NCBI GenBank assembly: GCA_001004885.1
Contig: LCRX01000007.1
Coordinates: 1-39,361 of the forward strand
DNA from: Candidatus Magasanikbacteria bacterium GW2011_GWA2_56_11
Lineage (GTDB): Bacteria > Patescibacteriota > Patescibacteriia > Magasanikbacterales > UBA922
Direction: 5' to 3'
Length of the DNA stretch: 39,361 nucleotides
The notes beneath the pieces are model-generated. The model was not told the origin of the DNA. It did no database searches and was given only the letters and a program-made list of their open reading frames with translations. The position numbers were made by a program, and so were the translations under genes. The first letter of the stretch is position 1. Each line of letters starts with the position of its first letter. Below are positions 1 to 39,361 of this stretch, piece after piece.

Positions 1-270
1 ACGATCGCCTACATCACCGAGAAACCCAAGCGGCCGGAAGGAAATTTGATTACCAACGGCATTATGGTCTTGCCCCGCAGCATCTGCGGCCTCGAACCAC
101 GGCGGAACGCAAACGGAGAATATTTTTTTACCAGCCTCGTGGACCAGCTGGCGCGTCGCGAGCCGGTCATGGCCGTCCGTTCGCGCCGGGCCATCGGCGG
201 GATATCTACCATGAACGATGTCGAGCGGCTGAATGGGCAGTTCCGGCCTCCCAGTATTTTATCTCTATGA
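1..270 (+). CDS. Sugar-phosphate nucleotidyltransferase, C-terminal fragment (truncated by window edge; HddC-like by context)
   Basis: Open from base 1 in frame 1: TIAYITEKPKRPEGNLITNGIMVLPRSICGLEP...YFFTSLVDQLARREPVMAVRSRRAIGGISTMNDVERLN; nucleotidyltransferase C-terminal style; overlaps the ATG of the heptose-kinase-like gene. Confidence 0.6.
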   Translation, partial: TIAYITEKPKRPEGNLITNGIMVLPRSICGLEPRRNANGEYFFTSLVDQLARREPVMAVRSRRAIGGISTMNDVERLNGQFRPPSILSL

Positions 271-1277
271 TAGTTACCCGCACGCCGTTTCGTCTGCCTC
301 TTGGCGGCGGCTCCACCGATCTGCCGGCTTATTACGAGGCCTACGGCGGGTTTGTTTTTTCGGTAGCCGTCAATCTGTACATGTACGTCGGTCTCAATCG
401 GCCGCCGATCGACAACCGCATCCGGGTCAAGTACAGCGCGAGCGAAGAAGTGGAGACGGTCGAGGAACTCAAACACAACAGCGCCCGGGCGGCTCTCGAA
501 CGGACCGGCCTGCGCGAAATGGTGGAGATTTCGTCCATGGCCGACGTCCCGGACGGTACCGGATTGGGGAGTTCGGGCAGTTATTTGGTCGGACTTCTGA
601 ATGCCCTGCATGCTTTTAGGGGCGATAATCTGTCGCAGACCCAGTTGGCTGAAGAAGCCTTTTCCGTTGCCGCCGACGACCTGAAGCTGCCGGACGGGAA
701 GCAGGATTTCTACTTGGCGGCCTGCGGTAATTTTTGCGTTTTGCGCATCACGCCGAAGGGCGCTGTCGATGTCCATATCCCGCCTATTTCGCTGTCCACG
801 CAGCAGGCTTTCGAGGCGCGGACTTTGCTTTTTTATACCGGCGTCCGGCGCTCGAGCGTGGACATCTTACGGAGCCAAGAGACCGCTTTGAAAGCCAAGC
901 AGACCGGCGCCATAGAGCTTAAACACGGCATTAAACGCCTGGGTGAAGAAATACTGGCGGCATTCGTAACCGGCGATCTGGATCGCTTCGGCCGCCTGAT
1001 GGATGAGCATTGGCGGCTGAAAAAACAGATGTCGGAAAAAATGTCCTCCGACCGGTTTGACGAAGTCTACGCCGCCGCCCGGCAAGCCGGGGCGCTCGGC
1101 GGCAAGATTCTGGGCGCCGGCGGCGGCGGTTTCTTTCTGGCGTACTGCCAGGAGGGGGCGCAAGCAGCCGTGCGCAGCGTTTTTGCCGGCTATGGCATGC
1201 GCGAGATTGAGTACCGGGTGGACGGCGGCGGCACCCAAGTCATAGTTAACCGGCCGCGTTCAGTGAATACGATATGA
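267..1277 (+). CDS. hddA: GHMP-family kinase, D-glycero-D-manno-heptose 7-phosphate kinase-like
   Basis: MIVTRTPFRLPLGGGSTDLPAYY start, GHMP motif GTGLGSSGSY, C-terminal GAGGGGFFLAYC; next to GmhA- and GmhB-like genes. Confidence 0.8.
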   Translation: MIVTRTPFRLPLGGGSTDLPAYYEAYGGFVFSVAVNLYMYVGLNRPPIDNRIRVKYSASEEVETVEELKHNSARAALERTGLREMVEISSMADVPDGTGLGSSGSYLVGLLNALHAFRGDNLSQTQLAEEAFSVAADDLKLPDGKQDFYLAACGNFCVLRITPKGAVDVHIPPISLSTQQAFEARTLLFYTGVRRSSVDILRSQETALKAKQTGAIELKHGIKRLGEEILAAFVTGDLDRFGRLMDEHWRLKKQMSEKMSSDRFDEVYAAARQAGALGGKILGAGGGGFFLAYCQEGAQAAVRSVFAGYGMREIEYRVDGGGTQVIVNRPRSVNTI

Positions 1278-2125
1278 AATTAGAAGGCCGTTTGGCAGTT
1301 ATTACGGGCGGGTCAGGCACGATTGGCGGCGCTATCGCCCATTTTTTTGTCCGTGAAGGCGCGCAGGTTCTTTTGGCCGGACGCAACCAGGCCGCGCTCG
1401 CGGCCATAGCCGCGCAGTCGCCGCGTAGAGAAGCTGTCAGTCTGCGCCGGGTCGATGTCGGCGAAGCGAACGAGATGAAAGAGTTCTTTGATCAAGTGGC
1501 CGATACCTGGGGCAGGCTGGATATTCTCGTTACGGCCGCCGGTGTCTACGGCGAGATTAATCCCCTCGAAGCGGCTGATCCCATTGCCTGGCAGGAAGCT
1601 TTTAAAATCAATGTCTTTGGCACGATGCACGCGGTCTGTTTCGCTTTGCCGCTTCTGAAAAAGAGTCATGAGGCCCGCGTCATCACTTTTGCCGGCGGAG
1701 GCGAGGGGCCGCTGGCCAGGTTTAGCTCTTATGCCAGCTCCAAGGGGGCGATTCTGCGTTTTGCCGAAACCGCGGCGGCCGAGCTTTGGCCGCTCGGCAT
1801 TACTGTCAATGCCATTTCCCCGGGATTGGTAAACTCTGGTTTTGTGTCCGATCTGATCGCCGCCGGTCCGGAGCGGTCGGGGCGCCAAAAGTACGAAGAA
1901 GCGCGGCAACAGCTCGCCGGCATCGGCGGCGCGGTCTCTCCCGAAAGGGCGGCGGCGCTAGCCGTGTTTCTGGCCTCGTCAGAGGCCGGGGCTTTGACCG
2001 GCAAAAATATCAGTGCGGTGTGGGACAAGTGGGAGGATATACCCCGGCACTTGCCCGAGATCATGAATTCAGATATCTACACCTCGCGCCGGATTAAACC
2101 TAAAGACCGCGGCTATGCCTGGTAA
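1274..2125 (+). CDS. SDR-family oxidoreductase
   Basis: VITGGSGTIGGAIA Rossmann motif, SSYASSKGAI (YxxxK), NAISPG; ATGA overlap with upstream gene. Confidence 0.85.
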   Translation: MKLEGRLAVITGGSGTIGGAIAHFFVREGAQVLLAGRNQAALAAIAAQSPRREAVSLRRVDVGEANEMKEFFDQVADTWGRLDILVTAAGVYGEINPLEAADPIAWQEAFKINVFGTMHAVCFALPLLKKSHEARVITFAGGGEGPLARFSSYASSKGAILRFAETAAAELWPLGITVNAISPGLVNSGFVSDLIAAGPERSGRQKYEEARQQLAGIGGAVSPERAAALAVFLASSEAGALTGKNISAVWDKWEDIPRHLPEIMNSDIYTSRRIKPKDRGYAW

Positions 2126-3116
2126 ACTTAAACTTGCCCTTATCGGCGCCGGCGGCATCGGCGCCCGCTGGCTGGAGGCGATTGCCCAAGTCCCTTTGGC
2201 GCGTCTCACCCTGGCAGTTGACACCGACCTAAATCGGGCCCGAGCCGCGGCCGCCCGTTTTCCCGGCTGCCAGGCACTGGCAGACTGGCGTGCCGCCGTG
2301 CGCGCGCCGGATCTGCAGGCCGTTTTGATAGCCACCCCGCACAATCTTCTGTCCCCGATCACGATGGGGGCGCTTTGCGCCGGCAAACACGTCCTGGCGG
2401 AAAAACCCGGAGCCGTCCGCCCGCTCGACATCCGGCGAGCCGTCCGTCTGGCAGAGCGGAGAAAACTGGTCTACATGGTGGGGTTTAATCATCGCTTTCA
2501 TCCCGGTTTTATCCTGGCGCGCCGGTTATGGCAGGCCGGACGGATAGGCGAAATTCAGTTTATCCGCGCCCGCTACGGCTTTGGCGGCCGGCCGGGAATG
2601 GAAAAGGAATGGCGGCTCGACCCGGCCGTAAGCGGCGGCGGCGAACTGATCGACCAGGGAATCCACATGATCGACATGGTGCGGTCGTTCCTTGGCGACT
2701 GCCGCGAGGTGGCGGGGTTTGCGGAGGCGCTCTACTGGCCCAGTCCAGCCGATGACAACGCCTTTGTGCTTATGAAAAACCAAAGCGGGCGGATTGGTTC
2801 CATTCACGTTAGCTGGTCAAACTGGGATCCTATCCATCAGTTTGAGATTTACGGCACGAAGGGCTATATCAAAGTGGAAGGGCTGGGGCGCAAGTACGGC
2901 GGGACTGAAGCCGTGGTTGTCGGCCTAAAACAGCGCGACCCGAGGCTCGCGCCGCGGGAGCGGCGGTATGTTTGCAATCCTGACGCTAATCTTTCGTTAT
3001 CCAGGGAGCTAAAAGAATTCATGAGCGCCGTGCGCCAGGGGCGCGCGCCAGTGCCGAACGGCGCCGACGCTTACCAGGCGCTTACTATCGTGAAAAAGAT
3101 TTATGGACGCCGTTAG
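2115..3116 (+). CDS. Gfo/Idh/MocA-family oxidoreductase
   Basis: LALIGAGGIGARWLEA, ATPHNLLSPITMGALCAGKHVLAEKPGA, ELIDQGIHMIDM. Confidence 0.88.
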   Translation: MPGKLKLALIGAGGIGARWLEAIAQVPLARLTLAVDTDLNRARAAAARFPGCQALADWRAAVRAPDLQAVLIATPHNLLSPITMGALCAGKHVLAEKPGAVRPLDIRRAVRLAERRKLVYMVGFNHRFHPGFILARRLWQAGRIGEIQFIRARYGFGGRPGMEKEWRLDPAVSGGGELIDQGIHMIDMVRSFLGDCREVAGFAEALYWPSPADDNAFVLMKNQSGRIGSIHVSWSNWDPIHQFEIYGTKGYIKVEGLGRKYGGTEAVVVGLKQRDPRLAPRERRYVCNPDANLSLSRELKEFMSAVRQGRAPVPNGADAYQALTIVKKIYGRR

Positions 3117-4233
3117 CCGTTACCGGCACATTCTCGTTACCGGCGGCGCCGGGTTCATCGGGTCTCACGTGGTGGATGATCTGCTTGAAGCCGGCTACCG
3201 CGTGCGGGTACTCGACGCCTTGCTGCCGCCGGCGCACAACGGCGTAATGCCGCCGTGGTGCAATTCCGGGGCGGAGTTTATGTTGGGCGACGTGCGGCGG
3301 AAATCCGACTGGCAGCCGGCGCTTGAGGGGATAGACGCCGTGATTCATCTGGCGGCCTACATGGATTACCACCTCGACTTTACCACCTACATCGAGACTA
3401 ATACCGCGAGTATCACGAATTTGTTCGAGGTCATAGTCGAGAACCAGCTGCCGGTCAAAAAAATCATTGCCGCTTCGTCGCAGTCGGTGTACGGAGAAGG
3501 AAAGTACTCTTGCCCCGATCATGGCGAGGCTTATTTGCTGCCGCGTTCCGAAGAAGCGCTGGCCCGCCATGACTGGGAACAACACTGTCCGGTGTGCGCT
3601 GCCGTAGCCGCGCCGGTTCCCGAACGGGAAGGCGACCGGCTCGTTCCGCTCATTCCCTACGGTGTCTCCAAACAGAGCGCCGAACAGCTCCTGGAGTGTC
3701 TGGGCGCTATTTATCAGATTCCGACCGTCTCTTTGCGTTATAGTATCGCCCTTGGCCCGCGGCAGTCGTTCCGGCACTGCTACTCCGGGGCGCTGCGTTC
3801 CTTTGCCCTCAACGTCCTGCGTGGCGAGCCGGTCCAGATGAACGAGGACGGCGGGCAGCTGCGCGATTTTGTCCACGTGGCCGACGTGGCCCGGGCGCAC
3901 CGCGTGGTACTCGAAGACGAGTGGGCAAACGGCCAGGTGTTCAACGTCGGTCTGGGCACGGGTACGCGCGTGATCGATTTGGCCCGGATGACTGCCGCGG
4001 CCGCCGGGGTACCGTTTCAGCCGCTTTTGACGAACCGTTACCGGCTGCAGGGCGCGCGCCACTCGCTGATGGATACCGGCCGCCTCCGGGCCCTCGGTTG
4101 GGGGCCGGTGCATACAGTAGACGAAGCGGCGGCCGAGTACGTGGCGTGGATAAAGCCGTGGATTGAGGAAGGCGCGGACACAAACCAGATTTATCAGGAG
4201 ATGCGCCAAGCAGGGATTGTCCGGGATTTTTAG
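3103..4233 (+). CDS. NAD-dependent sugar epimerase/dehydratase with Cys/His-containing insert
   Basis: ILVTGGAGFIGSHVVDDL, YGVSKQSAEQLL; insert SCPDHGEA...WEQHCPVCAA. Confidence 0.85.
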   Translation: MDAVSRYRHILVTGGAGFIGSHVVDDLLEAGYRVRVLDALLPPAHNGVMPPWCNSGAEFMLGDVRRKSDWQPALEGIDAVIHLAAYMDYHLDFTTYIETNTASITNLFEVIVENQLPVKKIIAASSQSVYGEGKYSCPDHGEAYLLPRSEEALARHDWEQHCPVCAAVAAPVPEREGDRLVPLIPYGVSKQSAEQLLECLGAIYQIPTVSLRYSIALGPRQSFRHCYSGALRSFALNVLRGEPVQMNEDGGQLRDFVHVADVARAHRVVLEDEWANGQVFNVGLGTGTRVIDLARMTAAAAGVPFQPLLTNRYRLQGARHSLMDTGRLRALGWGPVHTVDEAAAEYVAWIKPWIEEGADTNQIYQEMRQAGIVRDF

Positions 4234-4313
4234 CGTGAACAGCCTTATTTTATCCGTATTATTGCCTTTGGCGCCAATTTTTCGCCGGCCGTCTGACACG
4301 CTGGCCGCCAAAC

Positions 4314-4342
4314 TTGTCGGCCGCCGGCTAATATGGTATAGT
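4314..4342 (+). promoter_or_regulatory. Sigma70-like promoter: TTGTCG - 17 nt - TATAGT with extended -10 (TGG)
   Basis: TTGTCG at 4314-4319, TATAGT at 4337-4342; immediately 5' of palindromic element copy 1 and gmhA-like gene. Confidence 0.5.
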
Positions 4343-4354
4343 CGCGCTAACTTT

Positions 4355-4511
4355 GGACTGGTAGTGCGTTATTAGCAATTCTCTTTTCTAAGTCGAGCCG
4401 AAACATAGACTGATTTTCGCGGCACCAAAACTCGCTCCTACAGGCTCAGACATTGGGGCCGCGAAAATCAGTCTATGTTTCGGCTAAAAAGGGGAAAGTC
4501 GCTATGAGTTC
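4355..4511 (+). repeat. Palindromic element A, copy 1 (~157 bp)
   Basis: Perfect 28-bp inverted arms AGCCGAAACATAGACTGATTTTCGCGGC (4396-4423) / GCCGCGAAAATCAGTCTATGTTTCGGCT (4458-4485) around a 34-nt loop; ends GGACTGGTAGTGCGT / GTCGCTATGAGTTC; related copies at 33603 and 35908. Confidence 0.92.
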
Positions 4512-4546
4512 TTTCCGCCGGGCGCCTATATTTTTTTCGATCTTAT

Positions 4547-5224
4547 ATGAAGGATGAAGTCCGCTCCTCTTTTGCGGCGCAGTTTCTCGATCAAGTGGGG
4601 GACGTTACTGTCGCCATCAAGGTTCTCTACAGCGAAAAACTCGACCAGGCGGTGGATCTTTTATTTGCGGCTTGGAAACAAGGCCACTGGGTTTATATCA
4701 TGGGCAATGGCGGCTCGGCCTCGACCGCTACTCATTTGGCGGCTGATTTAAATAAAACTATCTGTCCCTCCCCCGAAGACAAGGGTCTCAAGTCGATCGC
4801 CTTAGTTGATAACATCCCGCTTGTTAGCGCGCTGACCAATGATTGGGGCTGGGAGAATATCTATGTAAACCAGCTCGAGACCCTCTATGTTGATGGCGGC
4901 GTCGGCATCGCCTTTAGCGTGCACGGCGGGAGCGGCCAGGATTTATCCGGTAAGTGGTCGCAGAACGTGCTTAAGGGTTTGCAGTACGTCAAAGACCGCG
5001 GCGGCCGGACTATAGGTTTTTCTGGTTTTGACGGCGGTCCGATGAAAGACCTGGTTGACGTGGGTATCGTCGTGCCCGCGCGTTCGACGCCTATAGTCGA
5101 AGGACTGCATGTGGTTCTTCACCATCTGGTCGTTTTTGGCCTCAAAGAGCGGATTGCCGCCCACAAAGAACAATCTGCCGTCGCTTTTTCCTCACCCTAT
5201 GGCCCGACGAGCCGTGTTTATTGA
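4547..5224 (+). CDS. gmhA: SIS-domain phosphosugar isomerase, sedoheptulose-7-phosphate isomerase-like
   Basis: YIMGNGGSASTATHLAADL, VHGGSGQ; followed by GmhB-like gene. Confidence 0.75.
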   Translation: MKDEVRSSFAAQFLDQVGDVTVAIKVLYSEKLDQAVDLLFAAWKQGHWVYIMGNGGSASTATHLAADLNKTICPSPEDKGLKSIALVDNIPLVSALTNDWGWENIYVNQLETLYVDGGVGIAFSVHGGSGQDLSGKWSQNVLKGLQYVKDRGGRTIGFSGFDGGPMKDLVDVGIVVPARSTPIVEGLHVVLHHLVVFGLKERIAAHKEQSAVAFSSPYGPTSRVY

Positions 5225-5738
5225 CCGCGACGGAGTTATCAATGAAACAGTAGACCGGGGTCAGGAATTTTATGTCGCCGGCAAGCTGGCGCGCCGCACG
5301 GCTCCATTTACTTACGAAGAATTCAACCTTAAACCCCGCGTGGCAGAGACGTTGCGACGTTTGGGCGAGCTCGGATGGACGCGGATTTTGGCCACCAATC
5401 AACCCGATATCACGTACGGCACCATGAAGCTCGCGGCGCACGAGCGCATAATGGCGGCAGTGCAAGCTCTGCCGTTGGACGACATTTTCGTCTGTACTCA
5501 CGGCCGGGCCGACGACTGCCAGTGCAAGAAACCTCGCCCGGGAATGCTGCAAGCGGCGGCCGCGAAGTGGAAGATAGACTTCTCCCGGTCTTACTTAGTC
5601 GGCGATACCCAGGCCGACTTAGGCGCCGCCCGCGCCGTCGGCGTTCCCTGCGTCCTGATTGATTACGAGTATAACCGCGAACTTGATCCCGAGTTCAGAA
5701 TTCCGGATTTTGCCTCCCTACCTTTATTTATTAAATAA
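5199..5738 (+). CDS. gmhB: HAD-family D-glycero-D-manno-heptose-1,7-bisphosphate phosphatase-like
   Basis: AVFIDRDGVINE motif, CTHGRADDCQCKKPRPGM zinc-loop-like motif, SYLVGDTQADL; ATG at 5199. Confidence 0.8.
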   Translation: MARRAVFIDRDGVINETVDRGQEFYVAGKLARRTAPFTYEEFNLKPRVAETLRRLGELGWTRILATNQPDITYGTMKLAAHERIMAAVQALPLDDIFVCTHGRADDCQCKKPRPGMLQAAAAKWKIDFSRSYLVGDTQADLGAARAVGVPCVLIDYEYNRELDPEFRIPDFASLPLFIK

Positions 5739-5747
5739 ACAGCCTTT

Positions 5748-6479
5748 ATGCAATTTTTCGTCGACACCGCCAATCTGGCGGATATCGAGGCGGCGCTCCG
5801 GCGCGGTTTTGTCCGCGGAGTAACCACCAACCCTTCGCTTCTTTCCAAAGAGCCGAAGTCGTCGTTTAAGGAGCATGTTGTGAAAATTATCGGCCTTATC
5901 CAGGAACACCAGCCCGGCAGCCATCTGAGTATCGAGGTTTTTTCCCGCGACCCGGACGAAATTTTGCGTCAGGCCGAGCAGTTCGCGCAGGAGTTCAATT
6001 ATCCGCAGATGAGCATAAAAGTCCAGGTCGGATGGAACGAGCTCGAAACGATCGCGAAACTTAAAGCCGAAGGCGTTAGCGTCAACTGCACGGCTTGCAT
6101 GACCGTCGGCCAGGCCATGATGGCGGCCGCGGCCGGCGCCCGGTATGTCAGTCTTTTTTGGGGCCGGATCCGGGACGCGGGCAGAGAAGACGCGAGCGCT
6201 GAAAAACGCTCCCTTCTGCTGGCCGACCAGACCCTCGACCAATCGGACTTTGACCCGGCCATGGTAGTGCGGCGCGTGCGGGAGCTTCTCGAAGATTCCG
6301 AACTGGCGGCCGAGATTATCGTCGGCAGCATTCGCTCGGTGGTGGATGTCCGGGACGCCGCGCTCGCCGGAGCCCACATTGTTACGATTCCGCCTAAGTT
6401 TTTCCCGGTTATGTCGAACCACTACAAAACCGATCAAGTCGTGGACCAGTTTCTTAAGGATTTTTCCGGTTGGATGTAA
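5748..6479 (+). CDS. Transaldolase / fructose-6-phosphate aldolase family protein
   Basis: MQFFVDTANLADIEAALRRGFVRGVTTNPSLL, SIKVQ (Schiff-base Lys region), AAAAGARYVSLFWGRIRDAG. Confidence 0.88.
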   Translation: MQFFVDTANLADIEAALRRGFVRGVTTNPSLLSKEPKSSFKEHVVKIIGLIQEHQPGSHLSIEVFSRDPDEILRQAEQFAQEFNYPQMSIKVQVGWNELETIAKLKAEGVSVNCTACMTVGQAMMAAAAGARYVSLFWGRIRDAGREDASAEKRSLLLADQTLDQSDFDPAMVVRRVRELLEDSELAAEIIVGSIRSVVDVRDAALAGAHIVTIPPKFFPVMSNHYKTDQVVDQFLKDFSGWM

Positions 6480-6504
6480 ACCGAGGATAGAGTTTTATCG
6501 TGGG

Positions 6505-6531
6505 GACAAGCCTAATCGGCTTGTCTTTTTT
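6505..6531 (+). terminator. Rho-independent terminator after transaldolase
   Basis: GACAAGCC-TAATC-GGCTTGTC stem-loop followed by TTTTTT. Confidence 0.88.
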
Positions 6532-6662
6532 GTCTGTGGATAACCATATCTGGCCTTTTTTTAGCTAAATTAAGCTAAAAATATTTTATTTTGAGACCGT
6601 TTGAACCTAATTGACACATCCTGACACTTATGTTACCCTTGGTTCAGTACTTGTTGGGTATT

Positions 6663-6824
6663 TAGAACCCACTCCCAAAAATAACCCCGGCTCAATTTTA
6701 TGCCTGCATGGCTGCCAATTGGCCGGCTCTCGTCGCCATAGAACCACTAGTCTGCTCAACCCGAACAATTTTCGCTCGAAACAGGCCAAAATTGCCTCGG
6801 AATTATTCTTGGCAGTGGGTTCTA
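6663..6824. repeat. Imperfect ~162-bp palindrome (element B) upstream of HTH gene
   Basis: Perfect 11-bp termini TAGAACCCACT (6663-6673) / AGTGGGTTCTA (6814-6824); inner arms CAATTTTATGCCTG (6693-6706) / CAGGCCAAAATTG (6782-6794) in register, 19 nt between outer and inner arms on each side. Confidence 0.7.
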
Positions 6825-6842
6825 GATAAATTTTTCCCCAGT

Positions 6843-7091
6843 ATGGCCGAAGAAATCAAAGATAACGCCGTCTACACCACGAGTGAAGTTAAACACCTGC
6901 TCAAGGTGAGCGAAAGCACGGTTAAGCGTCTTTTGAAGAAAGGCATTTTGCGCGCCAACAAAGTTGGCGGCCAGTACCGGATATTGGGCAAGGAGATTCT
7001 TCGCCTGATTTCGCCCGAGCTCGAAAAGAAATCGGTCAAAGCCTACCTCCAAATCAAAAAACGGGCCGTGGATGTAATAAATAAGTGGTAG
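6843..7091 (+). CDS. Small helix-turn-helix DNA-binding protein (excisionase/MerR-like)
   Basis: VYTTSEVKHLLKVSESTVKRLLKKGILRANKVGGQYRILGKEI; ATG at 6843. Confidence 0.75.
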   Translation: MAEEIKDNAVYTTSEVKHLLKVSESTVKRLLKKGILRANKVGGQYRILGKEILRLISPELEKKSVKAYLQIKKRAVDVINKW

Positions 7092-7095
7092 CCCT

Positions 7096-7941
7096 ATGGC
7101 ACCCGATAATACACCGAGTCCGCAAATCAATCAGGCCGGCCGGAACAACTACTGGAACACGTTTTCTGCTGTCAAAGACAGAGGGGAGCTGTGGTATCAT
7201 CTGGCCGGCGCCGACAAAGCGGCGGACAGCCCGGGCGGTACCGTGGCGCCGGCCGATCTCCTGTATTACGTTTACCGTTTCAGCTACGAGCGCAATGTTT
7301 TGCGTTCCGCCGTTGAGACTTACTGCCCCCGGCGCGACCGGGCTCTGGATTGCGGCACCGGCACGGGCAGAAACGCCGTCCTCTTGGCCGAATATTTTGA
7401 ACGCGTAAGCGCTTTCGACATCTCGCGGCTGTTTATAGGCGAGAACAGGATCCGGTTTGCGCGGATTCGTAATTTGGATTTTTTCATCTCCGATTTTTCC
7501 GGTTTGAAAACCACTCCGGGCGCCTACGACCTGATCTTCGTCGGCGGCGTATGCATGTACCTGAGCGAGGCGGAGATGAGAGAGGCGCTGCGGCTGGCGG
7601 CGTCGGCCTTGCGGCCCGACGGCGTGCTCGTGCTCCGCGATTCGGTTACCCCGGCGGTTACGCGCGAACATGAAGGAAAAAAAATCTACCGCAGCGAAGC
7701 GGACTACGAGCGCATCATTACCGGCGAGGGGTTCGCTATCCGCGCCAAGGCCAACGGCGCTAAGCGTAATCTGTGGTGCAGCTTGTTCCGCCGCCTGCCG
7801 GCCTGGAGCCAAGAGCGCCGGGCAGTCTGGAGAGTGTTTTCCTTTTTAACCCGGCTCACGAGCGGCGGCGTAAATTGGGCCCAACCGTTCAGGCGCCACC
7901 CGCTGGCCAATCAGTTATTTTACGTGTGTCAACCGCTATGA
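7096..7941 (+). CDS. Class I SAM-dependent methyltransferase
   Basis: ALDCGTGTGRNAVLLAEYF, YDLIFVGGVCMYLSEAEM. Confidence 0.8.
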   Translation: MAPDNTPSPQINQAGRNNYWNTFSAVKDRGELWYHLAGADKAADSPGGTVAPADLLYYVYRFSYERNVLRSAVETYCPRRDRALDCGTGTGRNAVLLAEYFERVSAFDISRLFIGENRIRFARIRNLDFFISDFSGLKTTPGAYDLIFVGGVCMYLSEAEMREALRLAASALRPDGVLVLRDSVTPAVTREHEGKKIYRSEADYERIITGEGFAIRAKANGAKRNLWCSLFRRLPAWSQERRAVWRVFSFLTRLTSGGVNWAQPFRRHPLANQLFYVCQPL

Positions 7942-8639
7942 AATTAACTTACGCCGATTATATCCAGTGGGCCCAAAAAAATACTCCCCAGCGGTACTTT
8001 GACTGGCTGTACCGGAAGGTATCCCATCCCGTGAGTTTTATTTTTCTGCGCGCCGGAGTGTCGCCGACCACCATTACGGTAGCCTCCATAATCTTGGCCG
8101 TGGCGGCGGGCGCCGTACTGGGAGCCGGCTACCCGGTAGCGGGTTTTTTGGTATTCGGCGTGTCGTACCTGCTTGACTTTTGCGACGGCAACGTCGCCCG
8201 GGTGGTGACGCGCGTGCAGGGCATGTCCGAAAGAGAGAAAGAACGCGGTTTCATACTGGAGGGCTTCAATACCAATACCGCCTTGTTTTCCCTCTACCTG
8301 GGGTTGGGTTTTTATCTCAGCACCGTTCAGTCCAACGGGATTTTCCTGCTTATCGGTTTTTTGGTTTTTGGCGCCAAGCTTATTGCCCGCTACACTGTGG
8401 CCCAAGCGTACGCCCCGGCCAAGACCGGCCCCGGCGCCGCCCTTCGGTTTTCCGGGTTGGGACAGGTTAAATTTTTTCTCTCCAAGTGTTTGTTTTCGGC
8501 TAATTTTTACTACGTAGTTTACCTGGTTGTATTCAGCGGATTCCCGGCCCAGGCCGCGCCGGTCTTTGTCGGCTATGCGGTCTTTGACGCGGTCTTTGTC
8601 ACCCTGCGCCTGGGCCGCTATCTGCTCCGTTTGGGATAA
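7938..8639 (+). CDS. CDP-alcohol phosphatidyltransferase-like membrane protein
   Basis: Multiple hydrophobic helices; YLLDFCDGNVARVV first half of the CDP-AP motif; second half altered. Confidence 0.72.
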   Translation: MKLTYADYIQWAQKNTPQRYFDWLYRKVSHPVSFIFLRAGVSPTTITVASIILAVAAGAVLGAGYPVAGFLVFGVSYLLDFCDGNVARVVTRVQGMSEREKERGFILEGFNTNTALFSLYLGLGFYLSTVQSNGIFLLIGFLVFGAKLIARYTVAQAYAPAKTGPGAALRFSGLGQVKFFLSKCLFSANFYYVVYLVVFSGFPAQAAPVFVGYAVFDAVFVTLRLGRYLLRLG

Positions 8640-8643
8640 ATCT

Positions 8644-10029
8644 ATGCCTGCACGACAGACAATATTTATCACGGTTAACCGAGCAATTATTGCCCGGAAT
8701 TTGCTTTTCCAGAGCGCCTTTAAAAAAATGCAGGAGCGTTTTCGGATAGTTTGTTTTATTCCGCCCGAGGCCGAAGCGGAGTTCCGCCGCGTTTTTCCGA
8801 ATATGGAGGTGGCGATCCTGAACCAGATGATTTTACGGGGATGGAAACAGCGCCTGGACGTCTGGCTGACTGCCCTGCTGAAAGGTCTGATGTACAATCC
8901 GACGATCGAGCTGCGTTCGAAATACGGCCTGATGCGCCGCAGCCGGGTGCGGTTTAAAGGCCTCAGAAATTTTTTTCAGAAATATGTTTTTGGAAATTTC
9001 CTCTCCCGGTTCGGGGCAGTGAAGGCGTTGCTTCTTTACTGGGACCGGAAAATTTTTTCCACCGCCGAGTATGACGGCTGCATTACCGCCTATGCCCCGA
9101 GCCTCGTATTTGTTACCAACATCGCCGATTTGGCCGAGGTGATGCTGCTGCGCAATTGTAAAAATCGGGGAGTGGCGAGCGTCGGAATGGCCAAGAGCTG
9201 GGACGTGCCGTCAAAATTCGTCTTTCGCGAGACGACCGACAGATTTCTGGTCTGGAGCGAGTACATGGAGCGGGAAGTCACGACTTACCAGCAGTACCCG
9301 CCCGGCCGGATTACCGTTTGCGGCGTGCCGCAGTTCGATTATTACCGCCAGGCCGACATGCCGCGCGAGGTTTTTTGCGCCAAGTACGGGCTGGATCCGG
9401 GAAAGAAAATTATTTTTTTCGGCTCCGAAGGTCCGGTCGCCCCTGTCGATCCCTTTGTCGTTTGCCGCTTGCGCGACTCCATCGCCGCGGGCGAGCTCGC
9501 GGGGCACCAGGTTTTTATCCGTCCCCACTTCGGTTACCGCCAGGACAGCGAACGCTTTCAAGACCTCGTCGACGGCCGGGTCGTGTTCATGGATACTGAC
9601 CACGCTGCCTCGTCGTTCAAAGACGGCATGCCGCTGTCGCTCGACCATGTGATAAACCTGTCGGCCGCTATCCGGCAGGCGGCGGTTTGCATCACCAGCG
9701 CTTCGACGCTCGCCCTGGATATCGTGGCCAACGGCCAGTACCCGATTTTGTACGCCTTCGACGAACGCCCCGGGGTGCCCTTTGCCGATTCCATGCGGCG
9801 TTTGTACGGCAGCACTTGGTTTAGGGAATTTGAGCGCCAGGGGCTGCAGAGCCTGGTGTACTCCTACGCGGAACTTTTGCGTTTAATCCGTTTGCTTGAA
9901 ACCGATCCCGGTTACAGGCAACGCGAGCGCGAGGCAGTCATCAAGTATTTTTGTTACGCGCTCGACGGCGGCAGCGCGGGCCGGCTGGTAGAGGCCCTGG
10001 AGTCGGCCGCCGCCGGGCGCAACCACTAA
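8644..10029 (+). CDS. GT-B-like glycosyl/polyol-phosphate transferase (paralogue of 18986-20365)
   Basis: Shared motifs with 18986 ORF: KSWD...FR, QQ(F/Y)PPxRIxVxGxPQFDxYR, FFGSxG, RPHF. Confidence 0.6.
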   Translation: MPARQTIFITVNRAIIARNLLFQSAFKKMQERFRIVCFIPPEAEAEFRRVFPNMEVAILNQMILRGWKQRLDVWLTALLKGLMYNPTIELRSKYGLMRRSRVRFKGLRNFFQKYVFGNFLSRFGAVKALLLYWDRKIFSTAEYDGCITAYAPSLVFVTNIADLAEVMLLRNCKNRGVASVGMAKSWDVPSKFVFRETTDRFLVWSEYMEREVTTYQQYPPGRITVCGVPQFDYYRQADMPREVFCAKYGLDPGKKIIFFGSEGPVAPVDPFVVCRLRDSIAAGELAGHQVFIRPHFGYRQDSERFQDLVDGRVVFMDTDHAASSFKDGMPLSLDHVINLSAAIRQAAVCITSASTLALDIVANGQYPILYAFDERPGVPFADSMRRLYGSTWFREFERQGLQSLVYSYAELLRLIRLLETDPGYRQREREAVIKYFCYALDGGSAGRLVEALESAAAGRNH

Positions 10030-10046
10030 GCACAGAAAGGCCGAAT

Positions 10047-11837
10047 ATGATGCAAAAAGTCCTCACTTATTTACGGCGGGCCGTCCAGATTGCCCGGTAC
10101 GCGTACGGCAAACACCTGCTGCGTATTTTTGGCTTGAGCGCCCTCGGGGTGTTGGGCGGTTTGTTTGAAGGAGTGGGGATTGTTACCCTGATACCCATTT
10201 TTTCGCTGATTGCCGGAAACGGCGAGGCGCCGGGCGACTTCGTCTCGCAAACAATTCTGCGCGTATTTGGTTATGCGGGAATTCCGGTTTCGTTGCCGGC
10301 GTTGCTGCTGGTGGTTTCCGCCTTTTTCTTCGCCCAGTTTGTTTTTTCCTATTTGACCCATCATGTCAAGGTGACTATCGGCGCCCGGTACGAAAAAGAC
10401 ACCCGGCTGCTCCTGGCCCGGAGGATTTTCGGCGCCCGCTGGGGTTACCTCGCGCAGCAAAAGATCGGTTATCTCGAGAATGTCATCATGACCGATGTGC
10501 ATTACGCGCGCCGCCTGCTCGAACAGATCGGCAAAAGCGTATCGGATTTTTCGAGTTTGATCATGTATTTGTTTCTGGCGTTTGCCCTCTCCGCCACTAT
10601 AACTCTGGCGACGCTCGCCTTCGGCCTGGTTATTTTCGCCCTGTTCCGGCCGCTCACCCGCAAAACCAGGCAAGCCGCCCAGGAAATAACCAAGTTTAAC
10701 AAGGGCGTGGCGCATTTTATCAACGAAAGCGTGCTTGGTCTGAAGGTAATCAAAGCGAACTCGATCAGCGAGCCGGTTATCTCGCGCGGCGAGTACTTTT
10801 TTTCCCGGTTTCGCGATCTGTCCATCCGGATTTCGACCTTGAAATTTTTTGCCGTCAATACCTTGCAGCCGGTAAGCGTGGTATACATTTTTTTGATTTT
10901 TGTCCTTTCGTACCGCCAGCCCAATTTTAATTTGGGGGAATTCGCGGCCATCATTTTCTTAATTCAGAGAATATTCCAGCACATCAGCCCGCTGCAGGCG
11001 AGCATTCAGAGCATCAACGAGTGCCTGCCCTATCTGCACCACGTGGTGCAGACCCTGAGACAGGCGGACAGCGAACGGGAGGAGAGGGTGCCGGGAGAGG
11101 ACTGCCGGTTTGAGGCCGAGATCGCCTGGGAAGATGTCGGATTTTCTTATCCGGAGCGGCCGCCGGTTTTGGAACACTTTTTTTTGCGGATCAATAAAGG
11201 CCAGATGGTCGGGTTGGTCGGCTCGTCGGGTTCGGGCAAGACGACGGTTATTGACTTGCTGCTGCGGCTTTATAAGCCGGACAGCGGGCGCATCGCGGTC
11301 GACGGCCGGCCTCTCGATGGGTGCTCTCTCGACAGCTGGCGCTCAAAGATCGGTTATATTCCCCAGGATATGTTCATGCTCGATGACACAATCGAGAATA
11401 ATATCCGGTTTTTTAACCGCGACATCCCCTTTGCCGAGGTTGTCGAAGCCGCCAAGCTGGCGCACATTTATGAAGACATCATGAGCCTGCCGCAGCAGTT
11501 CGCGACGCGGGTCGGCGACCGGGGCCTGGCTTTGTCGGTGGGGCAGCGGCAGCGCGTCGTTATCGCCCGCACCCTGGCGCAAAAACCGGATATTTTGGTA
11601 CTCGATGAAGCCACGAGCGCGCTCGATAACATGTCGGAGGCAATGGTCCACAAAGTGGTGTCCGGTCTCAAGGGTAAAATTACCATTCTTATGGTGGCCC
11701 ATAGATTGACTACGGTACTTGATTGCGATATGATAGCGCTCATGCATAAAGGAAAAATTATGGAATTGGGGCCGCCGCGTGAGCTGTTGGCCGACGAGCA
11801 GTCGCATTTTTACAAACTGTATCATGCCAAAAAATAG
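10047..11837 (+). CDS. ABC exporter, fused permease/ATPase (MsbA/PglK-like)
   Basis: N-terminal TM domain; Walker A GSSGSGKTTV, signature LSVGQRQR, Walker B ILVLDEATSALD, VAHRLTT H-loop. Confidence 0.92.
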   Translation: MMQKVLTYLRRAVQIARYAYGKHLLRIFGLSALGVLGGLFEGVGIVTLIPIFSLIAGNGEAPGDFVSQTILRVFGYAGIPVSLPALLLVVSAFFFAQFVFSYLTHHVKVTIGARYEKDTRLLLARRIFGARWGYLAQQKIGYLENVIMTDVHYARRLLEQIGKSVSDFSSLIMYLFLAFALSATITLATLAFGLVIFALFRPLTRKTRQAAQEITKFNKGVAHFINESVLGLKVIKANSISEPVISRGEYFFSRFRDLSIRISTLKFFAVNTLQPVSVVYIFLIFVLSYRQPNFNLGEFAAIIFLIQRIFQHISPLQASIQSINECLPYLHHVVQTLRQADSEREERVPGEDCRFEAEIAWEDVGFSYPERPPVLEHFFLRINKGQMVGLVGSSGSGKTTVIDLLLRLYKPDSGRIAVDGRPLDGCSLDSWRSKIGYIPQDMFMLDDTIENNIRFFNRDIPFAEVVEAAKLAHIYEDIMSLPQQFATRVGDRGLALSVGQRQRVVIARTLAQKPDILVLDEATSALDNMSEAMVHKVVSGLKGKITILMVAHRLTTVLDCDMIALMHKGKIMELGPPRELLADEQSHFYKLYHAKK

Positions 11838-11845
11838 CCTTTGAT

Positions 11846-13375
11846 ATGCGCGTCTTTCTCATCAATTATTCCCGGCCCATGGAGATCGACATCGCCCGGC
11901 GGCTGCGCGCCGGCGGGGTGGAGATTGCGTATTGGCTGGGGGCCAAGGAATACTACCAAAAACTCGTGGCGGCCGGGGAATTTTCCGGTACCGTGTTCCA
12001 CAGCACCTACGACGCCATCAACGGCGCGCCGGCGCCGGGAATAGATCCCGCGCAGTTTCCGCCGGCCGACAAACAGCTTATTGAAGAGCTGGGTCCGTAC
12101 GAATCGGCGGTTCTTGACATGATGGAGGGTTTCGACCACTTCCATATGCCGCTCTTGAAAAAGCAGCACTTGTACTATACCTATCTCAGATACTGGCAGG
12201 GAGTGCTCAAGACTTTTAAACCGGACGCGGTGCTGTTCGCCGATATTCCCCACACTCCGTACAATTTTGTCATCTACCACCTGGCCCGCAAAAATAACAT
12301 CAAAACCGTGCTCTACAAGCATACCAAAGGCATTGTCGGCCGGCTTCTGTTTTTTGAGGATTTTACCGACTACCGCGAGCTGCAGGCGGCGTACGCGTCG
12401 CTTCTGAAACAGGGTTTCCGGCTGGACAATCTTTCCGCGGAATTACGCACCTACTACGCCAAGCACCGCGACCCGCAGGCGGACAATACCCTCTACTACC
12501 GCAAAACGAAATACCTGGTGGACAAAGCCAAACAGAGCGACATCCTGCCGCGCTGGAGCACGATTGTCCGGCATCTGCGGCAGCTGACTCTTTGGTCGAC
12601 AACCTACAAGTATTTGCGGATGATGTTTATCAAAGTAAGGCTCATCCGGTTTGAGCGCCAGTTTACTTTCGTCTGGCAGGAGAGGATTCTCCAGTACCGG
12701 CGCAACCGGATAAAGAAAAGATTCCACGCGGAGTTCAAAGGATTGGTGGAAGACAATCCTGATCTGGCGCAAAAATTCGTGTACGTGCCGCTGCATTTCC
12801 AGCCGGAGTGCGCGACCAATCCCCAGGGAAACATATTCAAGGACCAGATTTTGATGCTCGAGACGCTCTCTTACGCCCTGCCTCCGGGGTGGGTAATCTA
12901 CGCCAAAGAAAATGAAATCCAATGGTCCTGGCCGCGCGGTTATCTCGGTCGCTATCCGGGATATTACCAAACGGTGGCGGCTAACAAAAATATTCGTTTG
13001 ATCTCGCCTCGGATTTCCACCTTTACCCTTATGGAAAAAGCGCAGGCCGTCGCCACGGTTACGGGGACTGCCGGGTGGGAGGCGGTGATGCGCGGTACCC
13101 CGGCGCTTTTGTTCGGGCACACCTGGTACAACGGCGCCGAAGGGGTTTTCACCGTTTCCGGCGTGGCTGACTGCCGCTCCGTATTTGAAAAAATCGCCCG
13201 CGGCTATGCCATTGACCAGGGCAAAGTAGTTACTTTTTTGGGAGCGTTGCAACAAGTCGCGGTTGCCGGCTATCCGAGCAAACGGTACAAAGGGGACTCG
13301 GCGATTACCGAGTCGGAGAGCGCCCGCAACATCAGCGAAAAAATACTCCATATTTTGGGCCCACACGTCTCCTGA
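11846..13375 (+). CDS. Putative capsule polysaccharide biosynthesis/GT-B-type protein
   Basis: C-terminal TGTAGWEAVMRGTPALLFGHTWYNGAEGV resembles KpsC/KpsS-type signature; locus context. Confidence 0.5.
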   Translation: MRVFLINYSRPMEIDIARRLRAGGVEIAYWLGAKEYYQKLVAAGEFSGTVFHSTYDAINGAPAPGIDPAQFPPADKQLIEELGPYESAVLDMMEGFDHFHMPLLKKQHLYYTYLRYWQGVLKTFKPDAVLFADIPHTPYNFVIYHLARKNNIKTVLYKHTKGIVGRLLFFEDFTDYRELQAAYASLLKQGFRLDNLSAELRTYYAKHRDPQADNTLYYRKTKYLVDKAKQSDILPRWSTIVRHLRQLTLWSTTYKYLRMMFIKVRLIRFERQFTFVWQERILQYRRNRIKKRFHAEFKGLVEDNPDLAQKFVYVPLHFQPECATNPQGNIFKDQILMLETLSYALPPGWVIYAKENEIQWSWPRGYLGRYPGYYQTVAANKNIRLISPRISTFTLMEKAQAVATVTGTAGWEAVMRGTPALLFGHTWYNGAEGVFTVSGVADCRSVFEKIARGYAIDQGKVVTFLGALQQVAVAGYPSKRYKGDSAITESESARNISEKILHILGPHVS

Positions 13376-13392
13376 CGTGCCCCTCTTTTTGT

Positions 13393-13998
13393 ATGACTAA
13401 AAAAACGGCGGCGGAAGTTTACCATTTGTTCAGGGAACAGGCGGGCTCGCACGCGATTGCCGGCGAAGTAACGCTCGGCATGATCATAGCCAGTTGCGCC
13501 AATCGTCCCGTTCAAAATATTTTGGAGCTGGGGGCCGGTATCGGTACGCTCAGTTACGCGCTTTTGGAGCACACGGACGCGCACCTTGACCTTTATGAAG
13601 TGAATGATTTTTGCATCGAGGCTATCGGCAAAAACCTGCAGCCCTTCGCCGGCCGCTATACGCTCCTCACGGATTATAATTATTTGCCGCCGGCGCGAAA
13701 TTACGATCTGGTGGTGATTGACGGCGGCAAGGGAAAAAAAGAGGGCGGCTTCCCGCGCCTGGTGGCGGCCTACCTCATGTCTTTGAGCGATGTCAAGACA
13801 GTCATCGTCGAAGGGCAGAGAAAGGTGCAGAAATACTGGGCGCTCAAAGCGCTGCACGAAGAATATATCTGCAAAATAAAAGTGCAAAAAGATCCGACGG
13901 GAGGCAAAAAAATCGGCGTCCGGATTGATTGCCGGAGGAGTCGCAACCGCTGGCTTAGGGATATTTACTTCTGGTACGCGCTCGCCAGGGTCTGTTAG
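13393..13998 (+). CDS. Class I methyltransferase-like protein
   Basis: NILELGAGIGTLSYALLEH, YDLVVIDGG. Confidence 0.65.
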   Translation: MTKKTAAEVYHLFREQAGSHAIAGEVTLGMIIASCANRPVQNILELGAGIGTLSYALLEHTDAHLDLYEVNDFCIEAIGKNLQPFAGRYTLLTDYNYLPPARNYDLVVIDGGKGKKEGGFPRLVAAYLMSLSDVKTVIVEGQRKVQKYWALKALHEEYICKIKVQKDPTGGKKIGVRIDCRRSRNRWLRDIYFWYALARVC

Positions 13999-14017
13999 CC
14001 CTTTTTGATTATTATTT

Positions 14018-15253
14018 ATGGTTACCGTTTACACCACTGGAGTTTTCGACCTGCTGCACTCGGGGCATGTTGACACCTTGCGCCGGGCCCGGGCCATGGG
14101 CGATAAGCTGGTGGTCGGCATTCAGTCCGATGAGTCGGTGGCCAGACAGAAAGGAAAACGTCCGGTCATGTCCGCGGCCGAGCGGATGGACTTGTTGGGC
14201 TCGTTGCCGTTTGTGGACCGCTGCCTGAGCTACGACGACATTGACCAGCGGCCTTTGCTGCGGTCGCTCCAGCCGGGGGTGATGGTGCAGACCGAGGAAT
14301 GGATTCAGCAGACCGACCGCTCGAAAATCATTGATTTTCTCAAAGAGAACAATATCCGCCTGGTTTTGTTGCCGATAAACAAGACGATCTCCTCGTCCGA
14401 GATCAAAAGGCGGGTGCTCGAAAACGAGACTTTTGCCCGCCACGATATCAGCCTGCTGCGCGACAGCCTGGCGGTATTGCCTCTGAATTCGCTGCTCCAG
14501 TACGAAAAATCCGACCCGTCCAAAGTGGCGGATCTGTGCGCGCGCATGACCCGGTCGGGTACTTTTTTCAACCCGATTTCGGTCGGAGTGAGGGGCGAAA
14601 GCCGGGTGGTGATAGACGGGGCCAACCGGTTCGCGGCGCTCTCTAGCCTCGGCGCCACCCGGGCCTTTGTCCACCTTATACCTTACGACGACCAGGCCAG
14701 CGTCAACCTCAAAAACAACGCGCATTTTTTGCCGGTCGAGCCGGAGCGCTTTCAAGAGCTGGCCGCGGCCGCGGGTTTGCGGCTGGCGCCGATCGGCGAG
14801 GCCGAAGCCTTGTCCCAGCTGGCCGCCCGGAAAATTCCGGCCTTGTGCATCATGAATCAGCGGTGTTGGACAGTGGCCGCTCCGGAATCGGAGGACCATG
14901 TCGGCGTCCTCAACCGGTTGGTGGGCAGCTATATCGGCCAAATAAAGATTTATCGTTTGAGCGAGTTTAGCCGCGACGATTCGGCGCAGCCGGTAAAAAT
15001 AGTTTTTCGATCCTTTACCATCGACGAGGTGGAAGCCCTGGCGCGCCGGCGGCAGACGCTCGAGAGCGGTATTACCTGGCATTCGGTCCTCTCGTCCATG
15101 ATCCGTTTTTACATGCCGCTCGCCGTGCTTACCGAGGCTTATACCGATAAGCAGGCCGAGGAGTGGCTGGCCGCGGAGATGGCGCGGAAAATCGAGCAAA
15201 ATCGCATCAGATTTTATCCCTCGAACGTCTATATTTTTGACGAGTGGGAGTAA
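14018..15253 (+). CDS. Fusion: glycerol-3-phosphate-type cytidylyltransferase + ParB/sulfiredoxin-like (SerK/SbnI-type kinase-like) domain
   Basis: N-term GVFDLLHSGHVDTL (HxGH), KTISSSEIKRRV; C-term LPLNSLLQYEKSDPSKVADLCARM...VVIDGANRFAALSSLGA ParB/Srx-like with DGxxR motif. Confidence 0.75.
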   Translation: MVTVYTTGVFDLLHSGHVDTLRRARAMGDKLVVGIQSDESVARQKGKRPVMSAAERMDLLGSLPFVDRCLSYDDIDQRPLLRSLQPGVMVQTEEWIQQTDRSKIIDFLKENNIRLVLLPINKTISSSEIKRRVLENETFARHDISLLRDSLAVLPLNSLLQYEKSDPSKVADLCARMTRSGTFFNPISVGVRGESRVVIDGANRFAALSSLGATRAFVHLIPYDDQASVNLKNNAHFLPVEPERFQELAAAAGLRLAPIGEAEALSQLAARKIPALCIMNQRCWTVAAPESEDHVGVLNRLVGSYIGQIKIYRLSEFSRDDSAQPVKIVFRSFTIDEVEALARRRQTLESGITWHSVLSSMIRFYMPLAVLTEAYTDKQAEEWLAAEMARKIEQNRIRFYPSNVYIFDEWE

Positions 15254-15257
15254 GGAA

Positions 15258-16112
15258 ATGAACAGCCAATACCGTATGCAGAATTTTTTTCTGAACAAAT
15301 GGTCGGCCATAAGAAATTCGTCCGCCGGCCTCCCGGAGGACGAAAAGAGCCTGTATGTACCCCCGGGGGCCAAACCGCTTACGCAGCGGCAGCTTAATTT
15401 GTATTATTATTTTATTTTTATTAAGGAAATAGCGCGGAAGCACCAGGTTAAAAAAAGTCTGGAAATCGGCTGCGGCCGGGGAACGATGTCGCTGTTCTTG
15501 GCCACGTACCTCGGGACGCAGACGACACTTCTCGACCAGGAGCCCGACGCTATCGCCCTGGCCAGGCAGGAATTTGTCCGCCACGGCGCGGCAGCCGAGT
15601 ATCATGTGGCCGACGCGCTTGATACCGGCCTCCCGGCGGAGTCGTTTGACGCGGTCGTATCTATCGGCCTGGCCGAGCATATAGATAACGTGGAGAAGCT
15701 GTTGGCCGAAGAATACCGGCTTTTGAAACCGGGCGGGGTGATGATCTCGCTGAATATTCCGCGTAAATTTTCCGTTCAGTACCTCAACCGCGGCTACCGT
15801 TTCCTCAAGAAAGCGCTCGGCAAATACACCGACAAGGTCAACCGCGACTATTACCGCAACGCGCTTCAGGCGGCGGACTACGCCCGGATCGCCCGGCAGG
15901 TCGGCTTCGAGCGCGTCGAGATAACCCCTACGGCGCCTTATCCTATTTATACGCCCATGAGCCCCAAGAACGACCGCCGGATTGCGGCTCTGCGACGCGG
16001 CTTGTTAGCCGTCCGGAAACGGTTTTACTGTTTTCCGTACCGCGCCACCCGTCTGTTTGGCCAGGCCCATTTCTGCGTCGGAGTCAAAGGCCCAGGGCCA
16101 GAGCTACGTTGA
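15258..16112 (+). CDS. Class I SAM-dependent methyltransferase
   Basis: SLEIGCGRGTMSLFLATYL, FDAVVSIGLAEHIDNVEKLLAEEYRLLKPGG. Confidence 0.85.
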   Translation: MNSQYRMQNFFLNKWSAIRNSSAGLPEDEKSLYVPPGAKPLTQRQLNLYYYFIFIKEIARKHQVKKSLEIGCGRGTMSLFLATYLGTQTTLLDQEPDAIALARQEFVRHGAAAEYHVADALDTGLPAESFDAVVSIGLAEHIDNVEKLLAEEYRLLKPGGVMISLNIPRKFSVQYLNRGYRFLKKALGKYTDKVNRDYYRNALQAADYARIARQVGFERVEITPTAPYPIYTPMSPKNDRRIAALRRGLLAVRKRFYCFPYRATRLFGQAHFCVGVKGPGPELR

Positions 16113-16127
16113 TTGTGAATAACCCCT

Positions 16128-17300
16128 ATGCTTAAGCAACCAAGAAAAATTTGTTTCGTTATTACCTCCAATATTCATTACGGCCGGAGCAAAACCCTGC
16201 TCCAGGAGCTCCGGCGGCGTCCCGGCGTGGAGCTGCAAATTATTGTCGGCGCTTCGGCGATTTTGCCGACCTATGGCGACGTGCTCGCGGCCATGGCGGC
16301 CGATGGTTTTAAGCCCAATGCCAAAATCACCATGACCTTCGAGGGCGGAAGCCCGGTGGCCATGGCCAAAACTACCGGGGTGGGAATAACCGAGTTTGCC
16401 ACCGCCTTTGAAAATCTGGAGCCGGACGTGGTCGTGGTCCGCGCCGACCGGTACGAAGTCCTGTCGGCGGCCGTCGCCTCTGCCTATCTTAATATCCCGG
16501 TGGCCCATATCGAGGGAGGGGACGTGAGCGGGACGATAGACGAGAGCGTGCGGCACGCGATTACCAAGCTGGCGCACATCCATTTTGCCACCAACGAGGT
16601 GTCGCGAAACCGGATTTTGCGCATGGGCGAGAGACCGGAGTACGTTTTCGACGTGGGCAGCCCGGAGCTCGAATACGTGGCCGAACACACCTATGACATT
16701 GCGCCGGACTTTATTACCACGATCGGGGTAGGCGAGGCTATAGACATCACCAAACGGTTTATTATCGTCATGCAGCACCCGGTTACCAGCGAGGTCGGCT
16801 CCAATCGGGAGCACGTCGAGGAAACCCTGGACGCCGTGCATTCGCTGCGCGTGCCGGCCATCTGGTTTTGGCCCAATGTTGACGCCGGCACCGACGAAGT
16901 GTCCAAGGGTATTCGGGTCTTTCGCGAGCGGCACAATCCCGAAAATATCCGTTTTATCAAGTATCTCTCCGCCGACGAGTTCGTCGCCCTTTTAAAGAGG
17001 GCCGCCTGCTTGGTAGGCAATTCTTCCGCCGGCATCAAAGAATGTTCGTTTTTGGGGACGCCGGTCGTGAATATCGGCACGAGGCAGCAGGGCCGGATAC
17101 GCGCCGGCAACGTGGTTGACGCCGGTTACGATGCGGCCGCCATCCGCCAGGCAGTGCAACAGCAGTTGGCTCACGGCCCCTATGCCAGCAGCACGATTTA
17201 CTACAAACCCGGAGCCTGCAGACGGATCGCCGATATCCTGGAATCGATTGATCTGTACACCCAAAAACGATTTTTTGACGGCGACCAGCCGGCCCAATAA
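16128..17300 (+). CDS. neuC: UDP-GlcNAc 2-epimerase (hydrolysing), NeuC-like
   Basis: VAHIEGGDVSGTIDESVRHAITKLAHIHFATNE, RMGERPEYVFDVGSPELE, GNSSAGIKE. Confidence 0.85.
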   Translation: MLKQPRKICFVITSNIHYGRSKTLLQELRRRPGVELQIIVGASAILPTYGDVLAAMAADGFKPNAKITMTFEGGSPVAMAKTTGVGITEFATAFENLEPDVVVVRADRYEVLSAAVASAYLNIPVAHIEGGDVSGTIDESVRHAITKLAHIHFATNEVSRNRILRMGERPEYVFDVGSPELEYVAEHTYDIAPDFITTIGVGEAIDITKRFIIVMQHPVTSEVGSNREHVEETLDAVHSLRVPAIWFWPNVDAGTDEVSKGIRVFRERHNPENIRFIKYLSADEFVALLKRAACLVGNSSAGIKECSFLGTPVVNIGTRQQGRIRAGNVVDAGYDAAAIRQAVQQQLAHGPYASSTIYYKPGACRRIADILESIDLYTQKRFFDGDQPAQ

Positions 17301-17309
17301 GCGATCGCT

Positions 17310-18266
17310 ATGAGGCTCATGATCGTAACCTACCACTATATTGATGATGAAGAGAGATACGCGACCGGCATTTTTCCGATTTCGCCCGGGCGGCTGGCCC
17401 GGCAAATCGAGCTTATCGCCGAGCGGTTTTCTTTTGTCTCCGAGGATGATCTCGTCGGCGCGATAGCGGGGACAAGCGCTCTGCCGGAAAATGCCTGTCT
17501 GCTGACTTTTGACGACGGCCTCAAATCGCAATTCCGGCACGCCGTGCCGCTATTGGAGGAGAGGGGCATACCGGCCGTCTTTTTCGTCTCGACCCGCCAC
17601 CTGGAGGGGAGGGCCTGCACCGTGCATAAAATTCATTTTTTGCTTTCTCAGGTAGACGCCCCGGTGCTGCTCGCGGATTTGCGGGCGAGCTACGCGGCCG
17701 CGACCGGCGGCGTTTTTCCCGACGACAAGCTCGACCGGAAAGAAATTTTGAACTGGTACCGCTATGATCGCGAACCGGCGGCTGTTTTCAAGTATTTTCT
17801 CAATCATTTTGCCGCGGATAAATTGTCCGATGAACTGGTGGACAGCCTGTTTAGCCGGCATTATCCGGGCAGCGAGCAGCAGTTTTGCGACGAATTGTAC
17901 CTGTCCCGGGAAGAACTCCTGGCCATAGACCGTTCGGCGCTCCTGGCCGTCGGTTTGCACGGCCATGAACACAAAAGCACCCTGGTGCTGTCGGAGACGG
18001 CGGTCGCGGAGGACCTGCGGCGCAATCGCGCCCTGCTCAAGGAGGCGGTCGGCATAAAGCAGGTGCGGGGAATGTCGTATCCTTTCGGATCGCTCAGCGA
18101 ACGCGACTACCGGGACAAAATTTCCGCGACGGCCGCCGAGCTGGACTTGGTCTACGGCTGCGATACCGCCAAGCAGTTTAACACCGGCATTACCCAGCCG
18201 TTTTTGCTCCACCGGTTTAATCCGAACGATATCCCCGGCGGGCGGCACCCGGTAATCGCTTGGTAA
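17310..18266 (+). CDS. Polysaccharide deacetylase (NodB-like)
   Basis: LLTFDDGLKS, LHGHEHKS, MSYPFG. Confidence 0.85.
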   Translation: MRLMIVTYHYIDDEERYATGIFPISPGRLARQIELIAERFSFVSEDDLVGAIAGTSALPENACLLTFDDGLKSQFRHAVPLLEERGIPAVFFVSTRHLEGRACTVHKIHFLLSQVDAPVLLADLRASYAAATGGVFPDDKLDRKEILNWYRYDREPAAVFKYFLNHFAADKLSDELVDSLFSRHYPGSEQQFCDELYLSREELLAIDRSALLAVGLHGHEHKSTLVLSETAVAEDLRRNRALLKEAVGIKQVRGMSYPFGSLSERDYRDKISATAAELDLVYGCDTAKQFNTGITQPFLLHRFNPNDIPGGRHPVIAW

Positions 18267-18276
18267 ACACCATCGT

Positions 18277-18981
18277 ATGTACAAAGAAAAACGCGTCCTC
18301 GGCATCATTACCGCGCGCGGCGGGTCCAAGGGCATACCGCGCAAAAATATCAAGGACCTGGCCGGCCGGCCGCTCATTGCCCATACCATCGAGGCGGCCA
18401 AGCAGAGCGCTTATCTTACCCGCTGCGTTGTTTCGACCGACGACCCGGAGATAGCGGCCGTAGCGCGCTCCTGGGGCGCGGACGTGCCCTTTATGCGGCC
18501 GGCGGAGCTAGCCGGGGACCGGAGCACTTCGCTTGAAGTCGTGCGGCATGCCCTGGGCGAGCTCTGCCAGTCCGGGGACGCGTATGACTACGTCATGATT
18601 CTGCAACCCACTTCGCCCTTGCGTACGACCGCCGATATTGACGCGTGTATCGCTAAAATTGTCGACACCGGGGCCGATTCGGTCATGAGCATGATGGAAC
18701 TCGTGGATTTTTCGCTCAAAAAGCTCAAGCGGCTGGAGGGCGACCTGATTTTGCCGTTGGCCGAAGAAGAGGGGAGCGCCTCAAGCCGGCGGCAAAGTCT
18801 GGTTCCGCTTTATAAGCGCAACGGCGCTATTTACCTGACCCGGGTTTCGCTGCTTGAGCAGGGCGATATGTTCGGCCAGGTTTCGCGGGCCCACCTTATG
18901 CCTCCGGAACGTTCCGTGGATATCAACGAACCGATAGATTTTCTTTTGGCCGAGTTTTATCTGCGGCACCAGTCTTCTTGA
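18277..18981 (+). CDS. neuA: CMP-nonulosonate (acylneuraminate) cytidylyltransferase
   Basis: GIITARGGSKGIPRKNIKDLAGRPLIAHTIEAA, LQPTSPLRTTADID, SVDINEPIDFLLAE. Confidence 0.88.
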   Translation: MYKEKRVLGIITARGGSKGIPRKNIKDLAGRPLIAHTIEAAKQSAYLTRCVVSTDDPEIAAVARSWGADVPFMRPAELAGDRSTSLEVVRHALGELCQSGDAYDYVMILQPTSPLRTTADIDACIAKIVDTGADSVMSMMELVDFSLKKLKRLEGDLILPLAEEEGSASSRRQSLVPLYKRNGAIYLTRVSLLEQGDMFGQVSRAHLMPPERSVDINEPIDFLLAEFYLRHQSS

Positions 18982-18985
18982 CCCT

Positions 18986-20365
18986 ATGAAAAAAATTTTT
19001 ATTGTCGTTCCCGAGGCGCTTCTGATCCGCAACATTCTCCGCTCCGGCGTGTTGGATTCGCTCAAAAAGAAAGGGCGCCAGGTTGTGGTGTTCATCCTGT
19101 GCGACGCCATCCCGGATTATATCCGCGCCGAGTTTGCCGACGCCAACGTGGAGCTGGTGGCGGTTCCGGACGCGGCGGTCCCGATGGGTCCGGTCCACCG
19201 GCGGTTTATCCTCTTCACCCACTTTTTGAATCTTAACGACACCACCCGGGTATACTTCAACTACAGCCGGCACTACATCAACCGCGCCCGCTGGGCGCGG
19301 GCCATGTATCTCGCTTTCCTCAATATCTGCGGCCGGCTGCCCGGCTTGAAACCGCTGGTGCGGTGGGTGGAACAAGTTTTTTTTACCGAGAAAAATAAAA
19401 CCATTGCCGGCTATTTCGAAGCTTACCGGCCGGACCTGGTATTCTCCACGTCCATCACCGCCAAGCTGGACAACGTGTTCTTGAAAGAGGCCAGGCGGCG
19501 GGGGGTGCCGACCATCTCCATGACCAAAAGCTGGGATAACGCCACCAAGATGTACTTTCGCTGCGTGCCGGACCACTTTATCGTCCAGGACGAGATCATC
19601 CGCTCCGAACTGGCGCGGCTGCAGCAATTTCCGCCAGAGAGGATTTACGTGGTCGGTTTTCCCCAGTTCGACTGGTACCGGCGCCCAGGGGTGATCAAGC
19701 CGCGCGAAGAGCATTTGCGCGGCAAAGGCCTGGATCCGGACCGGGCGGTGATATTTTTCGGGTCCCAGGGAATTTGGTTCAAACAGGATTACCAGGTGGC
19801 CGAACAAATTTACCAGTGGATTAAACGCGACGAGCTGGCCAAGCCGTGTCAGCTTATCGTCCGGCCCCATTTTTCTAACGTAAAAAATACGCCGCTCCAG
19901 AAGTTAAAGGGCCTGGAGCATGTCAGCTACGACGACAGTTACCACATCTCGGACGTTTTCGTGGACAACTGGGATCCGACCGCGGCCGAAAATACCGATT
20001 TCGCCAATACCCTGCGGCACAGCGACGTGGTCGTCAACATCCTGTCCACCATCGCGCTCGATGCCGCCTGTTTCGACCGGCCCACCATCAACGCTTTGTA
20101 CGGCGGAGTGTACCAAAACGGCCGGGACGTAACGCACAAAATGGCCGAGGTGGTCCATTACCAGTGGGTATTCGCCACCGGGGCGACGCTGGTGGCCCGG
20201 TCGGCCGAAGAACTGCGGGAGGCGATCAACCAGTGCTTGCTCGACCCCCAAAGCAAACAGGCAGAGCGGAAGTTGCTTATCGACCGCCTGTGTTATAAAG
20301 TAGACGGCAAGTCGGCCGAGAGGATAGTGGAAGTAATCGAGACGGTCCTCGGGCAAAAGACCTGA
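18986..20365 (+). CDS. GT-B-like transferase (paralogue of 8644-10029)
   Basis: SMTKSWDNATKMYFR, QQFPPERIYVVGFPQFDWYR, VIFFGSQG, LIVRPHFS. Confidence 0.6.
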   Translation: MKKIFIVVPEALLIRNILRSGVLDSLKKKGRQVVVFILCDAIPDYIRAEFADANVELVAVPDAAVPMGPVHRRFILFTHFLNLNDTTRVYFNYSRHYINRARWARAMYLAFLNICGRLPGLKPLVRWVEQVFFTEKNKTIAGYFEAYRPDLVFSTSITAKLDNVFLKEARRRGVPTISMTKSWDNATKMYFRCVPDHFIVQDEIIRSELARLQQFPPERIYVVGFPQFDWYRRPGVIKPREEHLRGKGLDPDRAVIFFGSQGIWFKQDYQVAEQIYQWIKRDELAKPCQLIVRPHFSNVKNTPLQKLKGLEHVSYDDSYHISDVFVDNWDPTAAENTDFANTLRHSDVVVNILSTIALDAACFDRPTINALYGGVYQNGRDVTHKMAEVVHYQWVFATGATLVARSAEELREAINQCLLDPQSKQAERKLLIDRLCYKVDGKSAERIVEVIETVLGQKT

Positions 20366-20393
20366 GGGCGGGCATTAACCTTAAATTTTTGCT

Positions 20394-21338
20394 ATGGCAG
20401 ACGCCAAAGAAGTCCGGGAGTTTTTCGACCAGATCGCGCACCAGTGGGCCGAAAGGGCTTACGACAGCAAACAAGAGATGGCAAAATTTCCCAGTTCAAA
20501 AGTCAGGCACCACATTGCCGTGGACGAGATTAAAAAACGCCATCCCGGCGGCGCGGTTCTCGATATGGGCTGCGCGAGCGGCGAATTGGTGCTCGACCTT
20601 GCGGGTTTGGGCTATGAGGCCGAGGGTTTCGACATTTCGCCGGAAATGATCCGCCTGGCGCGGGAAAATTTCGATCGGAAAGCCAATTTGCCGGGCCGAG
20701 ACTCAGCTGCGGTATTTACCGTCAGCGATTTCGCCGAGTACTCCGCCGACAAGCAGTTTGACGTTATCACCGCCATGGGGTTTTCCGAGTACTTGGCTTC
20801 GGACCGCCCCTTTTTCGCCAAGGCGAACCAGTTGTTGAAGAGCGGCGGCCATTTAATTGTAGATTTCCGCAACGAACTTTTTAATTTGTTTACCGGCAAT
20901 GCTTACACGGTCGAGGCAGCCGAAAATCAGCGAACCGGCGAACTGGTGCGGGAGCTCGCGGAAGCTGACCGGTTTAGCCCCGTGGACCTCAACCAGGCGG
21001 GCGAATTGATACTGGGCTATCTGAAAACAGCCGCGGCCGAAGCCGACCGGATAGGAAAAGCCGGCCTGGAGCCGCGCGCCGCCAAGTACCAGCTTATCGC
21101 CACCCAGCTCAAGCTGCGCCAAAGTACCCCGGCGACAGTGGAAAGCCAGGCTAGGGAGTCGGGCTTGGATCTCGAGTACGTGGTTTACTACCACTGCCAT
21201 CCTTTTGCGCCCAGGTACGAAAAGTTCTTTCCGGTTTTGTTCAATACTATGGGCATGGCCATGCAGCCGCTTGGGTATACCCGCCTGGGCGCGGGGATGT
21301 GTTCGTCCTTTTTGGCGGTTCTAAAGAAAGCCGATTAG
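20394..21338 (+). CDS. Class I SAM-dependent methyltransferase
   Basis: AVLDMGCASGELVLDLAGLGYEAEGFDISPEMI, VITAMGFSEYL. Confidence 0.85.
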   Translation: MADAKEVREFFDQIAHQWAERAYDSKQEMAKFPSSKVRHHIAVDEIKKRHPGGAVLDMGCASGELVLDLAGLGYEAEGFDISPEMIRLARENFDRKANLPGRDSAAVFTVSDFAEYSADKQFDVITAMGFSEYLASDRPFFAKANQLLKSGGHLIVDFRNELFNLFTGNAYTVEAAENQRTGELVRELAEADRFSPVDLNQAGELILGYLKTAAAEADRIGKAGLEPRAAKYQLIATQLKLRQSTPATVESQARESGLDLEYVVYYHCHPFAPRYEKFFPVLFNTMGMAMQPLGYTRLGAGMCSSFLAVLKKAD

Positions 21339-21384
21339 CCTCCTTTTATTGTCCGCTCGCGCGGTTTTGTCCGTTTCCCGTCCT

Positions 21385-22125
21385 ATGACTGCCCCCTACG
21401 AACACTGGAATACCAAATTTATCGCCGACAAATACCGCACCCCGCGGCCATGGTCCGCGCGCTTCAAGTCCGAAGTTTATTTCTTGGAAAAATTTTTTCG
21501 TCCCGGCATGCGCGTACTCGACGTGGGGTGCGCGAGCGGCGATTTGTATCACGGTTTGCGGGAGCGTTTCGGCGCGGTGGAATATACGGGCCTCGACGTT
21601 TCCGAGGGGTTGATTTCCCGGGCCCGCGAACTGGCGCCGGGGGTTGAATTCGTGAGTGGCGACATTTTTGCCGGAGTGGATTCCATTTTGCCGGGGACTT
21701 TCGACCTGGTGGTGGCCACCGGCGTTTTCCAGCACGAGCCGCGGTACGAAGAGCTGCTCTCCCTGATGCTCAAGTACGCCAAACCCGGCGGTCTGGCGCT
21801 GTTCGACATCAAGCTGTTCCACACGCATCCGACGCTAGGCGACATAGAAAAAAGCTACGGCGACCACGGCGACCACAGAGTTTATTATATTATCAATAAG
21901 TTCAGCGACGCGGTGCGGTTTATCCTCAACCAGCCACTGGTTGGCTCCGGCATTGAAGTTTACGGCTATTATTCCGGCGTTAACGACACGGTGCGCCTGC
22001 CGGCCACGGTGAAAGAAGAGGTGTGCAGCGCGCATGTTCTGGTCCGCCGGGGCGCGGGCGAGAGGGATAAACAGATCAGACTGGAGCTGAACTTGCCGGA
22101 AGAGTTTATTATGAATTTGCCTTAG
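21385..22125 (+). CDS. Class I SAM-dependent methyltransferase
   Basis: RVLDVGCASGDLYHGL, YTGLDVSEGLISRARE, LVVATGVFQHE. Confidence 0.85.
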   Translation: MTAPYEHWNTKFIADKYRTPRPWSARFKSEVYFLEKFFRPGMRVLDVGCASGDLYHGLRERFGAVEYTGLDVSEGLISRARELAPGVEFVSGDIFAGVDSILPGTFDLVVATGVFQHEPRYEELLSLMLKYAKPGGLALFDIKLFHTHPTLGDIEKSYGDHGDHRVYYIINKFSDAVRFILNQPLVGSGIEVYGYYSGVNDTVRLPATVKEEVCSAHVLVRRGAGERDKQIRLELNLPEEFIMNLP

Positions 22126-22183
22126 CCTGGGCTGTCCGCCGATATAGACGGGATATCACGGTTAGAGGCCTGACCGATTACGT

Positions 22184-23017
22184 ATGACGCCGCTCTTAAC
22201 CTCGCTGCCTTTCGCCGTCTCGCCGGAATTGCGCTTGGTTTTGGCGGCGGCCGAACAGGCCGGCGACGCAATCAAAAAAATTTATCAGGGCGCATACGAA
22301 ATCAGAGAGAAATCGGACAATCGCGGTCCGGTAACCGAGGCGGATATTCTGAGCAACGAAATTATTCAAGCGGCGTTGGCGCCGTCGGGTTTCGCGGTGT
22401 TATCCGAAGAGACCGACGATACCGCCGCCAGGCTCACGGCCGACAAGGTGTGGGTGATTGACCCGCTCGACGGCACGCAGGATTTCGTGAATCAGACGGG
22501 GGAATTTGCCGTGCAAATTGGTCTCGCGGTCGGGGGCCGGGCCAGTCTGGGCGTGGTGTATCAGCCTGCCGCGGAGCGCTGGTATATCGCCGAAAGGGGG
22601 CAGGGCGCTTACTGCGGGTCGGCGGCCGGCTGGCAGCGGGCCCGGGTCAGCTCGGTCTCTCGACTCGCTGCCGCGCGGGCGATAATGAGCAAAAGCCATC
22701 TGTCCGACCGAGAGCGCGATTTTTTGGAGTCTGTGCACATTAGCACGTATGACCAGTACGGCAGCTGCGGTCTGAAGGTGGCGGCGATCGGCACAGGGGA
22801 CAAGGATATGTATCTGGCCACCGGGGGCAAAATCACCCAGTGGGATACCTGCGCCCCGTGCTGCTTTGTTACCGAGGCCGGCGGCCGGATGACCGATATG
22901 CGCGGCGCGGAGTTTGTTTACAACGGTAAAACTGTCCGGCATGAAGAGGGCGTGCTCGTAACGAACGGCCGGCTCCACGACTATGTAGTCCGGGCCTATC
23001 GGGAATTTTCCGGTTAA
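22184..23017 (+). CDS. Inositol monophosphatase / CysQ-like phosphatase
   Basis: VTEADILSNEII, VLSEETDD, VWVIDPLDGTQDFVN, ITQWDTCAPCCFVTEAGG. Confidence 0.85.
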   Translation: MTPLLTSLPFAVSPELRLVLAAAEQAGDAIKKIYQGAYEIREKSDNRGPVTEADILSNEIIQAALAPSGFAVLSEETDDTAARLTADKVWVIDPLDGTQDFVNQTGEFAVQIGLAVGGRASLGVVYQPAAERWYIAERGQGAYCGSAAGWQRARVSSVSRLAAARAIMSKSHLSDRERDFLESVHISTYDQYGSCGLKVAAIGTGDKDMYLATGGKITQWDTCAPCCFVTEAGGRMTDMRGAEFVYNGKTVRHEEGVLVTNGRLHDYVVRAYREFSG

Positions 23018-23022
23018 GAAGT

Positions 23023-23934
23023 ATGCTGTTTATTCTTATTATCACGGGAGCGGTAGCTCTCGCCGGGCATGTGATACTCAACGCGCGGTACGTGCGCGCG
23101 GGCGCCGCGGGCGGCTGGAGCTCGACTTTCGTGCTGGGCGTGAGCAAGGTTTCGGCCGCGCTGCTCATGTTGGCCGTGTGGCTGGTTTTGTTATTCCAGG
23201 GCCGGGCGACGTTTCCGACTTCTTGGGCCTTCTGGGGAGCGTTTCTGGTAACAGTGGTTTTGAATATCATTTTTGAAATTATCCGTTTTCGCTCCTACGC
23301 CCTGGCGCCGATCGCCCTCACTTCGCCGTTTGGGGCGATATCGCCGGTACTCACCATTCTCCCGGCCTGGCTGTTTTTGCGCGAGCTGCCGTCGTTTTGG
23401 GGCGGACTCGGCATTGGGCTTATCACCGTGTCCATCTATGCCCTCCATACACAGAGCGGCTGGAACATCCGGAATTTTTTTGCCCCTTTTCGGGCCGTTT
23501 GGAAAGACCGGGGCACCCGGTATGCCTTCCTGTCTTCGCTGCCGCCGGCTATAACCATTGTCTTTGACAAAAAAGCCGTCGTGGCCTCCGACCCGATCAC
23601 GTTTTCGCTTCTCGCGGTGGCAGCCATCGGCATTACCGCCTGGATAGTGGATTTTGCCTACCGCGGCCGGGAGCGGTTTTTTTCGTCGGTCAGACAGTGT
23701 GGCTGGGGGCGTTTTTTAAAAATCGGTTTTCTCTATCTGGTGGCCAATCTGGCCTTCAATATGGCCTTTCTGTTTGCTATCGTACCCTACGTCAGCGCTC
23801 TGCGGCGGACGGTAATTATTTTTGAAGTTTTATTCGCGTACTTTTTCCTCCAGGAAAAAACGGATATTGTTAAACGAGCCGCCGTCTCGATCGGGGTCGT
23901 CTTGGGTACGATCCTCATCGGCCTGGCGCGCTAG
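23023..23934 (+). CDS. DMT/EamA-superfamily transporter
   Basis: ~10 hydrophobic segments; ALTSPFGAISPVLTILPAWLFLRELPS. Confidence 0.75.
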   Translation: MLFILIITGAVALAGHVILNARYVRAGAAGGWSSTFVLGVSKVSAALLMLAVWLVLLFQGRATFPTSWAFWGAFLVTVVLNIIFEIIRFRSYALAPIALTSPFGAISPVLTILPAWLFLRELPSFWGGLGIGLITVSIYALHTQSGWNIRNFFAPFRAVWKDRGTRYAFLSSLPPAITIVFDKKAVVASDPITFSLLAVAAIGITAWIVDFAYRGRERFFSSVRQCGWGRFLKIGFLYLVANLAFNMAFLFAIVPYVSALRRTVIIFEVLFAYFFLQEKTDIVKRAAVSIGVVLGTILIGLAR

Positions 23935-23946
23935 ATATTTTTGTCT

Positions 23947-24915
23947 ATGACGTACCGCATTCTCAACACCATCGGAGCGGAGTTTGATCCGGAGGGAAAA
24001 AAGCTGCTCGAGCGGACGGGCGAGGTAGATTATCGGGCGCTCACCCCGGCGGAGCTCGAGGGGGAGATCGGGAACTATGACGCCGCTCTCATTGGCTTGG
24101 GCCTGCATTTTAGCGCCAGCGTTTTAGCCCGGGCCCGCAAGCTGAAAGCCATCGCCACGGCCACTACCGGCCTCGACCACGTCGATCTTAAGGCGGCGGC
24201 CGAGAAAGGGATAGAGATTTTGAGCCTGCGCGGCGAAGAGGAGTTTTTGAATACTGTTACCGGCACGGCCGAGCTGGCCTTGGGGCTGATGCTCGACATT
24301 ATGCGCGGCCTTACTCCGGCGGCCGAGTCGGTGAAGCGTTACGAGTGGGAGCGGGAACGCTTTCGCGGCCACAACGCATACGGCCGGACCCTGGGGATAG
24401 TCGGCTTGGGCCGGCTCGGCCGGATGATGGCGCGCTACGGCGCGGCGCTCGGCATGCGGGTGGTCGCCTGCGACCCCTATCTTAGCGCCGCGGATTTTTC
24501 CGCGCGCGGGGCCGAGCCGGCAGACCTGCCCGCCCTTTTGGCCCAGAGCGACGTCGTGTCCATCCATGTCCATTTGACAGCCGAGACTGAGCAGATGTTT
24601 AATGACGCCAGAGTGCGGCTCATGAAGCCGGGCAGCGTGCTCATAAATACTGCCCGGGGGGGCATAGTGGACGAGCCGGCCGTGCTCCGGGCGCTCGAGG
24701 CGGGCAGACTAGGGGGGTATGGCACCGACGTTTTGGCCGACGAGGTGAATTTCGCTCGAGAGGGGTTTGCGAGCCACCCTCTGGTAGAATACGCCAAGAC
24801 CCATACCAACTGCCTTATCGTGCCGCACATCGGGGGAATGACTTTTGAATCGCGCGCGGCCACGGATGTGTTTATGGCGCGGAAGCTCGCGAGATGGCTG
24901 GAGGCGAATGTTTAA
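23947..24915 (+). CDS. D-isomer-specific 2-hydroxyacid dehydrogenase (SerA/PdxB-type)
   Basis: ATTGLDHVDLKAA, TLGIVGLGRLGRMMARYG, LINTARGGIVDEPAVLRALEAG, VPHIGGMT. Confidence 0.88.
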   Translation: MTYRILNTIGAEFDPEGKKLLERTGEVDYRALTPAELEGEIGNYDAALIGLGLHFSASVLARARKLKAIATATTGLDHVDLKAAAEKGIEILSLRGEEEFLNTVTGTAELALGLMLDIMRGLTPAAESVKRYEWERERFRGHNAYGRTLGIVGLGRLGRMMARYGAALGMRVVACDPYLSAADFSARGAEPADLPALLAQSDVVSIHVHLTAETEQMFNDARVRLMKPGSVLINTARGGIVDEPAVLRALEAGRLGGYGTDVLADEVNFAREGFASHPLVEYAKTHTNCLIVPHIGGMTFESRAATDVFMARKLARWLEANV

Positions 24916-24953
24916 CACTGGCGTACAAATTTTTTATTCATTTTATTTTGCCT

Positions 24954-26072
24954 ATGACTGCCAGTACCAACCCAATCTGGGAACGCATCAAATCGCGCGT
25001 CTTCATCGTGGCCGAAATCGGGAAAAATTTTATTCAGACCGAGGCGGAACAACCGGTCGAGGTTTATCTGGAGAGGGCCAAGGAACTGGTGGCCGCGGCG
25101 CACGCGGCCGGGGCCGATGCCGTTAAGTTCCAGACCCATGAGGTGGAAGACGAGGTCCTGAATATCGAGTTTGACTCGCCGCATTTTAAGGGCAAGAACC
25201 GCTACGCCTGGGTCAAGCGCAACACCGAAGCCACGCCGATTGAAACTTTTTGGCGCCCCCTTAAAGCTTATTGTGATGAACTGGGGGTAGTCTTCTTTTC
25301 CACGCCCATGAGCCGGGGAGCGGCGCGCAAGCTCCAACAGCTCGGGCAGCCGGTTTGGAAAGTCGCTTCGAGCGATATTTTGGATTTTGTCCTTTTGGAT
25401 TATCTCGCCTCGACCGGAAAACCGATTTTTCTCCCGACAGGGATGAGTACCTTGGAGGACGTGGATCGTTCAGTGGCGTTTTTGAGGGAGAAAAAGGCCA
25501 TGTTTGTTCTCATGCACGCGATTTCGACCTATCCATATCCGCCGGAACAGTCAAATTTGCGTACTATTTACGCGCTTCGTTCCCGCTATCCGGACGTTCC
25601 GGTAGGATTTTCGCAAAATTCTCCTTGGGTCGAGCCGGCCATTGCGGCTGCGGCCATGGGTATTTCACTTTTGGAGCAACACTTTACGCTTGACCGTAAT
25701 TTATTCGGGCCGGATCACAAAGTGTCTATGGTACCCGAAGAGATGAGCCGGATGATCATCGGTATCCGGGAACTTGAATCCCATCCGGAAAAACGGGACG
25801 AGATTCTGGCTGCTGCCGGGCCATATTTAGGCACCGAAGAGAAAATACTACAAGAAAGCGAGCAGGCGTTTCGTCCGCTGTTCCGCAAGTCGCTCATGGC
25901 CGGAGCGGATATTCCGGCCGGCACGGTTATCACCGCCGATCTGCTTTACGCCATGCGGCCGCAACAGTTTGCCGGCGGGCTGCCGTCGGAGGAGTATCCC
26001 AATGTCTTGGGAAAGACGGCAAAAATTGATCTAAAAAAATTTGACCCGGTTACTTGGGAAGTATTGGCTTAG
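24954..26072 (+). CDS. neuB: NeuB-family nonulosonic acid synthase (divergent)
   Basis: FIVAEIGKNF, GADAVKFQTHE, VWKVASSD, EQHFTLDRNLFGPDHKVS, C-terminal SAF-like region. Confidence 0.82.
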   Translation: MTASTNPIWERIKSRVFIVAEIGKNFIQTEAEQPVEVYLERAKELVAAAHAAGADAVKFQTHEVEDEVLNIEFDSPHFKGKNRYAWVKRNTEATPIETFWRPLKAYCDELGVVFFSTPMSRGAARKLQQLGQPVWKVASSDILDFVLLDYLASTGKPIFLPTGMSTLEDVDRSVAFLREKKAMFVLMHAISTYPYPPEQSNLRTIYALRSRYPDVPVGFSQNSPWVEPAIAAAAMGISLLEQHFTLDRNLFGPDHKVSMVPEEMSRMIIGIRELESHPEKRDEILAAAGPYLGTEEKILQESEQAFRPLFRKSLMAGADIPAGTVITADLLYAMRPQQFAGGLPSEEYPNVLGKTAKIDLKKFDPVTWEVLA

Positions 26073-26082
26073 GTCAACTGGC

Positions 26083-26120
26083 AACAAACAACCCCGGAAA
26101 TTACCGGGGTTGTTTGTTTT
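26083..26120 (+). terminator. Rho-independent terminator after neuB-like gene
   Basis: Perfect 15-bp stem AACAAACAACCCCGG (26083-26097) / CCGGGGTTGTTTGTT (26104-26118), 6-nt loop, T-rich 3' end. Confidence 0.92.
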
Positions 26121-26181
26121 CCTCTGGTCCGCTTCAGGGAGCGTAACAAAGGAGAGGGGGAGAATCAGGGCGGGGCCTGGT

Positions 26182-27105
26182 CTAAGCCTGGCGCAGGACG
26201 CCAAAGATCAGGATGACGGCTATACCGGCCATAACCAGACCCAGACCGACCAGGCGATACCAGTTGAGCTGCCGTTCACGGCGCACCAGATAGCCCCAGA
26301 GGCTGGTTATGACGATGGACAGTCGCTTTACTGCGATCACGTAGGGCACTGCCATAAAGGTCAGTGCGACCATGTGCGCCACGACCTCGAGGCCATGGAC
26401 CAGTCCGCCGCCGAGCAGCCACCAGGGACGCGCCTTTGCCTTGTCTCGCGTCCGGCCGGCACCGATTCTGAACTGGCCGAAACCGAGCAGGGCCGCAATG
26501 ATGGCTACTACAAGGAGCTTGTCGATCAGCAGGTAGGTGGCAAGGCTGCCGGCCGTTTCGAGACACAGCCGGTCCAAATTGGCCGTCACCGAGTAGATCA
26601 CGGCCACTCCGAGCTTGGCCAGGACTCCCGGCTGCCGCATCATCTCGACGAACGGCGACCAGAAGTTGTAGGGCCGTCCGGTTGCCGGGTTGACTCCCGG
26701 ATGCTGGGTGGCGTAGATGCCGAGACCGACCATGACAACGCCCACCCAGCCGAGCGGAGTTACGATATCGTCGGTCATGAACGGCGTCGTGAAGACCAAA
26801 AAGACCGTGGTAAGCGCCAGAATCGGCTGGGTCTGCGAGACCGGACCAAGGGCGAGCGCCCGCATGTAGAGCCAGAGCGCCGCGGTCAGCAGGCCGGCGT
26901 GCAGGGTGACGTAGAACCAGAAGCCGGCGTCCGGGCTGATGAACCCGAAGTGCAATAGCCCGGCGCCGATGATCGGCAGCAGCGCTCCAAGCGTGGAAAG
27001 CAGAGCCTTGTACAGGCCCGGCAGCGGTTTTACCTCGGGACGCGAAAAGACGATGTCGTGGCTGCCGGCCGAGATGGCCGCCAGAAGGGCGTAAATAATC
27101 CCCAC
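26182..27105 (-). CDS. EamA/DMT-family transporter
   Basis: 10-TM-like hydrophobic pattern; GTG start preceded by GGAGG (revcomp ACGGAGGATCGAACC-GTG). Confidence 0.75.
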   Translation of the reverse strand: MGIIYALLAAISAGSHDIVFSRPEVKPLPGLYKALLSTLGALLPIIGAGLLHFGFISPDAGFWFYVTLHAGLLTAALWLYMRALALGPVSQTQPILALTTVFLVFTTPFMTDDIVTPLGWVGVVMVGLGIYATQHPGVNPATGRPYNFWSPFVEMMRQPGVLAKLGVAVIYSVTANLDRLCLETAGSLATYLLIDKLLVVAIIAALLGFGQFRIGAGRTRDKAKARPWWLLGGGLVHGLEVVAHMVALTFMAVPYVIAVKRLSIVITSLWGYLVRRERQLNWYRLVGLGLVMAGIAVILIFGVLRQA

Positions 27106-28174
27106 GGTTCGATCCTCCGTTGTTGGTGTAAAGAGCCCTGTTGACCTCCATCATAAGATGAAAGCCATCAGGGATCGGCGGGGGCGGGGGGGCCAGCAGG
27201 TCGGCGAACTCGCGCCGGCCGATGGCCTGGGGGACGCGGCCCTTGTTGCCGGTCCAGTCGTCGAGGCGCCGGGCCGTGGCCGTGGCCGCGACGGGGTCGT
27301 TGTAGTACCCGCGCTCGAGGCGCGCGAGCATGAGGAGCGCGGTGCAGGTGACGTCGCCCTGCTTGTCCGCTTCCGACCGCTCGACGATCGCCCGGAGAGT
27401 CGCGAGAGCCATCGCGTAGTCGCCGACTTCGACGAGCCTGATGGCCGCGACCAGGCGCAGCCAGTGGGCCCAGAAGGTGGCCTGGCCGTACTCCATCTCC
27501 GCGAGATGGTCGAGGGCGTGATCCCGAACCTCGTACACGGTGTTGGCGGCGCTGCCCGCCCACACGCGCGCATGGATGGCGTGCAGGTAGACGTTGACTA
27601 GCCAGGCGTGTCCTGCCAGAACGCGGTTGGCGACGCGGTACGCGTCCTCGAGATCCTCGACCGCCTTGGCGATGTCCTCGTCCTTGACGAGCGCGTCGTT
27701 GCAGCGCTCGACCGCGGCGAGGAACCACGAGATGACCGTGCTCTTCGTGTCGCCGAGACGCTCGAACGCCTCAGCGGCCACCGTCTGGTACTGGGCTGCC
27801 AGCCTGAACTTGCCGATGTCCCGGCAGAAGACGCCGAGACCGTAGTTGACCATGGCCGTGAGCCAGTTGCGGTGCGTTCCTTCCGGCAGCCGCTCCACCT
27901 CGGCCACCACGAGGGCGGCGAACTGGAGCACGTCCTCGGTCTTGGCCTCGGGCACCCGCCGTCGGCCGTTGAGGGCGTTGTGCAGTACGAGGCATCGAGC
28001 CTCGGGCCCGAACGCTGCCTGGTCCAGTAGTTCCTCGCAGAACTGCTGGAACCCAGCGAAGTCGCGCCGGCTGAAGTACTGCCGCTCGACCTCGGCCAGC
28101 GCGGCTGCGCTGGCCCAGTCGAGCGGTTGGGTCGTGTCGTCCTGCAGGAGGGCGACGAGTGCATGCCTTTCCAA
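27106..28174 (-). CDS. Helical-repeat (TPR-like) protein of unknown function; C-terminus unclear, ORF stays open to 26276
   Basis: TTG start with GAGGAGA SD; alpha-helical A/L/E/R-rich sequence MERHALVALLQDD...; frame continues as low-complexity sequence under the EamA gene. Confidence 0.55.
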
Positions 28175-28312
28175 GATGTTCTCCTCGGTCAGCCGGAAGC
28201 GATGCCGCTAAAATGCTTCCGTGATCTGTGTTTGCCCAGTCCGCGTGAGCGGCTGGCAGGGTAAGAGCGGCACCCCTGGTGCTGACCTAGGAGGGTTGTC
28301 AAAGAGCCCGGC

Positions 28313-28341
28313 AGTATAGCATATTGTTACTGTTCTGTCAA
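28313..28341 (-). promoter_or_regulatory. Near-consensus sigma70 promoter for the minus-strand cassette: TTGACA - 17 - TATACT
   Basis: Minus strand TTGACAGAACAGTAACAATATGCTATACT. Confidence 0.8.
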
Positions 28342-28407
28342 GGTTTTTGGCTAAATTTGGCTAATTATTGGTTTTTCCTTTTTGTCCCGCCTAGCAGCGG
28401 ATTTCAC

Positions 28408-28436
28408 TTGAACCCTGCTCTTAAATAGTGTACACT
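28408..28436 (+). promoter_or_regulatory. Putative promoter TTGAAC - 17 - TACACT upstream of UDP-sugar dehydrogenase
   Basis: TTGAAC 28408-28413, TACACT 28431-28436; overlaps palindrome TAGTGTACACTA. Confidence 0.45.
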
Positions 28437-28466
28437 ACGCCTACTTCAATTCTCATGTTTTTGGCT

Positions 28467-29912
28467 ATGAATATCCTCTACGTCGGAGGCGGATTTGTCG
28501 GGGCCTGTTCGGCGGCCGTATCGGCCGACTCAGGGCACCGGACCCTGGTCTATGATATTGACAGCGAAAAGGTCAGGAAACTTTCCACCGACGACCGCGA
28601 CACCATCCAGTCGTGTCTGCACGAAGAGGGTCTGGCCGAGCTTCTCATCCGCAACCGCGCCCGTTTGACGTTTACGGCCCAGCTCGACGACGTAACGCCG
28701 TTTCTCGAGGATGTGGACGCGATATTTATGTGCCTGCCCACGCCCGAAAAAGAGGGCGCCGAGGGCGAGGCCGATTTGTCTTATTACAAAGCCGCGGTGG
28801 CTGATCTCGGCCGATTTCTCGCCCGACGCAACGGCGGTGCCCAGTCGCGCCGGCTGGTGGTGGTGAACAAGAGCACGGTCCCTATCCGCATGATTGATCA
28901 CACCAAGGAATTGTTTGCCGAGCAGGGGATAAAAAACTTCGGCATTGTTTCGAACCCGGAATTTTTAGTGGAAGGCAAAGCGATTGAGGACTCTATCCAT
29001 CCGGACCGGGTCGTCGTCGGAGCGGCGGCCGAAGAAGATTTTGCCATCATGCGCGAGGTCTACCGCCGGTTTTACGACTCCACGAACGTCAAGTATATCG
29101 AGGTCAATCCGTACGAGGCGGCGTGCGGCAAGCTTTTGGCCAACTATCTGCTCTTCAACCGCGTGGTAACGACTTTCGACGTCGTCGGCCGCACCTGCGA
29201 GTATTTCCCCAACGTCGCTTACGAGGCGGTGCGCAAAATCCTCACCGCCGATCCGCGCATCGGCACCTGGGGGCTCTACGACAGCCTGTACGCCGGCGGC
29301 AGCTGCTTTATCAAAGACGCCGCCTCGCTGGCTCACCAGCTGGAGCAGTCCGGGACGCACGCCCATCTCATTCGCGGCATTCTTGAGGCCAATGTCTTTC
29401 AGCGCGACCATTTTTTCGGTCGGGCCGAGACCGAGGCCAATTTTTCCTGGGCCGACAAAACAGTGGGGGTTATCGGTCTGGCGTTTAAACAGGATACCAA
29501 CGACATCCGCAATTCCGGCGCGATCGCCATTATCCAGCAGCTCATCGGCGCCGGCGCGGCCGCGGTAAAGGTGTACGACCCGGCCGCCATGGGCGAGGCG
29601 AAAAAATACTTTGCTCCGGAGAAGAACGAACTCTACGCCCGCATTCAGTACCTAAGCGACGAGCGGTCCGCCCTCGCCGGCACCGAGGCGGTTATCGTCT
29701 GTACCGACTGGCCCCAGTTTAAAACACTCGGGGCAACGATCGCCGAGACAGTCCGCCCGCCGTATTTAATTATGGACGGCCGCCGTTTGTTGTCCAGCCA
29801 GTTTGGCGATCTGGCCCGGGCCGGCTACGATATCCTCTCCGTCGGTTCGCCGTATCAGCCGGGGGTGCGCTTCGCGACCGCGCCGGCGGCACAGGCCGCG
29901 GCAAAAATTTAA
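28467..29912 (+). CDS. ugd: UDP-glucose 6-dehydrogenase family
   Basis: MNILYVGGGFVGACSA, NKSTVPI, SNPEFLVEGKAIEDSIHPDRVVVG, GGSCFIKD. Confidence 0.85.
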   Translation: MNILYVGGGFVGACSAAVSADSGHRTLVYDIDSEKVRKLSTDDRDTIQSCLHEEGLAELLIRNRARLTFTAQLDDVTPFLEDVDAIFMCLPTPEKEGAEGEADLSYYKAAVADLGRFLARRNGGAQSRRLVVVNKSTVPIRMIDHTKELFAEQGIKNFGIVSNPEFLVEGKAIEDSIHPDRVVVGAAAEEDFAIMREVYRRFYDSTNVKYIEVNPYEAACGKLLANYLLFNRVVTTFDVVGRTCEYFPNVAYEAVRKILTADPRIGTWGLYDSLYAGGSCFIKDAASLAHQLEQSGTHAHLIRGILEANVFQRDHFFGRAETEANFSWADKTVGVIGLAFKQDTNDIRNSGAIAIIQQLIGAGAAAVKVYDPAAMGEAKKYFAPEKNELYARIQYLSDERSALAGTEAVIVCTDWPQFKTLGATIAETVRPPYLIMDGRRLLSSQFGDLARAGYDILSVGSPYQPGVRFATAPAAQAAAKI

Positions 29913-29923
29913 AAAATTCCGTT

Positions 29924-31234
29924 ATGCTTACATTTGAACAATTAAATAACCGGGAAGCGAAAATTGCCGTGGTCGGACTCGGTTACGTCGGCCTGCCGCT
30001 GGCCGTGCTTTTGGCCAAAAAATTTGCGGTTATCGGCTTTGACATTGACCAGCGCAAAATCGCCGAACTTAAATCCGGCCTTGACCGCACCGGCGAAGTC
30101 GGCACCGAGGGAATCAGGGCGTCCGAGATGACTTTCTCGGACGATCCGGCAGTTCTGCGCGAAGCGCGGTTTTTGATTCTGGCCATCCCCACGCCGATAG
30201 ACGAAAACAAGCGGCCGGATCTGAAACTGCTCGAACGGGCGAGCGCGATGATCGGAAAGCACTTGCAGAAAGATTCGGTCGTGGTTTACGAATCCACGGT
30301 GTATCCGGGCGTAACCGAAGATATCTGCCTGCCGATAATCGAGCGAGAATCAGGGCTTAAAGGCGGGGTAGATTTCAAGGTGGCGTACTCGCCGGAGCGG
30401 GTCAATCCGGGAGACAAGGAACACCGGATTGAAAATGTCGTCAAGATTGTTTCGGGCATGGACACGGAAACTCTCGATTTGGTGGACCGCGTTTACGGCT
30501 CCATTACGAGCGCCGGCACCTACCGCGCCGCTTCCATCCGCGTGGCCGAGGCGGCCAAGGCCATCGAAAATGTCCAGCGCGATCTGAACGTCGCCCTGGT
30601 GAACGAACTGGCCGTCATCTTTGAACTTTTGGGGCTGTCCGTTTACGATGTGTTGGAGGCGGCCGGCACGAAGTGGAATTTTTTGAAGTTCAAGCCGGGC
30701 TTGGTCGGCGGCCATTGCATCGGCGTGGACCCGTATTATCTTACTTTCAAAGCCGAAAGCCTGGGTTACCAGCCCGAGGTCATATTGGCCGGCCGGCGCA
30801 TCAACGACTCCATGGGCCGCTATGTGGCCGAGCGCACCGTCAAGCGCATGGCGCGACTGAACAAAGTGGCGAGCCATTCGCGCGTGGCTATTCTCGGCTT
30901 CACCTTCAAGGAAAATATTCCCGACGTGCGCAATACCCGGGTGATAGATATTTACCGCGAATTGCAGGCCTACGGCCTTGAGCCTATTGTTTACGACCCT
31001 CACGCTTCGGCCGAGGCGGTGCGGGAGGAATACGGCATCGAACTGGCCGCCTGGGAAGATATTAAACAGGTGGACACCTTGATTATCGCGGTGGCGCATG
31101 ATACATTTTGCCGTCTGCGGAGCGACGAGTACCGCGCGCTTATGAACACCGACCGGCTGCTTATCGTGGACGTCAAGCGCATTCTGCGCGCGAGCGAGGT
31201 GGCGGCTCTCGGCATTGATTACCTGACTCTTTAA
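29924..31234 (+). CDS. UDP-N-acetylhexosamine 6-dehydrogenase, TviB/WbpO-like
   Basis: IAVVGLGYVGLPLAVLLAKKF, YSPERVNPGDKEHRIENVVKIVSG, GGHCIGVDPYYLT, GFTFKENIPDVRNT. Confidence 0.88.
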   Translation: MLTFEQLNNREAKIAVVGLGYVGLPLAVLLAKKFAVIGFDIDQRKIAELKSGLDRTGEVGTEGIRASEMTFSDDPAVLREARFLILAIPTPIDENKRPDLKLLERASAMIGKHLQKDSVVVYESTVYPGVTEDICLPIIERESGLKGGVDFKVAYSPERVNPGDKEHRIENVVKIVSGMDTETLDLVDRVYGSITSAGTYRAASIRVAEAAKAIENVQRDLNVALVNELAVIFELLGLSVYDVLEAAGTKWNFLKFKPGLVGGHCIGVDPYYLTFKAESLGYQPEVILAGRRINDSMGRYVAERTVKRMARLNKVASHSRVAILGFTFKENIPDVRNTRVIDIYRELQAYGLEPIVYDPHASAEAVREEYGIELAAWEDIKQVDTLIIAVAHDTFCRLRSDEYRALMNTDRLLIVDVKRILRASEVAALGIDYLTL

Positions 31235-31242
31235 GCGGATAT

Positions 31243-32154
31243 ATGGCTACTTACCTTATTACCGGGGGCGCCGGCTTTATCGGCACCAATTTGGTCAAGA
31301 TGCTCCTCTCGGAAGGCCATGCCGTGCGCGTAGTCGACAACTACGCGGCCGGCAAAAAACCGGAGCGGATACTGGCGGGCGCCGAGTACATCGAGGGCGA
31401 TGTCCGGAACTACGCCGGTATACTCGCGGCCAGCCGCGGCGTGGACGGTATCTTCCATCTGGCCGCCGTGCCGCGCGTAACTTATTCTGTCGAGCATCCG
31501 GCCGAGGCGCACGACAACAATGTCAACGGCACGCTCAACGTGCTCTTGTGCGCGCGCGATGCCGGCGTAAAACGGGTAGTGTTTTCGTCCTCCTCGGCCG
31601 TCTGGGGAGACCAGCCGAGCTATCCGGTGCCCGAGGCCGCGGTACCCCGCCCCCTAAGCCCTTACGGTTTGCAAAAGCTGGTCGGCGAACATTATTGCCG
31701 ACTGTTCGCCGATCTTTACGGACTCGAAACGGTGGTATTGCGCTATTTCAATATTTACGGCTCTTACATGGATCCGGAAGGCGCCTACGCTCTCGTGATA
31801 GGCAAGTTTTTAAAACAAAAACGCGAGGGAATTCCCCTCACGATTTGCGGCGACGGCGAATATTACCGCGATTATACCCATGTGAGCGACGCGGCGCGGT
31901 CGAACGTTCTGGCCATGCTTAGCCCGCGCGTGGGACGCGGCGAAGTAATAGAGATCGGATGCGGCGCTCCGCATTCCACCAACCAGGTCGCCGGTCTGGT
32001 CGGGGGGCCCAGCAACCATATTGAACCGCGTCCCGGCGATATGCGCTACGCCATGGCGGATGTGGCCAAAGCGAAACAGCTTTTGAACTGGGAGCCAAAA
32101 ATCGATCTCGCGACCGGCATCAGCCTGCTCAAAGCAGAGTGGGGGGTCGAATAG
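31243..32154 (+). CDS. NAD-dependent UDP-sugar 4-epimerase-like (TviC/WbpP context)
   Basis: YLITGGAGFIGTNLVKML, SPYGLQKLVGEHY, RYFNIYG. Confidence 0.83.
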   Translation: MATYLITGGAGFIGTNLVKMLLSEGHAVRVVDNYAAGKKPERILAGAEYIEGDVRNYAGILAASRGVDGIFHLAAVPRVTYSVEHPAEAHDNNVNGTLNVLLCARDAGVKRVVFSSSSAVWGDQPSYPVPEAAVPRPLSPYGLQKLVGEHYCRLFADLYGLETVVLRYFNIYGSYMDPEGAYALVIGKFLKQKREGIPLTICGDGEYYRDYTHVSDAARSNVLAMLSPRVGRGEVIEIGCGAPHSTNQVAGLVGGPSNHIEPRPGDMRYAMADVAKAKQLLNWEPKIDLATGISLLKAEWGVE

Positions 32155-32165
32155 GGAAGTGCCTC

Positions 32166-33539
32166 TTACTGGCCCATCATCCGGAGGACCACGTTTACGG
32201 TGCGCAAAAGAATGGACAGATCCAGAACCACGGATCTGTTTTTTATGTAATAGAGATCGTACTGGAGTTTTTGCAGCGTGGTGTCGAGCGTGTCGGTGTA
32301 GTGCTGGTGAATGGCGGCCCAGCCGGTGATGCCCGGTTTCACGACGTGGCGCAGGGGATAATACGGCATCCGCGCCTCGAGCTTGGCTACTATTTCCGGC
32401 CGCTCCGGCCTGGGGCCGATAAGCGTAATGTCGCCCGCGAGCAGGTTCCAGGCCTGGGGCAGCTCGTCGAGCCGCGTTTTGCGCAGGAGTTTGCCGAACG
32501 GGGTGATCCGTTTGTCGTCTTTCTGGGCGAACTGGGCCTCGCCCTGTTCGGCGCTGCCGTCGGCCGAAAGAGCGTACATCGTGCGGAATTTGTGCAGCGT
32601 AAACAAAGCGCCGTAGCGGCCGACGCGGCGCTGCGAAAAAAATACCGGCCCGCGCGAGCTGAGTTTGGTGCCAAGCGCGATAAGAGGAAACAGAACGATG
32701 AGTATCGCGCCCATGGCGGCTCCGGCCAGGTAATCGAGAGCGCGGCGCAGCTTTTGGTAAAGCGGATCGTCGACGGTCGCGATATTGCTCAAAAACCAGG
32801 CTTCGGAAAAAGTCGTCGGCGGCACCCGGCCGGTAACGAGCTCGTAAAACGAGGGTACGTCGGTGATTTTCACCGGCCAGAACAGAAGTTCGTACAGTTC
32901 GCGGATGGTCTCCTCGTTGTTTTTGAGGTAGGGCGCGGTAACAATCAGGTTGGCCCTGTGGGTGCTAATCGCCGGCCGCAGAGCTTGCAGGCTGCGGTAA
33001 ATGGTCGCGGACGCGTGTTCGGAGGGCATTTTTTTGTCCGGATCGAGTACCGCGACTACTTTGTAGCCCCGCTCGGGATAGCGGTCGAGAATGCCGACGA
33101 GTTCCTCGGCCTCGGCGTCAAATCCGAGCATGATAACTCGGGTGTGAAGTTTCGACCGGGCAATGTACGTGGTGAAGACCAGCCGCCACAGTCCGCAGAG
33201 AGCATAGGCTATAACCGTGGTCAGAAGCAGGATAGTTTTCGGCGTCAGCGCCGGCGGCAGGAGGTAAAGAATAAGGATGCTGAGGCCAAACGAGATAGCG
33301 CCCGCTTCGGCGAGACGGCGGTACTGGGTGGCGCCCCGGAGAGCCGACAAATCGTAGAGCCCGGTAATAAAATTGACTACGGTCCAGAGAAAAAACAGGC
33401 CGCCGAAAAGCCAGGCGTGGACGATAAAATCCGCGGCGGCCGGCAGCTCCAGGTATCGCACCGTGAGCGCGAGCCACAAGCTAAACAGGCAGCAAACTAG
33501 GTCGCCGCCCAAAAGGATGAGCTGTTTGAATCTGTACAT
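32166..33539 (-). CDS. Polyprenyl glycosylphosphotransferase (WbaP/WcaJ-like initiating transferase)
   Basis: N-terminal TM helices, CoA-binding-like middle, C-terminal KFRTMYALS, LRKTRLDELPQAWNLLAGDITLIGPRPERPE, VKPGITGWAAI. Confidence 0.92.
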   Translation of the reverse strand: MYRFKQLILLGGDLVCCLFSLWLALTVRYLELPAAADFIVHAWLFGGLFFLWTVVNFITGLYDLSALRGATQYRRLAEAGAISFGLSILILYLLPPALTPKTILLLTTVIAYALCGLWRLVFTTYIARSKLHTRVIMLGFDAEAEELVGILDRYPERGYKVVAVLDPDKKMPSEHASATIYRSLQALRPAISTHRANLIVTAPYLKNNEETIRELYELLFWPVKITDVPSFYELVTGRVPPTTFSEAWFLSNIATVDDPLYQKLRRALDYLAGAAMGAILIVLFPLIALGTKLSSRGPVFFSQRRVGRYGALFTLHKFRTMYALSADGSAEQGEAQFAQKDDKRITPFGKLLRKTRLDELPQAWNLLAGDITLIGPRPERPEIVAKLEARMPYYPLRHVVKPGITGWAAIHQHYTDTLDTTLQKLQYDLYYIKNRSVVLDLSILLRTVNVVLRMMGQ

Positions 33540-33550
33540 ACCCTTCACCG

Positions 33551-33580
33551 TTGTCGGCTCTTTCGGGCCTATGGTATACT
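33551..33580 (+). promoter_or_regulatory. Sigma70-like promoter TTGTCG - 18 - TATACT with extended -10 (TGG)
   Basis: TTGTCGGCTCTTTCGGGCCTATGGTATACT; same architecture as promoter at 4314. Confidence 0.5.
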
Positions 33581-33602
33581 CTCCTTAATTTGGAGAATAT
33601 AA

Positions 33603-33758
33603 GGACTGGTAGTGAGTTATTAGCAATTCTACCCTAAGTTGAGCCGAAACATAGACTGATTTTTACGGCACCAAAACTCGCTCTTATAGGCTAGGACATT
33701 GGGGCCGTAAAAATCAATCTATGTTTGAGGCGAAAAGGGGGAAACCCGCTATGAGTTC
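33603..33758 (+). repeat. Palindromic element A, copy 2 (~156 bp)
   Basis: GGACTGGTAGTGAGTTATTAGCAATTCT...AGCCGAAACATAGACTGATTTTTACGGC-loop-GCCGTAAAAATCAATCTATGTTTGAGGC...CGCTATGAGTTC; 4-bp ATAA on both flanks. Confidence 0.9.
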
Positions 33759-33782
33759 ATAAATCGTTTAAGTTATATCACA

Positions 33783-35903
33783 ATGAAAACAAAAAAACAA
33801 GTCAACCAAGCCTCGATTAGAGTCCGGGCGGTAGGCCTACTCGCTGTCCTGAGCTTGGTTTCTTCTGTGCTGCCGCGGGGGGTTTTGGCTAAGACTAGCA
33901 ATGATCCGTACGCCTATCAGTGGGGTTACGAGGACACGGGCGTGTATCGCGCCTGGGACAAAACCACTGGCTCGCGCGATGTGGTCGTGGCCATAATTGA
34001 CAACGGTTTTGACCATTTTCACCCGGATTTGCGGGACAATGTTTGGCAAAACGAAAAAGAAATACCGGACAACCGGATCGACGACGACAAAAACGGCTAT
34101 ATAGACGATGTTTACGGCTGGAATTTTATGGTCGAAGACGCCAATCGCGACGGCGTGGTAGACCGGGGGGAGCGGCAGGGGACGAATGATCCGCGGCCGG
34201 ATTTAAGCCAAGTTTCGAGCGAGGACAAAGCTACCGGAGTCGTCCATCACGGCACGTTCGTGGCCGGGCTTATCGGGGCTACGGGCGGCAACCAGCGCGA
34301 CGGGGTCGGGCTCAACTGGCAGGTTAAGCTCATGAATCTAAAGGTTATCGGCGCCAACGGCGTCGGCGACGTGGCGCCGCTCGCGCCGGCGATACGCTAC
34401 GCGGTTGATAACGGCGCCCATATTATCAATATCAGCATGGTCGGCAGCGAGGACGAGTCGGTCCGCCAGGCGGCGCTGTACGCCTACGCCCGCGGCATCG
34501 TTCTGGTCGCGGCGGCCGGCAACAATTATTTCAATCTGAATACTAATCCTTCTTACCCGATTTGTATCGACGCGCAGCAGCCGCAAGAAGTGCTCATCGG
34601 CGTCAGCGCTATCGGCCGCGACCATCGCCTGGCGCAATTCTCCAACACCGGTTCGAGCTGCATTGATATTACCGCGCCCGGCGTCGCGATTAATTCCGCG
34701 GTCGGCTACGCGCCGGAATACGGTTTTGCCGAAAGCTACGGCCGCCTCTGGCAGGGTACGTCGTTTGCCGCTCCGTTTGTGAGCGGCGCCGCGGCGCTGA
34801 TCAAAAGCCTGCAGCCGTCTTGGCGGGCGCCCGAGATTTACGAGGCCATTTTACAGACGGTCCACCGGACGCCGCCGACCGATGTGGCGGCGTACGAAAA
34901 TTTATACGGCGCCGGCCGGCTTCAGATAGACAAAGCCGTGCAATACGCGCTCGATAGGGCAGTCTCTCCGGCCGCGCCGGCAGAACCGCCGCCCATAGCG
35001 ATTCTGCCGGTACCGAACGCAGAACAGCCGGCCGCGCCGGCCCCGGCCAAGGACAAGCGTCGTCTGAGCGCTTACAATCCGGCTACCGGCGAGTTTGCGG
35101 AAGCGTATCTCGGCAGTGATAAGCGGGCCTCTTTGGAGCGGCCGGAAACGGCCGGCGCCGAGACGGCTGCCCAGGGTAAAAACGACCCGGGCGAAGACAT
35201 TTTTGTTGTCGCCCGCAAAAAAACCGGCGCGACTTACGAACTGTCGGTTTACAACCGCAAGTGGTGGCGCGAGAGCCGTTTTGAACTCAATCTCGCCGGT
35301 CCGGTAGTGCTGGCGGTCGGCGATGCCACCGGCGACGCGGCGCCGGAAATAATCGTCGGCCCGCGGGGCGCGAGCCGGGAGGTTTTCCGGATTTTTTCGC
35401 TCTCGGGCCAGGAACTCGCGGCGGTCAAACATACTGCCGCGCACGAAGGCGTGGGGCTCACAGTGTCCGGACAAGAGGTGAGCGCCGTTTTTTGGGACCA
35501 GGGCGAACTGCGGCTGCATCGCTACCAGGGCGGCGCGCTCGCCGGTTCTTTCGCGCTTCAGGATCTTGGCCGCCGGGCAGAAGTGGCGCTGGCCAATCTG
35601 GACAAGGATTCCGAACTGGAATATGTTTTTGGTTCTGGCCCAAAGGTAACGCCGATCGTGGCTGAGTACGAGCGCGACGGATCGTTCCGCCTGTCATTTT
35701 CAGTGCCGGGCGGGAACGGTTCCGGCGTGTCCGTTATGGCCTTTGATTACCTGGATGACGCCCGGGACGAGATTATCGCCTATCCCAATTCCGGTCCAGC
35801 GGTCGTCGGCGCCTGGAAGGCAAACGGCAAACGCGCGGCCGAGTGGTCGTTCTTCGCCGGACGAAAGCTCGATCGGTTTAATGTTTTGCGGTATAATAGC
35901 TGA
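33783..35903 (+). CDS. Secreted subtilisin-like (S8) serine protease with C-terminal FG-GAP/VCBS-like region
   Basis: Signal peptide; catalytic VVVAIIDNGFDHFHPDL (Asp), HHGTFVAGLIGA (His), QGTSFAAPFVSGAAAL (Ser); C-term AVGDATGDAAPEIIVGP. Confidence 0.9.
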   Translation: MKTKKQVNQASIRVRAVGLLAVLSLVSSVLPRGVLAKTSNDPYAYQWGYEDTGVYRAWDKTTGSRDVVVAIIDNGFDHFHPDLRDNVWQNEKEIPDNRIDDDKNGYIDDVYGWNFMVEDANRDGVVDRGERQGTNDPRPDLSQVSSEDKATGVVHHGTFVAGLIGATGGNQRDGVGLNWQVKLMNLKVIGANGVGDVAPLAPAIRYAVDNGAHIINISMVGSEDESVRQAALYAYARGIVLVAAAGNNYFNLNTNPSYPICIDAQQPQEVLIGVSAIGRDHRLAQFSNTGSSCIDITAPGVAINSAVGYAPEYGFAESYGRLWQGTSFAAPFVSGAAALIKSLQPSWRAPEIYEAILQTVHRTPPTDVAAYENLYGAGRLQIDKAVQYALDRAVSPAAPAEPPPIAILPVPNAEQPAAPAPAKDKRRLSAYNPATGEFAEAYLGSDKRASLERPETAGAETAAQGKNDPGEDIFVVARKKTGATYELSVYNRKWWRESRFELNLAGPVVLAVGDATGDAAPEIIVGPRGASREVFRIFSLSGQELAAVKHTAAHEGVGLTVSGQEVSAVFWDQGELRLHRYQGGALAGSFALQDLGRRAEVALANLDKDSELEYVFGSGPKVTPIVAEYERDGSFRLSFSVPGGNGSGVSVMAFDYLDDARDEIIAYPNSGPAVVGAWKANGKRAAEWSFFAGRKLDRFNVLRYNS

Positions 35904-35907
35904 TAGT

Positions 35908-36061
35908 GAACCCATAGCGAGTCCCCCCCTCGCCGAAACATAGACTGATTTTTACGGCCCCAAAACTCGCTCTTACAGGCTCAGACATTGGTGCCGCGAA
36001 AATCAGTCTATGTTTCGGCTCAAGTTAGAGAATAGAATTGCTAATAACTCGCTACCAGTTC
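35908..36061 (-). repeat. Palindromic element A, copy 3 (~154 bp), inverted relative to copies 1-2
   Basis: GAACCCATAGCGAGT...GCCGAAACATAGACTGATTTTTACGGC-loop-GCCGCGAAAATCAGTCTATGTTTCGGC...AGAATTGCTAATAACTCGCTACCAGTTC. Confidence 0.92.
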
Positions 36062-36153
36062 ATTGACCGGGCCAAGCGCCGGCCGCCTTGGCCGGGCACA
36101 GTGTCCGCCTTAATTCCAGCTTATTTTTGGCCCCGCTCTTTTGCCGGCCGCCT

Positions 36154-37167
36154 ATGATTACAGGAACCCCCATCTTCGAGAAAAAAAACGTCCTCATTAC
36201 CGGCGGCGCCGGGTTTATCGGCTCGCATCTTTCGGAGCGTCTGCTGCGCGAGGCCAAGGTTATCTGCCTGGATGATTTTTCCAATTCCAATATTGTCAAT
36301 ATCCAGCATCTGTTGCAGTACCCTGACTTCGAGTTTATCAAGTACGACGTCAACCAGCCGATTGATTTGGACCAGTTTCCGGAACTCGACAAATTTCGGG
36401 TGAAATTTCAGGGTATTCAGGAGATATACCATCTGGCCTGTCCGACCAGTCCCAAAAACTTCGAGAATCTCAAGGTCCATTCGTTGTGGGCCAACTCCCG
36501 GGCCATACTCTCTACCCTGGATTTGGCGGTCAAGTACAAGGCCAAGTATTTATTCGCCTCGAGTTCGGTCGTCTACGGCGAAGCCACGGAAGAGCGGAAT
36601 TTTTTTACCGAAACCGATGAAGGGCGCGTCAACCACCTGTCGCCGCGCGGCTGCTACGACGAGGGCAAACGGTTCGCCGAAACCTGCGTGGAGACTTACC
36701 GCCAGGTTTATAAAATTGACGCCAAAATCGCCCGGGTTTTCACCACCTACGGCCCGCGCATGAAAATTCGCGACGGTCTTTTGATTCCGGATTTTATCTT
36801 GAACGCCCTCGAAGGGCGGGATTTGGTGATTTACGGCGACGAGAAGCTCGAGCAATCGCTCTGTTACGTTACGGATGTCATCGACGGCTTAGCGCGGTTG
36901 ATGACGACCGGACCGGAGGTTTCTCTGGTCAATCTGGGTTCGGACGAGGTTCTGAAGATGGTTGATGTCGCCCGCATGATAGTGGATCTGACGCGCTCCA
37001 GTTCGCGCGTCGTCTTCGAGGCGCCGCTCGTGTTTTTGACCCGCAAAGGGTCTCCGGACTTGCGGCGCGCCAGAGAGCAGCTGGGCTGGCTGCCGCTGGT
37101 GCGCCTGGCCGACGGCATCCAGCGGACCATTGATTATACGGTGGCCAACAAAGAAGCGCTCACCTAG
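36154..37167 (+). CDS. uxs: UDP-glucuronate decarboxylase / UDP-xylose synthase-like
   Basis: NVLITGGAGFIGSHLSERLL, IYHLACPTSPKNF, SPRGCYDEGKRFAET, VFTTYGPRM. Confidence 0.83.
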   Translation: MITGTPIFEKKNVLITGGAGFIGSHLSERLLREAKVICLDDFSNSNIVNIQHLLQYPDFEFIKYDVNQPIDLDQFPELDKFRVKFQGIQEIYHLACPTSPKNFENLKVHSLWANSRAILSTLDLAVKYKAKYLFASSSVVYGEATEERNFFTETDEGRVNHLSPRGCYDEGKRFAETCVETYRQVYKIDAKIARVFTTYGPRMKIRDGLLIPDFILNALEGRDLVIYGDEKLEQSLCYVTDVIDGLARLMTTGPEVSLVNLGSDEVLKMVDVARMIVDLTRSSSRVVFEAPLVFLTRKGSPDLRRAREQLGWLPLVRLADGIQRTIDYTVANKEALT

Positions 37168-37216
37168 CCGTTTGGCCTCTTTTGGTCCGGCCGGATTTTC
37201 CGATTTTGCTTTCGCT

Positions 37217-37876
37217 ATGTTTATCGTCCTGGTTCCGGCTTACAACGAGTCCCGCCAGATTGCCGCGGTAGTCAAAGGTCTCTCTCCTTACGCGGACGAG
37301 GTCGTGGTGATCGATGACGGCTCGCGCGACGAAACTGCCCGCTTGGCCAGCGAGGCCGGAGCGACGGTGATTGTCCACAGTCTCAATCGCGGGCAAGGAG
37401 CCGCGCTTGAAACCGGACAGGCCTACGCGCGCCGGCGCGGGGCAGACGCGGTGGTGCATTTTGACGGCGACGGCCAGTTCGATCCGGCGCAAATTCCGCT
37501 GGCCAGGCAGGCTCTGGGAAAATCCGGCGCGGACATCCTTTTCGGCTCGCGTTTTCTCGATGCCGCTTCGCGGATTCCGCCGCTAAAGCGGTTTTTTTTA
37601 TTGCCGGCCGCGCGGGTAGTGGACCGTTTTTTCGGCACGGTTACCTTGTCTGACGCGCACAACGGCTTCCGCCTGCTCAATCGGCGGGCGCTGCAAAAAA
37701 TCGTCATTACCCAGGATCGGATGGCGCACGCCACCGAAATACCGGCGCTCGCCAAACGCTATGGCCTTAAATTTGCCGAGTATCCGGTAACGGTTACCTA
37801 CCACCGGTATGGACAGGGGATAGGCGGAGGGGTTAAAATTGTTGAAGACCTGATTGTCGGGAGGTTCGTGGAGTAG
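37217..37876 (+). CDS. Family 2 glycosyltransferase, DPM/polyprenyl-phosphate sugar synthase-like
   Basis: FIVLVPAYNESRQIAAVV, VVVIDDGSRDETA, VVHFDGDGQFDP. Confidence 0.88.
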   Translation: MFIVLVPAYNESRQIAAVVKGLSPYADEVVVIDDGSRDETARLASEAGATVIVHSLNRGQGAALETGQAYARRRGADAVVHFDGDGQFDPAQIPLARQALGKSGADILFGSRFLDAASRIPPLKRFFLLPAARVVDRFFGTVTLSDAHNGFRLLNRRALQKIVITQDRMAHATEIPALAKRYGLKFAEYPVTVTYHRYGQGIGGGVKIVEDLIVGRFVE

Positions 37877-37962
37877 GCCTGTCTTTTGTGTCCGCGCTGG
37901 GTATCGTTATTGCGCCCTGTCCGCTTCCGTCTTGTCCACTTGGTAAATGATTTATTTTAGCT

Positions 37963-38295
37963 ATGGTACTTCTGTTTCAAATATTATTTCTGGTTTTCGT
38001 CCTGTTTGCTCTCCTCACGGTAACGCGCCGCAAGCGGGATGGGCTCCTGGGGCCCAAAGGCATGTGGTTCTGGATTGTTTTTTGGCTGGCCGCGGCCGTG
38101 GTCGTGATGCTGCCGAACAGCACCCAGGTGATTGCCGGGTACCTGGGCATCGGCCGCGGCGCCGACTTGGTGCTGTACGTGTCTTTGACAGTCATTTTCT
38201 TTCTTTTGTTCAAACTGCACGTAAAGATTGAAGCGGTCAGCCGGGACATTACGCGCGTGGTGCGCCAGGCGGCGCTCGACGAAGTTAAACATTAA
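37963..38295 (+). CDS. DUF2304-like small membrane protein
   Basis: 110 aa, three TM segments, length and context (next to DPM-like GT2) typical of DUF2304. Confidence 0.7.
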   Translation: MVLLFQILFLVFVLFALLTVTRRKRDGLLGPKGMWFWIVFWLAAAVVVMLPNSTQVIAGYLGIGRGADLVLYVSLTVIFFLLFKLHVKIEAVSRDITRVVRQAALDEVKH

Positions 38296-38301
38296 CTGGC
38301 T

Positions 38302-39234
38302 ATGACCCGGCCTAAACTGCGGGAAAGTACCGGCGTGGCGCTCGCCCTTCTAAGCGCGGCGCTGTGGGGATTGTATCCGGTGGCGGTGCATTCGGGCTCG
38401 GCGAACATCCCGCCCTTGACTTTTGCGGCCTCCATTACGATTATAGCCGCGCTCGGGGCGCTGGCGTATGCCCTGGCCACGGGGCGGGCAGGCGAGCTCT
38501 TGCGGGTCCGGGCCTACCCGGCCCTGCTCATGATTACGCTTTGCATCGTGATCATTCCCAACAGCCTTTTTTTTATCGGCGCGCGGCAAACGTCGGGGGT
38601 CAACGCCTCTTTCTTGCTGCTCTCAGAAATTATTTTTACGGTTCTGTTTACGCCGTTTATCGGCGAAAAGACGACGCGCGACAAATTGCTGGGGGCCGGC
38701 GGCGTGTTTTTTGGGGCGTTATTTTTGCTCGAGAGCGGCACCTGGTCTTTTCAGGGAGGGGATTGGCTGGTGATTTTGAGTACGGCTCTTTTTCCCCTGG
38801 GTAATTTTTACGGCAAAAAGGCCCTCAACCTGGTCTCGCCCGCCGCAATTTTGGTATTCCGTTTTATTGTCGGCGGCTTGGTTTTGAGCGTTCTCGCCCT
38901 GGTTTTGGAGCGTAACGCCGACCCGGTCGCTCTGGCGCGCAATTACTGGCCGTTTTTGGTCGTGAGCGGGCTGGTTCTTTTGACCGTGGGCAAAATTATC
39001 TGGTATGAAGCGCTCCGGAGACTGGATATTTCGAAGACCGTTTCTTTGGGGATGACGTTTCCGCTTTTTAGCCTGGCCGCCCTGGTTGGCTTTTATCGCG
39101 AACCAGTATCGCCCCTGCAGTGGGCCGGAATCGTGGTTATGGGCGTGGGCGTTTATTTTTCGGTGCGCCGTCCTTCGGTTGACCCCGGCCTCACGCGCTA
39201 CGCCGCGCCCGGCCGGGCTTCTTTGGATTCCTAA
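38302..39234 (+). CDS. EamA/DMT-family transporter
   Basis: 10-TM pattern; ALLSAALWGLYPVAVHSG, FLLLSEIIFTVLFTPFIGEK. Confidence 0.8.
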   Translation: MTRPKLRESTGVALALLSAALWGLYPVAVHSGSANIPPLTFAASITIIAALGALAYALATGRAGELLRVRAYPALLMITLCIVIIPNSLFFIGARQTSGVNASFLLLSEIIFTVLFTPFIGEKTTRDKLLGAGGVFFGALFLLESGTWSFQGGDWLVILSTALFPLGNFYGKKALNLVSPAAILVFRFIVGGLVLSVLALVLERNADPVALARNYWPFLVVSGLVLLTVGKIIWYEALRRLDISKTVSLGMTFPLFSLAALVGFYREPVSPLQWAGIVVMGVGVYFSVRRPSVDPGLTRYAAPGRASLDS

Positions 39235-39289
39235 CCTCCTCGGCTGCCGGCAGTTCTCTGCGGGCGGCGCCGGACGGCTATTCACTTCT

Positions 39290-39361
39290 ATGAATATCGC
39301 GCATATTGTCTGCCGCTACCCGCCGTATTACGGCGGCATGGGCAATGTCGTCATGCAGACG
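39290..39361 (+). CDS. N-terminus of a GT4/GT-B glycosyltransferase (truncated by window end)
   Basis: MNIAHIVCRYPPYYGGMGNVVMQT; YPPyyGGmg motif typical of GT4. Confidence 0.6.
   Translation, partial: MNIAHIVCRYPPYYGGMGNVVMQT

Follow-up and report, generated by a model that had tools for sequence, protein, structure and literature searches.

The window, i.e. the whole stretch of 39,361 nucleotides that was analysed, contains three copies of a palindromic element of roughly 155 bp, as an earlier note on this DNA had described, at 4355-4511 and 33603-33758 on the plus strand and at 35908-36061 on the minus strand. Copy 1 has two arms of 33 nt (4396-4428 and 4453-4485, 97% complementary) that enclose the loop AACTCGCTCCTACAGGCTCAGACA (4429-4452, plus strand, in the sense of transcription); the -10 box TATAGT (4337-4342, plus strand) ends 12 nt upstream of this copy, and a SIS-domain protein gene (PF13580; 4547-5224, plus strand) lies downstream. 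Copy 2, with arms of 28 nt (33647-33674 and 33699-33726, 93% complementary), precedes the gene for a protease of the S8 family (subtilase; PF00082; 33783-35903, plus strand), and the promoter-like site before it consists of TTGTCG at 33551 and, after a spacer of 18, TATACT (33575-33580, plus strand), which ends at an atypical spacing of 22 nt upstream of the element. Copy 3, with arms of 32 nt (35932-35963 and 35988-36019, 91% complementary), lies between the -10 box TATAAT (35892-35897, plus strand), which ends 10 nt upstream, and an NAD-dependent epimerase/dehydratase gene (PF01370; 36154-37167, plus strand). The element has two unequal ends, A and B. In copies 1 and 2 the A-end is on the left, facing the promoter, and the core is flipped with respect to the ends, whereas in copy 3 the B-end is on the left and promoter side, and core and ends stand in their majority arrangement, a reversal between copies that is absent from the earlier note.

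A subterminal motif at one end only and a loop common to all three copies had both been proposed, and both are borne out: GTTATTAGCAATTCT is so placed and matches the window 3 times where 0.07 matches are expected, and the loop pattern likewise matches 3 times, against 0.03 expected. The flanking repeats are shorter and less regular than first described. Copy 1 is indeed flanked by a target duplication, but one of 3 bp, TTT/TTT (4352-4354 and 4512-4514, as read from the sequence), and not longer; the ATAA reported on both flanks of copy 2 is present, but forms an imperfect duplication with one end one base out; copy 3, as stated before, has no target duplication. When folded as single-stranded DNA, copy 3 reached z = -7.6 relative to shuffles, and an Rfam search of the window gave no match at gathering score.

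Copy number, mobility and anatomy of the element

The count of three copies falls well short of what the element's own genome holds (1,249,622 bases, 23 contigs). The element was matched at 40 scored places, and patterns for the loop and the ends raised the total to 46 loop-bearing loci, so that the genome-wide search for loop plus arms suggested earlier returns many copies and a restriction to the three in the window does not apply. Element length varies from 150 to 162 bp, and the statistics below use the 41 of the 46 loop-bearing copies that have both ends. A search of 58 further genomes from this family and order did not find the element. In a scan of named genomes the A-end matched once, apparently within a coding sequence of a Kangiellaceae MAG and without the rest of the element, which was judged a chance match; many 15-mer matches in viral contigs were also taken as chance, and the loop pattern had no match in these contigs.

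An exact target duplication of 3 bp was observed at 28 of the 41 copies, compared with 6.5% when the flanks of different copies are paired, and an exact 4-bp flank match at one copy only; the duplicated site is A-W-T-like. The element is present in many dispersed copies with terminal inverted repeats and 3-bp target duplications, it encloses no transposase reading frame, and autonomous relatives with matching ends exist (L218, L230, L235, L238 and L239, described below). These features support its identity as a MITE, and the original proposal of a non-autonomous mobile element holds.

The ends of the MITE (A, GAACTGRYAGTGAGTTATTAGC; B, GAACTCAYAGCGAGTTTCCCCC) follow the inverted pattern GAACTSNYAGYGAGTT. 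In loop orientation, the majority consensus runs from the B-end through the left arm, the loop and the right arm to the A-end, AGAATTGCTAATAACTCACTATCAGTTC, and the consensus loop with its closing pairs is CCAAAACTCGCTCTTACAGGCTCAGACATTGG. Mean pairwise identity amounts to 94% in the loop, 92% in the right arm, 87% in the left arm, 84-86% in the ends and 64-79% in the linkers; the loop, previously thought to be as conserved as the arms, is thus more conserved than both. The arms are 93% Watson-Crick paired across 28 pairs, with several compensated pairs, and their mismatches on the sense strand comprise 16 G-U against 22 A-C. Because this leaves no sense-strand G-U bias, the pairing points to a palindrome at the DNA level and not to an RNA selected in one sense, and selection, or conversion of one arm by the other, would have maintained it.

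The subterminal motif of the B-end, AAACTCGCT, recurs in the loop, and the core that contains the loop has changed direction repeatedly. Such an inversion would take no more than recombination between the arms, or template switching from one to the other. The core is flipped with respect to the ends in 5 of the 41 copies (window copies 1 and 2, C2:21645, C13:73913 and C14:74013), and since most of these are closest, by core or by ends, to different unflipped copies, it has flipped at least three times. All 36 unflipped copies have the B-end upstream, and the flipped ones have the A-end upstream in three cases and the B-end in two, a difference from the 0 of 36 with the A-end upstream (p = 0.0009) that involves small numbers and two close relatives among the five. 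Read economically, the loop may act as an accessory site that resembles an end and has a part in deciding which end leads. A sequence-specific role of the loop, as the earlier note had it, is plausible in view of its conservation, its copy of AAACTCGCT and the link between flipping and polarity, and it is from these features that we infer the role.

One locus on contig C14 (L031:2452-3961; G000:C14, about 55951-57460) has a ribosomal-protein-L9-like gene with half a copy of the element on one side and a full copy, inverted, on the other. The A-end of the latter, with its last bases missing, adjoins the reading frame of an Era-like GTPase that is itself without its N-terminal part (the start of the MMR_HSR1 domain), and the arrangement reads as a rearrangement at the element. 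We had considered the half copy (C14:55940-56044) as evidence for use of the loop as an end and rejected it, the break lying on the side of the motif opposite to that required.

Transposase-encoding relatives

Of the 86 genomes of the order that were searched, 12 have the end pattern GAACTSNYAGYGAGTT, namely the element's own genome and 11 others, and a reversed-pattern control gave no match in the same 86 genomes. Some of these loci in relatives are MITEs with other interiors, and some are insertion sequences with a length of about 1 kb. Of the latter, L218 and L230 were read throughout; each contains two reading frames, which carry DUF4096 (PF13340) and DDE_Tnp_1/DDE_Tnp_1_2, respectively, with an A-run ahead of G-rich sequence near the frame junction; the domain matches are to PF13340 (2.6e-13) and PF01609 (2.8e-11) in L218, and to PF13340 and PF13586 in L230. 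Partial transposase-bearing relatives are present in other genomes (L223, L224 and L229), and protein searches retrieved further transposase copies in the class and the phylum. The A-end lies before the transposase gene and the B-end at its 3' end, and the target duplications, directly readable at five of the transposase-bearing loci, are AAA (L230), TTT (L218), AAT (L235), ATA (L238) and AGA (L239).

The predicted transposase of the full-length relatives is closest to the IS5 family. Its split halves score 47.7-59.8 bits (59.8 and 48.8 for one pair) with the NCBIfam equivalog transpos_IS5_3, below the cut-off of 110 bits because the protein is split, and the relatives resemble the IS5 family and its MITEs in their two-frame transposase, their size of about 1 kb, their short terminal inverted repeats and their short duplication. 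On the basis of the ends that it shares with these relatives, the MITE is probably mobilised by the same IS5-family transposase. A search of the element's own genome gave no match to DDE_Tnp_1, to rve or to the orfB protein of the relatives, and none to Y1_Tnp (PF01797), which the same search found in 5 control genomes. The transposase with matching ends that the earlier note had proposed to look for is thus encoded by relatives in other genomes, with none found in this one, from which it was presumably lost. IS5 transposases from plasmids (about 28-41% identity) were also considered, and no comparable ends or promoter link were recognised at the Caballeronia and Acaryochloris loci examined.

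Position and polarity relative to promoters

Many copies of the MITE lie at a nearly fixed distance from a -10 box, typically TATACT or TATAAT. With the copies read along the loop, 21 of 41 have a -10 hexamer whose end lies 10-13 nt ahead of the element (mode 12), against a mean of 1.5 and a maximum of 6 with shuffled flanks (2000 shuffles). In the sense of transcription, the box ends 10-13 nt outside the element in 22 of 41 copies, nearly all of them at 11-13 nt, and random AT-flanked sites in the same intergenic regions give an expectation of 1.82 of 41 and a maximum of 9 (20,000 simulations); the other 19 copies have no strict -10 box at this distance. With six bases assumed between the -10 box and +1, a gap of 12 nt corresponds to a duplicated triplet near +4 to +6, and transcription presumably starts at the usual distance from the box. 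The downstream gene is co-directional at 42 of 46 loci (p = 5e-9), its context being based on gene calls from a simple codon-usage script without annotation. The ten downstream genes that were scanned comprise, besides the three of the window, those for an ATP synthase alpha/beta subunit, CTP synthase, iPGM, PPDK, a nucleotidyl transferase and a phosphoribosyltransferase, among others. At C9:90716 (L203) and C2:68237 (L201) an ATG comes immediately after the element end or one base on, and since it adjoins the end in this way, these mRNAs were possibly near-leaderless before insertion.

The same end, B, faces the promoter in 38 of 41 copies and in all eight transposase-bearing copies. A -10-like box was found outside the B-end of the latter at 4 of 8 loci by the strict rule (10-13 nt) and at 8 of 8 by a relaxed rule, set after inspecting the data, in which one of the three middle hexamer bases must match; the shuffle maxima were 3 of 8 and 5 of 8, respectively (3000 shuffles). 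For the pooled ends of the relatives' other MITEs the spacing was not significant (2 of 30, strict), and in several MITEs of the relative G042 a -10 box is located at 9-11 nt from one of the ends.

We consider it highly probable that the element is an IS5-mobilised MITE with unequal ends and a palindromic core, placed about 12 nt past the -10 box and usually with its B-end on the promoter side. An IS5-family transposase, apparently absent now from the element's own genome, would mobilise the MITE and place it some 12 nt past the -10 hexamer in promoters of the sigma70 type, duplicating 3 bp (AWT-like) and as a rule turning the B-end to the promoter, and the host gene would acquire a hairpin leader of about 155 nt with its promoter and coding sequence intact. 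Such an insertion would be mild, because both are kept and a leader is merely added. The spacing probably arises in the insertion step, through recognition of promoter DNA or of the promoter complex by the transposase. That an IS5-type lineage lands, in a polarised manner, on the initiation complex itself at about +4 to +6, with the loop as a third, invertible end-like site, is a more tentative proposal that we rate as rather unlikely. The earlier note had set a mobile element against fixed leaders of genes, which is a false alternative in this case, since it is targeting to a position shortly after the -10 box that makes the copies leaders.

Untargeted insertion could give a similar picture if copies survived only between promoter and start codon, where they spare both. 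Copies with a clear context are all intergenic and ahead of genes, and in some the start codon is within a few bases, as survival of this kind would have it. However, tens to hundreds of bases of non-coding DNA are left downstream of many insertions, and since this DNA should be an equally harmless target, survival alone is insufficient for the spacing, which is fixed even though many sites offer 50 to over 200 more such bases. With 22 of 41 copies observed at this spacing against 1.8 of 41 for AT sites drawn at random from these intergenic regions, and with one end leading in 38 of 41 copies and on the same side in the eight transposase-bearing relatives, we regard untargeted insertion as very unlikely. 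The transposase might instead read a DNA motif, TATAMT followed by about 9 nt and AWT, with no need for a working promoter, an explanation that has somewhat less than an even chance in our judgement and that likewise has the -10 region as the target of insertion. In line with motif reading, the triplet at the target site is AT-rich and of the AWT type, and insertion of E. coli IS5 is reportedly influenced by structural features of the DNA (PMC5493358); against it, free instances of the motif in 212 kb are mostly in genes (120), and the free intergenic instances are directed to a co-directional gene in 42 of 60 cases and opposite in 18 of 60, compared with 22 of 22 co-directional among the occupied strict sites. 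Purifying selection could account for part of this contrast between free and occupied motifs.

The copies might also be domesticated regulatory RNA leaders, spread earlier by transposition, whose hairpin and conserved loop now control the downstream genes. The loop is the most conserved segment, it stands in the sense of transcription in nearly all copies, and it could be predicted to pair with the 5' end (AGCGAGUUU with AAACUCGCU), all of which would suit such leaders. The same element, however, shows no sense-strand excess of G-U over A-C (16 against 22), at least 2 copies (C13:73913 and C14:74013) carry the loop in antisense, the downstream genes examined have no obvious common theme, and the same polarity is found in transposase-bearing relatives without this loop, which together make a regulatory origin of the pattern improbable.

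Comparison with known systems

Oriented promoter targeting is known from TnGBS, ISLre2 and ISKra4, i.e. from prokaryotic Mutator-type transposases, whose insertions lie 15-17 bp upstream of -35 boxes, with duplications of 8-9 bp. The MITE differs from these in being downstream of the -10 box, in its 3-bp duplication and in its IS5-type transposase, and falls outside that group; it looks like a downstream-side counterpart of TnGBS/ISLre2 targeting with an IS5-type transposase. A fixed distance past the -10 box is not among the features described for E. coli IS5 (PMC5493358), from which the MITE differs in this respect, and in the open-access literature searched, which is incomplete in its coverage, we found no report of oriented promoter targeting by IS5-type elements. 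If the proposed targeting is real, it would represent a second route to mild transposition, tied to promoters like that of TnGBS/ISLre2 but on the opposite side and by means of a different transposase family. The tolerance of a 1.25-Mb genome for 46 copies ahead of genes, those for an ATP synthase subunit and CTP synthase among them, would then be explained, and the coupling of transposition and transcription initiation could be studied in a simple test system.

The MITE also resembles REP/RAYT and ERIC sequences (PMC3733652 and PMC2759123) in being short, palindromic, intergenic, present in multiple copies and without a transposase reading frame. It is set apart from both by its ends, its 3-bp duplication and its promoter-linked insertion, and from REP/RAYT also by the lack of a Y1 (RAYT) transposase in its own genome and by its length, REPs being 20-40 bp. 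Among the MITEs of the relative G042, L216, L220 and L222 have the same ends and other palindromic arms, so that the architecture of ends, palindrome and loop recurs in them; their loops share ATGTT-GTCCTACTG with one another and have TCCTAC-GGC-like letters in common with the loop of the window element. In three further genomes (L231 in G034, L225-L228 in G035 and L233 in G072), the same end sequence is found around widespread palindromic repeats of the TGTCATTCTGGCGAAAGCCAGAATC type.

Follow-up and report, generated by a model that had tools for sequence, protein, structure and literature searches.

A putative two-step fusion protein, SbnI/SerK-like kinase domain and nucleotidyltransferase, in the sugar-coat gene cluster of a Magasanikbacteria genome

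What does a protein that joins a nucleotidyltransferase domain to a domain of the ParB/Srx fold do in a bacterium with a tiny genome, where its gene is part of a sugar-coat cluster? The gene is found in Candidatus Magasanikbacteria bacterium GW2011_GWA2_56_11, in a stretch of 39,361 nucleotides (the window) which is an entire contig (C7) of a genome of 1.25 Mb that is 99% complete (Table 1). A sequence-only reading of this DNA had proposed that a cytidylyltransferase-type domain and a ParB/Srx-fold, kinase-like domain form a one-protein route from an alcohol to a CDP-alcohol. The open reading frame and the motifs it quoted are present exactly: GVFDLLHSGH and KTISSSEIKRR (ISSS at residue 124) in the N-domain, and YEKSD (E163) and VVIDGANR (D200, R204) in the C-domain. 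Pfam, NCBIfam and Foldseek agree with the domain assignment. We put at roughly 60% the probability that this single protein acts twice in succession, phosphorylating a small acceptor X and then making CDP-X, ahead of transfer to a surface glycan.

Table 1. Position and annotation of the fusion gene, its domains and key codons, and neighbouring genes in the window
Feature	Position	Strand	Details
Fusion gene, CTP_transf_like nucleotidyltransferase + SbnI/SerK-like kinase domain	14018..15253	+	411 aa
N-domain, residues 1-135	14018..14422	+	Pfam PF01467 1.5e-17; HSGH 14-17; second motif KTISSSEIKRR
C-domain, residues 140-411	14435..15250	+	SbnI/SerK fold; NCBIfam NF033589 1.1e-12; Foldseek; pLDDT
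E163 codon	14504..14506	+	Equivalent of SbnI E20 / SerK E30 (pairwise alignment)
DGANR, residues 200-204	14615..14629	+	D200 equivalent to SbnI D58 / SerK D69 (pairwise alignment)
N234 codon	14717..14719	+	Trp column of unfused relatives, SerK (W102) and SbnI
W354 codon	15077..15079	+	Arg column of unfused relatives, SerK and SbnI
SAM-dependent methyltransferase	15258..16112	+	Pfam Methyltransf_11 2.4e-21; starts 4 bases past the fusion stop codon
TagF-like protein, candidate CDP-X:glycan phosphotransferase	18986..20365	+	Pfam Glyphos_transf 1.8e-9, 37.5 bits (cut-off 22.1)
Second TagF-like protein	8644..10029	+	Pfam Glyphos_transf 17.5 bits, under cut-off; 32% identical to the 18986 protein
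CDP-alcohol phosphotransferase-like membrane protein, weaker candidate partner	7938..8639	+	PF01066 24.9 bits (cut-off 22)

The reading frame contains no frameshift or stop and, judged by its sequence relatives, is neither a chance ORF nor an assembly artefact, since fusions 44-45% identical to it across the aligned full length occur in the Steroidobacteraceae. A scan of the genome_contigs collection with a two-sequence C-domain alignment gave 61 loci with an SbnI/SerK-like domain, two of which are in-frame fusions, one in a Steroidobacteraceae MAG (L106) and one in Peristeroidobacter soli JW-3 (L114); the scan reaches only genomes matching two short patterns, and further fusions may escape it. 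A third fusion (G921) is 87% identical to that of P. soli. The search for the same fusion elsewhere, as the sequence-only reading had advised, led to three Steroidobacteraceae genomes, in which the gene lies beside a TagF-like glycerophosphotransferase homologue. The fusion is thus known in two phyla, its Steroidobacteraceae hosts being unrelated soil bacteria.

Full-length matches were found in only two of 248 sampled genomes from the order of the Steroidobacteraceae, and a search of the window's own family, covering 45 further genomes, gave none. Strong C-domain matches in 389 genomes of the phylum and 292 of the class (overlapping samples) were all unfused, and there was no match when the proteins of genome_contigs were scanned with the window protein at full length. 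In phage and plasmid collections, tblastn gave only N-domain matches or Staphylococcus C-domain matches. The fusions form one group in the C-domain tree (68 rows, support 100/100) and in the N-domain tree (44 rows, support 92/83, which is moderate only). Because both domain trees group them, a single fusion event probably took place, followed by joint inheritance or transfer as a unit.

The C-domain resembles two kinases, SbnI and SerK. It matches the NCBIfam model for SbnI at 1.1e-12 over residues 147-407 and that for SerK at 1.4e-4, at 47.9 and 21.1 bits respectively, which miss the equivalog scores of 350 and 380, and its PDB sequence matches include both proteins. An AlphaFold model of the window protein, built from 28 input sequences, has a mean pLDDT of 81; as far as residue 390 most C-domain blocks exceed 80, with dips at about 311-320 and at the C-terminus, and much of the N-domain is modelled at weaker pLDDT. 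When this model was compared with the PDB using Foldseek, ranks 1-9 were all SbnI and SerK entries (E 1.2e-16 to 2.7e-13; best values 1.2e-16 for SbnI and 3e-14 for SerK), above any ParB. The two-lobe fold with a ParB/Srx-type N-lobe is confirmed (TM to target 0.74-0.83), and the suggested structural comparison with SerK and SbnI put neither a ParB nor a non-kinase fold first, either of which would have counted against a kinase.

A DNA-binding ParB is ruled out by sequence and structure. The window protein has no match to Pfam ParB_N or NCBIfam parB_part up to an E-value of 1, the P. soli fusion scores 13.8 bits for ParB_N (cut-off 26.3), and ParB structures cover only about 75 residues of the window protein.

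In pairwise phmmer alignments E163 falls on SbnI E20 and SerK E30, and D200 on SbnI D58 and SerK D69 (the SbnI and SerK numbers being counted from printed alignment coordinates), residues which we take to be catalytic. PDB entries of SerK with E30A and E30Q agree with a catalytic role for E30. The Glu of YEKSD and the Asp of DGANR, which had been picked out beforehand, therefore do stand at the SerK/SbnI positions. In a column census of three fusions, from two lineages, and 65 unfused relatives, E163 is kept in the three fusions and in 64 of the 65 relatives (one gap), D200 and R204 are invariant in all 68 sequences, and the other kept columns include D166, P186, the rest of DGANR, H236 and G351, among others. 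The Steroidobacteraceae C-domain is without some 75 residues of the second lobe (window residues 238-312), and the model of it is a poorer fit to SbnI (TM to target 0.56-0.60).

Residues 5-132 of the N-domain match Pfam CTP_transf_like at 64.5 bits (cut-off 21). Among NCBIfam models, RfaE domain II (5e-28), a heptose adenylyltransferase, outscores glycerol-3-phosphate cytidylyltransferase (GCT; 6e-17), both matches being under their equivalog cut-offs. PDB sequence matches include human ECT, HldC and GCT, and the Foldseek matches, ranked after the SbnI/SerK entries, are GCT (1coz, 4.9e-7), HldC, 3glv and the cytidylyltransferase (CyTase) domain of Fom1 (2.1e-6). The family motif RTxGISTT is absent from the window N-domain, which has a degenerate NKTISSS in its place, and alignment with the Steroidobacteraceae fusions shows TEEW instead of GDDW. 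The Steroidobacteraceae fusions have RTQGISTT. The N-domain of the P. soli protein aligns with Bacillus subtilis GCT across GDDW and RTxGISTT; its best sequence match is the Fom1 CyTase (1.6e-21), to which its model is also close (36% identity, rmsd 1.8, TM 0.85 to target). Since Fom1, whose CyTase structure has been solved with the product HEP-CMP, has YTPGISST and so also goes without the Arg, the Arg missing from the window motif is not required in the wider family. On whether the window protein uses CTP or ATP, its sequence points both ways: the heptose adenylyltransferase model outscores GCT, and the relatives carry Fom1/GCT motifs. We take CTP as the probable nucleotide. Two further loci from the searches (L135 and L144) are read, from an EDKVGLKRNS stretch, as putative Fom1-like PEP mutase fusions.

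The fusions differ from every unfused relative in several columns of the C-domain. Column 234 is Trp in 65/65 unfused relatives and Asn in the three fusions, column 354 is Arg in 62/65 (two gaps, one X) and Trp or Phe in the fusions, column 360 is Arg in 62 and Ser in the fusions, and column 219 is Gln in all 65 and His or Val in the fusions. The Trp (SerK W102) and the first Arg (SerK R224, a number counted from the alignment) also occur in SbnI and SerK in the printed profile alignments; both are absent from all three aligned fusions. If, as we infer, this Trp and Arg contact the acceptor, the acceptor pocket has probably been remodelled. With only two fusion lineages, the replacements are best read as changes on a single branch that both lineages share. 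The likely X is a serine-related small amino or hydroxy compound, and given the changed pocket it need not be serine.

A TagF-like gene adjoins the fusion in one lineage and lies in the same cluster in the other. The Steroidobacteraceae order is fusion, methyltransferase, Glyphos_transf protein (25.2 bits, cut-off 22.1), YidC-like protein and sulfatase/LtaS-like membrane protein; the profile tests were made on the P. soli locus, and the MAG locus shows the same order by eye. For G921 the TagF-like and membrane genes were called; in place of the methyltransferase an opposite-strand ORF was listed. The two membrane proteins follow the TagF-like gene at L114, L106 and L163, which suggests an envelope polymer pathway. 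A methyltransferase, not necessarily an orthologous one, follows the fusion in both lineages, and the adjacency may be chance because the cluster holds several methyltransferases. Between the two lineages the TagF-like proteins are not closely related. Of the transferases put forward earlier, the TagF-like protein fits better as a partner than the 7938 protein, in which DFCDGNVAR is present but the remainder of the family motif (G...D...D, last two Asp) was not found, and which is without a counterpart in the Steroidobacteraceae operons.

In another genome of the window's family (G001) a standalone nucleotidyltransferase, which matches residues 3-91 at 44% identity, adjoins a Glyphos_transf protein (40.1 bits); here (L166, 7226-9410) its neighbour on the other side is a short protein whose pyruvate-kinase and HpcH/HpaI matches are weak. 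At L049 (2859-4565) a SerK-like gene directly adjoins a PALP-family (cysteine-synthase-like) gene, as expected for a serine to phosphoserine to cysteine route. Three loci from the window's class (L047, L048 and L050, in G596, G660 and G647 respectively) have unfused SerK-like genes beside several proteins of about 470-525 aa which look paralogous. At L050 two of these have a PEP-utilizers mobile domain, with PPDK_N and a weak M29-like protein nearby.

The pathway that best explains the domains and their context runs as follows. The SbnI/SerK-type domain would phosphorylate X at its hydroxyl, with a nucleotide as donor and with E163 and D200 as the catalytic pair by analogy with SbnI and SerK, and the N-domain would convert X-phosphate and CTP to CDP-X and pyrophosphate. 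The TagF-like transferase (18986, possibly also 8644) would then put phospho-X on the surface glycan, and the neighbouring methyltransferase may methylate X. In its favour are the SbnI/SerK fold with its Glu and Asp, the recurrence and joint grouping of the fusions, the Fom1- and GCT-like N-domain of the P. soli protein, the Steroidobacteraceae operon, the G001 gene pair and the parallel in Clostridioides difficile described below. Against this pathway stand the degenerate NKTISSS motif, the higher score of RfaE than of GCT, the changed pocket, the residues missing in the Steroidobacteraceae, and the distance between the TagF-like proteins of the two lineages. The proposed course from alcohol to CDP-alcohol thus holds as the best explanation, with serine an unsafe guess for the alcohol and the second N-domain motif degenerate. 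More tentatively, the fusions could be a distinct branch of ParB/Srx-fold kinases in which a non-serine acceptor is handed directly to the fused cytidylyltransferase, yielding a CDP-activated compound for a novel phosphodiester-linked surface decoration.

In its most specific form the two-step pathway would use L-serine, passing through O-phospho-L-serine to CDP-L-serine, and the glycan would be decorated with phosphoserine. Free serine is the substrate of both relatives that have been characterised, and some unfused relatives in the window's class adjoin cysteine-synthase-like or serine-pathway-like genes. However, serine is uncertain as acceptor because the pocket columns, including 219 and 360 as well as the Trp and Arg, differ from every unfused relative in both fusion lineages, and we regard it as possible and rather doubtful. 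SerK itself does not accept threonine or homoserine (PMC5120207). The same pocket changes, together with the absent part of the second lobe in the Steroidobacteraceae, would also suit a C-domain that is a kinase no longer and, as a nucleotide-binding regulator, senses CTP or the product and controls the nucleotidyltransferase. ParB-fold domains, which often occur in fusions with enzymes, are binders of CTP, ATP or GTP, and one archaeal SerK-like protein binds CTP (PMC12704722). We nevertheless find a purely regulatory role unlikely, with the Glu, Asp and DGANR invariant in the fusions and the complete two-lobe kinase fold kept by the window protein.

Doubts about the other half of the protein concern its nucleotide and its integrity. 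The N-domain might use ATP as HldE and HldC do, for an ADP-linked product, given the top NCBIfam rank of RfaE domain II and the heptose-type genes in the window (GmhA-like and HddA-like). Set against this, the RfaE score is far under the equivalog cut-off (97.7 vs 181.5), the Steroidobacteraceae N-domain is nearest to the Fom1 CyTase and has GCT motifs, and HldE-type domains group apart in the N-domain tree, so that an ATP-using enzyme seems distinctly unlikely. It is very unlikely, in our view, that the window's nucleotidyltransferase half has decayed and left the kinase half to work alone: both altered motifs would fit such a loss, but HSGH, the fold, an intact reading frame and 48% N-domain identity to the Steroidobacteraceae fusions are all kept.

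If the two-step pathway is correct, a single protein would lead from a small molecule without phosphate to the CDP-activated compound, using a fold familiar chiefly from chromosome partitioning. It would also predict a glycan decoration in bacteria about whose surface chemistry very little is known. Since P. soli JW-3 is a named strain with the same gene, the prediction is testable outside an uncultured lineage. Among the papers that could be searched, none was found to describe a nucleotidyltransferase fused to a ParB-fold kinase, and the main text of a 2025 survey of ParB-fold fusions holds no word starting with cytidylyl- or nucleotidyl-. What is new is the way in which known kinds of enzyme are combined; the system itself is not of a new kind.

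SbnI of Staphylococcus is a free serine kinase for staphyloferrin B. It is like the window C-domain in fold, length and the E20/D58 equivalents, and is its best profile and structural match, but it has no nucleotidyltransferase, and the fusions lack both its conserved Trp and the Arg within GVTRF. SerK of Thermococcus kodakarensis, an ADP-dependent free serine kinase, shares the fold and the equivalents of E30 and D69; it is a weaker match, is unfused, and has W102 and R224 where the fusions have replacements. Fom1 offers the closest solved structure to the Steroidobacteraceae N-domain, and is likewise a cytidylyltransferase fused to an enzyme that makes the phosphorus compound of its own pathway (2-hydroxyethylphosphonate), although that partner is a PEP mutase (C-P bond) and not a ParB-fold kinase. 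TagD/GCT shares the fold and HxGH with the fusions, and GDDW and RTxGISTT with the Steroidobacteraceae proteins; in contrast, the window protein misses the equivalog cut-off, is fused and has a degenerate motif. As a pathway, the nearest parallel is cd0241-cd0244 of Clostridioides difficile, genes for the Type A flagellar glycan with its phospho-threonine decoration, where a phospho-amino-acid step, a cytidylyltransferase, a methyltransferase and a TagF-like protein also occur and the CDP-threonine step is itself a model (PMC10714395). There, however, the genes are separate, the phosphotransferase is ThrH-like and the cytidylyltransferase has a GDP-mannose pyrophosphorylase-like fold (PMC10714395). 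CDP-serine appears in the literature searched in a mention in the C. difficile paper, which cites Campylobacter work (PMC10714395), and in a paper on spiral steroids. The Caulobacter phosphoglycerate cytidylyltransferase CpgD belongs to another nucleotidyltransferase family and is without a fused kinase, but it likewise makes an unusual CDP-hydroxy-compound for envelope decoration (PMC12275187).

Follow-up and report, generated by a model that had tools for sequence, protein, structure and literature searches.

Loop inversion and promoter-proximal placement in a MITE-like hairpin family of a Magasanikbacteria genome

The window, by which we mean the whole stretch of DNA that was analysed (positions 1-39361, 39,361 nt, contig C7 of a 1.25-Mb genome in 23 contigs), contains many sugar-nucleotide and glycosyltransferase genes, among them epimerases, a UDP-glucose dehydrogenase and a bacterial sugar transferase, and the contig is probably a surface polysaccharide locus. 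Within the window there are three copies of a hairpin element (Table 1), and a repeat search recovered both arms and the 24-nt spacer of each one. Read along the + strand, copy 3 runs from GAACCCATAG...GGCCCCAA into the loop AACTCGCTCTTACAGGCTCAGACA and from there through TTGGTGCC...CTACCAGTTC. Comparison of the window with Rfam models gave nothing at gathering level and, at a low threshold, nothing credible.

Table 1. Positions of the three elements in the window and of the features next to them.
Feature	Position	Strand	Remarks
Copy 3	35908..36061	-	154 bp, full length, majority arrangement; R end left, L end right
Copy 3 loop, AACTCGCTCTTACAGGCTCAGACA	35964..35987	+	24 nt; sense relative to downstream gene
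Copy 3 5' arm	35932..35963	+	pairs with 35988-36019
Copy 3 3' arm	35988..36019	+	pairs with 35932-35963
Copy 3 R-end terminal inverted repeat	35908..35923	+	includes AGCGAG at 35916-35921, complement of loop CTCGCT
TATAAT, -10-like box	35892..35897	+	start 16 nt before copy 3
NAD-dependent epimerase gene	36154..37167	+	downstream of copy 3
Copy 1	4355..4511	+	minority loop; L end toward promoter; exact 3-bp target duplication TTT
Copy 1 loop	4429..4452	+	24-nt spacer between arms
TATAGT, -10-like box	4337..4342	+	start 18 nt before copy 1
SIS-domain gene	4547..5224	+	downstream of copy 1
Copy 2	33603..33758	+	minority loop; flanked by divergent genes
Copy 2 loop, variant AACTCGCTCTTATAGGCTAGGACA	33675..33698	+	24-nt spacer between arms
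TATACT, -10-like box	33575..33580	+	start 28 nt before copy 2

The genome holds about 45 such loops, of either orientation and 40 of them within full-length elements, a number well beyond what chance would give. The element is about 155 bp long and carries GAACTSRYAGYGAGTT as a terminal inverted repeat at both ends; inside, two hairpin arms of about 28-32 bp enclose the 24-nt loop. We call the end that begins GAACTG the L end and the one that begins GAACTC the R end. In the direction from L to R, a type A loop is AACTCGCTCTTACAGGCTCAGACA or a near variant of it, and a type B loop is the reverse complement. An exact 3-bp target duplication flanks 28 of the 40 copies (shuffled pairs: mean 3.3, maximum 10). 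These duplications are variable in sequence (ATT, ATA, AAC, GTG and others), and an integron attC site was rejected for that reason.

With the copy 3 element as query, the genomes of 38 relatives gave no match; the exact loop was absent from public genome contigs and viral contigs, and the plasmid and phage collections searched gave no match. The same ends, enclosing different inner hairpins and often flanked by 3-bp duplications, are present in further genomes of the order: with one mismatch or none allowed, G030 has 17 such ends and G085 has 16, while a reversed control pattern has 0. Some of these genomes have inner hairpins that include TGTCATTCC-type repeats, and the element ends seem to have captured unrelated hairpins. 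Palindromes of TGTCATTCC-type repeats lie inside the same terminal repeats in other genera (L131, L135, L139-L141 and L150). L067 and L092, from two genera, have in common a structured loop about 41 nt long (CCATTACGCCCCGCC.CTAGCGGGTTTGG.CGCTA) on stems that are quite unlike each other, and the same structured loop is found in a third place, L093, with no recognisable ends. At L104 (G000:C9:6361-6680), another long palindromic hairpin, which has a structured loop of its own, has split a copy whose outer 3-bp duplication, TAT, is undamaged; these hairpin elements therefore nest in each other.

Terminal inverted repeats, a 3-bp target duplication and a short, non-coding, multicopy body are the features of a miniature inverted-repeat transposable element (MITE). 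A search of this genome for the DDE transposase PF01609 (DDE_Tnp_1) found none, no pair of ends enclosed a transposase at the places examined, and no complete autonomous element was found. We class the family, on these sequence features, as MITE-like and stop short of MITE, because the family search, confined to PF01609, and the places examined gave no transposase-bearing relative. Two candidates for an autonomous copy were set aside. In G030, two R ends separated by 2.7 kb have ordinary genes between them. In G049, a gene for a XerA/integron-integrase-like tyrosine recombinase ends 18 nt before a near-perfect R end (L099, G049:C31:2033-2901), and the second end was not found. Correia elements (CREE) have outward promoters within their ends, a TA duplication and neisserial sequence; the family described here has a 3-bp duplication, different ends and a promoter outside the element, and does not belong with them.

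The copies are placed in a constrained way. In 20 of the 40 copies the first base of a TATAAT-like hexamer lies 16-19 nt ahead of the R end (shuffled 0.8, maximum 4), and 11 of those 20 also have a -35-like box at the proper spacing (shuffled 2.0); promoters are here consensus matches to the sequence. Three of four copies outside the 40 fit as well, C8:14456 at -18, C2:16511 at -17 and C9:6361 at -18. Among the R-type ends of other genomes, a -10 box lies at -19 to -16 in 9 of 41 (shuffled 1.3, maximum 6) and at -19 to -15 in 12 of 41. Additionally, with genes called by codon usage and Pfam, the gene start on the L side faces the element in all 33 scorable type B copies (24 tandem, 9 divergent, 0 reversed and 0 convergent). 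As for the type A copies, copy 1 and C2:21586 are reversed, copy 2 has divergent genes on its two sides, and the other two are oriented as usual. The G049 copy L067, whose L end is apparently upstream, is an exception to the orientation rule. The genes that follow the copies are of various kinds, with epimerases, ATP synthase, PPDK, superoxide dismutase and phosphoglycerate mutase among them.

Conservation along the element is uneven. Pairwise difference is 0.6% in the loop nonamer AACTCGCTC, 4.6% in the last nine loop bases and 17% between them; the arms differ by 7-9%, the terminal repeats by 12-15% and the bases that adjoin the R end by 27%. Taking the target duplications as a clock (17 mismatches in 120), we find 1 change in the nonamer vs 25.5 expected from target-duplication decay, an expectation that would be inflated if some of these mismatches stem from imprecise insertion and so raise the neutral rate. 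The R hexamer AGCGAG has 3 changes in 210, compared with 18 in 210 for the L hexamer (p 0.001); the outer eight bases are similar at both ends (24/280 and 29/280). The complementarity of AGCGAG to CTCGCT in the loop is retained in 34 of 35 copies, a pairing that offers no real covariation, the loop being invariant. We also considered, and rejected, a repressor operator at the R end: only the inner half of the palindrome is conserved, which fits better with pairing to the loop. Changes in the stem show no RNA-strand preference, with 20 G-U vs 21 A-C cells, and RNA selection on the stem through a G-U preference is thus unsupported. The strong conservation of the nonamer and the R hexamer suggests that the 5' part of a leader would pair with the loop and that the element may have a role at the RNA level; the stem changes and the lack of covariation count against this.

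Two rival readings of the placement were weighed. According to the first, the transposase targets transcription-initiation regions, for example the open complex, and thereby sets position and orientation, with no leader-RNA function involved. This agrees with the recurrence of the -10 spacing in other genera despite unrelated inner hairpins, with copy 1 lying at exactly -18 though its ends are reversed, with the strand symmetry of the stem changes and with the mixed function of the downstream genes. However, it leaves the near-invariant nonamer and R hexamer unexplained, when other parts decay about as fast as the target duplications, and there are hardly any reversed insertions at this spacing. 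We give it serious, though less than even, weight. According to the second reading, insertion is random, and the only copies to survive are those at the 5' end of an mRNA, where the element would serve as a leader that regulates or stabilises the transcript. Strict orientation, the 5'-leader position and the conserved loop with its pairing hexamer would all follow; yet copies would then be expected at neutral sites such as convergent intergenic regions, where none of the classified full-length copies lies, and the main spacing cluster is only about 4 nt wide. Selection alone is in our judgement rather unlikely. We favour instead a combination, in which a transposing element came to lie behind promoters and its leader parts were then kept by selection.

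We turn to the orientation of the loop. An earlier note on this DNA had reported that the loop is inverted relative to the outer ends between copy 3 and copies 1 and 2, and direct reading of the sequence bears this out: the outer ends of copies 1 and 2 are opposite to those of copy 3, and the loop has the same + strand orientation in all three. Its choice of copy 3 as the odd, flipped one was mistaken. When loop orientation is counted against flank orientation genome-wide, 35 of the 40 full-length copies are type B, the arrangement of copy 3, which two other genera share; only five are type A (copy 1, copy 2, C13:73854, C2:21586 and C14:73942). In homologous elements of the two other genera, CCAAACCCGCT stands at the place and in the orientation of the type B CCAAAACTCGCT, while the stems differ. 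Because two related genomes carry it at the same place and in the same orientation, type B is likely the ancestral state, and copies 1 and 2 would have the derived loop. Copy 3 does combine one arm of each type, as the note had it, and this does not make it special, for the TAC/CAC/CGC polymorphism of the arms is shuffled across all copies.

How much of the element was turned over can be read from markers in the arms. The outer marker, GCCGAAAC vs GCCTCAAAC, stays with the outer ends and never flips with the loop, and the innermost arm marker is likewise unflipped, with L-side CACCAA and R-side TTGGGG in four of the five A copies. Therefore the breakpoints would be placed in or at CCAA/TTGG, and the flipped segment would comprise the loop and at most the adjacent CCAA/TTGG. 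In a tree built from sequence outside the loop, the five A copies require five changes; strongly supported branches force only two of these, tree support being weak. A single A clade is rejected (AU p 0.018), which on these sequences puts the number of independent loop inversions at two or more. The near-sisters C14:73942 (A) and C6:119419 (B) have a rare L end in common and opposite loop orientations.

Signs of copying from arm to arm point to the agent. C6:119419 has a CA insertion in one arm and the complementary TG in the other, and arm concordance within copies is 556 vs 540 after shuffling, a modest excess that 3 of 2000 shuffles equalled or surpassed. Exchange between different copies is disfavoured because it predicts elements with two L or two R ends, and there are none among the full-length copies. 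Template switching between the arms of inverted repeats homogenises arms and inverts spacers (PMC8604942), and it is described as creating and maintaining hairpins (PMC8794818). The most economical cause would thus be DNA-polymerase template switching between the arms. The earlier note had named arm-mediated inversion or template switching beside a site-specific invertible switch; the former stands as the best-supported origin, with at least two events, breakpoints at the arm/loop junctions and arm-to-arm copying, and the latter finds no support.

Such a switch would have a recombinase flip the loop between the CCAA/TTGG junctions and so vary the phase of the adjacent gene. A flip that is precise to within 4 bp of the loop and a highly conserved loop motif would suit it, but a 24-nt spacer is very short for the synapsis of duplex sites. 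Moreover, no recombinase or recombination site was seen linked to the copies, the R end beside the G049 tyrosine recombinase lacks a matching partner, the loop contains no promoter that could be recognised, and the flipped loop, present in only five of the 40 copies, is the minority state among old, diverged copies. Even with the precedent of Neisseria Correia elements, which are reported to invert (PMC10969869), a programmed switch is very improbable. Assembly artefacts at repeats are hardly a credible source of the flipped loops: the genome is a draft in 23 contigs and palindromes assemble poorly, but the flipped copies lie inside contigs, two with their own loop variant, and exact target duplications flank copy 1, C13:73854, C2:21586 and C14:73942.

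Does the flip matter to the neighbouring gene? Among tandem cases, 2 of 2 reversed copies and 2 of the 26 others have a flipped loop (Fisher p 0.016, calculated by hand), a small sample which is suggestive of a flip being able to restore a sense loop. A strict rule that loop orientation follows transcription is contradicted by C13:73854 and C14:73942, two of the five flipped copies, in which the loop is antisense to its own gene.

Taken together, the account that we consider fairly probable is that of a promoter-docked, MITE-like family with loop flips by replication accident and leader elements under selection. A non-autonomous element would have spread by transposition, with a 3-bp target duplication, into transcription-initiation regions; as its R end points toward the promoter, the element would be transcribed as the start of the mRNA leader. 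Copy 3 would retain the ancestral loop orientation. In at least two lineages, which include copies 1 and 2, the loop would have been inverted in place by a polymerase that switched template between the arms during replication, a sporadic accident and not a programmed switch. After insertion, selection would have kept the nonamer AACTCGCTC and the upstream AGCGAG, probably through pairing in the leader RNA. A broader proposal is that one order-wide family of transposable elements inserts, in a single orientation, into transcription-initiation sites about 12 nt past the -10 box, a bacterial parallel to Ty3 of yeast and other start-site-targeting retroelements, and that the copies of one lineage were domesticated as pseudoknotted mRNA leaders in which flips alter the sense of the conserved loop; we offer this tentatively, as possible and short of probable.

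The family resembles known prokaryotic MITEs (PMC10969869) in being short, multicopy, non-coding and intergenic, in its terminal inverted repeats and target duplication, and in nesting. It differs from them in that no parent insertion sequence was identified here and in its nearly fixed -10 spacing and fixed orientation across several genera, for which the literature searched held no description in MITEs; nor did it hold anything that links Patescibacteria with MITEs. Correia CREE/NEMIS repeats of Neisseria, with over 120 copies per gonococcal genome, are likewise short, with inverted repeats and a conserved core, often near gene 5' ends, with structured transcripts and reported inversion (PMC2649163). 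They may bring their own promoters and RNase III sites, whereas here the promoter is external and the sequence different, and here the inner loop alone is inverted and not the whole element. Pneumococcal BOX, RUP and SPRITE repeats are also dispersed, modular mobile hairpins, some of them in transcribed leaders; fixed promoter spacing and loop inversion are not noted for them in the passages of PMC3049150 that were consulted.

For the loop, the closest likeness is the spacer inversion by template switching described in yeast (PMC8604942), where the spacer is inverted, the arms stay in place and are homogenised. The yeast cases concern coding sequences, and their spacers are very short; in the family described here the spacer has 24 nt and is reversed in place, with its arms retained, in dispersed mobile hairpins. 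The flip is a clear example from nature of spacer inversion in hairpins dispersed through a bacterial genome, with template switching as the probable cause. Loop inversion is then best explained as a known kind of replication accident, and the promoter-linked placement is the unexpected part of the family. It suggests either a transposition system that recognises transcription initiation or a mobile element turned into a shared 5' leader, in the latter case for dozens of unrelated genes in a reduced-genome lineage.

Some incomplete copies deserve mention. Two half elements at unrelated loci, L059 (C4:70527) and L060 (C8:14456), terminate at one and the same base of the 3' arm (TGCCGTAAAAAT). 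A lone L end (L066, C11:33904) stops after about 50 nt, between a likely tRNA gene and a TATACT box. Finally, at L065 (C14:55945-56710), a stretch beside a gene for an Era-like GTPase that lacks its predicted N terminus has a partial or degraded copy on either side, the two in opposite orientation; a rearrangement or misassembly between the copies may be the cause.
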